Shown here piece by piece: positions 1 through 64,000 of a stretch of DNA of 64,000 nucleotides. The position numbers and the translations under genes were made by a program. How positions within the stretch are numbered: position 1 is the first letter of the stretch; each line of letters starts with the position of its first letter. The notes under the pieces were generated by a model. That model did not search any database. It had not been told where the DNA came from and saw nothing but the letters and a program-made list of their open reading frames with translations. The stretch covers positions 1-64,000 of the forward strand of contig JADFAL010000036.1 in assembly GCA_015665275.1 (NCBI GenBank), read 5' to 3'. The DNA comes from Flavobacteriales bacterium. GTDB taxonomy: Bacteria > Bacteroidota > Bacteroidia > Flavobacteriales_D > Crocinitomicaceae.

Positions 1-3000
1 TGCCGTTATATTCATGGACGTTTCTCCAGTCGACTGATTGTAGTTTACAACTCCAATCGCATCGATTTCTGCATCTCCGAAATCCATTCCTAGCTTCACT
101 TCCCCATCACCATTCATGGAACAACTTTCCGTATGAAGGGCGATAAAGTTCCCAACCTCCAAACGGTTGATCAATTTGTCTCTAGAACCGATTTGGAATT
201 CTTTCGCGTCTGTATTGTACTGGAGGTATCCATTCGCCGTCATTACAATTGGGTCGTTTGGATCTACCAGCGCAGACAAGAAGGTTGGATACAATTTCAG
301 ACTGTCGGTAACCGGAGAGTCACGCCAAACAATTCCGGCGGAAATAGAACCTCCGTCCAAATCTTTCATTTTCTCGCTCACCGGAATTTGAATGTTCTTC
401 GGATCAATTTCTGACGTAAAGGCCATCCAGTTTCTATCGAACTTATCACAGTTGTGATTGATTCGTGTGGCTCCTTTAAAGGTGATCAATGGATTCGCCG
501 CAGCAATAGACATGTCTCCGTAGTAATCGAATTGAGGAGACAATTTGAAATTATCCTCTTGCTTAACGAGCCCAGAAGCCGTTGTTTGATATCCTGTATC
601 CGGCTTAATGTTTTCCATTATGACATAATAGACATTGCTGTCAATATCGTAGTAAGGATATCGCCCAGAAGCCTTATAATCTCTGCGCGCTTTGATTTCT
701 ACTTCGGCCTGATCGAACTTGTGATACTTGGTGATATAATTGGCCAAAATAGTCGCATTTTGGAACTTATCAATCTTGGCTCTCTTACGAATAACCACTT
801 TCATGCTGTCCGGTGAAATTCGCGCATCTGCAATATCAATATACTCCACCTCATCACAGTATATCACCTTCTTACGCACATTAAATCGCGCCTTTGGAGC
901 CATGAACTGCAGTGAATCCTGTTTCGGATGCGTTGAATAGAAGTTTGGCCCTTTTAAATCGACTCCCTGATCAATAGTGATGTCTTTTCCTGAAGCGCGC
1001 TCCATATCAATCTCAGCATTGTCCATGTACCATTTAAACTTGTCCATTAGACAGTAATATTGATTGACCGGGAAGTTTACTTTCGACTCCCCTTGATTGG
1101 AGTTGAATTCTCCCAATCGATCCTTGAAGGAAACATGGGCCGTTACATTGTCTGTGTTAAACACGAGGGGATCTTCCTCATTGTCAGCTGGATTTTCATT
1201 CTTAAGGTCAAAGGAAGCAGTATCCGCGTCTATATCCCATCGTTTGAAGGAGAAATCATCGGAAATCAGTGTCGCCCTGGACAAATCCATCAACCCTTTT
1301 CCTCTCATTCCTTCTGGACGAATTTCAATTCCACCGCGCAAATTAGATTCTCCATCGAAGAACTCCAGTTCCTTGGTTGGTAGCGAACGAACACGGAGCA
1401 CATCTTCTTTCGGTACATATGAAATGTAGGCTTCGTCTGACTTCACTGGAGGGAATTCAACTGCTTGTTCATGCGGACGGTTCACGAAATCCACAATTCC
1501 TACCGTTGAATCTGGCAAGAAAGCGAACAAAGAGGATGGCAGGGTTTGCGACGTGGAATGAATAAAGTCGATCTTACCTGCACCTTGCAATCCATTATTA
1601 GAAAGAAGAATGATGTTATCGTATTTTGCCTCGGTTTCGTAGAATGGATATCCTCCCGCTGGAGCTTTCGTATTGAATCCGAAAGAATAATCTGGCATTA
1701 CCTTCAATTCCTGCTTCATTTTCGGGAAGATTCCCGCGGAAGTTAATTCTCCCTGTAGGCGCAATTCATTTCGTACGAACTTGTGCAAAGAGTCTTTGAT
1801 AAACGGATCTACCGTATAATAGAAACGCGTGCTGTCGTAAGCTCCTCGATAAATACTTTCATCATTGTAGTATATGCGTGTCTTATTCTCTACCACCAAT
1901 CGAGGGTACATGTCGAACAGGTCGTTTTTCCCAGATTTGTTGTTTTTATGATCAATGATCAACTTGCCGGAAACTCCTTCTATTTCGCTTATCATACGTA
2001 CTGGTCCTGGCCCGTGCTCTCGCTTAATTGGATCGACACTAAACACCGTTTCTTTGGTGTCCAACAGGCTTATAGTGAAGTCATCGTAAGTGAAATTGGC
2101 TGCAACCGTATTAATTTCAACGTTACCGGAGAAAACCCAGCCGCCAAAGTCGAAATCACGATTCTGCTTGATAACTACCTCGCTTCTTTCTGGTACCACT
2201 GTTGTATTCTTTCGTTGCGAAATCCCGACACGATCTACGGCCTGAATTTTCAGCTTCAAATTGGCCAAATCCATTGTTGCGTATTCGGTCATACCTCTTC
2301 GCTGCTCGTTCAAGTCTGTAAAGAGAGAATCGAGGAAGCTAAGGTATTCGTCTCGGGCAATTTCCATGTCTGTCTTGCCTTCTAACTGCGGCGGTGTCTT
2401 GGGACGTTGATCGGAAACAAAAATGATATTGTCGTAATCTTTGGTGCCTGCCTTGGCTTCCACGAATGTGATTAGCTTATCGGTTACATGCACCAAATCT
2501 CGTTCTGTATCGTAATTGATGAAACCAAGATTGGAGAGCTGAATCAAAGTTGGCGTTGCTTGTTCTTTCGTTAATCCAAGTGCAGAAGCGGCTGTTCCCG
2601 CTTTCATCGTCTCTTCATCGTATTTATAAGAATAGTTTGCGAGGGCCACTAATGGGTGCACGGATGAGAGTCCTTGCAGACGATCGTAAAGTCGTTCATC
2701 AAAGAACTTACTGGATTCAAAACGCGCCATTCGTTGTTCTGGACTGGTTCCGAATTCGTAGCTAAACTGAAGTTCTTCTGTATCTACCTTCCAAATTACC
2801 TTCGGAACATAAATCTCCAATTGGTGGTATTTGTCTTGAAACGCTGCTTGCCCAATTCCAGTGCTCGTTCGCGAAATCTGAATTTCCTTCTTCTCTAGGT
2901 CATAGTTGAAATCAGCTCCCGGGTGATAAATGGAATCTCCTGAATTTAGAAACAACGAGGTCTCGGCACGTTCAATATGAATGCGCTTTTTATCAATAAC

Positions 3001-4029
3001 AATTTGCTCTGCTTTCGCAACAATAAATGGTTTTCCATCTTTGGTCAACTCAATTCGAGAAGGACTGCGGTCGTTACCTGTTCCGTAGAAGCTTGCTCCT
3101 TTCAACTCAAATCCGCCAATGTAATCAACGTTTTCTGCCACTTCCTCGATAAGAACATTCTGTTTAAACGATAAAAATTGCGGATATAGTTGTGGATCTT
3201 TGTCGTTTCGCTTTGTAGCACGTTCCGCCAATCTACCTTCAATTGTGTTTTCTAGGTAACTGGTGGTCAGCTCTACCGTATCCACGTTAAACGCTGAACG
3301 CTTCATTGAGATATTAAAATGTCTGAGTTCCGCGTAATTTTCTGCAGGATCTAACCCAACACGGTCCCAAGTAATCTTTCCTCCATTTCCTTTCCATTTT
3401 TTCAGGGCAGGGTCGAATTCACCTGTTGTGCCAAGCACACGAATGCTATCAACTGCGCGCTCACTAGAAGTATTACTGTTTGTAATTACACGACAAACCA
3501 GGTTTCCTCCGGAGAACTTTACAACAGCATTCTTTTTCACTTCGAACTCGTAGGTTCCTCCGAGGTAATACCAACTAAAATCGGAAGATTCTGAAATCCT
3601 TCCTTCGCCAAAGAATCCTTCTGAGAACTCGAGAAACTTGCTCAACTTGTCCTTGTTTCGGTTCTCTGTTAGCTTATCTACCGAGGATTGCCATGCATCA
3701 TAGCTTGTTTCGGATAAATCTTTTTCAACGAAAGAGTACACGGAAAATACGTATGCGATTACTTCAGGATCCATTTTAAATCGCTTCTCGATCAAGGTGT
3801 TACAGGTACTCACCATTGTAGTAAAGTAACGATCGGGAAAATCGGAACTCTCGAGAAGCATAGGTGTCATTTTATCTTTGACGACTTTCTGCATTTCCTT
3901 CGAACCAAATTCATTCACCTGTTTCTGGTATTCTTTGATGAATTTTTCTCTGTCCGGAGAAAAGGTTTGTGCCGACAGTTGGTAAGCACATCCGAGAATT
4001 GCGAGTGTTAGCAGGGTTTTCCAGCGCAT
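1..4029 (-). CDS. Very large exported protein of unknown function (3' end outside window)
   Basis: The minus strand is open from the ATG at 4029 to the window edge (1343 codons), so the C-terminus is missing. The first 21 residues look like a signal peptide (MRWK, then a hydrophobic run ending LSAQ before TFSP), so export to the periplasm or outer membrane is likely. The rest alternates short polar and beta-type stretches with many charged residues; I see no membrane segment, catalytic motif or clear repeat. It mentions no family I can name; a beta-rich OstA/LptD-like or adhesin-like scaffold is possible but unproven. It starts 11 bases after the prmA stop and probably ends the DUF1599-BT_3928-tpiA-prmA operon. 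Several plus-strand open frames here are antisense shadows. Confidence 0.85.
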   Translation of the reverse strand, partial: MRWKTLLTLAILGCAYQLSAQTFSPDREKFIKEYQKQVNEFGSKEMQKVVKDKMTPMLLESSDFPDRYFTTMVSTCNTLIEKRFKMDPEVIAYVFSVYSFVEKDLSETSYDAWQSSVDKLTENRNKDKLSKFLEFSEGFFGEGRISESSDFSWYYLGGTYEFEVKKNAVVKFSGGNLVCRVITNSNTSSERAVDSIRVLGTTGEFDPALKKWKGNGGKITWDRVGLDPAENYAELRHFNISMKRSAFNVDTVELTTSYLENTIEGRLAERATKRNDKDPQLYPQFLSFKQNVLIEEVAENVDYIGGFELKGASFYGTGNDRSPSRIELTKDGKPFIVAKAEQIVIDKKRIHIERAETSLFLNSGDSIYHPGADFNYDLEKKEIQISRTSTGIGQAAFQDKYHQLEIYVPKVIWKVDTEELQFSYEFGTSPEQRMARFESSKFFDERLYDRLQGLSSVHPLVALANYSYKYDEETMKAGTAASALGLTKEQATPTLIQLSNLGFINYDTERDLVHVTDKLITFVEAKAGTKDYDNIIFVSDQRPKTPPQLEGKTDMEIARDEYLSFLDSLFTDLNEQRRGMTEYATMDLANLKLKIQAVDRVGISQRKNTTVVPERSEVVIKQNRDFDFGGWVFSGNVEINTVAANFTYDDFTISLLDTKETVFSVDPIKREHGPGPVRMISEIEGVSGKLIIDHKNNKSGKNDLFDMYPRLVVENKTRIYYNDESIYRGAYDSTRFYYTVDPFIKDSLHKFVRNELRLQGELTSAGIFPKMKQELKVMPDYSFGFNTKAPAGGYPFYETEAKYDNIILLSNNGLQGAGKIDFIHSTSQTLPSSLFAFLPDSTVGIVDFVNRPHEQAVEFPPVKSDEAYISYVPKEDVLRVRSLPTKELEFFDGESNLRGGIEIRPEGMRGKGLMDLSRATLISDDFSFKRWDIDADTASFDLKNENPADNEEDPLVFNTDNVTAHVSFKDRLGEFNSNQGESKVNFPVNQYYCLMDKFKWYMDNAEIDMERASGKDITIDQGVDLKGPNFYSTHPKQDSLQFMAPKARFNVRKKVIYCDEVEYIDIADARISPDSMKVVIRKRAKIDKFQNATILANYITKYHKFDQAEVEIKARRDYKASGRYPYYDIDSNVYYVIMENIKPDTGYQTTASGLVKQEDNFKLSPQFDYYGDMSIAAANPLITFKGATRINHNCDKFDRNWMAFTSEIDPKNIQIPVSEKMKDLDGGSISAGIVWRDSPVTDSLKLYPTFLSALVDPNDPIVMTANGYLQYNTDAKEFQIGSRDKLINRLEVGNFIALHTESCSMNGDGEVKLGMDFGDAEIDAIGVVNYNQSTGETSMNITA

Positions 4030-4040
4030 GTTGTTGTATT

Positions 4041-4877
4041 TTAGTTTGATTTCCTCAGTTGAATGGCAGCCCATTCATCCTTTTGGAATCGCTTAACAGG
4101 AACCAAGTGGTGTTCCTGACAATATTTTTCCATCTCTTTTACATCAGTCTCAAAAAAGCCGCTGAGTAATAACGTACCATTTTCCTCAAGATTCCGACTG
4201 TATACTGGCATCTGGGCCTTGAGTACATTTTTATTGATGTTTGCAAGAATCAATCCAAAGGGTTCGGAAGGAATTTTGTCTACATCTCCCCAAACTGATT
4301 CTATTTTCGTGCAATTGTTTGATGCCGCATTCTCCGCTGCATTTTCTGCTGACCATTCTTCTATATCGACAGCTAAAATGCGATTGGCCCCTAGTTTCTC
4401 AGCGACAATGGCGAGCACCCCTGTTCCCGTCCCCATATCCAAAACGTTGGCTGGGATCGTCTCTAATTCGAATAATGCTTTTGTCATCATCCAAGTTGTT
4501 TGGTGATGTCCGGTACCGAAAGACATTTTCGGTTGAATGATTACGATTAATCCGGGTGCTTCTGCTGTATCATGAAAAGGTGCTAAAATGGAAGCGTACT
4601 TTTCGACGTAAACTGGTTGAAAATCGGCCTCCCATTGCGCATTCCAATTCTGATGTGGAATCACCTTTGTTTCCACCTTGAAATTTCCATCAAAACCATT
4701 GTGTAAACTTGTCTGTTGCAGAAGCGCCTGATGATCCAATGCAGCATCGCCATAGGCTATTACTCCGTTTTCCGTCTCCACAAAACTGTCGAAACCGAGA
4801 TCCGCGAGTTCGGCCACCAGAACTTCATTCCAGGGCGATTTCGGATTAAGTGTTATTTGAACTTCTAGTGTGTCCAT
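4041..4877 (-). CDS. prmA: Ribosomal protein L11 methyltransferase PrmA
   Basis: 278 residues, the usual length for bacterial PrmA, which uses S-adenosylmethionine to methylate ribosomal protein L11 in the cytoplasm. The N-terminal third is the L11-recognition domain. The Rossmann-type methyltransferase core carries the SAM-binding motif DMGTGTGVLAI near residue 145, preceded by the family signature MSFGTGHHQTT, and followed by the acidic strand end AVDIEEW and the motif IV-like LILANINKNVL. The ATG overlaps the tpiA stop codon by one base (TAATG), implying translational coupling. The family assignment is secure from these motifs. Confidence 0.96.
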   Translation of the reverse strand: MDTLEVQITLNPKSPWNEVLVAELADLGFDSFVETENGVIAYGDAALDHQALLQQTSLHNGFDGNFKVETKVIPHQNWNAQWEADFQPVYVEKYASILAPFHDTAEAPGLIVIIQPKMSFGTGHHQTTWMMTKALFELETIPANVLDMGTGTGVLAIVAEKLGANRILAVDIEEWSAENAAENAASNNCTKIESVWGDVDKIPSEPFGLILANINKNVLKAQMPVYSRNLEENGTLLLSGFFETDVKEMEKYCQEHHLVPVKRFQKDEWAAIQLRKSN

Positions 4878-5620
4878 TAAAACGAATCAATTATAGCGCA
4901 GAATGCATCGGCTTTCAAAGAGGCACCTCCGATTAGCCCGCCATCTACGTTCGGACAAGAAAATAACTCTCTGGCGTTGTTTTCGTTACAGCTTCCACCG
5001 TATAAAATCGAAACTTTCTCTGCTGTTGTCGCATCGTACTTCTCTACAATCCACGATCGGATTGCAGCGTGCATTTCCTCTGCTTGATCAGAACTGGCTG
5101 TTTTACCCGTACCTATGGCCCAAACGGGTTCGTAAGCAATCACTGATTTCAGAAAAGCATCTTTTGGCAAATGAAACAGTGCAGCTTCTAATTGTGCCTT
5201 GACATATGTTTCCTGATTTCCGGCCTCCCGAATCTCTAGTGGTTCTCCACAACAAAAGATGAAATCAAAGTCTGCATCTACAGCAGCATCTACCTTGCGT
5301 TTCAATAGTTCATCTGATTCGGCAAAAATTGCACGACGTTCGCTGTGTCCAATAAGGGATATCTCACCCCCCACGCTTCTGATTTGATCGATTGCCAACT
5401 CACCGGTGAAAGCTCCTTTTTCCTCGAAATAGAAATTTTGGGTTCCTACTTTGATTCCATTCGCCTCAGATGCTACGTCCGCAACGAAGAGCGCAGGAGG
5501 AAACATCATTACGGTTACGTCCTCTCGATTGTTTTGTTGACTTACTTGCTGAACGAGGGCTTTTGCATCGTTCAAATTCAGGTTCATTTTCCAGTTTCCC
5601 GCAACGATTTTTCGCGCCAT
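4877..5620 (-). CDS. tpiA: Triosephosphate isomerase
   Basis: 247 residues, the standard size of this TIM-barrel glycolytic enzyme, which interconverts dihydroxyacetone phosphate and glyceraldehyde 3-phosphate in the cytoplasm. Visible signatures: the N-terminal GNWKMN with the catalytic Lys, IGHSERR with the catalytic His, the signature AYEPVWAIGTGKTAS with the catalytic Glu and the flexible loop 6, and the phosphate-binding LYGGSC. The ATG at 5620 touches the end of the upstream BT_3928-family gene, and the stop overlaps prmA, so it is in the middle of a tight operon. No odd features. Confidence 0.98.
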   Translation of the reverse strand: MARKIVAGNWKMNLNLNDAKALVQQVSQQNNREDVTVMMFPPALFVADVASEANGIKVGTQNFYFEEKGAFTGELAIDQIRSVGGEISLIGHSERRAIFAESDELLKRKVDAAVDADFDFIFCCGEPLEIREAGNQETYVKAQLEAALFHLPKDAFLKSVIAYEPVWAIGTGKTASSDQAEEMHAAIRSWIVEKYDATTAEKVSILYGGSCNENNARELFSCPNVDGGLIGGASLKADAFCAIIDSF

Positions 5621-7743
5621 TATTTCAGGTGTTTGTCTTTAAAAGTTTCTACTGTAGGAATGGTTCTGTGCGGATATTTCGCCTTCACCACCGCTTTCTC
5701 TAATACCAACATTGCTGGGTTAGATCGTGCTATTATTTTCAATTCAATTTCGTCCATCGAGAAGATAGGAACGTTCAATTTGTACTTCTTCTTGAACCTC
5801 ACTATGTCTGCAGGAGCTGCGTTACAAATGAAGATAAACGGTACATTTTTCTTCTTACACGCTTTCTGAATCGCTTTGATTCTATCAACGCTACCTTCCC
5901 AGCTTCCATCGCCCAATTTCTTAGAAACGACCATCACTATTTTATCGGCCTTCAGAATTCCATCAAGAATTGCCACTTCAGTGATATCAGGATTCATTGC
6001 TGTTGTGACAATAGTATCCAGTAATTGATAATCCGATTCTGGATAGTACTCAGGAACGTATTCTTCCATAGGAACCATTTCCTCTTCGTTGTACATCAAA
6101 TTCATGAAACGAAGCGTGCTTGTTGTGGTCACAGATGTATCTAGGATATTTTTAACAAGGATGCAATTGCGTTCGTCATCAGACATATCTGCCATCTGCA
6201 AAGTAGGATTGAAGTCCATGATTGAAGGATTCACAGCCTCTACAATGGTGCGTTGAATTCTATCCTCATACACCCACGTTGAATCTTCCCAGATATTAGA
6301 AGCCATATATTCTTCTTCTGTCATCTCTTTCAACTTCCCTGTTTGGGTATTCTTATAAATGAGAACATTCTCATATTGTCCCTCAACTCCATCCTTCATC
6401 TTCTTCTGGATGTTCGATTCAACGGCATACGGACGATAATCTTTAATTGGCTCGTACATGAGTACGTAAATTACCATGATGAAACAAAGGTTGGTCACCA
6501 CAAGGGCACTTCCCCAATGATTCGAAAGCACTTTGGCTCCGAGGATCATCATTGTAATAGCTGCCGCTAATGATAATACGGCGAACAAAATAATGCGCCA
6601 ATCTATAGCGCCATAGACCAAACCATAACTGATCAATAATAAGACTAATGATACTGCGAGCATGGAACCCCCCCAGAATTTACCCAGTTTACGGCCATCG
6701 GCCCTTAGGCTCCATAGTGCAATCAGAATAGAGACTCCACCGAACATTACCGGGTAATACCATCCGAACACCCATGAGAAGAAAATTATCACCAGCATTG
6801 CACCGGTTCCCATTATCAGGTTTTCCTTACGTGTATTGGGTTTAACAATCCATTGTGCTACAAAAATCCAAAGAACGAGATATAGAAGAATAATGTCCTT
6901 CCATAATGACTCCGAGGGTGTTAACGATCTTCCTACGGAACCTTTCAGCGCATCTCCAAAACAGCCACAATCATCAACGCATTGTGGTGATTTCCATTCA
7001 CCGATTACGACTTCTTGCTTGTTCTTTGACACCACGTATACTTGAGGAACGTAGCGAAGCAATTTACCTGTTTTTTTACTTTTTATCGGCTTGTGTTTCT
7101 TGGCTTTGGCCGCTTCTAGCTTGGCTGCTTCCGTTTTCATAGTAGCGGTATACGCATCTTTCGAATCACTTAAAACATAGGTGTCATGATCGAGGAACTT
7201 CACCTCATTGTCGCACGTTGATGTATGCCAAGTAAGAAATGTAAAGAAGACCATCATCCCCATCATGAGGTATGCCACCCATTTGATTTTCCCTCCGATA
7301 ATAGTTAAAACACCGAGGACAATTTCTAGAATACAAATAATCACGGACAACAGTAACGCGTGCTCCATGAGCCACTCTAAAGAGAATCCGGGAGCCCCGA
7401 ACCATTCTTTAACTCTGTAGGCCAATGCTCCATCTTCGAAGTATTCCTCCAGTTTGTAGGAGAAACCGATAGGATCGTTTGCTTTTACCAATCCTGAGAC
7501 AATGAACAATCCTCCGACGAGTACTCGGGACACACTGGACATCATTAATTTTCCGCGGAAAACGATCAATCCTACGATGCTCAGCATCATGAGAATTACA
7601 CCGATCGACTTGTACAACGTTGAACTTTCTCCGGCACTTTCGTGATATCCCATGACCACGAATACCAATCCGACGAGATTTAGAACAACAAATCCGACGT
7701 TAAAAAGAAGTGAACGCCCTTCTATGGTGATTTTGTCTTTCAT
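5620..7743 (-). CDS. BT_3928-family membrane protein with DoxX/MauE-like domain
   Basis: 707 residues. The N-terminal part has two hydrophobic segments (about 10-35 and 45-62) and then a DoxX/MauE-like four-helix region with the characteristic GGLFIVSGLVKANDPIGFSY around residue 78-97. A soluble stretch with cysteines (STCDNEV; CVDDCGCFGDAL near 265-272) follows, then about six more membrane segments up to residue ~440, and a soluble C-terminal domain of about 260 residues with thioredoxin-like strand patterns (IVMVVSKKL, PFIFICNAA). In Bacteroidota this family sits beside tpiA and DUF1599, as here. Related proteins are thought of as membrane redox or quinol-linked proteins; the function is not established. 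The length is greater than I expect for the family. Confidence 0.85.
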   Translation of the reverse strand: MKDKITIEGRSLLFNVGFVVLNLVGLVFVVMGYHESAGESSTLYKSIGVILMMLSIVGLIVFRGKLMMSSVSRVLVGGLFIVSGLVKANDPIGFSYKLEEYFEDGALAYRVKEWFGAPGFSLEWLMEHALLLSVIICILEIVLGVLTIIGGKIKWVAYLMMGMMVFFTFLTWHTSTCDNEVKFLDHDTYVLSDSKDAYTATMKTEAAKLEAAKAKKHKPIKSKKTGKLLRYVPQVYVVSKNKQEVVIGEWKSPQCVDDCGCFGDALKGSVGRSLTPSESLWKDIILLYLVLWIFVAQWIVKPNTRKENLIMGTGAMLVIIFFSWVFGWYYPVMFGGVSILIALWSLRADGRKLGKFWGGSMLAVSLVLLLISYGLVYGAIDWRIILFAVLSLAAAITMMILGAKVLSNHWGSALVVTNLCFIMVIYVLMYEPIKDYRPYAVESNIQKKMKDGVEGQYENVLIYKNTQTGKLKEMTEEEYMASNIWEDSTWVYEDRIQRTIVEAVNPSIMDFNPTLQMADMSDDERNCILVKNILDTSVTTTSTLRFMNLMYNEEEMVPMEEYVPEYYPESDYQLLDTIVTTAMNPDITEVAILDGILKADKIVMVVSKKLGDGSWEGSVDRIKAIQKACKKKNVPFIFICNAAPADIVRFKKKYKLNVPIFSMDEIELKIIARSNPAMLVLEKAVVKAKYPHRTIPTVETFKDKHLK

Positions 7744-7744
7744 A

Positions 7745-8293
7745 CTAAGCAGTTTGTCCCACGCTCATGTGAATTAAAGCAAATACAGAGTAATTCAGCA
7801 TATCGAAATAGTTGGCATCGATTCCTTCGCTGATAATTGTTTCTCCGTCATTGTCTTCAATTTGCTTCACGCGGTAGATTTTCTGAAGAATTAAGTCGGT
7901 AAGTGAACTTACGCGCATGTCACGCCAAGCTTCTCCGTAGTCGTGATTCTTCTTTTGCATTAATTCCGTTGCTTCCTGCGCATATTTATCGTAAAGCGCT
8001 GTTGCTGTTTCTGCAGGAAGTTCCATTTCGGTTAAGTCTTCTTCACGCAGTTGGATTATTGCCATGATGCAATAATTCACGATGGCTACGAATTCGTCTT
8101 CGATATTTTCCCCTACTTTGTTTTCACCTGTTTCCTGAATAGTTCGGATGCGTTGCGCTTTAATGAACAACTGATCCGTTAAGGAACTTGGACGCAAAAT
8201 CCTCCAGGCAGTGCCGTAGTCCTTTGTTTTCTTAGTGAAAATATCTCGACAAACATTGATTACATTTGCGTATTCGGTGTTCGTATTACTCAT
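7745..8293 (-). CDS. DUF1599 (nucleotide modification-associated) domain protein
   Basis: 182 residues from the ATG at 8293. A longer frame reaching 8368 would overlap folP, and its first 25 residues look non-coding, so the internal start MSNTNTEY is preferred. The protein is made of two homologous halves, each with the signature KK(T/N)xDYGxAWRxxRxSSLTD followed by a basic helix (residues about 21-50 and 110-140). This matches DUF1599 proteins, which are grouped with nucleotide-modification domains; no reaction is established. It is one base upstream of the BT_3928-family gene and forms the first gene of that operon. It is divergent from folP with only 10 bases between the start codons. Confidence 0.85.
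   Translation of the reverse strand: MSNTNTEYANVINVCRDIFTKKTKDYGTAWRILRPSSLTDQLFIKAQRIRTIQETGENKVGENIEDEFVAIVNYCIMAIIQLREEDLTEMELPAETATALYDKYAQEATELMQKKNHDYGEAWRDMRVSSLTDLILQKIYRVKQIEDNDGETIISEGIDANYFDMLNYSVFALIHMSVGQTA
8261..8268 (+). promoter_or_regulatory. Candidate -7 element (TAnnTTTG) for folP
   Basis: TACATTTG matches the Bacteroidota -7 consensus TAnnTTTG and lies 35 bases before the folP ATG, inside the 5' part of the divergent DUF1599 gene. I do not see a good TTG -33 partner at the right spacing, so this is weak support. Confidence 0.3.
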
Positions 8294-8303
8294 GAATTGA
8301 CGT

Positions 8304-9170
8304 ATGCAAAAATTAGGTGTTGAAGATACAATTTTTCGTAGGAAAACCAGCATTTCGGTGCGCGGCAAAGTACTGGATTTTCGGATTCCGAAGGTGATGG
8401 GAATTGTGAATGTAACGCCAGATTCTTTCTATTCCGGTAGCACAGTGAATTCACAGAACACTCTTAGTGAACGTGTTAAAGATATGTTATTGTCTGGAGC
8501 AGACATTCTGGACGTGGGTGGATACTCCTCTCGTCCGGGCGCAGACGACATTTCAGTACAAGAAGAAATTGATCGTGTTTGCCCTGCGATAGAACAAATT
8601 TTGCGAGATCATCCAGAAGCAATTATTTCTGTAGATACATTTCGATCTGAAGTTGCTGACCGTGCGTTGCAGTTGGGTGCAGGTATAATAAACGACATCA
8701 GTGGCTTCCAACAAGATCCGGATTTACCAGCAGTAGCAGCCAATTACAACGCCCCTTATATTTTGATGCACATGCGCGGCACTCCGAAAACCATGCAGTC
8801 TTTGACGGAATACGAGAATCTTTTTACCGAAATGGCCGGTTATTTCTCTTCGAAGATGGAGACGCTCAGATTAGCCGGAGTCAAAGATGTTATTTTAGAC
8901 CCTGGATTCGGATTTGCAAAAACTTTGGAGGACAATCACCGTTTACTTCAAAATTTGGATTATTTCCAATTCTTAGAAGCACCAATTCTTGTCGGAATCT
9001 CCCGAAAATCAATGATTTATAAAAAACTTGGGATTACACCAGAATCATCCTTGAACGGAACTACCGCTTTGAATACAATTGGGCTTCTGAAGGGTGCTTC
9101 TATACTTCGAGTGCATGACGTGAAGGAGGCAAAGGAAGTTGTTGAACTTCTAAAAAAACACGATGAGTAG
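8304..9170 (+). CDS. folP: Dihydropteroate synthase
   Basis: 288 residues; a TIM-barrel enzyme that joins 6-hydroxymethyl-dihydropterin pyrophosphate to p-aminobenzoate in folate synthesis (cytoplasm). Signatures: VMGIVNVTPDSFYSGS (substrate loop 1), DVGGYSSRPGA (family signature), ISVDTFRSEVA, INDISGFQ, LMHMRGTPKTMQ, LDPGFGFAKT, and GISRKSMI, all in the expected order. The ATG at 8304 is the only ATG ahead of the conserved core and gives a ~30-residue leader, slightly long but normal. The stop overlaps the following small membrane protein gene by 8 bases, suggesting co-transcription. Confidence 0.97.
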   Translation: MQKLGVEDTIFRRKTSISVRGKVLDFRIPKVMGIVNVTPDSFYSGSTVNSQNTLSERVKDMLLSGADILDVGGYSSRPGADDISVQEEIDRVCPAIEQILRDHPEAIISVDTFRSEVADRALQLGAGIINDISGFQQDPDLPAVAANYNAPYILMHMRGTPKTMQSLTEYENLFTEMAGYFSSKMETLRLAGVKDVILDPGFGFAKTLEDNHRLLQNLDYFQFLEAPILVGISRKSMIYKKLGITPESSLNGTTALNTIGLLKGASILRVHDVKEAKEVVELLKKHDE

Positions 9171-9501
9171 GTTTGGAAGAATTACTCTTGCATATTTCCT
9201 TGTTGGAACCTTTCTTTCCTGCCTTGTATCTTACTGGGATTATCATCGCATATCTTCAGGCTCCGATTTTCACCAACTAAACGGTGTTCAGCGGAATTCA
9301 ATAAGAGCCACTGGTGTGATAATGGTTCTAATGAACCCTGGTTCTATTGTTACCACTTCCGCATTTATAAAAGGAAAACCAAGAGATCATAAGAATGCTA
9401 AATTGGTTCTTGTACTTGTTTTAAGTCTACTACCCTCCTACTTGATTTGGATTGTTTTATTTAGAAAGAAAAAAGTGAAATGGAGGTTATTGAAAGAGTA
9501 G
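9163..9501 (+). CDS. Small two-helix membrane protein, unknown function
   Basis: 112 residues starting at an ATG that overlaps the end of folP, a spacing typical of a coupled operon gene. Residues about 6-25 (LAYFLVGTFLSCLVSYW) and 83-102 (LVLVLVLSLLPSYLIWIVLF) are membrane segments, with a polar loop between and a basic tail (RKKKVKWR) that should face the cytoplasm. I do not recognise a family. The sequence gives no hint of a link to folate synthesis other than position. Confidence 0.7.
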   Translation: MSRFGRITLAYFLVGTFLSCLVSYWDYHRISSGSDFHQLNGVQRNSIRATGVIMVLMNPGSIVTTSAFIKGKPRDHKNAKLVLVLVLSLLPSYLIWIVLFRKKKVKWRLLKE

Positions 9502-9529
9502 TTTAGTTAGGATGGAGATATTTAATTTC

Positions 9530-9602
9530 AGGAGAATTATTGAAAATTCCAAGAGAAAACCATATTCCTTAATAACCATTTAGTTATATAGTTATTAAGC
9601 TA
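9530..9602 (+). repeat. Dispersed intergenic repeat, copy 1
   Basis: About 73 bases that align without gaps to 17485-17557; the central block TTCCTTAATAACCATTTAG followed by TTATATAG is identical in both. A shorter related copy lies on the minus strand at 42441-42493. The surrounding 180-base gap (9502-9681) between convergent genes is AT-rich and shows nothing else that I can identify. Confidence 0.75.
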
Positions 9603-9681
9603 AATCGCCACAAATAAATACACAATAACAATCTAGCTAACAAGAAGTTAAACCATATTAAAGTTAAAAAAACCTCTGCCC

Positions 9682-10626
9682 TCAACCCTTAAAAAGTTTC
9701 TCTCTCACGTCTATTTCTAGTCCATTTAGCCCCTGCAGTCCGCCGGTATGAACAAAAACGATTCGCTCTCCATCGTATCTACCCTCAAGAATCTGTTCCC
9801 ATAAAGCAAACATCGCTTTCCCTGTATACACATGATCTAACCTGATCTGATGCTTTTCGTAAAAATCACTAATAAACTGAAGTAATTCATCCGTATACTT
9901 TGCATATCCTCCGAAATGAAAAGAGTCCAGTACATCTACTTTTGAAAGTAATTGATCCGTTGTTTCCGAATCAATCCCGGATTTCCCGAAACGCTGTCTC
10001 ATTTCAGCCAAACTATCAAATCCCTTGAGAACAGGAATAACAGAAATTTTTTGGGCGTCTTCTAATCCCATCAATACTCCGCAACTTGTAGTTGTCGTTC
10101 CTTGTGCTACCACGATTCGATCAAAAGACACCTGAATCTCCCGGTTCATTTCCTGACAACCGATCATTCCCCAATAATTCGCACCACCTTCTGGTACCAC
10201 CCACAAGTTTTGGTACTCCTGGAGCAATTCCTCATGATAAAAACGCTCGTTACGAAGGTGATATTCTTCGCGGGAAACAAAGTGTAACTGCATTCCTAAT
10301 TCATGACACCGACTCAATGTTTCGTTGCTTTGAGCATTCAATTCGTCTCCTCGAACAATTCCCACAGATCTCAATCTTGCTTTTTCGCACGCAGCGGCAG
10401 TGGCGACCAAATGATTCGAATACGCTCCACCGAAAGTCAATATTCCTTCGTTTTTGTATTGAACACCTTGTAATACGTTGAACTTTAGCTTCCGCCATTT
10501 GTTCCCTGAGACTTCAGGATCAATAAGATCATCGCGCTTCACGACTAACGAAACACCATGTGCTTCCAAAATAGGATCTGAGATTGTTTCTAAAACCGAA
10601 AGTGTGTTGTCGAAGAGGTCAACCAT
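9682..10626 (-). CDS. PLP-dependent ACC deaminase / D-cysteine desulfhydrase family enzyme
   Basis: 314 residues, fold type II PLP enzyme of the tryptophan-synthase-beta superfamily. The PLP lysine lies in SGNKWRKLKFN near residue 42-52, and the phosphate/cofactor region FGGAYSNHLVATAAAC follows, both typical of the ACC deaminase/D-cysteine desulfhydrase group; the C-terminal FVHTGGLQGLNG fits too. Members break 1-aminocyclopropane-1-carboxylate or D-cysteine (releasing ammonia, or sulfide plus ammonia), but the sequence alone does not decide the substrate; in Bacteroidota these are usually listed only as family members. It is divergent from the DUF5522 gene with 28 bases between the starts. 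Confidence 0.88.
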   Translation of the reverse strand: MVDLFDNTLSVLETISDPILEAHGVSLVVKRDDLIDPEVSGNKWRKLKFNVLQGVQYKNEGILTFGGAYSNHLVATAAACEKARLRSVGIVRGDELNAQSNETLSRCHELGMQLHFVSREEYHLRNERFYHEELLQEYQNLWVVPEGGANYWGMIGCQEMNREIQVSFDRIVVAQGTTTTSCGVLMGLEDAQKISVIPVLKGFDSLAEMRQRFGKSGIDSETTDQLLSKVDVLDSFHFGGYAKYTDELLQFISDFYEKHQIRLDHVYTGKAMFALWEQILEGRYDGERIVFVHTGGLQGLNGLEIDVREKLFKG

Positions 10627-10641
10627 GTGACAAATATCAGT

Positions 10642-10649
10642 TAATTTTG
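10642..10649 (+). promoter_or_regulatory. Candidate -7 element (TAnnTTTG) very close to a start codon
   Basis: TAATTTTG is a perfect -7 match and ends only 5 bases before the ATG at 10655. A transcript from it would have almost no leader. No good -33 element is visible, so its use is uncertain. Confidence 0.35.
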
Positions 10650-10654
10650 TGTTT

Positions 10655-10840
10655 ATGAGTGATGATATGAGCGGTTTTTCGAAGCGGTCGAAACTGGAGG
10701 AGGAAGATTACTATATGAGCCCGGATGGATTCATAGTTTTTACTGAGAAATATCACCGTAAACGCGGATATTGTTGTAAATCCGGTTGTATGCATTGCCC
10801 TTACGGTTATGACAAAAAAACGGGCGCGTTAAAGAAATAA
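10655..10840 (+). CDS. Small cysteine-rich DUF5522-type protein
   Basis: 61 residues from the ATG at 10655; an in-frame GTG six bases earlier is a poorer choice. The core pattern MSPDGFIVFTEKYHRKRGYC followed by CKSGCMHCPYGY gives four closely spaced cysteines (C-C-x3-C-x2-C) in a small basic protein, which matches what I know as DUF5522. Such a cluster could bind zinc or an iron-sulfur centre; that is inference. It converges on the acyltransferase gene with one base between the stops. Confidence 0.75.
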   Translation: MSDDMSGFSKRSKLEEEDYYMSPDGFIVFTEKYHRKRGYCCKSGCMHCPYGYDKKTGALKK

Positions 10841-10841
10841 G

Positions 10842-11390
10842 TTACTCTTCCCGAATTCCGTTCTCAGGATATTTCCCTTTGTATTTCGACAAAATGCTTT
10901 TGATGTACTTCATATCTGCGTCAACATCACCCGTTGGTTCAAGAATACTATGAAATCCACCAATTTTTTTCTCGTAATCCATATAGGCTATATAAATAGG
11001 AACGTTTGCCTTTTGTGCGATGTAGTAAAAACCTTTCTTCCAATTGGCATTGTAACTGCGTGTTCCTTCCGGAGTAAAAGTCAGAAAAAGCACCTCATTT
11101 TCTTTGAATAGTTTCACTGCGTATTCCGTGAGATTATTATTCTTCTTGCGGTCTACGGGAATTCCCCCCATCCATTTCAGGAAGTATCCAAAAGGGAAAA
11201 AGAAGGCTTCTTTTTTGATGAGAAATTTGGATTTTACACCGTAATATTTGAACGCCATTCTACCAATGATAAAATCCCAATTGGAAGTATGCGGACCAAC
11301 AACAATCACGCATTGTTTGATATCCTCGGGTGTTGTTTCATCAATTTTCCATCCCAGCAATCGCAATAAGAATCGGTAGAATTTCTTCAT
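10842..11390 (-). CDS. 1-acyl-glycerol-3-phosphate acyltransferase-like (PlsC family)
   Basis: 182 residues from the ATG at 11390 (MKKFYRFLLRLLG); a frame extended to 11462 adds 24 residues without family character. The acyltransferase motif I H-x4-D appears as GPHTSNWDF, motif III as FTPEGTRS, and motif II-like KKEAFFFPFG and GGIPVDRKK lie between, all in PlsC order. The family transfers fatty acyl chains to lysophosphatidate or related acceptors at the inner membrane. This short form is common in Bacteroidota and lacks a clear membrane anchor apart from the amphipathic N-terminus. The exact acceptor is unknown. Confidence 0.85.
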   Translation of the reverse strand: MKKFYRFLLRLLGWKIDETTPEDIKQCVIVVGPHTSNWDFIIGRMAFKYYGVKSKFLIKKEAFFFPFGYFLKWMGGIPVDRKKNNNLTEYAVKLFKENEVLFLTFTPEGTRSYNANWKKGFYYIAQKANVPIYIAYMDYEKKIGGFHSILEPTGDVDADMKYIKSILSKYKGKYPENGIREE

Positions 11391-11493
11391 GAAACAAAGG
11401 TATTCATTCTCTAAACATCCATCGCCTTTCTTTGAATAAATTGCTGCCGAAAAGAAATTCAAACCGTTGGAATTCAGCTCGAATCGAAATACC

Positions 11494-11501
11494 TATTTTT
11501 G
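11494..11501 (+). promoter_or_regulatory. Candidate -7 element (TAnnTTTG)
   Basis: TATTTTTG matches the consensus and ends 5 bases before the GTG start at 11506. A TTG at 11467-11469 is 24 bases upstream, slightly beyond the usual -33 spacing. Confidence 0.35.
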
Positions 11502-11505
11502 AGTC

Positions 11506-12819
11506 GTGAAGAAATTCTCTAGATTGGGTCAGGCGCTTTCCATTATTGCACTATTCGGTGCCATGTGGTTGGTATATACCATTCTTGTATTCAGTTTCAA
11601 AGAAGCGAAGAATAATAACGCGGCGTACATACCCAATAATTCTTCCATTGTATATCAATTAGATGGACGATTATTAACTCAGGAGCTCTTGGCTTCATTG
11701 CTGATAAGCGAAGACAAAGAACTACAAGAGTTGGTACAAAATAAAATTCCAACAACCGGCGAAGGCACTCTGAAACCAGTAGGAATTACATTCGATTCAG
11801 ATGTATTTCTTTTTCGATTGGAAGAAAACGGGAATCGCTATTCAGGGATGCTTTTCAACCTTTGGGACAACCGGGTTTTTGACAAAAATATTCCAAAGTA
11901 TCTGGGCAAGAACAGTGCTAATGCATCCACAAATGATGTTGGACTCATACTAACGCAACTTGAAGGAAACCTTTCCAAAAAGGCATTACTGCAGCGAGCC
12001 AAACAAATGCTTTCCGCACCGACTGGATATTTTCGAAATGTGCGACCGCAAGATGGGAAATCTCTAATCTCTGTAAAGTATCGAAAGAACGGGGTTGCAA
12101 TCTCTGATGTGGGTGTTTCAGTTGAGGGCAATCAACTTTTATTTAAGGGCGCCTTCTTTACCAAAGAACTCAGTCATACAAATTTGGCTCAATACAAAGG
12201 TGGATTTCATATTCATTCGCAATGGCTTCCGAAAGAACTGAATACAGCGTTGCAAGATGCGCTAAAGACAGTAGGGATCGAGTTACCAGCTTTGAAGCAG
12301 TTTTCTTTGAATTACTTCGGGGCGACGATTGTAACAGAGCCAAGCATTGCCGGATTGCCCCATATGGCAGGCTCGTTTGAATTTGAAGAGCCCGTTGTAA
12401 CTGATTCAATTTTCAAAGACTTTACGTTGATTTCTAGCGACTCGGTAACGAATGAAAAAGTATACGATGTCCTTTCGATGCAGTACGCCATTAGACAGGT
12501 AAATGCTACAACTATTGACATTCGATCAGCTGAAGGTGTCGATTTGACAGAAGCCCCCTATTCTTCCACAGCGGAAATCTCTGGATCGCCCAAGCAATTG
12601 CTAAAATTGGACGGCGACAAGTTTATTCGTGGAATTTTGACCCTTACGAATGAATTCAAATCGCTTAGTTCATTTGTCAATGAAGTTGAGAAAATGGATA
12701 TCAAAATGACCCCAACTTCCAACAAAAACTATCGAATTGAGGGGAAAATTGAATTGAAGAACAATAAATGGCCGCTGAACGAAGTCTTAAAATTCTTAAT
12801 TCAAAGCAATTTGCTTTAG
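11506..12819 (+). CDS. Membrane-anchored protein of unknown function
   Basis: 437 residues from a GTG codon (the only start fitting MKKFSRLGQ). One N-terminal membrane segment at about residues 9-30 (ALSIIALFGAMWLVYTILVF) suggests an inner-membrane anchor with a long periplasmic body. The body has repeated beta-type stretches and no cysteines near the N-terminus, so it is not a lipoprotein. I recognise no family or catalytic motif. The last 24 bases overlap the 3' end of the convergent metal-receptor pseudogene. Confidence 0.8.
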   Translation: MKKFSRLGQALSIIALFGAMWLVYTILVFSFKEAKNNNAAYIPNNSSIVYQLDGRLLTQELLASLLISEDKELQELVQNKIPTTGEGTLKPVGITFDSDVFLFRLEENGNRYSGMLFNLWDNRVFDKNIPKYLGKNSANASTNDVGLILTQLEGNLSKKALLQRAKQMLSAPTGYFRNVRPQDGKSLISVKYRKNGVAISDVGVSVEGNQLLFKGAFFTKELSHTNLAQYKGGFHIHSQWLPKELNTALQDALKTVGIELPALKQFSLNYFGATIVTEPSIAGLPHMAGSFEFEEPVVTDSIFKDFTLISSDSVTNEKVYDVLSMQYAIRQVNATTIDIRSAEGVDLTEAPYSSTAEISGSPKQLLKLDGDKFIRGILTLTNEFKSLSSFVNEVEKMDIKMTPTSNKNYRIEGKIELKNNKWPLNEVLKFLIQSNLL

Positions 12820-13573
12820 CAGTTCCTTGAAGTATTTGGGCGCAAGTGTTAATCGTGATCCGTACCAAGAGAACATCTCTCCATCAACCAAAACAACCTT
12901 CGCATCTGGATACCTTTCTTGATACGCTTGAACGTGCTTCTGTTTGAACGGAAATGGCTCTGAACTCAAGAAAACAAGGTCTGGTGATTTATTTCCTTTG
13001 TTAATTTCTGGATATCGCTCCTCGTTCACGAAGTTTCGAAGTCCGCATTTCTCCAGCATAGCATCTATGAATGTATTCGAACCAGCGCAATAACTGGGAT
13101 CATGCCACGGACAACTGTTCCTTAACGTTCGCTGCAACCCATTTCTCTAAATCATCAAATTCCTCCTGAATTTCTGAAATCAGTTTTTCTGCCGGCTCCG
13201 AAGTTCCAGTGAGTTCCCCTACCTTTTGAATCATTTTTAGGGAGTCCTCTAGATTGAAAATATCGCTCATCCAAACCGGATACTCTTTTTCGAGCATCTC
13301 AATATCCCCTCTTTTGTTCTCTTCTTTATTGCCGATGATTAAGTCTGGAGCTAGTTTGGCAACTTTTTCCAAAATCACATCCTTCGTGCCACCAATGCGG
13401 TGCTTGCCGCGATACCATTCATCTGGGTACAGGCAGAATTTAGTAATTCCAACCACTCGATCCCCTAACCCAAGCGAATGCAATAATTCGGTTTGCGAAG
13501 GCACCAATGAAATAATTCGTTCTGGCTGACTATCAAGCAGAACTTCGCGATTCATCTGATCTTTATAGGTCAT
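12796..13573 (-). pseudogene. Frameshifted helical-backbone metal receptor (BtuF-like binding protein)
   Basis: Two overlapping minus-strand frames encode one protein. The first (13573-13100, 157 residues) carries the typical start of cobalamin/siderophore-binding proteins: PERIISLVPSQTELLHSLGL, VVGITKFCLYP, IGGTKDV, APDLIIGNKEEN. It stops at 13100-13102. The second frame (to 12796) continues with WHDPSYCAGSNTFIDAMLEKCG, RYPEI, PDLVFLSSEPFPF and VDGEMFSWYGSR, the normal C-terminal half. The joint lies near 13100, where a few residues seem missing before WHDP. There is no signal peptide, as in the soluble receptors of this phylum. It begins one base after the cystathionine beta-synthase stop. 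This may be a true mutation or a sequencing error. Confidence 0.82.
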
Positions 13574-13574
13574 C

Positions 13575-14936
13575 TTATGAAATGGCGGAAATTACATCGT
13601 GGCGAGTAACAATATGGTATTTGTTCTCCTTTAACTCCACCAAAACTGCCGAATTGTCTTTGTTGATCAACTTTGAAACTTCTTCCAACGATGCATCAGC
13701 GGTTACTACTGGAAATGCTGGCTGCATAATTGACGATATCGGAGCATCGCGCAAAGAAGGATCATCCATCAATAATTGATATACTTTGGAATCGTCCAAT
13801 GAGCCCACAAATTCACCATCCTTTACAACTGGAATTTGAGAGATGTAATACTTACGCATGTTTTCAATTGCATGTCCTACCAATTGCTCTCCGTACACCG
13901 TTACTAGCGGTTTGTCGTCATGCTTCTCTACAAGCGCTCCTGCTGTTTTGATCTCTTCATCGAGGAATCCGCGATCACGCATCCAATCGTCGTTGAACAT
14001 CTTTCCTACGTAACGACTGCCGTGATCGTGAAACAATACCACAACGACGTCATCCTCGGATAACTCTTCCTGCAATTGAAGCACTCCTTTTATGGCCGAT
14101 CCCGCAGAGTTTCCAACGAAAATCCCTTCTTCTTTCGCCAAACGACGCTGATATACAGCAGCATCTTTATCCGTCACTTTCTCGAACTTATCAATTACGT
14201 CGAAATCAACATTTTTTGGCAAAATGTCTTCCCCAATTCCTTCCGTGATATAAGGATACACCTCGTTTTCATCGAAAATACCTGTTTCATGATATTTCTT
14301 AAAAACAGATCCATAAGTATCAATTCCCCAAATTTTAATATTCGGGTTTTTCTCTTTCAAATATTTACCAACTCCGGAGATAGTTCCACCAGTCCCCACT
14401 CCTACAACGAAATGTGTGATTTTTCCATCCGTTTGATCCCAAATTTCAGGACCGGTTGTCAAATAATGCGCTTTTGCATTCGAAGGATTGTCGTATTGGT
14501 TCACATACCAAGAATTTGGAATTTCCGTTGCCAAACGTTTCGAAACCGAATAATACGATCTTGGATCGTCCGGCTCAACATTTGTCGGACAAACGTGTAC
14601 TTCCGCACCAACTGCCCGAAGGATGTCCATTTTTTCTTGACTCTGCTTATCACTCAACACACAAATCAATCGATATCCTCTGATGATTGCCGTAAGTGCC
14701 AAGCCCATTCCTGTGTTTCCCGAAGTTCCTTCAATGATTGTTCCTCCTGGCTTCAATCGACCATCGGCTTCTGCATCATCGATCATTTGCAATGCCATTC
14801 GATCTTTTACAGAGTTTCCCGGGTTGGTAGTTTCTACCTTAGCTAAAATAGTCCCTTTGACGTCCTTCGTAATTCTGTTAATTCGAACCAGCGGCGTATC
14901 TCCGATCGTTTCAAGAATGTTGTTGTATACCTTCAT
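13575..14936 (-). CDS. Cystathionine beta-synthase with C-terminal CBS domain pair
   Basis: 453 residues from the ATG at 14936 (MKVYNNILETIGDTPLV); the frame extends to 15008 but the extra 24 residues are not typical. Residues 1-320 form the fold-type II PLP domain: PLP lysine in NPGNSVKDRMA, SGNTGMGLAL, and GTGGTISGVGKYL for the phosphate cradle. Residues about 335-453 hold two CBS domains (GSLDDSKVYQLL, SSIMQPAFPVV). This architecture is that of cystathionine beta-synthase without the heme domain, condensing serine and homocysteine; a cysteine-synthase activity cannot be excluded. The CBS pair probably binds an adenosyl ligand. The metal-receptor pseudogene follows after one base. Confidence 0.92.
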   Translation of the reverse strand: MKVYNNILETIGDTPLVRINRITKDVKGTILAKVETTNPGNSVKDRMALQMIDDAEADGRLKPGGTIIEGTSGNTGMGLALTAIIRGYRLICVLSDKQSQEKMDILRAVGAEVHVCPTNVEPDDPRSYYSVSKRLATEIPNSWYVNQYDNPSNAKAHYLTTGPEIWDQTDGKITHFVVGVGTGGTISGVGKYLKEKNPNIKIWGIDTYGSVFKKYHETGIFDENEVYPYITEGIGEDILPKNVDFDVIDKFEKVTDKDAAVYQRRLAKEEGIFVGNSAGSAIKGVLQLQEELSEDDVVVVLFHDHGSRYVGKMFNDDWMRDRGFLDEEIKTAGALVEKHDDKPLVTVYGEQLVGHAIENMRKYYISQIPVVKDGEFVGSLDDSKVYQLLMDDPSLRDAPISSIMQPAFPVVTADASLEEVSKLINKDNSAVLVELKENKYHIVTRHDVISAIS

Positions 14937-15018
14937 TTCATTAAGTTGTGATGCAAAGTTAGATATACCTGTTAAATAGCCGCGCATTTCAGCAAGAAAC
15001 AAATACATGTTTTTAACG

Positions 15019-15026
15019 TAAATTTG
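15019..15026 (+). promoter_or_regulatory. Candidate -7 element (TAnnTTTG)
   Basis: TAAATTTG matches the consensus and lies 17 bases before the ATG at 15044, so the leader would be about 10 bases. No clear -33 TTG was seen. Confidence 0.4.
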
Positions 15027-15043
15027 AACAAAACCAAGATACT

Positions 15044-17371
15044 ATGAAGCAACTACTACTTTCGCTCCTGTTTCTGGGCGCGATTCATGCTCAAGCACAA
15101 ATGGTAAGCGCAGAGCTGGTGACCATCGAAGATATTAATGTGAACGGATTGTTTCCTATTGGGTTTGACGACCCAACGATGAATGGAAACGGCACGGTTG
15201 CGGTGGTTGGACTTTCAACAGTAGCGCTAGACGACTTCGTTTTTGTTGGGGATAGTATTTTCTTCAAAGGAACTGACCTCACATCTCCAGTTCTAGAACC
15301 ACTTGCCAATCAATGTGGAATTGATGATAATGACAATGTTGTATTCATGGGAGACGATGAATTCTCCGAAGAAATTATTTACCACTCTTCTCTAGGCCAA
15401 ATTATTCGCGAAGAAGATCCGGCTCCAGGGTACGCAGTGGGTGCAGTAATTAATATCTTATACCGTCCCATGATGCTACCCAACGGACGGATGTATTTTG
15501 TGGCTTCCATTGATGAGGATAACAACGGAAGTTCAGATAGTAGAGCAATTTATCAAGTTTCTCCAGGCGGATTCATTTCATTGTTTTACACGTCCAACAA
15601 TCCGCTAAATGGGGGGCAAGTTCTTTCTAATACTAATGGTTATGATTTCGACTATGATGTAAGTGAAAATCAGGCATTCTCCATTCACGTTGTTGATATG
15701 AACACAGGATCTACCTTAAATGATGGAGGAGTAGCGGTAAACGGCACACTTGTTCTTCAAGAAAACGACCCTCTGAATCTTACCGAGGATTTTGACAATT
15801 TCGATATGGTTCGCATCAACAGCAATGGTGATTACCTCGTTAGTGGCGATTCGGATGGATCAACAACAACAGACGAATATATAATCGTAAATGGTTCTGT
15901 GCAGGTTCGCGAAGGCGATGTACTAGATGGATACCCACTCACCACTGCGGCTACCGTACAAAACATGGACATTAATGATAACGGAGATGCTGTTTTTCAT
16001 TGGGCAACGGACGGAATTGAGGAATACTTGTTCACTGGTAACGTAAACGATCCTGGCGGACTTGCTTCTGCAACAATGGTTCTAAAACGTTACGACACAT
16101 TAGACGTGGATGGTGATTTTGAATGGGATTATGTGATCACAGACTTCAATGCTTTCAATCAATACAGAGGGTATGAGCTGAAGGATACGAATATCCTATA
16201 CATGAATGTCGACCTGCGAGACACAGCGAATAATACTCGTGAAGCAATTATTCGAATTGACCCTTTCTGTCGTGCACTGCGAAGCACAATTAACACGACC
16301 GCTTGCTTTGACGACACACTGATTATTGGCGGTTCGACCGTAACAAGTAACGGAGCTTATTTTGATACCACTAGCGTGGGAACGTGTCAAAGCATTGATC
16401 GTTATTTAGTCAACTTCCTTCCGGAACCGGATATGGGAACAGAAAGTGCTGTAATTTGTGCTGGCGATAGCGTTTTCATCGCAGGGAATTTCTTCTCTGC
16501 ACCAGGAACGTTCCTGTCAGTGCTACCCAGTTCTTTAACTGGTTGTGACAGTACGGTAGAAGTATCTATTGCGAACCTTCCGGTTTATGACACGCAATTG
16601 ACATTCGAACTCTGTCAGGGTGATAGTATTTTGGCCGGTGGATCGTATCAAACTGCTAGCGGTGTTTATGTGGACTCTCTGACATCTCAATACTTTTGTG
16701 ATAGTATCGTAACGCGATCAGTTACCTTCCTCTCGGAATATAGTACGCAATTGTCCTATAGTATTTGCCAAGGGGATAGCATCTTACTTGATGGTAGTTA
16801 TCAAACGACTGCAGGCACTTATAATGATACTTTGTCTGCGGTCTTTGGTTGCGACTCTATATTGATTCAGACTTTAACATTAAACACGCTTCCTTCTGTA
16901 ATTCTAGATGCGTATTCTATGGATAGCATTTGCGCCGATGGCTCACCTATTCAATTACCAAATGCCCTCCCTGCAGGTGGAATTTTCAGCGGGAATGGTA
17001 TTTCAGGATCTGAATTTGACCCTGAACTAACTGGACTTTTAGGAACGTCCGTTTTAACGTATACGTATACCGATACAAACGGCTGCGTCAACTCAGATCA
17101 AACTTCCATTGTAGTATATGATTGCTACTTGGGATTAGATGAAATGGTGAATCGCGTAGTTATTTACCCCAACCCTTCACAGGATATATTCCATGTTGAG
17201 ATGAGTCAGCATGTTGAGGGAAAGTATCGAGTAATTAACGAGCTTGGTCAAGTTGTTTCGACAGGGACAGTTTCGGGGAAAGAGCTCGAATTAAATCTTA
17301 GTAACGTCGACGCGGGTAATTACTATCTTGAAATTGGTAACGAACGCTTTAAGATGATCAAGGTGAAATGA
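15044..17371 (+). CDS. Large secreted protein with T9SS sorting domain
   Basis: 775 residues. Residues 1-19 are a signal peptide (LLLSLLFLGAIHAQAQ). The first ~400 residues have repeated strand patterns rich in Asp/Asn/Gly (DDNDNVVFMGD, NSNGDYLVSGDSDG, DINDNGDAVFHW), like a propeller-type surface domain. Four related units of 46-50 residues follow (about 408-622), best seen in the pair CQGDSILAGGSYQTASGVY / CQGDSILLDGSYQTTAGTY, each ending CDS. The C-terminal ~75 residues (VVIYPNPSQDIFHV... to the end) are a type A T9SS sorting domain. It should therefore cross the outer membrane through T9SS and be attached to or released from the surface. Function unknown. Confidence 0.88.
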   Translation: MKQLLLSLLFLGAIHAQAQMVSAELVTIEDINVNGLFPIGFDDPTMNGNGTVAVVGLSTVALDDFVFVGDSIFFKGTDLTSPVLEPLANQCGIDDNDNVVFMGDDEFSEEIIYHSSLGQIIREEDPAPGYAVGAVINILYRPMMLPNGRMYFVASIDEDNNGSSDSRAIYQVSPGGFISLFYTSNNPLNGGQVLSNTNGYDFDYDVSENQAFSIHVVDMNTGSTLNDGGVAVNGTLVLQENDPLNLTEDFDNFDMVRINSNGDYLVSGDSDGSTTTDEYIIVNGSVQVREGDVLDGYPLTTAATVQNMDINDNGDAVFHWATDGIEEYLFTGNVNDPGGLASATMVLKRYDTLDVDGDFEWDYVITDFNAFNQYRGYELKDTNILYMNVDLRDTANNTREAIIRIDPFCRALRSTINTTACFDDTLIIGGSTVTSNGAYFDTTSVGTCQSIDRYLVNFLPEPDMGTESAVICAGDSVFIAGNFFSAPGTFLSVLPSSLTGCDSTVEVSIANLPVYDTQLTFELCQGDSILAGGSYQTASGVYVDSLTSQYFCDSIVTRSVTFLSEYSTQLSYSICQGDSILLDGSYQTTAGTYNDTLSAVFGCDSILIQTLTLNTLPSVILDAYSMDSICADGSPIQLPNALPAGGIFSGNGISGSEFDPELTGLLGTSVLTYTYTDTNGCVNSDQTSIVVYDCYLGLDEMVNRVVIYPNPSQDIFHVEMSQHVEGKYRVINELGQVVSTGTVSGKELELNLSNVDAGNYYLEIGNERFKMIKVK
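16265..16900 (+). repeat. Four ~47-residue tandem protein repeats (coding)
   Basis: Within the preceding T9SS protein, four units share a C-x-G/D-DS-x-x-x-GG/DG-S core followed by a TxxG(V/T/A)Y strand and a closing C-D/Q-S. The last two units are the most alike; the first two are diverged. Such CQGDSI repeats are frequent in surface proteins of this phylum. Confidence 0.6.
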
Positions 17372-17484
17372 TATATAAAGCTTGATTTTTGCTAAGAATT
17401 TCTGACAATGAGAAGGGCCAAGAAGTAATGCAGATTTCAGGATTAAGTATTGAGAATATTACTTGTGATGAACTCAAAAAGTTC

Positions 17485-17557
17485 GCTAGAAATACTGAGA
17501 ATTCCTAGTAAAAACTATATTCCTTAATAACCATTTAGTTATATAGTGATTTAGCTA
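17485..17557 (+). repeat. Dispersed intergenic repeat, copy 2
   Basis: Aligned base for base with 9530-9602, with the identical core TTCCTTAATAACCATTTAG plus TTATATAGT. It lies in the 250-base gap 17372-17621 between convergent genes. A 26-codon open frame (17429-17509) just before it has no recognisable product. Nothing else is visible in the gap. Confidence 0.75.
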
Positions 17558-17621
17558 TAAAATCTATAGATAGAAGTCAAATTGCTTAAATTTTCGCTAG
17601 ACGAAAACTAGGAAATCGAAT

Positions 17622-18593
17622 TTAGATCACCCCCTGAACCTTGAGGACAATCAACGTAATATAAGTGACGTAAGTAGATAACAAAATCGCTCCTTTCAAG
17701 CGACCTATTTTACTGCCAAAAGCAATCATAAAGACCAGCAACAGAGCGATTCCAATCACCCAAAGCATGTCGTATTCAATTATTGATCGTTTGACTGGAA
17801 TCGGCGTGACTATTGATGTGATTCCAATTACCACCAATATGTTGAAGATGTTGGATCCAATCAAGTTTCCGATAGAAATATCGGTCTGTTTTCGATATGC
17901 CGCAACACAAGAAGCCACAAGTTCTGGTGCCGACGTTCCGAAGGCCACCACTGTAACTCCAATAACGCTTTTACGCTGCCCTGCCTCCATATCTGAAAGC
18001 AACTCATCAGCTACGCCTACAGCACCTTTGATAAACCATTCCGCTCCAAAGTACAATCCAACAAACCCAAGTAATAAAAAGAATAGTGATCTCCAATACG
18101 ATGGATTCTTCATCTCCTCAGAGAAATCATCATCCTCACCTACAACGTTTTTCCGTCGTGCATTTCGAATCAACAAATAGGTAAACGCAATAATGATGGA
18201 AACCATAATCACCCCTTCGAATAAATCGAACTCCAAATCTTTTGCGAAAAAGAAAAATAGGAAGGTAGATCCAATCATCATCGGCAAATCGATAGTCTTG
18301 GTGTTTTTGTCCGCTATGACTGGAAAAATGAGGACTGTTATCCCCAGTACCAATGCGATATTTGCAATGTTTGAGCCGACGACATTACCTACGGCTATTT
18401 CAGGATTTCCCTGAACTGCACTAGTAACACTTACGAGTAATTCCGGTGCTGAAGTTCCGAAGGCAACAACTGTCATACCGACAACAAGCGGAGAAATTTT
18501 CATCGCCGAGGAGAATCCAACAGCTCCCTTCACAAGGAAATCACCTCCAAAAATGAGAATGCTCAGTCCTAAAATCAGCCAAATGTAATCCAT
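17622..18593 (-). CDS. Calcium/sodium antiporter (CaCA family, YrbG type)
   Basis: 323 residues, about ten membrane helices, inner membrane. The two inverted CaCA alpha-repeats are clear: VVAFGTSAPELLVSVTSA with GNVVGSNIANI (residues ~43-80), and VVAFGTSAPELVASCVAA with GNLIGSNIFNI (~215-252). The conserved acidic residue of each repeat is the Glu in SAPEL. The family exports Ca2+ in exchange for Na+ (K+ dependence varies). The protein has the usual length for this type. It is divergent from the Omp28-like gene. Confidence 0.95.
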   Translation of the reverse strand: MDYIWLILGLSILIFGGDFLVKGAVGFSSAMKISPLVVGMTVVAFGTSAPELLVSVTSAVQGNPEIAVGNVVGSNIANIALVLGITVLIFPVIADKNTKTIDLPMMIGSTFLFFFFAKDLEFDLFEGVIMVSIIIAFTYLLIRNARRKNVVGEDDDFSEEMKNPSYWRSLFFLLLGFVGLYFGAEWFIKGAVGVADELLSDMEAGQRKSVIGVTVVAFGTSAPELVASCVAAYRKQTDISIGNLIGSNIFNILVVIGITSIVTPIPVKRSIIEYDMLWVIGIALLLVFMIAFGSKIGRLKGAILLSTYVTYITLIVLKVQGVI

Positions 18594-18704
18594 TGTTGTG
18601 TGTTGAAATTAGTGCCGCAAATTGCGATCCACTTCGCGCAAATATAGCTTTTTTGTAAGTACTCAGAGGTCAATTCGTCTAAGCTTGGGAAGAAAATTTT
18701 TGAT

Positions 18705-19778
18705 ATGAAAATCACCGTAGTTCTGGCGTCATTAGCACTTTTCTCTAGTTCTGTTTTTGGACAAAACTTGCCTGTTTCTCAATTGCCTGAAACAAAGAAA
18801 GCCGTCATTGAGGAATTCACGGCATTTCGCTGTTGAAACTGTCCATTGGGACATCAAATGACGAACACAATTGGTGATAATCTTGGTGAAGAAAATGTAC
18901 TGATAATCGCCTATCATATTGGAGGCCTGGCCACTCCTCAATCCGCTGGAGATCCCGATTTTCGTACCCCAGATGGAGATCAAATGCGCAATCATTTCAA
19001 TGTTGCCGGAACTCCATCAGGTCCAGTAAATCGATCAAGTTTTGGAACTTCTAACTTTATTGTCAACGCAAACAATTGGTCTTCTAATTGCACTTCGGAA
19101 GTAGCGAATACTGCGAATGCGAATGTTGCTCTGGATGTAGCGATTGATCACAACACGCGAGAAGTTACGATCAATACAGAAGTATTTTACACGACCAATT
19201 CCGCGAATACGCACTATCTAACTGTTGGGTATTTGGAAGAAGGAATCATCGCATCACAAATTTCGTACAATTCAACGTGGAACTCCGATTACTTCTATCC
19301 GAACGGCGATTATTATCATCGTCATGTTTTTCGCGGATTTATCAATAGTGCGGAAGGAGATGTGATAGACGCCAATGCAACAGCGATTATTTCAAACGAT
19401 TACACATTCACAGTTCCGACAGATATTAACGGCCAGCCGGTAAATATCTATTCTCTCGAATTCTTTGCAATTGTTCATGAAGGACTAAATGATTCCGCTG
19501 ATTCCGAAATAATCAATGCAGCAAAATCAACTGACTCGTTTGTAAATATTACTGAATTCGAAAAGCGAGAATTAATCGTTGCTCCAAATCCAAACAACGG
19601 ATCGTTTGTCATTAATGGGCTTGAGGATTCCGATGTTGTCATGATTAATGATTTGAGTGGAAGAACTGTTGATTTTATAAGAGAGGGAAATCGCGTAGAG
19701 GTAGCTACAAGTGGATTTTATCTTTTGAATGTTGCTGGAGATAAAGGTAGCGGTAATCTAGCTTTCACCGCAAAATAG
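18705..19778 (+). pseudogene. Omp28-like exported protein interrupted by an in-frame TGA within CxxC
   Basis: One frame of 358 codons runs from the ATG at 18705 to the stop at 19778, broken only by TGA at 18834-18836 (codon 44). Upstream are a signal peptide (LASLALFSSSVFGQ) and the conserved lead-in KKAVIEEFTAFRC. Downstream the frame continues NCPLGHQMT, so the reading is C-stop-N-C-P, where family members have a sense codon between the cysteines. The body (residues ~60-280) matches the Omp28-related fold (YHRHVFRGFI), and the C-terminus has a T9SS-type tail (VAPNPNNGSFVING). An ATG at 18846 could only give a protein without signal peptide or first cysteine. One base change (for example from GGA) would explain the stop; other readings are discussed in the findings. 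Confidence 0.75.
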
Positions 19779-19799
19779 GTCAAATTCGCAAAACCCTTC

Positions 19800-19818
19800 A
19801 ACGCAAAAATGCGTTTTT
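19800..19818 (+). terminator. Rho-independent terminator after the Omp28-like gene
   Basis: Stem AACGCA/TGCGTT around an AAAA loop, running into five Ts. It lies 22 bases after the stop at 19778, in front of uvrB. Confidence 0.65.
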
Positions 19819-19925
19819 GAACTTCTGAAATCACTAGGAATTCTCAATACAATTTCATATTTTCTTCTAATATATTTCCAGCGTCTAAGACATCTTCCTA
19901 CCCCGCGATTCCGTATTTTTACACT

Positions 19926-21959
19926 ATGAATTTTCAACTCGTTTCGGAATTCGAACCTACTGGGGATCAACCTCAGGCTATCAAAGAATTAGTTGACGGA
20001 ATTAATCAAGGCGTTACCGATCAAACCTTATTGGGAGTAACAGGAAGTGGTAAAACATTTACGGTCGCCAATGTGATCAAAGAAATCGAACGCCCCACAC
20101 TGATTTTATCTCATAATAAGACACTTGCCGCGCAATTGTACGGCGAATTCAAGCAGTTCTTTCCAGAAAACGCAGTCGAGTATTTCGTTTCATATTACGA
20201 TTACTATCAACCAGAAGCATTCTTACCAGTTACTGGAACATATATCGAGAAAGATTTATCCATAAATGATGAAATTGAAAAATTACGCTTGTCAGCTACA
20301 TCCTCCTTGTTATCGGGGCGAAAAGATGTAATTGTCGTAGCCTCTGTTTCATGCATCTACGGAATCGGAAACCCACAAGAATTCGAAAGCAGCATCATGC
20401 ATATTAAAAAGGGTGATGTAGTTTCGAGAAATAAATTCTTGTTCAAATTGGTGGAGAATCTGTACTCAAGAGCCAACCAAGACTTCGAAAGAGGAATGTT
20501 CAGAGTGAAAGGAGATACTGTTGATGTATACCTTGCATATGCAGATCACGCCATTCGTTTCGAATTCTGGGGCGATGAGATTGAAACCATCAGTTCAATT
20601 GACCCTGTAAATAATAGTGTCATTGAGCATCATGAAGACATTAGTGTCTATCCAGCCAATATTTTCGTGACCAGTCCAGAAACAACGAAAATGGCAATTG
20701 AACAAATTGGTGAAGACCTAGAGGTTCAGGTGGCCAAATTTCGCCAAGAAGGTAAAATTGAAGAGAGCGACCGATTGAAAGAACGCGTGACATACGATCT
20801 CGAAATGATTCGAGAATTGGGATATTGCTCCGGGATTGAGAATTATTCTCGATACTTTGACCGAAGAGAGCCCGGACAGCGGCCGTTCTGCTTGTTGGAT
20901 TACTTCCCAAAGGATTTCCTGATGGTTATCGACGAGAGTCATGTGACGCTTCCGCAAGTACGTGCTATGTATGGAGGTGATCGCGCAAGGAAAGTGAATT
21001 TGGTAGATTTTGGATTCCGCTTACCATCCGCAGTGGACAACCGACCGCTTCGATTTGAAGAATTTGAGAGTATGTTGCATCAAGTTTTATACGTTTCTGC
21101 GACACCTGCTGATTACGAATTGGAGAAATCAGAAGGAGTTCTTGTGCAACAAGTCATCCGGCCTACTGGACTTCTTGACCCCTTAATAGATGTTCGTCCT
21201 AGCGCAAATCAAATTGATAACTTGATCGAAGAAATTCAATTACGCATTGATAGAGATGAGCGAACACTAGTGACCACTCTCACCAAGCGAATGGCCGAAG
21301 AGCTTCAAAAATACCTGGATCGATTGGGGATTTTGTGTCGCTACATCCATTCGGATATTGACACAATTGAACGCGTTGAAATTTTACGTCAATTGCGACT
21401 CGGAGACTTTCACGTATTGATCGGAGTGAATCTTCTTCGAGAAGGACTAGATCTTCCGGAAGTATCGCTTGTAGCAATTTTGGATGCCGACAAAGAAGGC
21501 TTTTTAAGAAACGAAAGATCTCTTGTGCAGACTGTTGGTCGTGCAGCAAGAAATGTTAATGGCGCAGTGATTATGTACGCTGACAAGATTACGAATTCGA
21601 TGCAGCGAACCATTGACGAGACTGCAAGAAGAAGAGAACTCCAAAAAGCATACAACAAGGAGCACGGTATCACTCCTACTCCATTGAAGAAATCCAAAGA
21701 GCGCATCTTGGAATCAACCAAGGTAGCCGATGGAGATGGACCAACGGATTACAGGTTGATTGATACGCCATCGTTAGCGGCAGATCCAGTAGTGCAGTAC
21801 ATGTCCGAAGAACAATTGGCGAAATCCATCAAGCATACGAAGAAAATCATGGAAGATGCTGCCAAATCACTGGATTTTATTGAAGCAGCGCGTTTGAGAG
21901 ACGAACTGTTCGCGCTTCAGAAACAACTCAAAGAAGTACAAAAAGACCAAAAGAAATAG
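19926..21959 (+). CDS. uvrB: Excinuclease ABC subunit B
   Basis: 677 residues, the normal length. UvrB is the damage-verifying helicase-like subunit of nucleotide excision repair. Visible: Walker A GVTGSGKTFT (residue ~38), the beta-hairpin YYDYYQPEAF that inserts between DNA strands, DESH of the Walker B motif, the helicase motif V/VI region GVNLLREGLDLPEVSLVAIL and QTVGRAARN, and the C-terminal UVR motif (AAKSLDFIEAARLRDELFAL) that binds UvrC. The ATG at 19926 is preceded by TATTTTTA, one base from the -7 consensus. DUF3817 follows four bases after the stop. Confidence 0.98.
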   Translation: MNFQLVSEFEPTGDQPQAIKELVDGINQGVTDQTLLGVTGSGKTFTVANVIKEIERPTLILSHNKTLAAQLYGEFKQFFPENAVEYFVSYYDYYQPEAFLPVTGTYIEKDLSINDEIEKLRLSATSSLLSGRKDVIVVASVSCIYGIGNPQEFESSIMHIKKGDVVSRNKFLFKLVENLYSRANQDFERGMFRVKGDTVDVYLAYADHAIRFEFWGDEIETISSIDPVNNSVIEHHEDISVYPANIFVTSPETTKMAIEQIGEDLEVQVAKFRQEGKIEESDRLKERVTYDLEMIRELGYCSGIENYSRYFDRREPGQRPFCLLDYFPKDFLMVIDESHVTLPQVRAMYGGDRARKVNLVDFGFRLPSAVDNRPLRFEEFESMLHQVLYVSATPADYELEKSEGVLVQQVIRPTGLLDPLIDVRPSANQIDNLIEEIQLRIDRDERTLVTTLTKRMAEELQKYLDRLGILCRYIHSDIDTIERVEILRQLRLGDFHVLIGVNLLREGLDLPEVSLVAILDADKEGFLRNERSLVQTVGRAARNVNGAVIMYADKITNSMQRTIDETARRRELQKAYNKEHGITPTPLKKSKERILESTKVADGDGPTDYRLIDTPSLAADPVVQYMSEEQLAKSIKHTKKIMEDAAKSLDFIEAARLRDELFALQKQLKEVQKDQKK

Positions 21960-21963
21960 TCGC

Positions 21964-22275
21964 ATGAATTACAAAACACTTTTAGGCCAATTACGACTTC
22001 TTGCCATCGCAGAAGGAATTTCTTATTTACTCTTAGCTATAACCGTCCCTTTGAAATACATGTATGACATGGGCATGCCGAACCGCATTGTTGGAATGGC
22101 GCACGGTGTACTTTTTATTGCGTATTGCCTTTGGGTAGTTGTTTATGGAAGAGAAGCGAAATGGAAGTTAAGTACGATTTTCTGGAGTCTACTGGCCTCC
22201 CTCTTGCCTTTTGGAACGTTCATCGCCGATGCTAAAATTTTTAGCAAGGAAAAAGAGGTCGTAAGCGAAGATTAG
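21964..22275 (+). CDS. DUF3817 small membrane protein
   Basis: 103 residues with three membrane helices (about 10-30, 43-62, 70-90). The pattern LRLLAIAEGISYLLLA near the start, PLKYM, and GMAHGVLFIAYCLW are typical of DUF3817. The role is unknown. It starts 4 bases after uvrB, probably co-transcribed, and its end overlaps the convergent YegP gene by four bases. Confidence 0.88.
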   Translation: MNYKTLLGQLRLLAIAEGISYLLLAITVPLKYMYDMGMPNRIVGMAHGVLFIAYCLWVVVYGREAKWKLSTIFWSLLASLLPFGTFIADAKIFSKEKEVVSED

Positions 22276-22601
22276 CTTTCATCGATAACATTGGCCAGAG
22301 GCGCCAATTGCATTACGGCATCTACATCTGCTTCAAGAGTACTGCGTGACGCATAATACTTGCTCTTTCCCACAACTTTGTCATTCGCCGCCTTCAAAAC
22401 AAAGTAATAGTGATTGTCTGTTGTGTGTTTTTGATTGTACCGGCTCGAAAACGAAGCTATCGTGCGCATCGATTCAATACCATCTTCGGCTTCTTTCTTA
22501 GATTCATAATTCCCACTCTCCAAAATGGATTCATCATCCTTGGCATGAAGTGAAAAAGAGTAAAATCCGTCTTGACTTTTCTTGAGAATAAAATATCCCA
22601 T
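22272..22601 (-). CDS. YegP family (DUF1508) protein
   Basis: 109 residues built from two DUF1508 repeats: residues 3-50 (FILKKSQDGFYSFSLHAKDDESILESGNYESKK...) and 62-105 (HYYFVLKAANDKVVGKSKYYASR). Each repeat is a short beta-beta-beta-alpha unit; the double form is typical of YegP. The function is not known. Convergent with DUF3817. The upstream region up to 22796 is AT-rich and contains the comB promoter region. Confidence 0.9.
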   Translation of the reverse strand: MGYFILKKSQDGFYSFSLHAKDDESILESGNYESKKEAEDGIESMRTIASFSSRYNQKHTTDNHYYFVLKAANDKVVGKSKYYASRSTLEADVDAVMQLAPLANVIDES

Positions 22602-22795
22602 AGTACAGTTATTCGTGGTGACTCAAACCTAATGAGTTTTCAATCAAATTACAATACGCACAAATACTTAATTTTCATTTGCATAGCGCCATAAACCAAA
22701 AGAATTCAATACTAAACCGTTTTTGCGACAATTGGCTTTTAACAACTTTTTTTTTGATAAAAAACCGTCTTCTTACATTTAAGTATTTTCGTCGT

Positions 22796-23515
22796 ATGGA
22801 TCAAAGGAAACATATTGAAGTCTGCTTCACTCCAAGCGAGTACGAATATTTTAAAGGGGAGTATGACATCGTTGTTGTTATTGACGTACTTCGCGCAACC
22901 TCAGCTATTTGTGCCGCATTTGAAAACGGTATTAAGTCGATTATCCCAGTAGCATCAATTGAAGAAGCAAAAGAATATCAAAAGAAGGGCTATTTGGTTG
23001 GAGCCGAAAGAAAAGGGGAGATTGTTGAGGGGTTTGACTTTGGAAATTCACCCTATTCATACATGAAAGAGGAATTAAGGGGGAAGGAAGTTGTGCTGTC
23101 TACCACGAATGGAACCAAAGCCTTATCTATCGCGAGCGACGCCGACACAGTTGTTGTTGGATCCTTACTGAATTTGGATTCGCTCTGTAAATGGCTCGAA
23201 AAACAAAATAAAAACACGTTGTGCTTATGTTCTGGCTGGCAAGACAAGTTCAATCTAGAAGATACTATCTGCGCTGGAGCCATCTCTGAATATTTATTAG
23301 GAACTGGGAAATTCACTTCAGACGAAGACTCCTCCATCGCTGCGAAATACCTTTATTTATCTGCTTGGGTGAATCCCCTTGGATATTTAAAGTCAAGTTC
23401 GCACAGAAGACGTTTAAAAAACTTAAATTTAAACGACGATATAAAATACTGTCTCACACCGAATCAAACGGATGTGATTCCGATTTTGAAGGATGGCAAA
23501 CTGGTTAAAATATAA
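22796..23515 (+). CDS. comB: 2-phosphosulfolactate phosphatase (ComB family)
   Basis: 239 residues from ATG 22796 (MDQRKHIEV); the frame is open to 22679 but that leader is AT-rich and lacks family similarity. Signatures: IEVCFTPSEYEYF, VVIDVLRATSAICAAFENG, VGAERKGE, FDFGNSP, LSTTNGTKAL and LCSGWQDKFNLEDTICAGA, in ComB order. The family removes phosphate from 2-phosphosulfolactate (coenzyme M route in archaea); in Bacteroidota the product is presumably sulfolactate or a relative, so the physiological role is uncertain. Its end overlaps the next gene by 23 bases. Confidence 0.92.
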   Translation: MDQRKHIEVCFTPSEYEYFKGEYDIVVVIDVLRATSAICAAFENGIKSIIPVASIEEAKEYQKKGYLVGAERKGEIVEGFDFGNSPYSYMKEELRGKEVVLSTTNGTKALSIASDADTVVVGSLLNLDSLCKWLEKQNKNTLCLCSGWQDKFNLEDTICAGAISEYLLGTGKFTSDEDSSIAAKYLYLSAWVNPLGYLKSSSHRRRLKNLNLNDDIKYCLTPNQTDVIPILKDGKLVKI

Positions 23516-24506
23516 GTGGGTTCTGATTGTATTGCCGCTTCTGTTTCTCGGACAGAGTAGCATGCAAGAGAACGCTGATTTCCAAAAACGTTGGGGATTC
23601 TTTGGGCATAAACGTGTAAATAGAATTGCTGTTTTCACCCTTCCTCCCGAAATGTTTGGTTTCTATAAGGAACATCTAGAGTACATTACAGATCACGCAG
23701 TAGATCCTGATAAAAGACGCTATGCAGTTGATGGCGAAGCGCAGCGTCACTACATCGATATCGACCATTACGTGAAAGAAGGGGAAGATCCTTTTGAAAT
23801 CATGCCTAAAAAATGGAAAGATGCCGTTGCTAAATTTTCGGAAGACACCCTTCAAGCTTATGGGATTGTTCCATGGCATATCAAGGTGATGAAGTTTAAA
23901 CTGCAGCGGGCTTTCGAATCAAAAAACATCGATCTGATTTTAAAATATTCTGCTGATATCGGTCATTACATTGGTGACGCTCACGTTCCGCTGCATACGA
24001 CTGAAAACTACAACGGACAAATGACCAATCAAAAGGGGATTCACGGATTATGGGAGAGCCGATTGGTTGAATTGAATGCTGAAGATTATGACTACTTCGT
24101 AGGTAAGGCGGTGTACATAGACAACATTGAAGAATTTGTCTGGCAGCGCGTGAAAGAGTCTCACTTGCTGGTAGATTCTGTTCTTCGAATAGAAAAAGAA
24201 CTCACTGAGGAATTTGATCCTGATGCAAAATATAGCTTCGAGAAACGTGGAAACACTACCGTTCAGGTGTACTCGTTTGAATTCTCTCAAGAATACCACA
24301 AGCGCATGAACGACATGGTAGAACGCCGATTGCGAAAGGCCATTCTTGCGGTAGGTTCCATCTGGTATACAGCGTGGGTAGATGCAGGACAACCCGATCT
24401 TACTGAACTTCAAAATAAAGAGCCTTCTCCAGAACTCGTTGAAGAAATGAAACAGCTGGACGCTGATTTCCATTCGGGCGAACACAAAGGAAGAATCTGC
24501 GAATAA
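23493..24506 (+). CDS. Zinc-dependent phospholipase C / S1-P1 nuclease-like exported protein
   Basis: 337 residues. A hydrophobic N-terminus (about 8-22, VLIVLPLLFLGQSS) acts as signal peptide or anchor. The metal-site pattern of the S1/P1-phospholipase C fold is visible: WGFFGHKRVNRIAVF near residue 34, ITDHAVDPDKRR, YIDIDHY, ADIGHYIGDAHVPLH and GIHGLWESR; these His/Asp residues are expected to bind a zinc cluster. The enzyme type cleaves phosphodiester bonds, but whether lipid or nucleic acid is the substrate cannot be read from sequence. It starts inside the comB 3' end, so translation may be coupled. Confidence 0.85.
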   Translation: MANWLKYKWVLIVLPLLFLGQSSMQENADFQKRWGFFGHKRVNRIAVFTLPPEMFGFYKEHLEYITDHAVDPDKRRYAVDGEAQRHYIDIDHYVKEGEDPFEIMPKKWKDAVAKFSEDTLQAYGIVPWHIKVMKFKLQRAFESKNIDLILKYSADIGHYIGDAHVPLHTTENYNGQMTNQKGIHGLWESRLVELNAEDYDYFVGKAVYIDNIEEFVWQRVKESHLLVDSVLRIEKELTEEFDPDAKYSFEKRGNTTVQVYSFEFSQEYHKRMNDMVERRLRKAILAVGSIWYTAWVDAGQPDLTELQNKEPSPELVEEMKQLDADFHSGEHKGRICE

Positions 24507-24534
24507 GCTGAACCTTTCTTAAACTGTATTGTAC

Positions 24535-24557
24535 GGGGGGTAACAAAACAGCACCCC
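24535..24557 (+). promoter_or_regulatory. GC hairpin directly before a start codon
   Basis: GGGGT at 24537-24541 can pair with ACCCC at 24553-24557 across an 11-base loop, and the ATG of the rhodanese gene follows immediately. It would cover the ribosome binding region. The stem is only 5 bp, so it may be chance. Confidence 0.25.
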
Positions 24558-25154
24558 ATGAAACAATTAATCATTGCTGCCATTGCGTTATTAGCATTCT
24601 CAAGTCAAGCGCAAGAAGGAACTATTTATCCAGATGAATCTTACGTCGACTTTGATCGGTTTTTAGCATTGGCTAATGAAGTTCGGGATCATCGCGAAGA
24701 ACGTATGATTTCCATGCAAGAATTCAATGAAATGACTTCAGAAAAGAATACCATTATTCTTGACACGCGATCCAAAGCAATGTACGATGCTAAGCACATT
24801 AAAGGAGCCATTCATTTATGTTTCTCTGATTTTACTCAATTAAATCTGGCCCGAATAATTCCTGACACCAATACGCGTATTCTGATTTACTGTAATAACA
24901 ACATTTTGGATGACGAATTGTTTTTCCCTACAAAATCACTTAGTCCAATTGAAATGGAGGAGATACGACTACGGTCCCTTCCGAATGGTCCGAAAGAATT
25001 TCCATTAACCATGGCGTTGAATGTTCCAACGTACATCAATTTATACGGCTATGGATACAAGAATGTGTACGAATTGGCTGATTTAGTATCCACTAGAAGC
25101 TCCGAAATTGAATTTGAAGGTTCAGAAATTATAGTCGACGAAAGCAGAAATTAG
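24558..25154 (+). CDS. Exported rhodanese-like domain protein
   Basis: 198 residues. Signal peptide at residues 1-19 (LIIAAIALLAFSSQAQ), so periplasmic. Residues about 50-175 form a rhodanese-like domain: ISMQEFNEMTSEKNTIILDTRS, YDAKHIKGAIHLCFSDF, and the catalytic loop RILIYCNNN with the active cysteine. An insert of about 40 residues lies after the active loop before the last YGYGYKNVYEL segment. Rhodaneses move sulfane sulfur; exported ones have varied and mostly unknown roles. Confidence 0.88.
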   Translation: MKQLIIAAIALLAFSSQAQEGTIYPDESYVDFDRFLALANEVRDHREERMISMQEFNEMTSEKNTIILDTRSKAMYDAKHIKGAIHLCFSDFTQLNLARIIPDTNTRILIYCNNNILDDELFFPTKSLSPIEMEEIRLRSLPNGPKEFPLTMALNVPTYINLYGYGYKNVYELADLVSTRSSEIEFEGSEIIVDESRN

Positions 25155-25216
25155 ATGAACGTTTTTTTTCGGGAATCGAAATCAAAGTAATACCTTCTAA
25201 CTTCAACCTTTTACTT

Positions 25217-25579
25217 TCAACTCCCCTCGCTACTTTTCTTCCGTTTCTTACTAGCCTTGGCCTCCGGATTAAAATCCAAACAGCGCTGAATCCAGAATTC
25301 TAAATCATCTTCGCGGTCGACACCTTCCGGAGCTACGAAAAGATAGCCAATCATAGGACGTTTCGTAAAATCCATCGGACGTGCCCCTTCCCTTTCCATC
25401 AATATTGAATACTGCTCCGTTCCGACCCGAGCCATGAAATCTCCCTTCACAATTCCAAAGCACATTTTTTCATCTACCATATAGCACAATCCGCCCATCA
25501 TTTTTCGCGCCTCGTGCAGAATATTTTTTTCGCTCAAAATGCGATCAATCCGTTCCTGTAGGTATTCGTCGTATGCCAT
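25217..25579 (-). CDS. TfoX/Sxy N-terminal domain protein
   Basis: 120 residues. The TfoX-N fold is recognisable from ARKMMGGLCYMVDEKMCFGIVKGDFMARVG, RPMDFTKRPM and the C-terminal FWIQRCLDFNPEA, with a basic lysine tail (ASKKRKKSS). Only the N-terminal domain is present, as is usual for the short form in Bacteroidota, so a competence-regulator role should not be assumed. Divergent from the ABC transporter genes. The 62-base gap 25155-25216 has a short GAAAGT/ACTTTC-type stretch described in the findings. Confidence 0.88.
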   Translation of the reverse strand: MAYDEYLQERIDRILSEKNILHEARKMMGGLCYMVDEKMCFGIVKGDFMARVGTEQYSILMEREGARPMDFTKRPMIGYLFVAPEGVDREDDLEFWIQRCLDFNPEAKASKKRKKSSEGS

Positions 25580-25636
25580 ATTTTAAAGCTACATTTTTTT
25601 GATGTAATCCGTACATTTATCGCAAATGCAAAACCT

Positions 25637-26413
25637 ATGATAGAGGCGCTCAATTTGCGAAAGGAATTTGTTCTTACAAAACAGCAACGCAAGGAACTCA
25701 ATACAACAGATAAATTAGCCATTGCCGTAAACGATGTCAGTTTTACATGCCAGCCTGGACGTGTTTTTTCACTTCTTGGGCCCAATGGTGCAGGAAAAAC
25801 AACGACACTGCGCATGCTTTCCACCATATTCAAGCCAACCTCTGGAAGTATCAAAATTGTTGGAGTCGATGCCATTGCTCATCCTCAGGAAGCACGAAAG
25901 AAAATGGGGTTCCTTACGGGATCTACTGGATTGTACGCGCGACTGACTCCCAATGAGGTATTGAAGTACTTTGCTGATTTGTACGAGATTCCGAAAGCCG
26001 AATTTGAGCAACGAAAGGAAGAACTCTATACCTTACTCGATATGCATGATTTTCAAGGCAAACGCATTGGAAAGCTTTCTACAGGAATGAAGCAAAAAGT
26101 TTCCATCTGCAGAACGATGATTCATGATCCAGAAGTGGTGATTTTTGACGAACCCACCAGCGGATTGGATGTTATTACAGCCGAAAACATCATCGAACTC
26201 ATTCGAAGTTGTCGTGAACAAGGAAAAACAGTGATTTTCTCCAGTCACATCATGAGTGAGGTTGATTTATTGTGTGACGATTTGGCAATCATTCATAAAG
26301 GAGAAATGCTGTTTAATGGAACCATGGCAAGTTTCAAACAAGAAATGCAAGCAGAAAACCTAACTGCGGAATTTATCCGAATCGTTAACGCTACTCAAAA
26401 CGAAACAACATGA
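25637..26413 (+). CDS. ABC transporter ATP-binding protein (NatA type)
   Basis: 258 residues. Walker A GPNGAGKTTTLRM (residue ~55), Q-loop region GFLTGSTGLYARLTP, signature LSTGMKQKVS, Walker B VVIFDEPTSGLD and H-loop FSSHIMSEVD are all intact. The order and the GSTGLYARLT segment fit NatA/ABC-2 exporter ATPases. Its stop overlaps the start of the permease gene by 4 bases, so the two form one exporter. Substrate (sodium, drug or other) cannot be told. Confidence 0.95.
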   Translation: MIEALNLRKEFVLTKQQRKELNTTDKLAIAVNDVSFTCQPGRVFSLLGPNGAGKTTTLRMLSTIFKPTSGSIKIVGVDAIAHPQEARKKMGFLTGSTGLYARLTPNEVLKYFADLYEIPKAEFEQRKEELYTLLDMHDFQGKRIGKLSTGMKQKVSICRTMIHDPEVVIFDEPTSGLDVITAENIIELIRSCREQGKTVIFSSHIMSEVDLLCDDLAIIHKGEMLFNGTMASFKQEMQAENLTAEFIRIVNATQNETT

Positions 26414-27600
26414 TTTTTACCATATTCAAAAAAGAGCTAAAGGACACGTTACGTGATCGTCGTACCCTCATCATGATGTTGGTAATACCTACATTGGTCT
26501 TCCCTATCATTCTGAATGTATTCGTTGGAGTGTCCTCTTCTTTCTCTGAGGAGGCAGCAAAGAAAAAAGTTAAAATCGGATACGTAGGTGCCCCTGACAA
26601 TTACATCAGCCAAAAACTCAACGAACTTCCTGAAGAAATGGGCAAACGGGAAATCATTTTCTATAGTGATACCGCAACGTTGTTCAAAGATCTTCGCTCC
26701 GAATCTATCCAAATCGGAATGTTCATGCCAGACGATTTCAATCGTCGAATGACACGTAAAGAACCCGCTCCGGTAACGGTCTTCTTTAATGCAACAGATA
26801 TGGGAATGAAAGATCGAGCGGAAATCTACCTTGAAGAGATCCAAAGGCAAGCAAAGGAGAATCGCTACATAGAAATGGACTTAAAAGAATCAGAATTGAG
26901 ACCTATCGAGGTAGAATATCAAAACATTGCTTCTGGAAAAGAAATGATTGGAAAACTGGCCGGAGGAATCCTTCCCTACATCTTCATTGCATTTGGTTTT
27001 CTAGGATGTATGTATCCCGCTATCGACCTGTTTACAGGTGAAAAAGAGCGTGGGACCATCGAAACTTTACTAACTACGCCCGTACGTCGCTGGCAAATCC
27101 TTTTCGGTAAAATGGGTGTTGTAGTGCTATCTGGATTGCTTGCTTCGACATGTGCATTGCTCGGATTGTTCCTTTCCATTGAAGTCTTTGATCTTGTAAA
27201 AGATCCGGAATTACTCAACATTATTCATGAAATTCTAAGTCCTACCTTCATATTAATGATGTATGGATTGCTATTCCCATTGACCGTATTCTTTGCAGGA
27301 ACTATGATCCCAATCGCAGTATATGCTAAAAGTTTTAAGGAGGCTCAGAGTATTATTACTCCTTTGAATATTGTGATGGTACTGCCAGCAATGGTTGGCT
27401 TCTTCCCGGGGATTGAACTCGATGCCGTTACTGCGGCCATTCCTGTAGTTAACATTGTACTTGCTACCAAAGAACTCATTGCGGGAACCTTGGATTTCAG
27501 TCTGTTACTTATTAGTTTCGGAGTAATGATTGCCTTAGCAGTTCTTGCCGTTACCGTTTCATACAAGCGATTTGACAAGGAAACCAACGTGATTATGTAA
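26410..27600 (+). CDS. ABC-2 type transporter permease (NatB type)
   Basis: 396 residues. One N-terminal helix (about 20-42, TLIMMLVIPTLVFPIILNVF), a large extracytoplasmic domain (~50-180), then five or more helices from residue ~185 on, containing the ABC-2 hallmark AIDLFTGEKERGTIETLLTTPV. This is the NatB/ABC-2 permease layout and it pairs with the overlapping ATPase gene. The start IFTIFKKELKDTLRDRRTL is typical for the family. Confidence 0.93.
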   Translation: MIFTIFKKELKDTLRDRRTLIMMLVIPTLVFPIILNVFVGVSSSFSEEAAKKKVKIGYVGAPDNYISQKLNELPEEMGKREIIFYSDTATLFKDLRSESIQIGMFMPDDFNRRMTRKEPAPVTVFFNATDMGMKDRAEIYLEEIQRQAKENRYIEMDLKESELRPIEVEYQNIASGKEMIGKLAGGILPYIFIAFGFLGCMYPAIDLFTGEKERGTIETLLTTPVRRWQILFGKMGVVVLSGLLASTCALLGLFLSIEVFDLVKDPELLNIIHEILSPTFILMMYGLLFPLTVFFAGTMIPIAVYAKSFKEAQSIITPLNIVMVLPAMVGFFPGIELDAVTAAIPVVNIVLATKELIAGTLDFSLLLISFGVMIALAVLAVTVSYKRFDKETNVIM

Positions 27601-27640
27601 TGGTACAATTTGTGCTGTAGCCGTATCAATTATCAGACTT

Positions 27641-28120
27641 ATGAAAAATGTCCTTCTAACCTGCGCGTTTGCCATTTTAAGCTTCGTTTCTCAATCACAG
27701 CAATTATCCACTGTCTTTACGAATGATGTTTCCCGTTGGACCTATGAATCGATGGATTTCCACACTAGCTTTACCAACGACTGGGACAATTGGTCGTGCT
27801 CCGGAACGGACATTCGCACTGATTTCACAGAAGATTGGGACCGTTGGAGCATTGGAGATGTAACTTTAAGAACAGTTTTTAGTGACGACTGGGATCGCTG
27901 GGAAATTCAGGGGCATGGCATGACAATTCAAGTGCGAACTACCTTCCATGATGATTACGAAAGATGGGATGTTTCTGGAGATGCTGAAGGCACCATCCGA
28001 ACAGTATTCTCTGAAAACTACGAGCGTTGGAAAATAGATGTAGAAATGGACGATTTACACGAGGATGTGCAAATTGCCATTTTATTCGTAGCCATTTTTA
28101 CGGCATTCCATCTCGCATAA
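27641..28120 (+). CDS. Small exported protein of tandem Trp-rich repeats
   Basis: 159 residues. Signal peptide to about residue 20 (LLTCAFAILSFVSQSQQ). Six tandem units of 18-22 residues follow (about 24-140), with the pattern (T/V)xF-x-(N/D)D(W/Y/V)-x-RW-x-x, for example TDFTEDWDRWSI, TVFSDDWDRWEI and TTFHDDYERWDV. The last 15 residues are hydrophobic (IAILFVAIFTAFHL), possibly a membrane or export tail. I do not recognise the family. It lies 41 bases after the NatB-type permease, and may belong with that exporter, or be independent. Codon usage does not stand out. Confidence 0.8.
   Translation: MKNVLLTCAFAILSFVSQSQQLSTVFTNDVSRWTYESMDFHTSFTNDWDNWSCSGTDIRTDFTEDWDRWSIGDVTLRTVFSDDWDRWEIQGHGMTIQVRTTFHDDYERWDVSGDAEGTIRTVFSENYERWKIDVEMDDLHEDVQIAILFVAIFTAFHLA
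27707..28066 (+). repeat. Six tandem ~20-residue repeats (coding)
   Basis: Period of 18-22 codons; every unit holds a conserved Phe, an acidic pair, an aromatic residue and an (R/N)W dipeptide. The DNA units are diverged, so the repeats are old and held by selection on the protein. Confidence 0.7.
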
Positions 28121-28122
28121 AG

Positions 28123-28719
28123 CTATACGAGACGTTGTTTTAATAGAGAATTTTGGAAAGCATACCAAAATGATGTGATCGCATCTGGATCAACCTGATA
28201 TTTCTCAACGAGCGATTCAATACAGTCTCCTCGGAACAAATCCTCGTACCAATCCATTGAATTCCCTGTTTGGGGAACCGCAATCTCACGTTTTCTTACT
28301 TCAGACTCCAAGAACACCATGGATTGATCATCATTAATGTGGAATCCGTACTTGTGCACTGATTCAATTGATTCAATAATTTTCTCAACGTTGGTATTTT
28401 TCGCAAGAAACCCGCGCGCACCTAGAATAAGGCATTGCAGAACGAAATTTTTGGAATTGTGCATACTAAGCATGATGGCCTTGACATTTGGATACTTCTT
28501 CTCCAATTCGTTCAAAACTTCAATTCCGCTCATGTACGGCATATCCAAATCGAGTAATAAAACTGAAGGTTGTGCTTTTTCTAAAGCATCCATTATCAGC
28601 ATCCCATTTTGTGCCTCAAATACTACTTCGAATTGTGGTTCGGAGCCTAAAATAGAAACGAGACCTTTGCGCAGTAACTCGTGATCTTCAGCGATCGCAA
28701 TTTTTATTGGTTCTTCCAT
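28123..28719 (-). CDS. Response regulator (REC domain) with short C-terminal region
   Basis: 198 residues from ATG 28719 (MEEPIKIAIAEDHELL); the frame extends to 28776, but the family starts here. The receiver domain is complete: acidic pocket EDH, phospho-acceptor Asp in LLLDLDMPYMSGIEVL, signalling Ser in IMLSMHNS and the conserved Lys in GFLAKN. Normally this NarL-type receiver is followed by a LuxR-type HTH; here the last ~70 residues (after HINDDQSMVFLES) show no LuxR signature, although the alpha-helical stretch SLVEKYQVDPDAITSFWYAF may be a diverged one. No histidine kinase is adjacent. It converges on the repeat-protein gene. Confidence 0.82.
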   Translation of the reverse strand: MEEPIKIAIAEDHELLRKGLVSILGSEPQFEVVFEAQNGMLIMDALEKAQPSVLLLDLDMPYMSGIEVLNELEKKYPNVKAIMLSMHNSKNFVLQCLILGARGFLAKNTNVEKIIESIESVHKYGFHINDDQSMVFLESEVRKREIAVPQTGNSMDWYEDLFRGDCIESLVEKYQVDPDAITSFWYAFQNSLLKQRLV

Positions 28720-28907
28720 TAATTGTGAAAACGCCACAACAGTGTCAGAAGCGATTTGAAGTAGATTAAATCCCAAGAATTCACTTAAGAACGGTATGCT
28801 TAGTTTAAGCGATTAAATTACAAACAAATAGTGAATTTTATTACTAAATATTGATATTACAACAGGGCAAAAATCAAATAATCCTTTGAAATAATGACAT
28901 ATAGCGT

Positions 28908-28956
28908 TTTTTCTGCATGAAAAAATACGCACATATTACCATCAAAATACGTATTT
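28908..28956. promoter_or_regulatory. Palindrome cluster upstream of the response regulator
   Basis: AAATACGTATTT at 28945-28956 is a perfect 12-base palindrome. Just before it, GCGTTTTTT at about 28908-28916 is the near-complement of AAAAAATACGC at 28920-28930. The ACGTATTT/AAATACG half-site is thus present three times. The gap 28720-29018 contains no gene; these sites are about 200 bases ahead of the regulator start. Confidence 0.35.
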
Positions 28957-29018
28957 CTACTGAGTACTATTTCAAAGTTATACTAATGAGAAAAAACAGC
29001 ATTTAGCAATTACTTCTC

Positions 29019-29042
29019 AGTGCTCACGAGAGGAATCGAACC
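29019..29042 (-). repeat. Duplicate of the tRNA-Leu 3' end (possible attachment-site scar)
   Basis: 24 bases identical to 29160-29183, which is the 3' acceptor strand, discriminator base and T-arm of the tRNA-Leu gene. The copies are 141 bases apart in direct orientation. The fragment is downstream of the tRNA in the reading direction and has no 5' part of a tRNA, as expected for an integrase att site or partial duplication. No integrase gene remains nearby. Confidence 0.65.
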
Positions 29043-29123
29043 AGAAAAAGCAATGCTTTTGAAGACGAAGATTCGGAACGGAAAGTGATGGAATCTGAGG
29101 TACACGTCCAAAGTATGCGCGAT

Positions 29124-29159
29124 AAAAAAACAAAAGCGAACCATAATTGATTCGCTTTT
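29124..29159 (-). terminator. Rho-independent terminator of tRNA-Leu
   Basis: On the minus strand the stem AAAAGCGAA/TTCGCTTTT (9 bp, 10-base loop) begins right after the tRNA 3' end and is followed by a G and a run of seven Ts. Confidence 0.85.
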
Positions 29160-29161
29160 AG

Positions 29162-29243
29162 TGCTCACGAGAGGAATCGAACCTCCACGTCCTAAGACAT
29201 ACGCCCCTCAAGCGCACGCGTCTACCAGTTCCGCCACGTGAGC
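29162..29243 (-). tRNA. tRNA-Leu (anticodon GAG)
   Basis: 82 bases on the minus strand that fold as a class II tRNA. The acceptor stem is GCTCACG/CGTGAGC with discriminator A. The D-arm is GCGGAACTGGTAGACGC. The anticodon stem TGCGC/GCGTA encloses loop TTGAGGG, giving anticodon GAG. A long variable arm follows, then T-arm GGAGG-TTCGATT-CCTCT. CCA is not encoded. A matching promoter and a terminator flank the gene. Confidence 0.96.
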
Positions 29244-29262
29244 ATTTGATAAACAAGGACCG

Positions 29263-29292
29263 CAAATATAATTGATTGTCCCTTATTAGCAA
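29263..29292 (-). promoter_or_regulatory. Promoter of tRNA-Leu (TTG-N19-TATATTTG)
   Basis: Reading the minus strand, TTG (29292-29290), a 19-base spacer, and TATATTTG (29270-29263) match the Bacteroidota -33/-7 promoter in both boxes and spacing. The predicted start is about 12 bases before the mature tRNA. This is the best promoter in the window. Confidence 0.8.
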
Positions 29293-29441
29293 TATGGGAT
29301 GTACACTAATCTTCTATTAACTGAAAAGGGATCACCTTTTTTCGAAAAGTGTCAATTCAAAGTTAAAGAGCATATCTTCAAAGCTACACTCTTTCGAATC
29401 ATTCACTTTTTGCCAATCCTTACCTAGTTGCTCTTATGTAA

Positions 29442-29627
29442 GAATCACATATTTCTGTCATTAAGCAGTACCTACCAAACATGAATTCCAATGGAGTCCT
29501 TTTTAAAATGCACGAAAAAATTGGTGGATTTATGTTCCCGCTCTTTGCAAACAAGATCCCTTCGTTCGATGAATCGTTCGAGGCTTTTATTGCAGATCTT
29601 AAAAACAAAGCAGAAGCATCTGAATAA
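29442..29627 (+). pseudogene. Remnant of an SRPBCC-like (START/AHSA1) protein C-terminus
   Basis: The frame after a TAA at 29439 encodes 61 residues, including NGVLFKMHEKIGGFMFPLF, KIPSFDESFEAFIADLKNKAE. This resembles the last strand and long helix of SRPBCC-fold proteins, which ends most family members; upstream in the same frame are further stops and no start with a full fold. I read it as a decayed gene. The rest of 29244-29800 shows nothing else beyond the tRNA promoter. Confidence 0.4.
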
Positions 29628-29800
29628 GGGGTAAAACCAAAAAACGACCAATCTTGTGTATTCATCGATAAGCAGCCTTTACTCGACGACAAGTTTGTTT
29701 CGCTCACAAGTTCCGAGAAAAAAGAAGTCTACCACTCATCATTTTAATCCCACAAAACTGTTCGTTTTTGTGTAAATTGTACACCTAAACAAACTGTACA

Positions 29801-32197
29801 ATGCTAAAACTTTACTCAAAAGTGCTTCTGGCTCTCCTTATAGCCTGTGGTGCAAACGCCCAATTGAACATGAGCTTCGTTGGTCAATTGGATTATGATT
29901 CAGAATTTAATGGAGCCCGCGGAGACTGTAGCGATATCTGGGGTTACGTTTCTCCTTCAGGTCATGAATACGCGGTGGTAGGAAACCAAAATGGTACCTC
30001 CATTGTTGACATCACAACCGATCCAACCAATCCAACAGAAGTTTTCTTCTCTCCGGGCGCAACAACGATCTGGCGCGACATGAAAGTGTATGGAACTACT
30101 GCCTACATTACAAACGAAGGTGGAGATGGATTGAAAATTATTGATTTGAGTCCACTTCCCGGAACTTTGACTGCAGCAAACGTAACTCAATTTACCGGTA
30201 GTGCCTATCAATTTACAACGGCTCATAACATCTTCATCGATGTACCCGCGGGGCGTGCTTACATCACCGGAGGGAATAACGGTTGGATTGGGGCCATTAT
30301 TCTTGATCTTACACAAGACCCTTTAAACCCAGTTGAGTTGGGTGTCTACAATGATTATTACATGCATGACATTTATGTTCGTAATGATACATTGTGGGGT
30401 GGAGCCATTAACGATGGTTTCTTTACGGTAGCTGATGTATCGGACCCGATGAACACGTCAACCATGGCGACACAGATCACCCCAAGTACTTTTAGCCACA
30501 ACGTTTGGCTTTCGGATGATGGAAATACACTTTACACCACAGACGAAGTTGCAGATGCCTACATCGCTGCTTACGATGTTTCGGACCTACAAAATATTTC
30601 GGAAACTGACCGAATTCAGTCGAGCCCTGGGCAAGACGTTATTCCGCACAACACATTCGTACACAACACTGACTTCTTAGTAACTTCATATTACCGAGAC
30701 GGAGTAACCATACACGATTGTTCGAATCCGAATAACTTAGTTGAAGTTGGGTTCTACGACACCTCCCCGCTTACTGGAGACGGATTCAATGGGTGTTGGG
30801 GAGTTTATCCTTATTTGCCATCTGGATTGATTATCGCCAGTGATATCGAAGGTGGATGTTTCGTATTAGACCCGACTTACGTTGCGGCTTCTTTCCTGGA
30901 AGGAAATATTACAGACGCAAGCACAACGAACGCGATAAACAATGCCCTAGTTGACATTACAGCAGCTAGCGTTATCGACAACTCAGATTTATCGGGAGAT
31001 TACCTTTCGGGAGTAGCGACAGCAGGAACATATGATGTAACGTACTCGAAATTAGGATACGTAACTCAAACAATTAATGGAATCACTTTAACAAGTGGTC
31101 AAACAACCATTCAAGATGTGCAATTGGTTCCTCAAATCACATTTACACTGGAAGGTATTGTAGAAGATCAAAACGGTACTCCCATTCCAAACGCTCAAGT
31201 TGTGATTAGTAATTCGCAGCAAACTTTGACAACAACCACCAATGGATTGGGTGAATTCGAATTTCAAGGATTCCTTTCCGATGTTTACGATGTAACTATT
31301 GGAGTTTGGGGACACCACACGATCTGTTTGACAGGACAATTATTAGACTCAAACGGCGGACCTTATACCTACGTATTGGAACAAGGATATTCCGATTACT
31401 TCGATTTAGATTTGGGATGGACCGTTTCTGGAAATGCTCAAACAGGAGACTGGGAAAGAGGTATTCCTGATGGAACCACATACCAAGGAAATCCATCTAA
31501 CCCGGATGAAGATTCTGATGATTGTGGAAACATGGCATTTGTAACCGGAAACGGAGGAGGACAAGCTGGAAGTGACGATATCGATGATGGAGAAACTGTT
31601 TTAACATCTCCAATGATGGACTTGTCAACGTACCAAGATCCGTATATGTCCTTTGAACGTTGGTTCTTCAATGGTGGAGGACAAGGCGGAGGCGCACCGA
31701 ATGATTCAATCGTAATTGAGCTTTCAAATGGAACGCAATCAGCGGTGTTGGATTTTGCCATCTTCAACGATCCACAATTGAGCGAATGGGCATTCAGAGA
31801 TGTACGTGTTGAAGATTATGTTCCATTAACGGCATTCATGCAAGTGAAAGTGCGCGCAATGGATCAAGGACAAGGACATCTTGCGGAAGGAGGATTTGAC
31901 AACTTCTTTGTGCGTGATTCGATCATAGATGTTACTAGTGTTTCTGAACTTCCTTTGAACGATGTTACGGTATACCCGAATCCGTTCACGGATGAAATCA
32001 ATATCAGCTGGAATAAAGACTACAGCAATGTGACTGTAACACTTATCGAACCGGCAACAGGACGAATTGTGATGCGTGAAGCGCTAACAGAAAGTAACAA
32101 ATTGACTTTGGCGACTACGATTGCCAAGGGTATTTACATGCTCCAACTAACATCTAACGATCAACTCGTTGCAACAAAGCGTGTGGTGAAGATGTAA
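29801..32197 (+). CDS. Choice-of-anchor B family T9SS-exported protein
   Basis: 798 residues. Signal peptide 1-20 (VLLALLIACGANAQ). Residues about 25-365 form the choice-of-anchor B/LVIVD-type repeat domain: SDIWGYVSPSGHEYAVVG, TSIVDITTDPTNP, IWRDMKVYGTTAYITNEG, AHNIFIDVPAGRAYITGG and HNVWLSDDGNTLYTTDE. Two CarboxypepD-regulatory-like beta domains follow (~370-520), then an MAM-like region (LTSPMMDLSTYQDPYMSFERW, ~595-660). The final ~80 residues are a T9SS type A sorting domain (VTVYPNPFTDEINISW). So it is expected to be surface-attached or secreted. The biochemical role is unknown. Confidence 0.9.
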   Translation: MLKLYSKVLLALLIACGANAQLNMSFVGQLDYDSEFNGARGDCSDIWGYVSPSGHEYAVVGNQNGTSIVDITTDPTNPTEVFFSPGATTIWRDMKVYGTTAYITNEGGDGLKIIDLSPLPGTLTAANVTQFTGSAYQFTTAHNIFIDVPAGRAYITGGNNGWIGAIILDLTQDPLNPVELGVYNDYYMHDIYVRNDTLWGGAINDGFFTVADVSDPMNTSTMATQITPSTFSHNVWLSDDGNTLYTTDEVADAYIAAYDVSDLQNISETDRIQSSPGQDVIPHNTFVHNTDFLVTSYYRDGVTIHDCSNPNNLVEVGFYDTSPLTGDGFNGCWGVYPYLPSGLIIASDIEGGCFVLDPTYVAASFLEGNITDASTTNAINNALVDITAASVIDNSDLSGDYLSGVATAGTYDVTYSKLGYVTQTINGITLTSGQTTIQDVQLVPQITFTLEGIVEDQNGTPIPNAQVVISNSQQTLTTTTNGLGEFEFQGFLSDVYDVTIGVWGHHTICLTGQLLDSNGGPYTYVLEQGYSDYFDLDLGWTVSGNAQTGDWERGIPDGTTYQGNPSNPDEDSDDCGNMAFVTGNGGGQAGSDDIDDGETVLTSPMMDLSTYQDPYMSFERWFFNGGGQGGGAPNDSIVIELSNGTQSAVLDFAIFNDPQLSEWAFRDVRVEDYVPLTAFMQVKVRAMDQGQGHLAEGGFDNFFVRDSIIDVTSVSELPLNDVTVYPNPFTDEINISWNKDYSNVTVTLIEPATGRIVMREALTESNKLTLATTIAKGIYMLQLTSNDQLVATKRVVKM

Positions 32198-32220
32198 CAC
32201 AATAAGGTTTAAGTTACAAA

Positions 32221-32257
32221 CCGCCGTTTCTTCCAATGAAGAACGGCGTTTTTTTTT
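32221..32257 (+). terminator. Rho-independent terminator
   Basis: CGCCGTTTCTTC pairs with GAAGAACGGCG around CAAT with one bulged base, followed by nine Ts; 23 bases after the stop of the choice-of-anchor B gene. Confidence 0.88.
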
Positions 32258-32374
32258 GTCATAGCTTTATATCCTTAGAAATTCTTCCGTTGTCTTATTC
32301 TGACAAAACCAACGTATTCTTTCCTGACACTTAGGATAAACCGTTCCTACCGACATTTCTTCTTTTATCAGTTT

Positions 32375-32398
32375 TAATGTATAATATTTTTTACATTA
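32375..32398. promoter_or_regulatory. Inverted repeat, probable operator of the XRE pair
   Basis: TAATGTA, ten bases, TACATTA: perfect 7-base arms in the 200-base AT-rich leader of the membrane-protein/XRE gene pair. The start of the operon at 32462 is 64 bases on. Likely an autoregulatory site, by analogy only. Confidence 0.4.
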
Positions 32399-32461
32399 GG
32401 AATATTATTATTTACTTTGTGTAATATATAATTAACCACTAGTAAACTTAAACATACAAAA

Positions 32462-32908
32462 ATGAGCATCCAAGAGAAAAAAGCCGTATTCAATTTAATC
32501 ACTACCATTCTGTTCATGGGAGGGTATGTTCTGTACACATTCGGAATCTACGGAGCTATCAATATCCCTCAAATTCACGACCCTTCATTTTGGGGAGAAT
32601 TCATGTTAATCATGATGGGAGTAACCATTGTACTTAAGATTGTCTCCTACATCATCTTCTACATGATTATTTCGCAAGTTCACAAAGGTGAAGATCCGGA
32701 ATTTGAAGATGATTACGACAAACAAATCGAAATGCGCTCCGATCGGAACAGTCATCATTTGTTCATGCTTGGGTTTATCGGAAGTCTAATTCCATTGGCG
32801 ATGGGACATTCCATTGCGAACATGTTCATCATTTTGCTTTCGGCCGGGTTAATTTCTAGCATCGTTTCAGACCTTTCCAAATTGTACTTCTACAAAAAAG
32901 GAATTTAG
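32462..32908 (+). CDS. Four-helix membrane protein paired with an XRE regulator
   Basis: 148 residues with four predicted membrane helices (about 12-30, 43-66, 97-116, 118-138) and a charged loop (GEDPEFEDDYDKQIEMRSDRNSHH) after helix two. Similar small membrane proteins are often found ahead of small XRE regulators in Bacteroidota and Firmicutes; I cannot name this one's family with certainty (DUF2178-like). The XRE gene starts 2 bases after its stop, and the regulator probably controls this gene. Confidence 0.75.
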   Translation: MSIQEKKAVFNLITTILFMGGYVLYTFGIYGAINIPQIHDPSFWGEFMLIMMGVTIVLKIVSYIIFYMIISQVHKGEDPEFEDDYDKQIEMRSDRNSHHLFMLGFIGSLIPLAMGHSIANMFIILLSAGLISSIVSDLSKLYFYKKGI

Positions 32909-32910
32909 TC

Positions 32911-33162
32911 ATGAGTAAAGAACACATAACCAACAATATACGTACATTACGATTCTTCAAGGATGAAATGACTCAGCAGGAGTTGGCGGAATCTGTTGGA
33001 GTGACAAGACAAACCATTGTTGCTATTGAAAAAGGCAAATACTCCCCTACTTTGGAGATTGCGTTTCGTATGGCGCAAGTCTTTGATGTCCCTCTGGAAA
33101 AGATATTCACCTACGACGCTGAAAAAGATCATTTCAAGAAGGGCAAGAAAAAGAAATGCTAA
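32911..33162 (+). CDS. XRE-family transcriptional regulator
   Basis: 83 residues, almost entirely one helix-turn-helix domain of the Cro/C1 type: MTQQELAESVGVTRQTIVAIEKGKYSPTLEIAFRMA, with the recognition helix around TRQTIVAIEKG, and the downstream FDVPLEKIFTY common to this short class. A lysine-rich tail ends in Cys. DNA-binding, cytoplasmic. Its stop overlaps the next ATG by one base. Confidence 0.95.
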   Translation: MSKEHITNNIRTLRFFKDEMTQQELAESVGVTRQTIVAIEKGKYSPTLEIAFRMAQVFDVPLEKIFTYDAEKDHFKKGKKKKC

Positions 33163-33383
33163 TGACACGCTACGTTCACATATTTCGTACTGAATTGCAC
33201 GGTGCCGATTGCATCTCGAAACTTACCGAAGTTATGAGTAGCCATCCTAAAATTACCCGATGGCATCTTGATTTGGAAGATGTAGATAATGTTTTGAAAG
33301 TTGAAACGGAATCGCTTTCAGGAGCTTGCATCATATCCTTAGCAAAGGAAAAGCAAATCGTTTGCGAGGTACTACCCGATTGA
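33162..33383 (+). CDS. Small HMA-fold-like protein lacking the CxxC motif
   Basis: 73 residues from the ATG at 33162, which overlaps the XRE stop (TAATG); an ATG at 33156 in the same frame is inside the regulator. The order strand-helix-strand-strand-helix-strand with HIFRTEL, WHLDLEDVDNVLKVE and a final CEVLPD resembles the ferredoxin-like heavy-metal-associated fold. The usual CxxC metal site is absent, though a single Cys (HGADCISK) stands in that region. A regulatory or protein-interaction role is possible. Confidence 0.65.
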   Translation: MTRYVHIFRTELHGADCISKLTEVMSSHPKITRWHLDLEDVDNVLKVETESLSGACIISLAKEKQIVCEVLPD

Positions 33384-33435
33384 TCCTTTCAGGATTGAAT
33401 TTGTATCTTTCCATATCAACGATAATATCAGAAAT

Positions 33436-33918
33436 ATGATCCGTCTTTTTGGCGCAATACTACTTTGCTTATGTATGAATCCAGATGATTCGAATGCGCA
33501 AGATGACTCCTTTACGTTAATTGGAATCTGGCAAGAAGACCTTCCCATGATTGCCTCTGGCTGGTCTACCAATTATCAATTCTTTGAAGACGGGCGCGTG
33601 AATTTCAACCACAGCCAAATGGATTGCGGAGACAGTTTGATTTCGGAGACAGGTACATATACATTCAAGAAAGGCATCGTGAAGATTAAAATCAACTCGC
33701 TGACCTTTATTTCCGGAGGAGAATTGCAAAAAGCTACCGGTTCCTGCGGGTCGGAATACGAAATTGTAGGGGGAGAAATTGAAACCAAAGGCTACAAACG
33801 CAAAATGAAATTCAAAATCATTGAAGCAAAACCATTAGAAGATTATGACTACCTCGATCGAATAGTCATCAACGAAGTGAGTTGGTTTCGAATGGCGCAT
33901 AATCCTGAAGATTATTAA
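33436..33918 (+). CDS. Exported hypothetical protein, lipocalin-like
   Basis: 160 residues. Short signal peptide (FGAILLCLCMN, cut near SNAQ). The body reads as an eight-or-so-stranded beta protein: LIGIWQEDLP, YQFFEDGRVNFN, GTYTFKKGIVKIKIN, and an (S)CGSEYE segment; the first WxxD-like strand followed by F(x)DGRV recalls lipocalin-like proteins of this phylum. It has two cysteine pairs that could form disulfides in the periplasm. No function known. Confidence 0.7.
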   Translation: MIRLFGAILLCLCMNPDDSNAQDDSFTLIGIWQEDLPMIASGWSTNYQFFEDGRVNFNHSQMDCGDSLISETGTYTFKKGIVKIKINSLTFISGGELQKATGSCGSEYEIVGGEIETKGYKRKMKFKIIEAKPLEDYDYLDRIVINEVSWFRMAHNPEDY

Positions 33919-33954
33919 GAATAATTCCAAACGAAGATTGTCTATATTTAAGCA

Positions 33955-34446
33955 ATGGAATACACTGAAATCCTTATAAACATTCGTAAAATGGTACGCT
34001 CCATCAATGTGGAAAGTAAGCGTATTCAAAAGGAGCACGGATTGAGTATTCCGCAATATCTCTGTTTGAATTTTCTCAGCTCTCAAGAAGATTATCGCTC
34101 CACTTCCAAAGACATTGGAAATCACCTCAAGTTGAATCCGAGTACCGTGACAGGAATCATTTCTAGACTTGAATTAAAAGGGTATTTAGCGAAATTACCG
34201 AACAAAGGTGATCGACGATCTGTTTACATCTACCTGACTGCTCTCGGTGAAAAAGCAATTAATGCCGTTCCCGGAATTCTCCATGAAAAGCTGGAAGAGA
34301 AATTGAAAAAACTAGACGATTCCGAACTTAAGAATTTGCAGGAATCCCTTTCGCGTTTGGTCGAATTTATGGAAGTAGAAGACTTCGATGCTGCACCAAT
34401 GCTAACGACAGAAGTAAAAATTCCTCCTGCAAACGAATCCGAATAG
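33955..34446 (+). CDS. MarR-family transcriptional regulator
   Basis: 163 residues. The winged helix core is clear: LSIPQYLCLNFLSSQED, the recognition region STSKDIGNHLKLNPSTVTGIISRLELKGYLAK and the wing LPNKGDRRSVYIYLTALGEKAI, followed by a dimer helix (EEKLKKLDDSELKNLQESLSRLVEFM). This is the standard MarR order. Ends in a loose acidic tail. Its target is unknown; the ATP-grasp gene is convergent two bases away. Confidence 0.92.
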   Translation: MEYTEILINIRKMVRSINVESKRIQKEHGLSIPQYLCLNFLSSQEDYRSTSKDIGNHLKLNPSTVTGIISRLELKGYLAKLPNKGDRRSVYIYLTALGEKAINAVPGILHEKLEEKLKKLDDSELKNLQESLSRLVEFMEVEDFDAAPMLTTEVKIPPANESE

Positions 34447-34449
34447 CGC

Positions 34450-35352
34450 TTACCTATTCACCACGAATGACTGGATAGCCTTCGCACATGCGTCGGCAGC
34501 CGTATTACATTTTCGAAACCACAATTCCGGTTCAATTAATTCCAATTCTCCCAAAACAAGTTCATCCTGATTGTTCCAGAAAACATCTACGCGCGCATAC
34601 ACCGGTAGTTCGGGACATTGAGAAAGTGCGAACTCTGCAAATTCAATTTCTTCTGGAGAAGGCTGGTACTCGTGTAACGTTCCACCAAAATCATCTTGAA
34701 CCCGAAAATCACCTGATTTGGCTTTCTTCAAAATCGAATGACTGTACTTCCCGCCAAACAAGATGTATGAGACCTCGCCTTTCGTCGTAATTTGTTCTTG
34801 ATATTCTTGAAGCATCATACTCTCCTCTGCAATTAACTCACCATAAATTACTTCATAGTCAGAACTGTTCCCCGCTTCGAACTTGTAGGTATGTCTGGCA
34901 GCTCCTGAAACGGCAGGCTTCAAAATACACTGCGACCAACCAGATTCCGCAACAATTGATTCCAAACTCCTTGAGGAATTTCTCTCCAGATAGATCGTGC
35001 CCGGAATACGAACACCTTTGCTTTCCATCTCCTTCAGGTACTTCTTGTCCAGGTTCCAATAGATGAGTTCCTTAGAGTTGATCAATTTGGTTTGATGTTG
35101 TACCGCATCGAGCCATTTCGAAAACTCAGGAAAGCGCTCAAAATAATCCCATGTGGTTCGGAAAATGGCAAATTTTGTGGTACTCCAATCCATATCTGGA
35201 TCGTCCCAATTGGTTCGGTACACTTTCATTCCAAGGCGCTCGCACGCTTCCGCAAGTAGGCGGTCCTCGTCCAAAACGTTCTGTGTGTATTCGCCAATTT
35301 GCGAAGGAGTCACATACCGATGATCGGTTAAAATTGTCAAGTCGTACTGCAT
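34450..35352 (-). CDS. Stand-alone ATP-grasp enzyme (RimK/DcsG-like)
   Basis: 300 residues. N-terminal preATP-grasp part (YDLTILTDHRYVTP... FRTTWDYFERFPEF) and a core with LINSKELIYWNLDKKYL, ILKPAVSGAARHTYKF, and the metal/ATP residues in YARVDVFW and LGELELIEPELWFR, as in RimK-like and cycloserine-synthesis DcsG-type ATP-grasp proteins. These join a carboxyl group to an amine using ATP. No partner genes for a peptide or amino-acid pathway are beside it, so the substrate cannot be guessed. Confidence 0.85.
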   Translation of the reverse strand: MQYDLTILTDHRYVTPSQIGEYTQNVLDEDRLLAEACERLGMKVYRTNWDDPDMDWSTTKFAIFRTTWDYFERFPEFSKWLDAVQHQTKLINSKELIYWNLDKKYLKEMESKGVRIPGTIYLERNSSRSLESIVAESGWSQCILKPAVSGAARHTYKFEAGNSSDYEVIYGELIAEESMMLQEYQEQITTKGEVSYILFGGKYSHSILKKAKSGDFRVQDDFGGTLHEYQPSPEEIEFAEFALSQCPELPVYARVDVFWNNQDELVLGELELIEPELWFRKCNTAADACAKAIQSFVVNR

Positions 35353-35398
35353 GATTGAAAATTTAGGAGACGAATGTAATAAGAAAGACTTGTTTGGT

Positions 35399-35458
35399 AG
35401 AAAGTTGACAGTTTAAAGTAGAAGGATAATTGACCTTCTGCTTTCAGTCTTCTAATTT
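35399..35458 (+). repeat. AAAGTAGAAGG-type inverted repeat in the prfC leader
   Basis: AAAGTAGAAGG at 35416-35426 faces CCTTCTGCTTT at about 35434-35444 with one mismatch. The gap 35353-35649 also holds further related TTTC/CCTTCT stretches (35584-35610), and nothing coding. The related sequences elsewhere are described in the findings. Confidence 0.45.
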
Positions 35459-35622
35459 TGTCCTTTTGCGATATCATAAATCAATAGTGTTTTTGGCGGA
35501 AAGTAAAAGCCTGAACAAGGAAATGTCCCATTAATTTCAACGTTTTCCTTTTACCAAATCCGTTCCTCAGGTAGCACTTGCGACTTTCGGCCTTCTCCCT
35601 CCTACTTTCGCCTTATTTCCAT

Positions 35623-35630
35623 TACCTTTG
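35623..35630 (+). promoter_or_regulatory. Candidate -7 element of prfC (TAnnTTTG)
   Basis: TACCTTTG matches the consensus and is 19 bases before the ATG at 35650. No convincing -33 element. Confidence 0.4.
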
Positions 35631-35649
35631 CCACCCATAATTGATTTCT

Positions 35650-37248
35650 ATGAGTTCTGTTGCCGAAATTGAAAAACGCCGCACGTTTGGTATTATCTCT
35701 CACCCGGATGCCGGGAAAACAACCTTGACGGAGAAACTTCTCCTTTTTGGTGGAGCGATTCAAAGTGCCGGAGCCGTTAAAAACAACAAGATCAAGAAGT
35801 CGGCCACGTCGGATTTCATGGAAATCGAGAAACAACGTGGAATCTCCGTTGCAACTTCCGTGATGGCCTTCCATTATTCTGGAAAGCAAATCAATATTCT
35901 CGATACGCCGGGTCACAAGGACTTTGCTGAAGATACCTTTCGAACTCTAACAGCAGTTGATAGTGTAATTCTTGTTGTCGATGTTGCCAACGGTGTGGAG
36001 GCGCAAACCGAACGACTCATGGAAGTTTGTCGTATGCGAAATACTCCCGTGATCATCTTCGTGAATAAATTGGACCGCGACGGTAAGGAATCTTTTGATT
36101 TACTCGATGAACTCGAATCGAAGTTAAATATTCGTGTGCGCCCGTTAACTTGGCCTATTGGAATGGGAGACCGTTTCAAGGGAGTATACAATTTGTACCG
36201 TGAGAACCTCAACTTGTTTCAAGGGAATAAGACAGGGATTTCAGATGAAATTGTTCCGATTCAAGACTTGAGCGATCCTCAATTGGACGAATTGATCGGG
36301 ACTGATCCAGCAGAAGAATTACGCGAGGAAGTAGAGATGATCGAAGGGGTATACGATCCTTTTAACAAGGATGAATATTTGGCGGGAGAATTGGCTCCAG
36401 TATTCTTTGGATCAGCGATGAATAACTTTGGTGTGCAAGAACTCTTGGATACTTTTTGTGAGATTTCACCAGCACCTCGAGGACGTGAAACTAGCGTGCG
36501 AAAGATTGAACCGTCGGATGACAAATTCTCAGGCTTTGTATTTAAGATTCATGCCAACCTAGATCCGAAACACAGAGATAGAATTGCCTTCTTGCGAATC
36601 GTTTCTGGGAAATTCGAACGCAATACCTTCTACAGACACGTGCGATTGGATAAGAAGATGAAATTTCCAAATCCAACTTCTTTCATGGCGCAAGACAAAA
36701 GCGTAATCGATGAGGCATATCCCGGAGATGTAATTGGACTGTACGATTCTGGAAATTTTAAAATTGGTGATACCCTGAATGAAGGTGAAAACTTTACGTT
36801 CAAAGGGATTCCGAGTTTCTCTCCGGAAATGTTCATGGAATTGGAAAATATGGACCCCATGAAATCCAAGCAATTGGACAAAGGTATTCGTCAATTAATG
36901 GACGAGGGAGTTGCTCAGCTCTTCATTCAACAACCCGGAACCAGAAAGATTGTAGGTACAGTAGGACAACTTCAGTTTGAAGTAATCAATTATCGTTTGG
37001 AGCATGAGTACGGAGCAAAATGTCGCTTTGTACCGAGGAACTTCTTTAAAGCGTGTTGGATCACTACGGATAACGAGCAACAATTGGAGGATTTCAAACG
37101 CGCCAAGACTCGCTACATTGCGAAGGACAAAGAAGACAATTTGGTGTTCCTCGCAGAAACGCAATTCTTGTTGACAATGGCGGAACAAGATTATCCGGAC
37201 ATTACTTTCCACAAAACCTCAGAATTCAAGTTGGAGCAGGAAAACTGA
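35650..37248 (+). CDS. prfC: Peptide chain release factor 3
   Basis: 532 residues from the ATG at 35650; an upstream TTG three codons earlier is unlikely. RF3 is the GTPase that removes RF1/RF2 from the ribosome after termination. GTP-binding motifs: G1 [10 protein letters not shown], the switch-I region KQRGISV, G3 DTPGHKDF, and G4 NKLDRDG. Domain II and the C-terminal RF3 domain ([35 protein letters not shown]) are complete. Length is standard for the family. Confidence 0.97.
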
Positions 37249-37295
37249 TCTCACTTAAATTAACGAAAAAGCAAAAACGCGGAATTCGCATTCCG

Positions 37296-37394
37296 ATGGC
37301 GCGTCAGTACGATACTGATGTTACGGCGCTTGCCTTGAGTCCAGATGGAAAACATCTTGCATCCTCCGAATTCTGCGAGATTAAAATCTGGTAA
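37296..37394 (+). pseudogene. Single WD40 repeat fragment
   Basis: A 32-codon frame encodes VTALALSPDGKHLASSEFCE followed by IKIW and a stop, a near-perfect WD40 blade; the frame continues upstream without a stop into the end of prfC and gives RGIRIPMARQYD before it. No full propeller gene is present, so this looks like the C-terminal scrap of a lost or transferred WD40 gene. The rest of the 246-base gap (37249-37494) shows nothing else. Confidence 0.5.
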
Positions 37395-37494
37395 CGCTAC
37401 TAACTTGCGAAATTCGCAAACAACGTAAATACACTTGCGCAAATGAGTATCCCCCAGCGGAACCTGACCTCTACCTTTACACAAAACTTATGTC

Positions 37495-38463
37495 ATGAAA
37501 TACTTACTATTTGCCCTTTTATTAATGCTTACGTTCGGCGCTGCTTTTGGTCAGGAAGATTCAACCCTTGTTGTTCAGGACACAAATGTTTACCGGATCA
37601 TTAAAACCGATGGACAAGAGCTTATTGGAACCATTGTTTCTTCAGATGCGCGAGAAGTACTATTTAAAACATCTGACGGACGCGAGTTCTATGTTCCTCA
37701 ACACGTCATTAAAGAAATCGTTCTTGTCGATTCGGATAATTACAACAACCGCGGTGAGTATGTCGGCGAAGACAAATTTGCCACACGCTATTTCATCACC
37801 ACGAATGGGTTACCAATAAAAAAGGGAGAACACTACGTTCAATGGAATTTGTTTGGACCAGACTTCCAATTTGGATTGGGTGAGAACTTTGGTGTTGGCG
37901 TAATGGCCTCGTGGATCGGGATGCCAATTATTGGAACGATTAAAAAATCATGGGAGCTAGGAGAGAAAACACAATTCGCAGTTGGAGGATTGGTTGGAAC
38001 CGGAACTTGGATTGCCCCGGAATGGGGAGGTGCACTTCCCTTTGCAACGCTTTCCTTCGGAAGTAGAAAAAGTAACATTGCATTCTCTGCAGGTTATGGG
38101 GCTGTTTGGTTCGGTAACGGAGCCGAAGGACGAGCAATTACGAGTGTAGCCGGAATGGTGAAAATTGCCCCTAAGGTGAGTTTGGTATTCGATTCCTTCA
38201 TTCTAATGCCAGGTCAAACAGAAACCCGCACATACTCATCTACCTATTCGCAATACAATTCCTCAACAGGGCAATACGAAGATCACACGGAAACGTACTC
38301 ATACGATGTTAGAAAACCACTTTTTGCCTTGATTATGCCCGGAGTTCGCTGGCACGTTGACGACAAAAGAGCCTTCCAATTTGGATTCTCGGGTATTGTA
38401 GCTGATAATGATGTTCTGCCTATTCCAGTGCCAATGGTTCAATGGTACAGGTCGTTGAAATAA
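37495..38463 (+). CDS. Exported outer-membrane-type protein, unknown function
   Basis: 322 residues. Signal peptide 1-20 (FALLLMLTFGAAFGQ). The first domain (about 30-75) reads RIIKTDGQELIGTIVSSDAREVLFKTSDGREFYVPQHVI, a small beta-barrel-like domain seen at the start of several Bacteroidota outer-membrane proteins. The remainder is a run of amphipathic strands rich in Gly/aromatic pairs (FGLGENFGVGVMASWIG, FATLSFGSRKSNIAFSAGYGAVWFG) ending with a barrel-like final strand (PVPMVQWYRSLK). A beta-barrel outer-membrane protein is likely; its task is unknown. Confidence 0.8.
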   Translation: MKYLLFALLLMLTFGAAFGQEDSTLVVQDTNVYRIIKTDGQELIGTIVSSDAREVLFKTSDGREFYVPQHVIKEIVLVDSDNYNNRGEYVGEDKFATRYFITTNGLPIKKGEHYVQWNLFGPDFQFGLGENFGVGVMASWIGMPIIGTIKKSWELGEKTQFAVGGLVGTGTWIAPEWGGALPFATLSFGSRKSNIAFSAGYGAVWFGNGAEGRAITSVAGMVKIAPKVSLVFDSFILMPGQTETRTYSSTYSQYNSSTGQYEDHTETYSYDVRKPLFALIMPGVRWHVDDKRAFQFGFSGIVADNDVLPIPVPMVQWYRSLK

Positions 38464-38473
38464 GAATTAATTC

Positions 38474-38535
38474 CTAACCACATATCCACAGAGGCGCGCT
38501 TGTTTCTATTGTAACCCTGCGTCTTTGTGGATTTA
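38474..38535. repeat. Imperfect long inverted repeat after the outer-membrane gene
   Basis: ATCCACAGAGGCGC faces GCGTCTTTGTGGAT over a ~22-base loop. It may work as a two-way terminator between the convergent genes (stops at 38463 and 38560). The GCGTCTTTGTGG motif resembles a wandering intergenic repeat; see findings. Confidence 0.45.
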
Positions 38536-38559
38536 GTTGTTTCGGGGTTTGACATTTCA

Positions 38560-39516
38560 TTATCTTCGATTCATGTCACAAGCGCTTCGATCGGCCATTT
38601 CCCAAATGGGATCAGTAAAATATTCCGCTAGCTCTTTCATACTTGCCATATAAAGATTCCGGATCAATCCATCGGCCAAACCAACTTTGGGAACAATCAT
38701 TTCTTTGATTCCGCCTTGGCGCATTGCTCTTAAGTAAATAGCTCCACCATGTAAAATCACATCGGCACGATCGGATTTGACATCCATGGTTCGAACCATT
38801 TCTTCGGCCGAAAATCCAGAAAGATATTCAAGCTTCTCCTCCATGGCATCATCGGTCAAATTCTCCCAATCGGAAAGTCCACAAAGTTTGTAAAGCTTGT
38901 TGATATTCCCTCCTGTTCCTACGGCGTAATGCGGAGCATATTTCTTCACTTTTTTCTGAATCCATGCGTCAAATTTCTCCCAACTTCCTTCTTTTTGGAT
39001 TCCTTCTTTCAATCGGACTGTTCCCAAATTGAAGGATTTCCAGGCGACGCGCTCTCCCTTTACAAAGAAATTGATCTCCGTACTTCCTCCACCAACGTCA
39101 ATCAGCATGTAACTCTCGTCGTTTCGGATTTTACCGGTATTCAAAATTCCTTCGTATAAAATTTTTGCTTCTTCTTCACCGGCAATGATTTCGATATTCA
39201 CGCCCGTTTTCTCCAGAATCTCTTCGATTATCTCCTTTCCGTTCTCAGAATCTCGCATCGCAGAAGTGGCGGTAGCACGATAATCGCGTACTTCAAAAAT
39301 ATTCGAAAGGTAATTGAAGGAATGCGCCATTTGAATCAACTGCTGACGCTTTTTCTCGCTTATTCTTCCATCAACGAAGGCATCTTCTCCCAATCGAACG
39401 GGCAAGCGTACCAAGGATAACTTTTTAAATGAAACTCCCTCGGGACGTTCATACACCTCTTCAAATAGCATTCGAATGGCGTTCGATCCGATGTCAATTG
39501 CAGCGTATCTTTGCAT
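38560..39516 (-). CDS. Exopolyphosphatase / Ppx-GppA family phosphatase
   Basis: 318 residues, the single-core length of Ppx/GppA proteins in this phylum. Actin-like ATPase fold signatures: AAIDIGSNAIRMLFEEV (phosphate 1), ATATSAMRDSENGKE, IIAGEEEAKILYEG with the catalytic Glu, LIDVGGGSTEINFF (phosphate 2) and GTGGNINKLYKL. The enzyme removes terminal phosphates from polyphosphate or the 5' phosphate of pppGpp. Its neighbour ppk makes polyphosphate, which favours the first substrate. The C-terminal HD-type domain of long forms is missing. Confidence 0.92.
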   Translation of the reverse strand: MQRYAAIDIGSNAIRMLFEEVYERPEGVSFKKLSLVRLPVRLGEDAFVDGRISEKKRQQLIQMAHSFNYLSNIFEVRDYRATATSAMRDSENGKEIIEEILEKTGVNIEIIAGEEEAKILYEGILNTGKIRNDESYMLIDVGGGSTEINFFVKGERVAWKSFNLGTVRLKEGIQKEGSWEKFDAWIQKKVKKYAPHYAVGTGGNINKLYKLCGLSDWENLTDDAMEEKLEYLSGFSAEEMVRTMDVKSDRADVILHGGAIYLRAMRQGGIKEMIVPKVGLADGLIRNLYMASMKELAEYFTDPIWEMADRSACDMNRR

Positions 39517-39783
39517 ATCACAATTATACGAGTTCTATGCGCCGAGATGAAAAGACGCTGAAGGAATCTTTCAACAAGAGATTAACAATGGGGAGAGATT
39601 ATAGAGATATTAGATCGCTTCGCTTTTAGACGCTAGACAATCCATTAACTTATGATTTTCTACTTTATAGTAAGCGAAAGTAGAAGGTAACAGACAGAAA
39701 GAATTGAGGATCGTTTAATCAAATGAGTCCAGTCAAAATTGTCTAACTGACTTCTGTCTATGTGCGACCAACGGGAGAGCTCT

Positions 39784-41829
39784 CTACTTCATCTTACTTG
39801 CATAAAACTCATGTGTAGCTTTCTGAGACCGAGTTTTTTCGTTTCCAGCTTCTTTGTAGATGTTGGTGTTTTGATTGTGATCGATGATACGTGCCTTTTG
39901 ATTATCGCCCAATTGAAAATCGAGAGTCTTTCGAATATCTGCTTTGATTGCTGAATCATAAATTGGTGCCGCCACTTCTACACGACGGTCTAGGTTCCGT
40001 CCCATCCAATCCGCCGAACTAATGTACATCACTTCGTCGCCAGCGTTCGCGAAAACAAAAACTCGGGTATGCTCTAAATATCGATCTAATATGCTGATTA
40101 TATTGATATTATCGCTCACACCTTTAACCCCAGGCACAAGACAACAAATCCCTCGGATGATCATTTTAATCTTTACACCGGCCTGACTGGCTTTGTAGAG
40201 TTTATCTATCATTTCCTCATCTACCAAATTATTCAACTTGATAATGATGTAGGCTTCCTTGCCTGCGCGAGCATTTGAAATCTCCGTCTCGATTAAATCC
40301 GTTAATTTTTGACGCACATCGAACGGTGAAACAATTAGGTTGTTATAAACACCAGCTTTGTAATTGGCCTGAAAGAAATCGAATACTTGGTATACTTCTT
40401 TTGAGATTCGCTGATCTGATGTCCAAAGAGAAATGTCTGTATACAACCTCGCCGTTTTCTCGTGAAAATTTCCGGTTCCCACATGCGCGAAGTACTGTGT
40501 CTTATCCACTTTCTTTCGGGTAATGACAACCAATTTACAATGAACCTTCAAGCCTTCCACACCAAAAATTACACGGACCCCATTTTCCTGCAATTTCTTT
40601 GAGATTAGGATGTTGTGTTCTTCATCAAATCGCGCATGTAATTCAATCACGGCTGTTACTCGTTTACCATTCTTGGACGCGTTGATCAAAGCATTGACAA
40701 TATTCGAATTGGATGCTACTCGGTACATGTTGATTTTGATCTCCTGCACCGTTGGATCAATGGCTGCTTCTCTCAGGATATCAATCGTATGGCTAAAACT
40801 CTGGAAAGGATAATTTAGCATGATATCCTTTTTCGACAGTACGTCCAGAAGGCTTCGTTGGTTCGTTAGTTCCGGATGACGCGAAGGCGTCCAGTTCTCG
40901 TAACAATGTTCCTTCAATCCGAAATCAGGGAAGCCCATAAAATCGCGTAGGTTGTGATAGCGCCCACTTGGAATGATATTTCCTTTCAACTTTAATTTCT
41001 TGATGAGGAAGTCCAACAAGTCTGAAGGCATGTGCTTGTCATGCACGAATCGAACAGGTTGCGCCTTCTTTCTGTTATTGACACTTTTCGAAAGCTTCTC
41101 CAATACCGATTCGTCGATATCCTCATCGATATCCAACTCTGCATCACGCGTCATACGCATTGCATACGCATTGATATGTTTGTACGGAAATATTTTAAAG
41201 ATCTGAGAAAGTCCCAAACGAATCACGTCATCGAGGAACATTACAAAATGTTGACCATTTGATTCTGGCAATACAAGGAAACGTGGCAGAATTTGCGATG
41301 GAATTTCGATCAGTGCATAATTCACCTCTTTATTCTCCAACTCCATTCTAACTGCTAAATATGATGATTTATCGGTGAGAGTTGGAGCTGCTCGCCGGGT
41401 CAACATTAGCGGAACCAAAGCCGGACGCACCTTATCTTTGAAGTAATCCAATACAAAACTCATTTGTTCCGGAGTCAATGACTTGTTGTCGACCAAATGA
41501 ACACCAGCTTGTCCCAATGCAGTTGACAATGACTTATAAGTTCTAAGGAATCGGGATTCTTGCTGAAGTACTTTTTCTGAAATCTGCTTGAGCAATTCTT
41601 CGGGATCATCGTACATTTTACCTCGAGTCTTCTTACCAAGCTCCATCATTCTCCTCACAGAGGCCACTCGCACTCTGAAGAACTCATCGCGGTTATTAGA
41701 AAAAATCCCCATAAATCGGACGCGTTCAATCAAAGGATTGTTCTCGTCCATCGCTTCTTGCAACACACGCTCGTTAAAAGCCAACCAACTCAATTCCCTG
41801 TTCTGTATCAAATGATCTCCCATGCCCAT
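39784..41829 (-). CDS. ppk1: Polyphosphate kinase 1
   Basis: 681 residues from the ATG at 41829; the frame reaches a TTG at 41850, and another ATG lies at 41823, so the start is within nine codons. PPK1 makes polyphosphate from ATP at the inner membrane. The N-domain starts with NRELSWLAFNERVLQEA; the phosphohistidine lies in the first HKD-like block (VIELHARFDEEHNI), and the second catalytic His is in FAHVGTGNFHEKTARLYTD; SSADWMGRNLDRRVE near the end is the C2 domain. Together with ppx this forms a polyphosphate module. The 267-base gap 39517-39783 has only low-complexity GAAAGTAGAAGG-type sequence. Confidence 0.95.
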   Translation of the reverse strand: MGMGDHLIQNRELSWLAFNERVLQEAMDENNPLIERVRFMGIFSNNRDEFFRVRVASVRRMMELGKKTRGKMYDDPEELLKQISEKVLQQESRFLRTYKSLSTALGQAGVHLVDNKSLTPEQMSFVLDYFKDKVRPALVPLMLTRRAAPTLTDKSSYLAVRMELENKEVNYALIEIPSQILPRFLVLPESNGQHFVMFLDDVIRLGLSQIFKIFPYKHINAYAMRMTRDAELDIDEDIDESVLEKLSKSVNNRKKAQPVRFVHDKHMPSDLLDFLIKKLKLKGNIIPSGRYHNLRDFMGFPDFGLKEHCYENWTPSRHPELTNQRSLLDVLSKKDIMLNYPFQSFSHTIDILREAAIDPTVQEIKINMYRVASNSNIVNALINASKNGKRVTAVIELHARFDEEHNILISKKLQENGVRVIFGVEGLKVHCKLVVITRKKVDKTQYFAHVGTGNFHEKTARLYTDISLWTSDQRISKEVYQVFDFFQANYKAGVYNNLIVSPFDVRQKLTDLIETEISNARAGKEAYIIIKLNNLVDEEMIDKLYKASQAGVKIKMIIRGICCLVPGVKGVSDNINIISILDRYLEHTRVFVFANAGDEVMYISSADWMGRNLDRRVEVAAPIYDSAIKADIRKTLDFQLGDNQKARIIDHNQNTNIYKEAGNEKTRSQKATHEFYASKMK

Positions 41830-41918
41830 TCGGCTGAAGAAACGAACCAAACCGATTCGTTATGTTATGCCTATTTTAAGTGTTTGTGAATTCCTACGAA
41901 TCTACGCAATTACGGCGC

Positions 41919-42365
41919 TTAGAGTTTCAATTCTTCAGGGAAATTCTTCAAATACTCTAGCTTTCCCGACTCTAAATCGATGTGTGCGTAAATATGCTCC
42001 ATTCCATTCGTCATCATGAGGTATTCTACTTGAAGGGTATGGTTGTAACTTGCAATTTGACGAAAGACGGCTTCAGATAGTTGAACATCAGCTGCTTTGC
42101 ATTCTACAATGAACTTAGGCTTTTGATCGCGACCGTAAATCACAATGTCGGCCCGCTTTAATCGTTCGTTGTATTTCAAACTCACCTCAGATGCAATCAA
42201 ACCTTTCGGTACGCCCTTCTCAATTAGATAGTGCAAAACATGTTGACGCACCCATTCTTCCGGCGTCAGTACCAATTTCTTTTGCCGAATCAAACAATCA
42301 ACATAGACTGTTCCATTCATTCGCTTCAATTGAAGCGGGGCCATGGGAAGATTAAGAGGCGTCAT
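41919..42365 (-). CDS. HsdR N-terminal domain (PD-(D/E)XK) protein
   Basis: 148 residues, one domain like the N-terminal nuclease part of type I restriction subunit R: LTPEEWVRQHVLHYLI, ADIVIYGRDQKPKFIVECKAADVQLSEAVFRQI, where the D...ECK set makes up the metal-binding nuclease core. There is no helicase and no hsdM/hsdS nearby, so it is not a restriction system. Such stand-alone proteins are conserved in Bacteroidota; function unknown. It is divergent from the frameshifted outer-membrane gene. Confidence 0.88.
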   Translation of the reverse strand: MTPLNLPMAPLQLKRMNGTVYVDCLIRQKKLVLTPEEWVRQHVLHYLIEKGVPKGLIASEVSLKYNERLKRADIVIYGRDQKPKFIVECKAADVQLSEAVFRQIASYNHTLQVEYLMMTNGMEHIYAHIDLESGKLEYLKNFPEELKL

Positions 42366-42440
42366 TTACGGTAACAAAGGTATTAAGATTTACTGTGTAT
42401 GTTTCAACTCCAAAAAGTGTCTTGTTGAGGCGTTCGCAAC

Positions 42441-42493
42441 ACACTATATAACTAAATGGTTATATAGGAATAAAGATATATCTAGTATTTCTA
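42441..42493 (-). repeat. Dispersed intergenic repeat, copy 3, with a perfect palindrome
   Basis: CTATATAAC, six bases, GTTATATAG at 42444-42467 is a perfect 9-base inverted repeat. On the minus strand it matches the CCATTTAGTTATATAG core of the copies at 9530-9602 and 17485-17557, with weaker similarity to its side. It sits between the divergent HsdR-N and outer-membrane genes in the 224-base gap 42366-42589. Confidence 0.65.
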
Positions 42494-42566
42494 AATTACT
42501 TTTCTTAACTTCTAAAGACAAGGTCAAATAGCAACAAACCTCTCCTAAAAAGGTATCAAGAATTAC

Positions 42567-42574
42567 TATGTTTG
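42567..42574 (+). promoter_or_regulatory. Candidate -7 element (TAnnTTTG)
   Basis: TATGTTTG matches the consensus and lies 15 bases before the ATG at 42590. No -33 TTG at the expected distance. Confidence 0.4.
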
Positions 42575-42589
42575 TACAGAACGAAATCG

Positions 42590-43202
42590 ATGAAAGGAAA
42601 ATTCACATTGCTCTTGATAGCTTCTCTGATGAGTCTTAGCGGATTTACTCAAGATGCTGATTCTACAAAATTTGAGGCGGGGATAGCACTGAATCGCTAT
42701 GTTCCGGATAGAGACAATGAAAACTTGCCCTATTTCTTCTCAGGGTCCATTCGATACAACTTCAAAAGCACGGCAAAATTTAATCAATGTTCGTGTTGCA
42801 GGAAATTACAACCGACAAGTGTCGATTAAACCTTTGGCGGCCAAACGTTATCTCTGTTTTGAAGCAGGTTATCATGGACGATTGAATCGGGATTCAACAA
42901 ATTGGAGGATTGCATGGGGAGTGAACGCCGGAGTATTTCAAATCAACGAGACCGTTACTCCACTCAACTTATTTCCCTTTCTTGGACAAATGGAAGATCC
43001 GTTCAATCGAGCACGTTACAAATTCGCCATTTCACCGCAAATTTCTGTCGAGTATTATTTGAATCCGCTTACCTATATTCAATTCGCATTAAGCATGAGC
43101 CTCGGTACATCGTATTATGGTGATGTCGATCATTTGGAATTCAATTCCGCGAGAGGATTCTCTGCCCAATCTCCTTCGTTTGGGATTTACCGAAAGTTCT
43201 GA
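42590..43202 (+). pseudogene. Frameshifted small outer-membrane protein
   Basis: The ATG at 42590 (MKGKFTLLLIASLMSLSGFTQDA, a signal peptide) opens a frame that leaves the family pattern after SIRYNFKSTA and stops at 42829. The other frame continues NLINVRVAGNYNRQVSIK, FEAGYHGRLNRDST, ISVEYYLNPLTYIQFALSMSLG to 43202. The two join if one A of the four-A run at 42775-42778 is removed. The whole protein would be about 203 residues with barrel-type strands. A TTG start at 42572 is not needed. Could be a recent mutation or a homopolymer error. Confidence 0.75.
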
Positions 43203-43205
43203 GCC

Positions 43206-43236
43206 AAAAAAATCCCACTTCGAATGAAGCAGGACT
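43206..43236 (-). terminator. Rho-independent terminator for the Ig-repeat protein gene
   Basis: On the minus strand: TCC-TG-CTTC, loop ATTC, GAAG-TG-GGA, then seven Ts. It follows the stop at 43258 by ~22 bases, and the symmetric stem could also serve the convergent outer-membrane gene. Confidence 0.65.
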
Positions 43237-43257
43237 CTTTAGTAAGAAAAGGCTGTT

Positions 43258-45714
43258 TTATTCAATCCTTATTTCTTTCATCAATCTTTCAGAATCTGTA
43301 TCGATAATTAAAAAATAAATACCGGAAATTTGTTCGGAAACATCAATTTGAACCGACGTTTCCATTTCTTGCGTTTTCTCTGACTTATACACCAATCGTC
43401 CTTCGGATGAAACGAGCATGATTCCCGAAACATTTCCAGAATTAAAGTCCTTAAAATCAACGTTAACGAAATCCGATGTAGGGTTTGGATACACTAGAAT
43501 ACCTGATACATCCAGATTACCAACGTTTGTATTACAAGTATCAATTAGAGTCACTGCAATTGACGCAGAATCCGAACAACCTGCCGACGACGTGATGATG
43601 CAATTATATGTTCCTTCCATGTTCGCCATGAATGAATTCATAGTCGCCATTGGTAGCATATTTCCATTCGAATACCATTGATAGAACTCCACTGCAAGCC
43701 CAGCATCGGCTGTTATCATAACGGGGCCATTTGCTGGACAGAAGTTGATTGTTCCCGACGGGGTTAATGTAACGTTTGGAAGCTGAGATTCGTTCACTGC
43801 GACTCCCACTGCGGAGGAATCTGAACAACCATTGGAATCTGTGACATAACAATTGTAAAGTCCGTCTGCGCTAACAAAGTATGAACTGGAAGTAGCTCCT
43901 GAGATGGAATTCCCGTCCATATACCATTGATATTGAGATCCAGATGAAGCAGTGAGTTCGACACTATCTCCTTCACAGAACTGAGCGCTTCCACTTGGAG
44001 TAATCCCAACCGTTGGAAGACTAAAAACGGTAACTGTAATTCCAACTGCCGCAGAGTCTACACATCCTTGAGGGCTTGTTGCCAAACAATTGTACACCCC
44101 GGCATTCGTGGCATTGTATACATTCGAGTTTGCGCCTGAAATCAACGTTCCGTTGAAATACCATTGATATTGAGCAATTCCAGCTGTATCTACGAATAAA
44201 TCTACGTTTCCTCCAGAACAAATACTTGAGCTTCCAATACTCGACAAATTGACCGAAGGAAGTGGATTTTCTGTTACTATAATTCCTACAGCGGATGAAT
44301 CTGTGCAACCTTGTGAATTTGTAGCCAAGCAATTGTACACTCCGGCGCTTGTTGCATTATAAACATTCGAGTTCGCTCCAGAAATTAGAACCCCGTTCAA
44401 ATACCACTGATATTGGGTAATCCCGGATGTATCAGCAAATAAGTCTACGTTTCCTCCTGGACAAAAGCTCGGACTTCCAATATAAGATAGGTTAACCGTT
44501 GGAAGTGTACTAAGTGACACCGTAACACCTGTGGAAGATGAATCAACACATCCAAAACTATTCGTTTTTGTGCAATTGTATACTCCAACAGTATTCGTGA
44601 AATAAACATTAGAATCTGCCCCAGCGATTACGGCTCCATTCAGATACCATTGGAAATCTGCATTGGTACCACCAGTAACTGTCAATTCAACACTGTCACC
44701 CGGACAAAAAGATGCTGTACCATTAGGCGATAAATTTACAGATGGTAATGAGTTTACTACAAGGTTTGTAGGAGGAGAAACATAGTCACATCCACCTATT
44801 GTCATCAAAAGAGTATAGCTTCCGGCTGTGCCAGTAGTATAGGTCATGGAAGTATCGTTTGTCGCTACCCCATCTTGGTACCATCCCCAATTCGCTCCAG
44901 TTGTATTTTGCGTAAACGTTGCTGTTTCTCCTGAACAAATTGAATCATTGGGAGACACTAAAACATCTACTACATCTTCTACGTGTATCAATCCTTTCGA
45001 ATTAATAGATGTATTCGGACTTGTGGAAACAACCCCTGTAGTTGTGATATACTTGAGACCAGCAGTATTGATATCTGAAATCATAAAGGATCCGTTTCCA
45101 AGATAAGTTGAAGCTCCAACGTTACCCAATGCGGAACCTGACAACGAAATATTGGTAATTGCCAAGGTATTCAGATCGATGGTTTCCATAATAACGGAAT
45201 TCGTACCCCATCCGCTCCAATGATACATCAAACCGTCATCATAATTGTATTCTATGCTTTCTCCATCGGAACCATTTCCCAACGCCGTCACTAAAGTCAT
45301 TACACCCGTGGCTTTATCTACAGTATACATTGTTTCTGCAACTGTGGCTCCATCTCCTGTAACCGCATACAAAACTCCGGCAGTTGTAAATGCGATATTA
45401 GCAACATTATCTCCTAACGATCCAATGTCAGAAATGAAACCATCTACAAGACTTAATGTACCCAACCGTCTGTTACCACCAGACTGATACACAATATAAA
45501 CAGCTCCACAAGCATCTGTAGGATCAACAGCGAGACCGTTGCAACCATCCACCGATCCTACGCTTGATGAAAGCGAAATAGTGGTACTGACAAATGTATT
45601 TGAGTCGATAATAGTAAGATCGTTATTGAACGGACTTACTGAATAAAGCGTGGAAGTCTGAGACATTCCTGTAAATACCACAAAGAATGCAGCGAGAAAA
45701 AGTAGGTGTTTCAT
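43258..45714 (-). CDS. Secreted beta-propeller/Ig-like repeat protein with T9SS sorting domain
   Basis: 818 residues. Signal peptide 1-18 (LLFLAAFFVVFTGMSQ). Residues ~20-250 have repeated strand patterns (TLYSVSPFNNDLTIID, LVDGFISDIGSLGDNV, YDDGLMYHWSG) like a partial propeller or DUF6923-type domain. Then six Ig-like units of about 80 residues (~250-725) with the pattern LPxVxLxxxGxxxFCPG, QWYLNGxxIxGAxSNxY, GxYNCxxTxxxGCxDSSxVGxxV. The C-terminal ~75 residues are a T9SS type A sorting domain (ILVYPNPTSDFVNVDF). Ig units of this kind are typical of adhesin-like surface proteins; a function is not shown. Confidence 0.9.
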   Translation of the reverse strand: MKHLLFLAAFFVVFTGMSQTSTLYSVSPFNNDLTIIDSNTFVSTTISLSSSVGSVDGCNGLAVDPTDACGAVYIVYQSGGNRRLGTLSLVDGFISDIGSLGDNVANIAFTTAGVLYAVTGDGATVAETMYTVDKATGVMTLVTALGNGSDGESIEYNYDDGLMYHWSGWGTNSVIMETIDLNTLAITNISLSGSALGNVGASTYLGNGSFMISDINTAGLKYITTTGVVSTSPNTSINSKGLIHVEDVVDVLVSPNDSICSGETATFTQNTTGANWGWYQDGVATNDTSMTYTTGTAGSYTLLMTIGGCDYVSPPTNLVVNSLPSVNLSPNGTASFCPGDSVELTVTGGTNADFQWYLNGAVIAGADSNVYFTNTVGVYNCTKTNSFGCVDSSSTGVTVSLSTLPTVNLSYIGSPSFCPGGNVDLFADTSGITQYQWYLNGVLISGANSNVYNATSAGVYNCLATNSQGCTDSSAVGIIVTENPLPSVNLSSIGSSSICSGGNVDLFVDTAGIAQYQWYFNGTLISGANSNVYNATNAGVYNCLATSPQGCVDSAAVGITVTVFSLPTVGITPSGSAQFCEGDSVELTASSGSQYQWYMDGNSISGATSSSYFVSADGLYNCYVTDSNGCSDSSAVGVAVNESQLPNVTLTPSGTINFCPANGPVMITADAGLAVEFYQWYSNGNMLPMATMNSFMANMEGTYNCIITSSAGCSDSASIAVTLIDTCNTNVGNLDVSGILVYPNPTSDFVNVDFKDFNSGNVSGIMLVSSEGRLVYKSEKTQEMETSVQIDVSEQISGIYFLIIDTDSERLMKEIRIE
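43545..44980 (-). repeat. Six Ig-like tandem repeats (coding, ~240 bases each)
   Basis: Units occupy about 44757-44980, 44517-44756, 44275-44516, 44032-44274, 43792-44031 and 43545-43791. The third and fourth units are also very alike in DNA (spacing ~243), showing the most recent duplication; the others are more diverged. Confidence 0.75.
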
Positions 45715-45769
45715 TTAGTTATGTTTGAAAACAATTTTAAAAAATTTAGAGACGCTAAGTTGAAAGTCA

Positions 45770-45790
45770 CCGTATACGAAGTGTATACGG
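45770..45790. promoter_or_regulatory. Eight-base palindrome between two minus-strand genes
   Basis: CCGTATAC, five bases, GTATACGG. It lies downstream of the lipoprotein stop (45841) and upstream of the Ig-repeat gene start (45714). There is no T-run, so it is more likely a protein-binding site than a terminator. Confidence 0.3.
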
Positions 45791-45840
45791 GTATCTAAAA
45801 CTAACACAAAAAACTGACATACAAAATGTTGTGCCGATAA

Positions 45841-47100
45841 CTAAAACAGAGGAGTATCTCGATAACCATCACCGCTATTAGGTACTGTCAGGGCATGATT
45901 GATGGTGAATTTTACTTCTTTTCCATTCTTGCCTTTATAGGTGACGTAGTCCCAATTACCGTCGTGTGTATGGGTATAAGTCCCATTTGGAATTCCATGA
46001 ATTAGTTCTTGATAGACCATAATAATCTTCTTTCCATCCATGCTATCCGAAACTTTCTTCAGTTGGATTTGACGTGATTGCCCTTCATATTTAGCATAAA
46101 GCACTTGCTCTTTCTCGTCCATTCCAAGCATGAGCTTGTTATTTCCCTTTTTCTCAGAATTGAATACGATATAATGGTTTGGAGATGGAATTTCCAAGTC
46201 TGGATCAACTTCTAAAATCAATTCATAAGGAGAAATATCCTTAGTAATCCCTTCTTCACTTGCCAGATACACTTGAAGAATACCGTCATTTAATTTGCCA
46301 TAAAGCAAGTCTCCTCCTCCAGCATACCAAGTTGAATAGGCAAAAACAGCGTCCTTCGGTACTCCGTTGCTTTCTCTATCGCCTATATCCTGTAAATTAT
46401 ATGCATCTATTAATTCAATATCATATTCATTAGACGACAAACTATGGAACAAAATAACAGGAGAGGATACCCCTTCACTAGCGGATCTGTTCAGAAGAAA
46501 GGTATTGTCCTTCGTGAAACTAATAGACTCGCGCGGATCAAAAACATATCGCTGAACTTCATCGTAGGAGGCTGACGAGAAATTTTCCTCAATAAATTCC
46601 TTGTTAATCCATTTCTTATGATCGTTTCTTACCGTATCTCTTCTCACAAATACCTTTTCGTTCTCAAAATCAATAGTTCGTTCCACGCGATTTCTTATAT
46701 TGACCATATCATGTATTTTGCCCATACTAAAGCTTTTCTCATGATATGCAATGAGTTCATCACCTCGAAACAATAGGTATTCTTCGTTATAGCCATACTC
46801 CCAACAATCAGAAGTATCCATAATTATTGCGTACTCTCCTTTTTCCAGTGCTTTAACACCGGAGCAGCAATCACCACCGCAACTTTCACGATAACCAGTA
46901 GCCTCCATTTCACTTAATTCCAAGCCAAAGGGATACAAAAAAGGCTCGTTGATTTCGTGTTCCAATTCATCGACTTCCTGCGTTAGCACGGGGGAATTCT
47001 TCTCTTCTTTTTCTTGCTTGCCTTTTTTCGAATTATTGCTGCAAGAAACGAAGAAAAGTAAAGAACTCAAGATGAGTCCAGTGTAACTTAAATATTTCAT
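45841..47100 (-). CDS. Lipoprotein of unknown function
   Basis: 419 residues. The lipobox is clear: a hydrophobic run (TGLILSSLLFFVSC) with the acylated Cys at about residue 20, followed by SNNSKKGKQEKEEKN, the basic stretch typical of surface-exposed lipoproteins in this phylum. The mature part has many acidic residues, a cysteine set in ESCGGDCCSGVKAL, and no motif I can assign. Its ATG overlaps the alanine dehydrogenase stop by 4 bases, so the gene is probably translated from the same mRNA as ald. Confidence 0.82.
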   Translation of the reverse strand: MKYLSYTGLILSSLLFFVSCSNNSKKGKQEKEEKNSPVLTQEVDELEHEINEPFLYPFGLELSEMEATGYRESCGGDCCSGVKALEKGEYAIIMDTSDCWEYGYNEEYLLFRGDELIAYHEKSFSMGKIHDMVNIRNRVERTIDFENEKVFVRRDTVRNDHKKWINKEFIEENFSSASYDEVQRYVFDPRESISFTKDNTFLLNRSASEGVSSPVILFHSLSSNEYDIELIDAYNLQDIGDRESNGVPKDAVFAYSTWYAGGGDLLYGKLNDGILQVYLASEEGITKDISPYELILEVDPDLEIPSPNHYIVFNSEKKGNNKLMLGMDEKEQVLYAKYEGQSRQIQLKKVSDSMDGKKIIMVYQELIHGIPNGTYTHTHDGNWDYVTYKGKNGKEVKFTINHALTVPNSGDGYRDTPLF

Positions 47101-48326
47101 GAATTATTAATTCCCATTAAGAGTAGCTCGATGTCCTTGTAATTCAAATCGAATACTTTTCCAAGCACTTCGCTCGTTAAAATTCCTTTGTAGATATAGA
47201 CGCCACCTCTAAAGCCTGGATCTTTCACGATCATATCTTTCGGTCCTCCGCAAGCCCCCATGTTCATAAGAATCGGCGAGAAAATGTTAGATAAGGCGAA
47301 AGATGCCGTTCGAGAAACACTAGATGGAATATTGGGAACGCAGTAATGAATTACTTCGTGCTTTGTAAATGTAGGATGGGAGTGATTGGTAATATCCGAA
47401 GTTTCGAAACAACCTCCTTGATCAATGCTGATATCAATAATGACCGATCCGGCCTTCATGTTGCTCACCATTTCCTCGGTAACCACACAAGGTGTTCTTC
47501 CCAGTGGAGCGCGTAAGGCACCGATGGCTACATCGGCCCGCATTAGCGATTTCGCCAGCACTTTTGGTTGAATCACCGAGGTAAAAACGCGCGAACCTAA
47601 ATCGTTCTGCAAACGACGTAAGCGAGAAATGGAATTATCAAATACTTTCACCGAACAGCCAAGCCCAAGCGCTGCTCGTGTAGCACTTTCACCGGCAGAT
47701 CCTGCTCCGATAATAACAACTTCTGCAGGTTGTACACCAGGAATCCCTCCGAGCATAACTCCTTTACCTCCGTTGAATGCGTTCAATAAATTGGCTGCTA
47801 CCAAAACCGCAGAAGTTCCCGCGATTTCTCCCATCGTTCTTACTACAGGGAAGACTCCGCTTTCATCTCGGATGTAATCCCAAGCAATAGCGGTTACCTT
47901 TTTACGCATCAACTCCTGAAGAATTTTCTTCGGCTGAATGGATATTTGCAAAGCAGAAATTAAGGTTTGATCGCCGCTCATCATTTCAACCTCTTCTTCA
48001 GATGGTGGTGCCACCTTGAAGATCAAGTCGCAATGAAAAATTTCTTTTGTATCGTAAACGATTTGGGCTCCAGCTTCACTGTAATCATTGTCAGTGAAAT
48101 TCGCTCCTTCCCCACTTTTTGATTCTACTTTCACACGATGACCGTTCGCTACCAATAACGATACTGTGTCTGGCACTAATGCCACTCGTTTTTCTTGGAA
48201 AGATGTTTCTCTCGGAATTCCGATATACAGACTTCCTTTTTTGCGAGAGACTTCCAACGTCTCTTCCTTTGGCAACAAACTTCCCTGTTGCATTAACTGT
48301 TTGAGTAGTTCCGGATCTGTTATCAT
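47097..48326 (-). CDS. ald: Alanine dehydrogenase
   Basis: 409 residues. NAD-dependent enzyme converting alanine to pyruvate and ammonia in the cytoplasm. Signatures: GIPRETSFQEKRVALVPDTV, KSGEGANFTDNDY, KVAPPSEEEVEMM, the Rossmann motif EVVIIGAGSAGESATRAAL, VIIDISIDQGGCFETSD and YCVPNIPSSVSRTASFALSN. The N-terminal ~25 residues before GSLYIG are longer than in many family members, but Bacteroidota proteins often have them. It overlaps the tsaE stop by 4 bases. Confidence 0.95.
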   Translation of the reverse strand: MITDPELLKQLMQQGSLLPKEETLEVSRKKGSLYIGIPRETSFQEKRVALVPDTVSLLVANGHRVKVESKSGEGANFTDNDYSEAGAQIVYDTKEIFHCDLIFKVAPPSEEEVEMMSGDQTLISALQISIQPKKILQELMRKKVTAIAWDYIRDESGVFPVVRTMGEIAGTSAVLVAANLLNAFNGGKGVMLGGIPGVQPAEVVIIGAGSAGESATRAALGLGCSVKVFDNSISRLRRLQNDLGSRVFTSVIQPKVLAKSLMRADVAIGALRAPLGRTPCVVTEEMVSNMKAGSVIIDISIDQGGCFETSDITNHSHPTFTKHEVIHYCVPNIPSSVSRTASFALSNIFSPILMNMGACGGPKDMIVKDPGFRGGVYIYKGILTSEVLGKVFDLNYKDIELLLMGINNS

Positions 48327-48751
48327 GCGCTTACGGTTAAAGTTCGGGTGTCATCGTCGTTTCTACGAATATACGACCAAATCGTGTTATCAGGTAGCAA
48401 GGATTGGATTTTATCTGGCCATTCAATGAAACAAATCCCATCGGAATAGAGCATTTCTTCAATTCCAATATCATAGGCTTCTTCCTCGGTTTTCAATCGA
48501 TAGACGTCAAAGTGATATACCTTTCCGTACATGGGGCTATCATAAACGTTAACGAGAGAATAGGTTGGAGAACCTTCTGCATCTTCCACCCCCATTGCGC
48601 TCAAAACACTTAGAATAAATGTAGTTTTACCCGATCCCATGGGAGCATCAAAAGCAAATACTTTGCGATGTCCGAAATCTTCAATGAATTGTCGTGCAAC
48701 TCGCGGTAAATCATTAATAGATTGAATGTGATATGATTTCTCCGTGCTCAT
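48323..48751 (-). CDS. tsaE: tRNA threonylcarbamoyladenosine biosynthesis ATPase TsaE
   Basis: 142 residues from ATG 48751 (MSTEKSYHIQ); the frame reaches 48820 but the extra leader is not family-like. TsaE is the ATPase partner of TsaB/TsaD in making t6A at position 37 of tRNAs. Walker A FDAPMGSGKTTFIL (most family members have GxLGAGKTT), the switch strand EGSPTYSLVNVY, YHFDVYRL and FIEWPDKI are all present. First gene of the tsaE-ald-lipoprotein operon. Confidence 0.95.
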   Translation of the reverse strand: MSTEKSYHIQSINDLPRVARQFIEDFGHRKVFAFDAPMGSGKTTFILSVLSAMGVEDAEGSPTYSLVNVYDSPMYGKVYHFDVYRLKTEEEAYDIGIEEMLYSDGICFIEWPDKIQSLLPDNTIWSYIRRNDDDTRTLTVSA

Positions 48752-48911
48752 TCCTATATAGTACTCAAATTTGGCGTGTAAAGTTACATCCTTCGAGATT
48801 GCAAAACATTTTAAAATCAATCTAAATTAAACGTGCTTCCCTGACCTTATTCAGACACAATATTCGAATGACCATTGGATTTGGCGAAAAAAAAATTGCT
48901 ATCTTCATTCT

Positions 48912-49625
48912 ATGCGACTTTCACTACTTATCGGGATTTTATTCATTTCAGTACTTTCCTTTTCACAGACAATTGAAGCTTCATTTTCCGTATATGGTTT
49001 TGGCAATTACACTCCAAATGAAAGCACCAGCGATGTGCGTTTTCAAGATTTATCGTATAGTCCCATGGCAAGTATCATGTACCATCAATCGTGGTTAAAA
49101 GTCCATGACGATCATATAAAATTTTCTTCTGGGTTGGGCTTGTCTTACACCCAGTATTCAGGAGAATGGGAAGAATCATTTCAAGATCGACTTGTTGATG
49201 GAAACATAATCGAATCGTCTGAATTGCACAGATATTCTGCCAAAACGAACGCTTTGGGACTGGAAGTAACGCCTTTTATCGTTTCTTTTTGGGATTTGCT
49301 ACAAGTACGCTCTGGATTGTTCTTTGGAACCAATATCACCGATAGCTATTCTGAGCAATATGGTAGAACCTGGACAACCCTAGAAAATGGTGTAATCATT
49401 GTCTCTGATGGAGCATTGGAAGATGTACCTGTTAGCTTCGAGCCAAGCGTTGTCATGCATTGGAACTCTAGAGTTGCCCTCTCATTCGACATCAAACAGT
49501 TTTCTATTGCTCCGTTTTATCAATTCTCACGTGCGCTTACTCAAGAAGGACAAAGCATTTCGACGTCCAACACTACATCTTACCGAAATCATTTTGGTTT
49601 GTCGTTTGGTTTTAGAATGAAATAG
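48912..49625 (+). CDS. Exported beta-barrel-type protein, unknown function
   Basis: 237 residues. Signal peptide 1-18 (LLIGILFISVLSFSQT). The mature protein is full of amphipathic strands with aromatic ends (ASFSVYGFGNYTP, FSSGLGLSYTQYSGEWE, RSGLFFGTNITDSYSE) and closes with the outer-membrane-like strand NHFGLSFGFRMK, so a small outer-membrane barrel is likely. No family I can name. The gene converges with the YwqK-like gene four bases away. Confidence 0.78.
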   Translation: MRLSLLIGILFISVLSFSQTIEASFSVYGFGNYTPNESTSDVRFQDLSYSPMASIMYHQSWLKVHDDHIKFSSGLGLSYTQYSGEWEESFQDRLVDGNIIESSELHRYSAKTNALGLEVTPFIVSFWDLLQVRSGLFFGTNITDSYSEQYGRTWTTLENGVIIVSDGALEDVPVSFEPSVVMHWNSRVALSFDIKQFSIAPFYQFSRALTQEGQSISTSNTTSYRNHFGLSFGFRMK

Positions 49626-49628
49626 TTC

Positions 49629-50291
49629 TTACTCATTAACTTCGTCTTCGAAAAACTCTTCATTCTTAGAGACACCGTATGAATCGTAATCAATCTGCCA
49701 CATTATATTTCCGTTTGGATAGTAACGGTAGGATGTTCCTGAAGGCTTACCTTCATTCGCAATGAACATAAATTCAATTTGCCCTTTTTCGCAGCAGTTT
49801 ACAGAGTCGCAATTGAAGTAGTAACGAATCGTATCAACCTCAAGACCATCTTTATTGTATTGGCCGGAGTACTTTAAACATCCAGATTCGTAGTACTTCT
49901 TCAGTTCTCCACAATATTTCCCCTTATGAAAGGTGCCCGATTCTTTAACTGTGCCACTTGGATAAACTTTAAAGTAAATTCCTTCGGGACGATTGTTGTG
50001 GTATTTACCAATTAGTTTGGGAGTGCGACCGTCTTTATGATATTTGACCCACCAACCTTCCTTTCTATTCTCAAAATAACTCCCTTCGAAATATTTCAGA
50101 CTGTCTTCCACGCTGTATTCAACAACAAACTCAAGCGTGTCTTCACCATCGCGAAAAACATTCAAAAGAGAATCTGGTATACCATGAACTTTGTTCATCC
50201 ATGAAAACCGTGAATCGATAAAAACAGAGTCTTCCTGAGAATACGCACTGGTTGCAAACATAAGCCCCACCAGTACTAAAAGTAATTTCAT
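49629..50291 (-). CDS. Exported YwqK/MORN-repeat protein
   Basis: 220 residues from ATG 50291 (MKLLLVLVGLMFATSAYSQ, a signal peptide); the frame reaches 50360 but overlaps porX. The body has a row of MORN/YwqK-type repeats: YFENRKEGWWVKYHKDGR, YHNNRPEGIYFKVYPSGTV, FHKGKYCGELKKYYESG, and PSGTSYRYYPNGN. Such repeats are common in Bacteroidota, mostly without known function. Four cysteines in the middle (YFNCDSVNCC) are unusual. It follows porX by 46 bases on the same strand. Confidence 0.82.
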   Translation of the reverse strand: MKLLLVLVGLMFATSAYSQEDSVFIDSRFSWMNKVHGIPDSLLNVFRDGEDTLEFVVEYSVEDSLKYFEGSYFENRKEGWWVKYHKDGRTPKLIGKYHNNRPEGIYFKVYPSGTVKESGTFHKGKYCGELKKYYESGCLKYSGQYNKDGLEVDTIRYYFNCDSVNCCEKGQIEFMFIANEGKPSGTSYRYYPNGNIMWQIDYDSYGVSKNEEFFEDEVNE

Positions 50292-50337
50292 CTTGATAAG
50301 ATAGCCCAAATACTGTGGATTATCAATTAAACTTGGC

Positions 50338-51882
50338 CTACTTTGGCTCCAAAACAACAAATGGAATCAAAACCTCTTCCAGTGAAATACCTCCATGTTG
50401 GAAGGTGTCACCAAAGTGTTTCACGAAGTGATTGTAATTGTTCGGGTAGACGAAATAATCCGTATCCCGCGTAAAAACGTACTCCGAGGAAATCCCAGAC
50501 TTAGGCAAAAATGCATCTTGCGGATCGCTTACTTTGAATACATCCTTCTCTTTGTAAGAAAGGTTTCTTCCGGTTTTGTAACGCAGGTTGGTATTGGTAC
50601 TGCGCTCCCCCATAATCTTCACAGGATTGCTTACACGTACCGTTCCGTGGTCTGTTGTAATGACCAACTTCTTCCCTGCTTCAGCTACTTTCTTAATGAT
50701 ATCGTGTAACGGCGAATGATCGAACCAGGAAACAGTTAATGAACGATACGCAGATTCGTCATCGGCCAATTCTCGAATGACCTCCATCTCTGTTCGGGCA
50801 TGAGAAAGCATATCCACAAAGTTCCATACAATTACGTTCAATCCGTTATCTAGCAGCTTGTTGAAATTATCCGCTAGTTTCTTTCCAGCATCGAGATTGG
50901 TAATCTTGTTATAACTCCATTTCACATCTCTTCCGAGGCGTTTCAAGTTCGTTTCCAATAACTCCGCTTCGAAGTTGTTTTTCCCTCCTTCATCTTCTTC
51001 TGTTCGCCAATATTGTGGGTACTTCTTTTGAATTTCAGAAGGCATCAATCCAGCGAAGAAAGCATTTCGAGCATACTGCGTTGCTGTAGGTAAAATCGAA
51101 TAAACAATCTCTTCTTTTTGCTGCGAGAAATACTTCGAGAAGGTTGGGCTCAACATTTTCCACTGATCGTAACGAAGGTTGTCAATAACCAATACAAAAA
51201 GATCTTCATCATTCAGCATTGGGTTGATCTCCTTCTTGAACAAGGTATGAATCAACTGTGGAGACTCTTCTACTCCGTTCAGCCAATCAAGGTAATTATC
51301 TTCGATAAATTTTGAGAACTGCGCATTTGCTTCCTTTTTCTGCATGTTGAGAATCTCCTTCATTCCGCTGTCTTCGATTTTCTCCAGCTTCAATTCCCAA
51401 TACACCAATTGGTCGTAAACATCGCGCCACTCGTCCATATCCAAGCGACTGTTCAACTGCATTCCCAATTCACGGAATTCACGTTGATAGTTCGAATTAG
51501 TTGTTTGTGAAACTAATTTGCTCTTGTCAAGGTTCTTCTTTAGAGCTAACAAAATCTGATTTGGATTCACCGGCTTGATGAGATAATCGGCAATATTACT
51601 TCCGATGGCCTCCTCCATAATGTGTTCTTCTTCACTCTTGGTGATCATCACGACGGGAACGTGTGGCTTTGCTTTTTTGATGCGCGATAAGGCTTCCAAC
51701 CCAGTAATGCCAGGCATGTTTTCATCTAGAAAAATGATGTCGAAATCTTCTTCATCGTTCTTGTCAACAGCAGTTGAACCATTGTTCACCGCTTCGACTT
51801 CATAACCCTTGGATTCGAGGAAAAGAATGTGTGGTTTCAATAAGTCTATTTCATCGTCTGCCCAAAGGATTTTTACCTGCAT
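50338..51882 (-). CDS. porX: PorX: T9SS response regulator with PglZ phosphatase-like domain
   Basis: 514 residues from ATG 51882 (MQVKILWADDEIDLLKPH); the frame runs further to 51957 without family match. PorX controls the type IX secretion system. Residues ~1-125 are a receiver domain: DDE acidic pocket, phospho-acceptor in IIFLDENMPG, Thr/Lys in MITKSEE and LIKPVNP. After a helical linker, the PglZ domain (from ~210) has metal-site signatures VLVIDNLRYDQW, ILPTATQYARNAF, VWNFVDMLSHAR, ITTDHGTVRVSNP and FQHGGISLEE. This two-domain order is diagnostic. Divergent from the HD gene with a 40-base gap. Confidence 0.96.
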   Translation of the reverse strand: MQVKILWADDEIDLLKPHILFLESKGYEVEAVNNGSTAVDKNDEEDFDIIFLDENMPGITGLEALSRIKKAKPHVPVVMITKSEEEHIMEEAIGSNIADYLIKPVNPNQILLALKKNLDKSKLVSQTTNSNYQREFRELGMQLNSRLDMDEWRDVYDQLVYWELKLEKIEDSGMKEILNMQKKEANAQFSKFIEDNYLDWLNGVEESPQLIHTLFKKEINPMLNDEDLFVLVIDNLRYDQWKMLSPTFSKYFSQQKEEIVYSILPTATQYARNAFFAGLMPSEIQKKYPQYWRTEEDEGGKNNFEAELLETNLKRLGRDVKWSYNKITNLDAGKKLADNFNKLLDNGLNVIVWNFVDMLSHARTEMEVIRELADDESAYRSLTVSWFDHSPLHDIIKKVAEAGKKLVITTDHGTVRVSNPVKIMGERSTNTNLRYKTGRNLSYKEKDVFKVSDPQDAFLPKSGISSEYVFTRDTDYFVYPNNYNHFVKHFGDTFQHGGISLEEVLIPFVVLEPK

Positions 51883-51922
51883 AAGCCTGATATTTGTTAG
51901 TTTTACATTAGGAATTAAAAGT

Positions 51923-53215
51923 ATGCAATTGCAACCAAAACAAGGCACCAATAACAAAAAGAAAATATTTAACGATCCGGTTTACGGATTTATTTCAATC
52001 TCGCAGGAGTTTATTTTCGACATTATTGAGCATCCTTATGTACAGCGCCTAAGACGCATCAAACAATTGGGAATGACGCACCTTGTTTATCCAGGAGCGT
52101 TGCATACACGCTTCCACCATGTGCTCGGTGCGATGCATTTGATGTCAAAGGCAATTGCTACCATTCGTAGGAAGGGACATGAAATTTCTGAAAGTGAAGA
52201 ACAAGCCGCATTGCTAGCCATTCTTTTGCACGATATCGGTCATGGTCCTTTCTCTCATGCACTGGAACACGACATCGTAACAGGAGTGCATCATGAGGAT
52301 ATTTCTATTTTCTTCATGGAACGCTTGAGCGAAGAGTTTGATGGTGAATTGGACCTTGCCTTGGAAATATTTCAAAACCGTTATCCAAAAAAATTCTTGT
52401 ACCAGTTGGTTTCGAGTCAGCTGGATATGGATCGCATGGATTACCTCAACCGCGATAGTTTTTATACTGGAGTGAGCGAAGGTAAAATTGGAAGCGATCG
52501 CATCATCGAGATGTTGAATGTTGTAGATGACAATCTTGTCTTGGAAGAAAAAGGAATCTACTCCATTGAGAAATTTCTCGTTGCCCGTCGATTGATGTAT
52601 TGGCAAGTGTATCTGCACAAAACAGTGGTTGCAGCCGAGTTCATGCTGATTCATGTTTTGCGTCGCGCCAAGGAATTGAAACAATCTGGAACCGATATTT
52701 TCTCAAGTCCTGCTCTCTCCTATTTCCTTACAAAAAATGTAACTGCCGACGATTTCAAAAACAATCCAGAAGTGTTGGACCTATTCGCTCAACTAGATGA
52801 TTATGATATCATGGGGTCTATTAAAGTTTGGCAATTCCATGATGACAAAGTACTCAGTACTTTATCGCGGCGTATTATTGAACGAAAGCTGTTTAAAATC
52901 AAAGTTTCTAAGGAGGAATTTTCAGAAGAGACTAAGCAGGCCGTATGCGAAAAAGTAATGGCGAAGCTTGACATTCCTTTCGAGGATACACGTTATTTTG
53001 TGTACAACAATGTTTTGACGAACAGTGCTTACAACGACGCTTCTCAGCATATTAATCTCTTAATGAAATCGGGCAAGACATTGGAAGTTTCTAAGGCTTC
53101 TGATAATTTGAATATTTCTGCTTTGGCAGATCCTGTGGAAAAGCATTTCTTGTGTTATCCCGTGTTTAATGCTGGGAAGGCTCGGCAACTCTCTTTGCTG
53201 AACGGGATAAAGTAA
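51923..53215 (+). CDS. HD-domain phosphohydrolase (dGTPase/SAMHD1-like)
   Basis: 430 residues from ATG 51923 (MQLQPKQGTNN); the frame extends back to 51809 only inside the porX coding region. HD motif residues: YVQRLRRIKQLGMTHLVYPGALHTRFHHVLGAMH, LLAILLHDIGHGPFSHALEH with the HD pair, and SSQLDMDRMDYLNRD carrying the last metal Asp. This arrangement is that of bacterial SAMHD1/YwfO-type dNTP or nucleotide hydrolases. The C-terminal ~150 residues are helical and family-like. Substrate unproven. The adjacency to porX is common in this phylum. Confidence 0.9.
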   Translation: MQLQPKQGTNNKKKIFNDPVYGFISISQEFIFDIIEHPYVQRLRRIKQLGMTHLVYPGALHTRFHHVLGAMHLMSKAIATIRRKGHEISESEEQAALLAILLHDIGHGPFSHALEHDIVTGVHHEDISIFFMERLSEEFDGELDLALEIFQNRYPKKFLYQLVSSQLDMDRMDYLNRDSFYTGVSEGKIGSDRIIEMLNVVDDNLVLEEKGIYSIEKFLVARRLMYWQVYLHKTVVAAEFMLIHVLRRAKELKQSGTDIFSSPALSYFLTKNVTADDFKNNPEVLDLFAQLDDYDIMGSIKVWQFHDDKVLSTLSRRIIERKLFKIKVSKEEFSEETKQAVCEKVMAKLDIPFEDTRYFVYNNVLTNSAYNDASQHINLLMKSGKTLEVSKASDNLNISALADPVEKHFLCYPVFNAGKARQLSLLNGIK

Positions 53216-53239
53216 CATTTTCTTGAATAAGTAATGCCC

Positions 53240-53285
53240 GAGGTACAGTTCGACCGCAAAGGCGCAAAGGGCGCAATGTGTTCTT
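53240..53285 (+). repeat. GCGCAAAGG-type short repeat in an intergenic gap
   Basis: CGCAAAGGCGCAAAGGGCGC at 53252-53271 is a tandem of a 9-base unit. The gap 53216-53536 also holds a 27-codon open frame (53453-53536, MEVLKINSKLSE then IDDELYDIRKKACE) with coding-like composition but no recognisable family. Confidence 0.35.
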
Positions 53286-53536
53286 TTTAGCAGTGCTGTG
53301 TGTAATTGTGGTGGTGTACACAAGTTGACATCTTCGATGTCTGATGCTCTATTTTATAGGTAGTTATGTGATTGAAACTTGGGCAGAATTCGTTAGTTGA
53401 CTAGATAATGGCAAGATGCCCGGAGTGTTTTGTCGTCCTACATCAACTTTACTATGGAAGTATTGAAAATAAATTCTAAGCTCTCCGAAATTGATGATGA
53501 GTTATACGATATTAGAAAAAAGGCATGCGAATAATA

Positions 53537-54700
53537 TCAATCTAAACCAGATTCAACCCCAGACTGCTGAAAAAACTGATTTCTTCGCGAGTCTAATACC
53601 TTGACGTTGTGAAAGTAAAACCGAGCGATTTGGATATAATCGTAGCCTTGAGTTGCCATTTCCATAGCACCTTCTTGGCAGAGGCCAACGCCGTGACCGA
53701 AACCGTGGCCTTCCAGAATCACTTTTCCGCTTTCCAAGTGCGTACTGAAATATGCAGATTTCAATCGGAATTTTGAACGTAAATCGCGCATTGGAATTCC
53801 TAAGGCTGGATGAATGTAAAATGCAGTTCTGTCAGAGCATTGAAAGTTGTAAATGTCATCTCCATACAACTCTTCTGTCACCCCGAAATTATCTCGGAGG
53901 TAGTTTCTCCAGGAATATTTGTCAATCGACTTGGTCCAGGTTGCTTGACGTGTGTGAATACAAAAAGTATCAATGAAAGGCTCGAGATAAGGAACTGAGG
54001 TATTCCATACATAGGAAGCATCGCAGGTTTGACCCCCACAATTAGCCGAGAAATACGATGTCACCAATTTATTGTTTTGATCTACCAAAACCATCCCTTC
54101 TGAGGCTTCGACAGCGGTTCGAATTTTAGGTGTATGTCTTAGCTTGTTGTGATATGCCTGACAATGCGTTCCGTCGCAGACATTGTAACCATCTTTAGCA
54201 TGTCGATGTGAATTTTTAATGGCATATGTCCTACTCATCAACGCTTGTACCTTGTAATACTCTAGATGACGGCCACCTCCCCCTTCCGATTCTATTACGC
54301 CACTCAAATAGTTGTTCATTGAAATGCGATTCACAATCCTCAAGCCTTTTGGACCTCTCGTAATTTCAAAATTATCTTCGTAAAAGTGCTGTTTGGTTGT
54401 GGGAGAAGTTCCCTTCAATTTTACGGAAGCTGTCTCATTCTGCTTGATCAGCAACAAGGTGTCGTACACATTCACAATTCCATTAGTTGTCACACCTACT
54501 CCATTGTTCTTCCACTGAACGTTAACAGTTTCCAGCATTCCTAAAGAAGTAGTATCTCCAAAAACCTCGTAACTCCCTTCGTTAGCACTAAAAGAAACGC
54601 CGCGCATATTCAAATGGTGAAAAATGCCCACGCGGATTTGTTGCGCTTGAATAGCACTGGCTCCCAACAGTAAAATCGATAGCATTAAAATGCGAAGCAT
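53537..54700 (-). CDS. SpoIID/LytB domain protein
   Basis: 387 residues from ATG 54700 (MLRILMLSILLLGASAIQAQ, a signal peptide); a TTG at 54748 inside lpxB is unlikely. SpoIID-type domains are lytic-transglycosylase-like and act on peptidoglycan. The signatures are present: MNNYLSGVIESEGGGG, VQALMSRTYAIKNS, CDGTHCQAYH, EASEGMVLVDQNNKLVTSYFSANCGG, and GHGFGHGVGLCQEGAMEMA near the C-terminus. It follows lpxB in the operon. Cysteines in CDGTHCQ and CGGQTCD could form disulfides. Confidence 0.92.
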   Translation of the reverse strand: MLRILMLSILLLGASAIQAQQIRVGIFHHLNMRGVSFSANEGSYEVFGDTTSLGMLETVNVQWKNNGVGVTTNGIVNVYDTLLLIKQNETASVKLKGTSPTTKQHFYEDNFEITRGPKGLRIVNRISMNNYLSGVIESEGGGGRHLEYYKVQALMSRTYAIKNSHRHAKDGYNVCDGTHCQAYHNKLRHTPKIRTAVEASEGMVLVDQNNKLVTSYFSANCGGQTCDASYVWNTSVPYLEPFIDTFCIHTRQATWTKSIDKYSWRNYLRDNFGVTEELYGDDIYNFQCSDRTAFYIHPALGIPMRDLRSKFRLKSAYFSTHLESGKVILEGHGFGHGVGLCQEGAMEMATQGYDYIQIARFYFHNVKVLDSRRNQFFQQSGVESGLD

Positions 54701-54737
54701 GGACTCAAAATTACAACGCGCACATGCCGACTTTCGG

Positions 54738-55850
54738 CTATGCTTCAATAGTTTTCAACAAGGATTGTGCAACTTTTGCGCTTGCCCCTCCACCACCGAG
54801 CTTTTGCTCAAGCTCATCATAGTCTGAGAGTAGTCTAGATTTGTAGGTCTCGTCGTTTAATAAACGGTCTAATTCCGCGCGAATTTGATCTGGATTGCAT
54901 TCTTTTTGAATAAGTTCTTTCACGACCTCTCTTCCCATGATCAAATTCACCAAGGAAATGTAATCCACTTTCACCAATCGTTTGGCAATACTGTAGGATA
55001 TCTGACTGCCTTTATAACAAACTACTTCCGGTACTTTGAACAATGCCGTTTCTAAGGTTGCCGTTCCAGAAGTAACAAGAGCAGCAGAGGCGTTGTACAT
55101 CAATTCATACGTTTCTCCGTGCACCACCTGAACATCATTTTGGACAGATTGATAAAATTCTTTTGTCAAAGAAGGCGCTCCTGCAACTACGAGCTGATAA
55201 TCGCCCATGCCTTTGGTAGCCTCCACCATGATGGGCAATTTGGTTTTCACCTCTTGCTTTCGGCTTCCTGGAACCAAAGCGATAATTGGCTTGTCGCTTA
55301 GCCCATTTCTTTTTCGGAAAGCTTCTTTGCCGGATTCGAAATCATACTTAGAAATTTCATCCAAAAGTGGGTGTCCTACATATTCAACGTTGTAATCGAA
55401 TTTTTGGTAGAATGCCTTTTCGAAAGGTAAAATCACGTACATCTTGTCAACTACCTTCTTGATTTTGTGAACCCGATTTTGCTTCCAAGCCCAAACTTGC
55501 GGAGAGATGTAGTAAATGACTTTAATTCCTTGTTCTTTTGCCCATTCAGCAATTCGAAGATTGAAACCTGGATAATCAATCATTACAATTGCATCCGGTT
55601 TGTAGGCCAGAATATCTTCTTTGCAAAAACGCAAATTCTTTGTGATGGTTCGAATATTCATGAGTACTTCGACGAAGCCCATAAATGCTAGTTCACGGAT
55701 ATGTTTTACGCAGTTATCTTGAACAGCGATCATTTTGTCACCTCCCCAAAATTGAAATTCGGTTTGTGGCTGCTCGTCAAGGATTGCCTGCATTAAATTG
55801 CTTCCATGCAAATCTCCCGAGGCCTCGCCAGCAATGACGTACAACTTCAT
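54738..55850 (-). CDS. lpxB: Lipid-A-disaccharide synthase
   Basis: 370 residues, GT-B fold glycosyltransferase of lipid A synthesis joining UDP-2,3-diacylglucosamine and lipid X at the inner membrane. Signatures: LYVIAGEASGDLHGSNLMQAI, FWGGDKM, FMGFVEVL, VMIDYPGFNLRIAEWAKEQG, YYISPQVWAWKQNRVHKIKK, VGHPLLDE, LVPGSRKQEV, TSGTATLETALFKVPEVVCYK. The GSRKQEV stretch is the usual donor-phosphate loop. The start is one base from the membrane-protein stop. Confidence 0.97.
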   Translation of the reverse strand: MKLYVIAGEASGDLHGSNLMQAILDEQPQTEFQFWGGDKMIAVQDNCVKHIRELAFMGFVEVLMNIRTITKNLRFCKEDILAYKPDAIVMIDYPGFNLRIAEWAKEQGIKVIYYISPQVWAWKQNRVHKIKKVVDKMYVILPFEKAFYQKFDYNVEYVGHPLLDEISKYDFESGKEAFRKRNGLSDKPIIALVPGSRKQEVKTKLPIMVEATKGMGDYQLVVAGAPSLTKEFYQSVQNDVQVVHGETYELMYNASAALVTSGTATLETALFKVPEVVCYKGSQISYSIAKRLVKVDYISLVNLIMGREVVKELIQKECNPDQIRAELDRLLNDETYKSRLLSDYDELEQKLGGGGASAKVAQSLLKTIEA

Positions 55851-56159
55851 TTACACGAAGAATTTAATATAAATGATATACGGAGCGAAGGCCAATGAGC
55901 CGAGAATGACTCCCATTGCACGTTGCCATTTCTCCTTGTTTAGGAATCGATAGAACCAAATGAGGTTAAAGATGATCGAAATTGTAATCATTTTTATTCT
56001 TGGGTTCGGAAAGTAACGAAACTCGCGCCACATGTATTCAAAGGTATAATCCTGCCAAACCGCCCATAAATAAACAACCAAAGGAATAAATACAATCGGA
56101 GTTAATATCCCGAAGGCAACCCCAATCATGTGTTCTCTAGACCAATTTTTCAAATTCAT
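55851..56159 (-). CDS. Small membrane protein between surE and lpxB
   Basis: 102 residues, three membrane helices (about 12-33, 54-72, 82-100), with the middle soluble stretch TFEYMWREFRYFPNPRIKM. Its ATG overlaps the surE stop by 4 bases and its stop abuts lpxB, so it belongs to the same transcript. No family is recognised. Position suggests a role in the envelope, but that is only context. Confidence 0.8.
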   Translation of the reverse strand: MNLKNWSREHMIGVAFGILTPIVFIPLVVYLWAVWQDYTFEYMWREFRYFPNPRIKMITISIIFNLIWFYRFLNKEKWQRAMGVILGSLAFAPYIIYIKFFV

Positions 56160-56926
56160 AGTTCCCAGTTTTCTAAATCTTTAATTGCCGAATAGCTGGT
56201 CAAGTCAAATTGTGTAGGCACTACCGTGGCATATCCCTCCTCGATCCAATGCAAATCTGTATCATCTGCCGGTTGCTGATCTTCGAAATCACCCGATAAC
56301 CAATAGTAGGGTTTCCCGAATTGATCTAAGCGATTCTCAAATCGATCTGCCCAATAAGCATGCGCTTGCCGACACACCTTAATTCCTTTCACTGGCCCTG
56401 CGGAAATTGGTGGAATATTTACGTTCAGGCAAACACCTTCTTGCACTCCTTTATCCAAAACTTCCTGCACAACTGTTCTAACCACGTCAACCGTTCCTGA
56501 AAAATCAGCGTCCGCTTCAAACGCACCAAGCGAAAAACCGATCGCTGGAATTCCTTCCATAGCGCCTTCAACTGCTGCTGACATCGTTCCAGAATACAAT
56601 ACGTTCGTTGCGGTGTTGTACCCATGATTGATTCCTGACACTAATAAATCCGGCTTTCTTTTCATTACTTCATAAATCGCCAGTTTCACACAATCAACAG
56701 GAGTTCCCGTGCATGCCAATGCCGTGATATCTCCATAAATGTCCGTTGGATTCAATCGTAAGGGGTGATGAATGGTAATTGCATGTCCCATACCCGATTG
56801 AGGGGAATCTGGAGCAACCATCACTACATCTCCAAACTCTCGCACCGTTTCGTACAAAGTACGGATTCCTTTAGCGGAAATTCCGTCGTCATTTGTCACC
56901 AAAATCAGCGGTCTTTGCTGGCTCAT
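56156..56926 (-). CDS. surE: 5'/3'-nucleotidase SurE
   Basis: 256 residues. SurE is a metal-dependent nucleoside-monophosphate phosphatase of stress survival. Motifs: LVTNDDGISAKGIRTLYE with the metal-binding DD pair, VMVAPDSPQSGMGHAITIHHPLR, TGTPVDCVKLAI, PDLLVSGINHGYNTATNVLYSGTMSAAVEGA, and NVNIPP. All are in the family order. First gene of the surE-membrane protein-lpxB-SpoIID operon. Confidence 0.97.
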   Translation of the reverse strand: MSQQRPLILVTNDDGISAKGIRTLYETVREFGDVVMVAPDSPQSGMGHAITIHHPLRLNPTDIYGDITALACTGTPVDCVKLAIYEVMKRKPDLLVSGINHGYNTATNVLYSGTMSAAVEGAMEGIPAIGFSLGAFEADADFSGTVDVVRTVVQEVLDKGVQEGVCLNVNIPPISAGPVKGIKVCRQAHAYWADRFENRLDQFGKPYYWLSGDFEDQQPADDTDLHWIEEGYATVVPTQFDLTSYSAIKDLENWEL

Positions 56927-57013
56927 ATACAGGGATAATTCGGTTTGCTGCGAAAGTAACGAATCTTACCTTATTCTCTGAAATGTTTCGTAGCGTATTC
57001 TAATGGAATTAAC

Positions 57014-57021
57014 TATTTTTG
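57014..57021 (+). promoter_or_regulatory. Candidate -7 element (TAnnTTTG)
   Basis: TATTTTTG matches the consensus, 21 bases before the ATG at 57043. A weak -33-like TTTCG lies at about 56986-56990. Confidence 0.4.
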
Positions 57022-57042
57022 TTCGAATCCAGAACGGGCAAA

Positions 57043-57621
57043 ATGACGACCGCAGACTTAATTCAAATTCTGACAAACATTACGCAAGAGAACACTGACA
57101 ATGTCAAGAAGTTCACTGCGAAACTGTCTGATGATCAAATGAAATGGCGACCCAACCCAGGAATCTGGAGCGTTGGTGAAGTACTAGCACATTTGAATGA
57201 ATATGCGTCTTACTATCACCCGACCATTCAATCGAAGATTAAGACGACCCGATTTACCTCTACCAAGGAAGAATTTATGAGTTCTCCATTAGGGCGCTCT
57301 GCGTGGAAGTCGATGAAATTGGGCAAAGCGAAAAACGTTAAGCGTAAATTTCGCGCTCCAAAAGGTCAAAACCCAACCTTGCAACCAGAATTGGTGAAGG
57401 GAACGGAAATCGATGATTTCTTGGGACATCAAGCCGATATGCTAGCGTTGATTGAAGATGCTCAAACGGTGAACTTACGTCGTGTGAAAATTCCAATTTC
57501 CATTTCGAAAATTGTACGATTGCGTCTTGGTGATGCCTTATTATTTGTTGTTTACCATAACCAACGACACGTGCAACAGCTCATCAATCTGGTTACTCAT
57601 AAAAACTTTCCGAAAAAATAA
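57043..57621 (+). CDS. DinB family protein
   Basis: 192 residues from ATG 57043 (MTTADLIQIL); an in-frame TTG at 57019 is unlikely. DinB/DUF664 four-helix bundle: helix 1 LIQILTNITQENTDNVKKF, WRPNPGIWSVGEVLAHLNEYASYYHP with the first metal His, and the C-terminal LFVVYHNQRHVQQLINLV with the other two histidines (H..RH). The family includes DNA-damage-induced proteins and thiol transferases that use bacillithiol or similar; the function of this one is unknown. The C40 peptidase gene overlaps its stop by one base. Confidence 0.9.
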   Translation: MTTADLIQILTNITQENTDNVKKFTAKLSDDQMKWRPNPGIWSVGEVLAHLNEYASYYHPTIQSKIKTTRFTSTKEEFMSSPLGRSAWKSMKLGKAKNVKRKFRAPKGQNPTLQPELVKGTEIDDFLGHQADMLALIEDAQTVNLRRVKIPISISKIVRLRLGDALLFVVYHNQRHVQQLINLVTHKNFPKK

Positions 57622-58367
57622 TGGATCAGGGATATTGCTTCGTCAGTATATCACCCGTTCGTGCAGAAAATCGCGATCAAAGTGAAATTGTGACGCAGCT
57701 ACTCTTTGGTGAAGTTGTAACGGTACAGGAAATTGAAGCTCCCTGGGCTAAGATTACTTCGGTGGCCGATGGCTATGAAGGCTGGATCGATTTGAAACAT
57801 CTTAAAAAGCTATCGGATAAGGAAATGCGACGTTGGCTAGAAGGCCTAGATTACTTGACAGACCGAGAGCGCTTACTGGAAACTCCCTGGGGTTCACAAT
57901 GGATCTGCAGAGGTTCCTTTATTCCCGCAGGATTGGAGGCATTCAATATTGGAAAAGACTCATTTCAATGGCTGCAAGAATCTTCGGCGACATTCGAAGA
58001 CATTTGGTCATGCGCAGAAAGTTATTTGAATACGCCGTATTTATGGGGAGGTAAATCACCTTTCGGAATTGATTGCTCAGGATACACCCAAGCTGTCTAT
58101 CGGTTCTTCAACATCAACCTACCAAGAGATGCTTCACAACAAGTGTTGGATGGTGCTGAAGTCGATTTCCAAGACATAGAAACAGGTGATCTCGCTTTCT
58201 TTCATAACGACAAAGGAAAGATCACCCATGTTGGAATATTAGACAACGAAGGACATATTCTTCACGCCAGTGGTCACGTGCGGAGAGACCTATTTACAAA
58301 AGACGGAATTGTTCACAATGAACATGGTGATATCACGCATAAATTGTCAATAATTAAACGATGGTAA
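57621..58367 (+). CDS. C40 (NlpC/P60) family peptidase with SH3 domains
   Basis: 248 residues. Two SH3-like regions (about 2-55 with VSISPVRAENRDQSEIVTQLLFGE and PWAKITSVADGYEGWID, and ~75-120) precede the catalytic NlpC/P60 domain: CAESYLNTPYLWGGKSPFGIDCSGYTQAVYRF holds the active Cys, ITHVGILDNEGHILHASG the two histidines. It cleaves peptidoglycan stem peptides, probably the D-Glu/diaminopimelate bond. I see no signal peptide, common for this class in Bacteroidota, so its site of action is uncertain. Confidence 0.93.
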   Translation: MDQGYCFVSISPVRAENRDQSEIVTQLLFGEVVTVQEIEAPWAKITSVADGYEGWIDLKHLKKLSDKEMRRWLEGLDYLTDRERLLETPWGSQWICRGSFIPAGLEAFNIGKDSFQWLQESSATFEDIWSCAESYLNTPYLWGGKSPFGIDCSGYTQAVYRFFNINLPRDASQQVLDGAEVDFQDIETGDLAFFHNDKGKITHVGILDNEGHILHASGHVRRDLFTKDGIVHNEHGDITHKLSIIKRW

Positions 58368-58416
58368 TCTTAAAAGTATCTGCTTTTAAAAACGATATTT
58401 GCTAAAATTTGGGAGA

Positions 58417-59352
58417 ATGAATAGAATATTAGTAACAGGAGGAGCTGGTTTTATAGGGAGCGTCTTAGCCGAAAAATTAATATTAAATAAAGACAATTTC
58501 GTTGTTATTGTCGATGATCTGTCGACAGGAAGTGAAAACAAACTACCTCATCATTTACCAAATGTTAATTGGCGATTCGTTAAAGCTGATGTGAACGAAT
58601 ATAGAGAAATTGCAGAGGTAATGTTAGGAGAAAAATTTGACTTCGTTTTTCATTATGCTGCGCTCGTAGGGGTCCAAAGAACTCAGGAAAACCCGGTGAA
58701 GGTATTGAACGATATTGAAGGTTTCAAAAACATCCTAAGCCTTTCAAAAAGCACTGGTGTGAATAGGGTATTCTTTTCTTCTTCATCCGAAGTGTATGGA
58801 GAACCTGTCGAATTACCTCAACATGAACAAACAACTCCACTTAATTCGAAAGTGCCCTATGCAGTTGTCAAAAATATTGGGGAAGCCTTCTTAAGGTCAT
58901 ATCATCAAGAATTTGGGCTAGATTTTACCATATTCAGATTTTTCAACACATACGGTCCTAAACAGAGTGATGATTTTGTAATGTCAAAATTTTTGTTCAA
59001 GGCTCTTAATGGTGAAGACATAACGATTTATGGAGATGGTTCTCAGACGAGAACATTTTGTTACTGTGATGACAACGTGGACGCTTGTCTAAAGGCATTT
59101 TACGAAAATAAGGTTGTGAATGATGTAATCAATATTGGAGGGGAAAACGAAATTAAAATTCTCGATCTCGCGCATAAAATAATTAGCATAACTAAGAGTA
59201 GCTCCAAGATAGTTCATTTACCTGCATTAAAAGATGGAGACATGACCAGAAGGTGTCCTGATAATACCAAAATGAAAGAACTACTTGGCAGAGACCTTTT
59301 AGGAATTGATGAAGGAATTTCAAGACTTCTTGCGAGTCCTCAATTTCAATAG
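58417..59352 (+). CDS. NAD-dependent epimerase/dehydratase (extended SDR)
   Basis: 311 residues from ATG 58417 (MNRILVTGGAGFIGSVLAE); the frame opens six codons earlier. The Rossmann motif GGAGFIGS, VDDLSTGS, FHYAALVGVQRTQENP, and the catalytic motif YAVVK (Y-x3-K) with FFSSSSEVYGEPVE are clear. DTRTFCYCDDNV and PDNTKMKELLGR are typical of sugar-nucleotide epimerases or UDP-glucuronate decarboxylases. The substrate is not decided. The gene is more AT-rich than its neighbours and stands alone between a peptidase gene and glyA, so it may have come from elsewhere. Confidence 0.9.
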   Translation: MNRILVTGGAGFIGSVLAEKLILNKDNFVVIVDDLSTGSENKLPHHLPNVNWRFVKADVNEYREIAEVMLGEKFDFVFHYAALVGVQRTQENPVKVLNDIEGFKNILSLSKSTGVNRVFFSSSSEVYGEPVELPQHEQTTPLNSKVPYAVVKNIGEAFLRSYHQEFGLDFTIFRFFNTYGPKQSDDFVMSKFLFKALNGEDITIYGDGSQTRTFCYCDDNVDACLKAFYENKVVNDVINIGGENEIKILDLAHKIISITKSSSKIVHLPALKDGDMTRRCPDNTKMKELLGRDLLGIDEGISRLLASPQFQ

Positions 59353-59445
59353 ACCATCTTTAATTCTAAATTCATTTCTCTAAAGAATGAGAACATGAAT
59401 TAACTGAAATAAGTAAGAAATTTATCAAACGAATACAAGTAAGAA

Positions 59446-60717
59446 ATGGATACCGTTATTTTTGACCTCATTGAGCGCGAAAAACAGCGCCAACTTCATG
59501 GAATTGAATTGATTGCCTCAGAAAACTTTGTGAGCGATCAGGTTATGCAGGCAATGGGAAGCGTGCTTACCAATAAGTATGCGGAAGGACTTCCCGGAAA
59601 ACGCTATTATGGCGGATGTGAGGTCGTGGATGAGGTAGAAAACCTTGCCATCGATCGTTTGAAAGAACTGTTTGGTGCCGAGTGGGCCAACGTTCAACCG
59701 CATTCAGGTGCACAAGCAAATGCCGCTGTATTGTTGGCTTGTTTGAAACCGGGAGACAAAATCTTGGGATTTGATCTTTCGCACGGAGGACACTTAACAC
59801 ATGGTTCCCCTGTGAATTTCTCGGGTAAATTATACGACCCTTATTTTTACGGAGTAAACAAAGAAACGGGGAAAGTTGACTACGATGTTTTGGAAGAAAC
59901 AGCGCGTCGAGAAAATCCAAAATTAATTATTTGTGGAGCTTCGGCTTACAGTCGCGACTGGGATTACGAGCGTATTCGCAAAGTTGCGGATGAAGTAGGT
60001 GCATTGGTATTGGCTGATATTTCTCACCCGGCTGGATTGATTGCTGCTGGATTGTTGGATGATCCATTAAAGCACTGTCATATCGTTACTACAACAACGC
60101 ACAAAACATTGCGTGGACCTCGTGGTGGTGTCATTATGATGGGGAAAAACTTTGACAATCCGTTCGGGTTGAAATGGAAGAACGGAAATCCGAAATCCAT
60201 GGCAGCTTTATTGGACGCGGCGGTATTCCCTGGAACGCAAGGCGGACCATTGGAACATGTTATCGCGGCAAAGGCTGTCGCTTTCGGTGAAGCTTTGTCT
60301 GATGGATACAAAACATACGCAAAACAAGTAATCGCAAACGCATCGGCTATGGCTGAAGCATTTGTTGCAAAAGGATATTCTATCATTTCCGGAGGCACAG
60401 ACAATCACTCCATGTTGATAGACCTTCGCTCCAAAGGAGTTACGGGTAAAGACGCAGAAAACCGTTTGGTCGAAGCTGACATCACTGTCAACAAAAATAT
60501 GGTGCCATTTGATACCGAATCGCCATTTGTAACTTCAGGAATTCGTGTTGGCACATCGGCCATTACTTCTCGTGGAATGAAAGCAGATGAGATGGAAACC
60601 ATCGTAGCGTTGTTGGATCGTGTGATTACAAATATTGAAGACGATGCAACTATTGCAGCAGTTCGCAAAGAAGTAAATGAATTGATGGGACATCGCCCAT
60701 TGTTTACGTGGGAGTAG
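59446..60717 (+). CDS. glyA: Serine hydroxymethyltransferase
   Basis: 423 residues, PLP enzyme (fold type I) that converts serine to glycine and loads a one-carbon unit on tetrahydrofolate. Signatures: [72 protein letters not shown], and the PLP-Lys in [15 protein letters not shown]-terminal [11 protein letters not shown] and [15 protein letters not shown] fit. Together with folP it supports a standard folate cycle. Confidence 0.97.
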
Positions 60718-60752
60718 TTAGAATATAGAATGAGTAATAATGAATAATGAAT

Positions 60753-60784
60753 AAAAGTCTCGCTACGGCGGGACTTTTTTTTTT
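60753..60784 (+). terminator. Rho-independent terminator of glyA
   Basis: AGTCTCGC pairs with GCGGGACT around TACG (one G-T pair) and is followed by ten Ts. The 348-base gap 60718-61065 also has short ATAATGA-type low-complexity repeats just after the glyA stop; no gene or other site is visible in it. Confidence 0.85.
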
Positions 60785-61065
60785 GCATTGTCTCTTTGTA
60801 ATCAAATACCGTTCATCAACCAATCCTATTTCAATTGCCACCCATCCATTAATAAGGCATCTTACATTTTTTAACACGCGCTTACAATTCAATCCTTCGA
60901 CATTAGTAAGCTTTGACGGTCTCATAACACTTAAAAAGAAACGCAATTTTACGCTGCAAAAGATAATTGTGCTAGAAAAAAGAGGATCTCATGAACCTTT
61001 CATGTCGTTCTGAATAGTACCTCTGAACTTCTTTGTCCAGTTTTAATTGTCATTAAAGATAACAT

Positions 61066-63495
61066 ATGAAAAATATTTGTGCACTTCTGTTCTTGTATCT
61101 TGCTTTTGGAATAACAGCACAAACAAGTTATTCCGTTGTAGGAACTGTTTCCAATGAAGCGTCCCAACCAATTGACCTTACCTTGATTTCCGTTTTCAAC
61201 CAACTGGATACCTCATTTGTAAAATCGGAGTACACAGATTCGGACGGATCGTTCCAAATCACGAACCTTCCTGGGGGCGATTATATTTTACGATTTGGCG
61301 CCGGTGGATTTGAAAAGTTAGACCGATCGATCTCATTAACGGAAAACCTGAATCTAGAGAACGTTGCGCTTACTTCAGACGGAATCGAAATGGAAGCCGT
61401 TCAGGTGACCGCCACAGTTCCATTCGTACAGCGGAAAATTGATCGAACGGTCATTACTCCTGATGCGATGATTGCGAATGCAGGAAGCAATGCATTAGAG
61501 CTATTGGAGCGAGCTCCAGGCGTTACTGTTGATCAGAATGGTGTTATTGCCATCAAAGGGAGAACTGGAGTTAACGTGTACATTAATGACAAACCGTCTT
61601 ATCTATCTGGATCGGATTTAGAGGCATATTTGCGTTCGTTACCCGCAGCTTCAATAAAGAACATCGAAATCATTGAAAACCCACCAGCACACTACGAAGC
61701 TGCAGGAAACGCTGGAATCATCAACATTAACGTAAAAAGAAGCACGCTCAAGGGAGTTTATGGAAACGCTGCTGCGAGCTACCGAAGAAGTCGATACAAC
61801 AGTACCAACAATTACGCAAACCTGAACTACAATCGTAAAAAAGTAAGCCTCGCGGGTAGCATCAGTGGTGGTTTGTGGGAGAACTTCCAGGATTTGAATA
61901 TTAACCGATACTACTTGGACAATAATGGTGCACTGACTTCATCGTTCGAGCAAAATTCTTTCAATAATCGCAACGGACAGTACCTCAACGGACGATTGGC
62001 CATTGACTTCTACCCTACTGAAAAATCGACTTTTGGATTCTCGTATCGCGGTAACACGTCTCCCATTGATAGAAAAGTTGACAATACTTCAATCGTTTCA
62101 GATAATTTAGGCAATCTGCAACATGAAGTCGTGGCGGACAATCTTAGTGCCACCACTTTTAAAAGCAATCTCATTAGCGGGTATTTCACCAGAAAACTAG
62201 ATACTTTGGGCAGTCAGATTTCTTTGGATGCCGATTACGTTCAATACGTTTCCAGTAACGATCAGTTGTTCCAGAACTTTCAATACGATGCACAAGGGAA
62301 TCTAACCTATGAAGATCAGATTAATGGGGCAATTCCTTCTGAGATCACTATCTACGCTGCGAAAACAGGTTACACAAAGCCTTTTAAAAACAACTCAAAG
62401 TTTGATGCAGGAGCGCGTGTTGCCTATACACAAACAGACAATGAAGCTATTTACACCAATACCATCGGAGGCGTTACAACCCCAGATTACAATCTGAGGA
62501 ATCGTTTTCTTTACGACGAATGGATCAATGCTTTGTATGCGAACTATCAGATGCAAGCCGGACGTTTTGGTTTGCAATTTGGCCTTCGTGGTGAGATGAC
62601 GCGACTGGAAGGAAATCAATTGGGTAATGCTCAGGTTTCGGATACCATTTTTGTGAGAACATATGCTTCGCTCTTCCCTACTTTTCATGCTTCAACAAAA
62701 CTGGATTCAGCAGGGAATCACAATCTTAATTTGACCTATGGCCGTAGAATTGATCGTCCGTACTTTCAAGATTTGAACCCGTTCATAAGTCCGATCGATA
62801 AATTCACTTTCTATACCGGGAACCCTAATTTACTTCCGACATTCTCACACAATACCTCACTCACCTATTCTTTCAAAAACTTGATGAATGTTACCTTGAC
62901 GCATTCTTTAACAACAGATGAAATTCGTGAAACGCTTGAAATTCAGAACGAAATTTATTTCAGTCGACCGGGAAATATCGCTTCCTGTCAATTCCTATCA
63001 TTGGCCATCGATGGAAACATACCCGTCACTAAATGGTACCGAATTAATGGTTATGCAGAACTTGCGTATGTGCAATTCGACAGCCAATTATACACCCAGC
63101 AGTTGAATTCCCGTGGGATCAACGCTTTTGTTTCGTTGACAAATAGTTTCATTTTGAAAAAGGACTGGAGTTTTGAAATCAGCGGTAGATGGCTGAACAA
63201 TCAAACGGCTTCTCAATTGGTGATTCAAGGGTACGGAATGGTAAATGCCGGAGTTCGCAAACGTCTTTTCGAAGGAAAGGGAGATATTCGTATTGCTGCT
63301 AGTGATTTGTTTTACAGCAGAATTGGAAGCGGTGTTATCAATAATTTGGAGTCAACGGATGCTGATTGGAACAGTACATTTGATTCCAGAAGTGTGACGT
63401 TAACTCTATCCTATCGTTTTGGATCTTCGACAAATAACAGACAGAGACGCAACAGTTCAGGGTCGGAAGTGGAACAACAACGTGTAAGAGGGTAA
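61066..63495 (+). CDS. TonB-dependent receptor, outer membrane beta-barrel family
   Basis: 809 residues. Signal peptide 1-18 (ICALLFLYLAFGITAQT). Residues ~22-100 form a CarboxypepD-regulatory-like domain (YSVVGTVSNEASQPIDLTL, DGSFQITNLPGGDYIL). The plug domain (~120-230) has GSNALELLERAPGVTVDQNG, KGRTGVNVYINDKP, IENPPAHYEAAGNAGIINI. A long beta-barrel follows to the end (YGRRIDRPYFQDLNPF, GNPNLLPTFSHN), as in the OMP_b-brl_3 subclass; no SusC signature or SusD partner. The ligand is unknown. Confidence 0.92.
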   Translation: MKNICALLFLYLAFGITAQTSYSVVGTVSNEASQPIDLTLISVFNQLDTSFVKSEYTDSDGSFQITNLPGGDYILRFGAGGFEKLDRSISLTENLNLENVALTSDGIEMEAVQVTATVPFVQRKIDRTVITPDAMIANAGSNALELLERAPGVTVDQNGVIAIKGRTGVNVYINDKPSYLSGSDLEAYLRSLPAASIKNIEIIENPPAHYEAAGNAGIININVKRSTLKGVYGNAAASYRRSRYNSTNNYANLNYNRKKVSLAGSISGGLWENFQDLNINRYYLDNNGALTSSFEQNSFNNRNGQYLNGRLAIDFYPTEKSTFGFSYRGNTSPIDRKVDNTSIVSDNLGNLQHEVVADNLSATTFKSNLISGYFTRKLDTLGSQISLDADYVQYVSSNDQLFQNFQYDAQGNLTYEDQINGAIPSEITIYAAKTGYTKPFKNNSKFDAGARVAYTQTDNEAIYTNTIGGVTTPDYNLRNRFLYDEWINALYANYQMQAGRFGLQFGLRGEMTRLEGNQLGNAQVSDTIFVRTYASLFPTFHASTKLDSAGNHNLNLTYGRRIDRPYFQDLNPFISPIDKFTFYTGNPNLLPTFSHNTSLTYSFKNLMNVTLTHSLTTDEIRETLEIQNEIYFSRPGNIASCQFLSLAIDGNIPVTKWYRINGYAELAYVQFDSQLYTQQLNSRGINAFVSLTNSFILKKDWSFEISGRWLNNQTASQLVIQGYGMVNAGVRKRLFEGKGDIRIAASDLFYSRIGSGVINNLESTDADWNSTFDSRSVTLTLSYRFGSSTNNRQRRNSSGSEVEQQRVRG

Positions 63496-63659
63496 TTTTT
63501 GAAAATAACGATCCTCTAGAGCAATTTCTAGGATTCGCGAATGACCTTGTTAGCGAAATGGCGAGCAATATTCTTAATCTATTAATTCCCAAAAACTTAC
63601 TTCTAAATTCTTCTTGAATACAATTCCGAAAAGCTAAATTACTCCCAGAATCTACCCGG

Positions 63660-63720
63660 GTAAAATGTTGAATCTAAACCAGTAAATTGTTAAACAAAAT
63701 GCTGATTTTCAACATTTTAC
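63660..63720. promoter_or_regulatory. Long inverted repeat in the gap before the last gene
   Basis: GTAAAATGTTGAA (63660-63672) is the exact reverse complement of TTCAACATTTTAC (63708-63720), with 35 bases between. A further half-site AAAATGCTGA lies at 63697-63706. The palindrome TACCCGGGTA at 63653-63662 abuts it. The rest of the 315-base gap 63496-63810 shows nothing coding. Confidence 0.5.
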
Positions 63721-63810
63721 ATGGGCTTATCAATAGCTTTCCTTATATTTAGTCAGAACCTGATAAGGAAAATGTAATTCTTGTCCGGCGCTCTAAACCA
63801 AAACTGTAAA

Positions 63811-64000
63811 ATGAAACCATTAGTGTGCATCTTAATGATGACTGCACTGAACGCAATTGGACAGAATTTCAGCAACGCTGACCTTGAAGGCAACATGGGG
63901 ATGTCTGCTACCCCTCCGGATTGGTTTGTTGTTTCTTCTTCCGATCCCGTTTGTCAGGCATACAACAATATGGCAGCTACACCAGACGTTACCGGATTGC
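63811..64000 (+). CDS. Exported protein, N-terminal fragment (3' end outside window)
   Basis: The ATG at 63811 opens a frame that stays open to the window edge (63 codons). It starts MKPLVCILMMTALNAIGQ, a signal peptide, followed by NFSNADLEGNMGMSATPPDW, which resembles the start of T9SS-exported proteins with a carbohydrate-binding-like domain in this phylum. Too short to classify. Confidence 0.7.
   Translation, partial: MKPLVCILMMTALNAIGQNFSNADLEGNMGMSATPPDWFVVSSSDPVCQAYNNMAATPDVTGL

Follow-up and report, generated by a model that had tools for sequence, protein, structure and literature searches.

An in-frame TGA within the C-x-x-C motif of an Omp28-family gene is probably a nonsense codon or a base error

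Does a TGA codon lying between the two cysteines of a C-x-x-C motif specify selenocysteine, is it read through by other means, or does it simply interrupt the gene? The question is raised by an Omp28-like frame in the window, the 64,000-nucleotide stretch of DNA analysed here, which comes from a Fluviicola-like environmental bacterium with a draft genome of 3.64 Mb (115 contigs, 96% complete). The locus contains the following elements:

18705-19778, plus strand: Omp28-like frame, from the ATG at 18705 to the TAG at 19776-19778, 357 residues when read through
18705-18833, plus strand: 5' part of the frame, 43 codons, with an apparent signal peptide (by eye) and the first Cys of C-x-x-C
18834-18836, plus strand: codon 44, an in-frame TGA that takes up the first x of C-x-x-C and aligns with sense codons in all 32 distinct relatives compared
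18837-19778, plus strand: remainder of the frame, with the second Cys, the Omp28 domain, a sub-threshold match to a secretion-system tail, and the TAG stop
18840-18853, plus strand: 5-bp hairpin of TGTCC (18840-18844), an ATTG loop and GGACA (18849-18853), largely dictated by the codons for C-P-L-G-H, with no sign of function

The sequence-only reading had described TGT-TGA-AAC-TGT with an open frame on either side in an Omp28-like exported protein, and the letters are confirmed (TGT 18831-18833, TGA 18834-18836, AAC 18837-18839, TGT 18840-18842). The family assignment holds as well: residues 92-243 of the frame read through the TGA match Pfam Omp28 (PF11551) at 9.2e-20 and 71.6 bits, above the curated cut-off of 34.9, and a genome search gave 73 bits. 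Of the two intact ends that had been reported, the signal peptide is apparent by eye, but the secretion-system C-terminal sorting tail matches at 17.2 bits, below the cut-off of 27. Downstream of the TGA, the frame is intact over 313 codons. This open frame is not due to chance, because it is homologous along its whole length to an intact ortholog (L007/L018; 69% identity over residues 1-355), which forms one continuous frame without a stop. L018 is the match in G020, which belongs to the genus of the source genome; it aligns identically to L007, and the two are presumed to be one record and were counted once. In the named collection, the closest relative of the gene is that of Fluviicola sp. 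XM-24bin1. Computed gene pairing places the same two flanking genes beside the window gene and the ortholog; judged by eye, these are presumably a sodium/calcium-antiporter-like gene and uvrB.

The alignment of Omp28 homologs at codon 44, which had been proposed as a check, drew on a search of 60 genomes (the source genome included) that gave matches in 54. Internal stops among these matches were seen in the window gene (TGA) and in a short match in G049 (TAG), which covers the C-terminal tail region (residues 285-348). Codon 44 was compared in 30 fetched loci among the matches listed, two closest-relative loci and five Omp28 loci of the source genome. Of these 37 loci, 36 aligned across the codon (L049 did not), reducing to 32 distinct relatives, as two are the window gene itself and the pairs L007/L018 and L051/L052, the latter sharing one alignment, each count once; apart from the source genome itself, the genomes compared are of other species. 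L051 and L052 are two Omp28-family matches that adjoin on the same strand in the source genome (G000:C32:33877-35401).

The window gene and its aligned relatives have in common E-x-[FWYL]-T followed by C-x-x-C, and both motif cysteines are present in all 32 distinct relatives; unlike them, the window gene has a stop at codon 44. Where it has TGA, the ortholog has a Gly codon, and every one of the 32 has a sense codon (Thr in 14, Gly in 11, Val in three, Gln in two, Pro and Ala in one each). With six residues occurring, the position is variable, without sign of Cys or selenocysteine. The selenocysteine site of a selenoprotein is usually occupied by Cys in its relatives, and neither Cys nor TGA was found at codon 44 in any of the 32 distinct relatives examined, which argues against selenocysteine.

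Insertion of selenocysteine at the TGA would create a C-U-x-C motif, a reading suggested by the location of the codon within a thiol motif and by the small hairpin downstream. However, the search for selA, selB, selC and selD that had been proposed found none above cut-off. Profile searches of the source genome gave no match to selA, eight to selB (best 184.5 bits against a cut-off of 242.25) and two to selD (best 55 against 125), and five to tRNA-Sec, the best reaching 43 bits against 47 with 150 of 287 candidates scored. This best tRNA-Sec match is a tRNA-Ser with anticodon TGA, which the locus scan named an ordinary tRNA. In the 14 control genomes, the models passed their cut-offs in one (selA), two (selB), two (selD) and five (tRNA-Sec) cases. 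Across the genus, selA exceeded its cut-off in none of 34 genomes, the source genome included, with one weak partial match in G010 (18.9 bits). None of selA, selB, selD and tRNA-Sec was thus recovered at cut-off from a genome that is 96% complete in 115 contigs, in which a missing gene could sit in an assembly gap.

The hairpin also weighs against selenocysteine, as it follows from coding. It exists as first described, but the peptide C-P-L-G-H fixes four of its five pairs and third codon positions set the fifth; when codons were drawn at random in proportion to their frequency in nine window genes, the five pairs all formed in Watson-Crick fashion in 38% of draws, and in 47% when G-U pairs were accepted too. 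The hairpin is therefore largely explained by coding. It recurs in the centroid structure of all three window stretches folded, yet their folding energies are not clearly better than those of shuffled sequences (z of +0.30 for 67 nt, -0.84 for 41 nt and -0.95 for 101 nt), while the corresponding stretch of the ortholog, which lacks the TGA, gives z of -1.52. As regards a SECIS stem-loop, this codon-dictated hairpin, with these three z values, was the only candidate seen by folding and codon draws.

Comparison with known selenoproteins points the same way. The UxxC and CxxU selenoproteins of the Global Ocean Sampling survey resemble the window gene in having an in-frame TGA near a thiol motif, but the four-residue motifs given in the available part of that report (UxxC, CxxU, TxxU and similar) place U at an outer position rather than at x (PMC2398784). 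The window gene differs further: it keeps both Cys, the relatives examined show no Cys at codon 44, it has no supported SECIS element, and it belongs to a genome where no sel machinery was found. The same portion of the report states that its authors could not rule out sequencing errors as the source of the in-frame TGA in selenoproteins known from a single sequence, and that a known family and strong SECIS elements argued for its own such cases; neither support holds for the window gene (PMC2398784). In the accessible part of PMC5029168, Omp28 is absent from the main text, and a table names one Bacteroidetes bacterium. A literature search for Omp28 and selenocysteine together, to the extent that it was available, gave one paper, a Helicobacter pylori comparison. 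On the strength of the sel gene searches, codon 44 in the relatives and the nature of the hairpin, selenocysteine was rejected and is regarded as extremely improbable.

A different possibility is that a near-cognate tRNA reads through the TGA at some rate, so that some full-length protein is made as well as a short exported peptide. What speaks for this is the intact downstream frame, in which substitutions fall mostly at third positions. Sorted by codon position (1, 2, 3), the differences from the ortholog number 14, 5 and 25 before the TGA and 76, 42 and 186 after it (the sum of three pieces, with the stop codon left out); these counts replaced dN/dS, as the synonymous distance was saturated and not computable in six of nine gene pairs, the Omp28 pair included. 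Since the differences lie mostly at third positions, the frame appears to have been under selection until recently and maintained through most of the divergence, a pattern that fits readthrough no less than a base error or a stop of recent origin. The undamaged frame after the TGA does count against a nonsense codon or error, as readthrough would give the same; however, a recent stop accounts for it equally well. Against readthrough stands the absence of any conserved in-frame stop at codon 44, sense in all 32 distinct relatives. TGA is moreover a usual stop in the window, as the sequence-only reading had held: of 48 window genes that match the relative, listed by hand, 21 reach TAA as their next stop, 15 TAG and 11 TGA, and one reaches no stop. 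For nine of the 11 TGA genes the stop falls no more than 15 bases from where the ortholog match ends; the remaining two stops, at 42 and 783 bases past that point, are less sure. The gene for the release factor, prfB, is present (486.5 bits against a cut-off of 370). Reassignment of TGA to a sense codon was accordingly rejected. No TCA anticodon occurs among the 29 tRNAs found, and a suppressor tRNA was likewise rejected within this incomplete set, for which 150 of 228 first-look candidates were scored and which lacks some isotypes, Ala among them. Readthrough is thus highly unlikely, and its specific form as UGA readthrough tolerated in the lineage, with little full-length Omp28-like protein beside the short exported peptide, is slightly less likely still. 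It is also barely credible that the locus comprises two separate genes, one for a short peptide and one for a protein started internally at TTG 18846. A mechanical ORF of 310 codons does begin at that TTG, but its product would contain neither the signal peptide nor either cysteine of the motif, and the ortholog is a single continuous frame.

Disruptions were also counted elsewhere in the window among genes matching the fetched stretches of G020, with G020 proteins placed by tblastn. One other gene is broken relative to G020: it lies on the minus strand at about 12796-13573, has a relative that matches Peripla_BP_2, and is divided between two frames, with a net 14-base deletion against the intact G020 gene. 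A deletion of 14 bases is not a typical base-call error and says little about single-base errors. Ten further stop-bearing rows were dismissed on visual inspection as ORFs running antisense to genes; eight lie inside such a gene and two (10523-10837 and 25191-25394) only partly.

The locus is therefore best explained, with a probability of about 0.94, as an ordinary gene for an Omp28-family exported protein interrupted by one nonsense codon, whether a mutation or a base error. This reading is favoured because relatives have sense codons and no selenocysteine machinery was found; the sequence-only reading had likewise put a nonsense change or a sequencing error first, with selenocysteine and readthrough below, and that order stands. 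A recent nonsense mutation in the sequenced strain or population is the probable origin, and a wrong draft-genome consensus at the TGA is a tentative second one, the division between the two being presumptive. The single nonsense codon stands where the closest ortholog has Gly. If the stop is real, translation would be terminated by RF2 after 43 residues, and the truncated product would consist of the signal peptide and one cysteine without the Omp28 domain, so that the gene product would be lost; both the loss of function and the recent age of the stop are presumed. Nonsense-interrupted genes and base errors in draft assemblies are well known, and the locus resembles them in its single in-frame stop, the intact frame after it and the intact ortholog with the same neighbours, with no difference seen. 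The finding matters little beyond annotation. If readthrough were true, recoding would take place at this TGA in a lineage in which the searches made here detected no selenocysteine machinery. The case also serves as a warning that, where an in-frame TGA falls in a thiol motif, a selenoprotein should not be called before sel genes have been sought and the codon compared with that of relatives.
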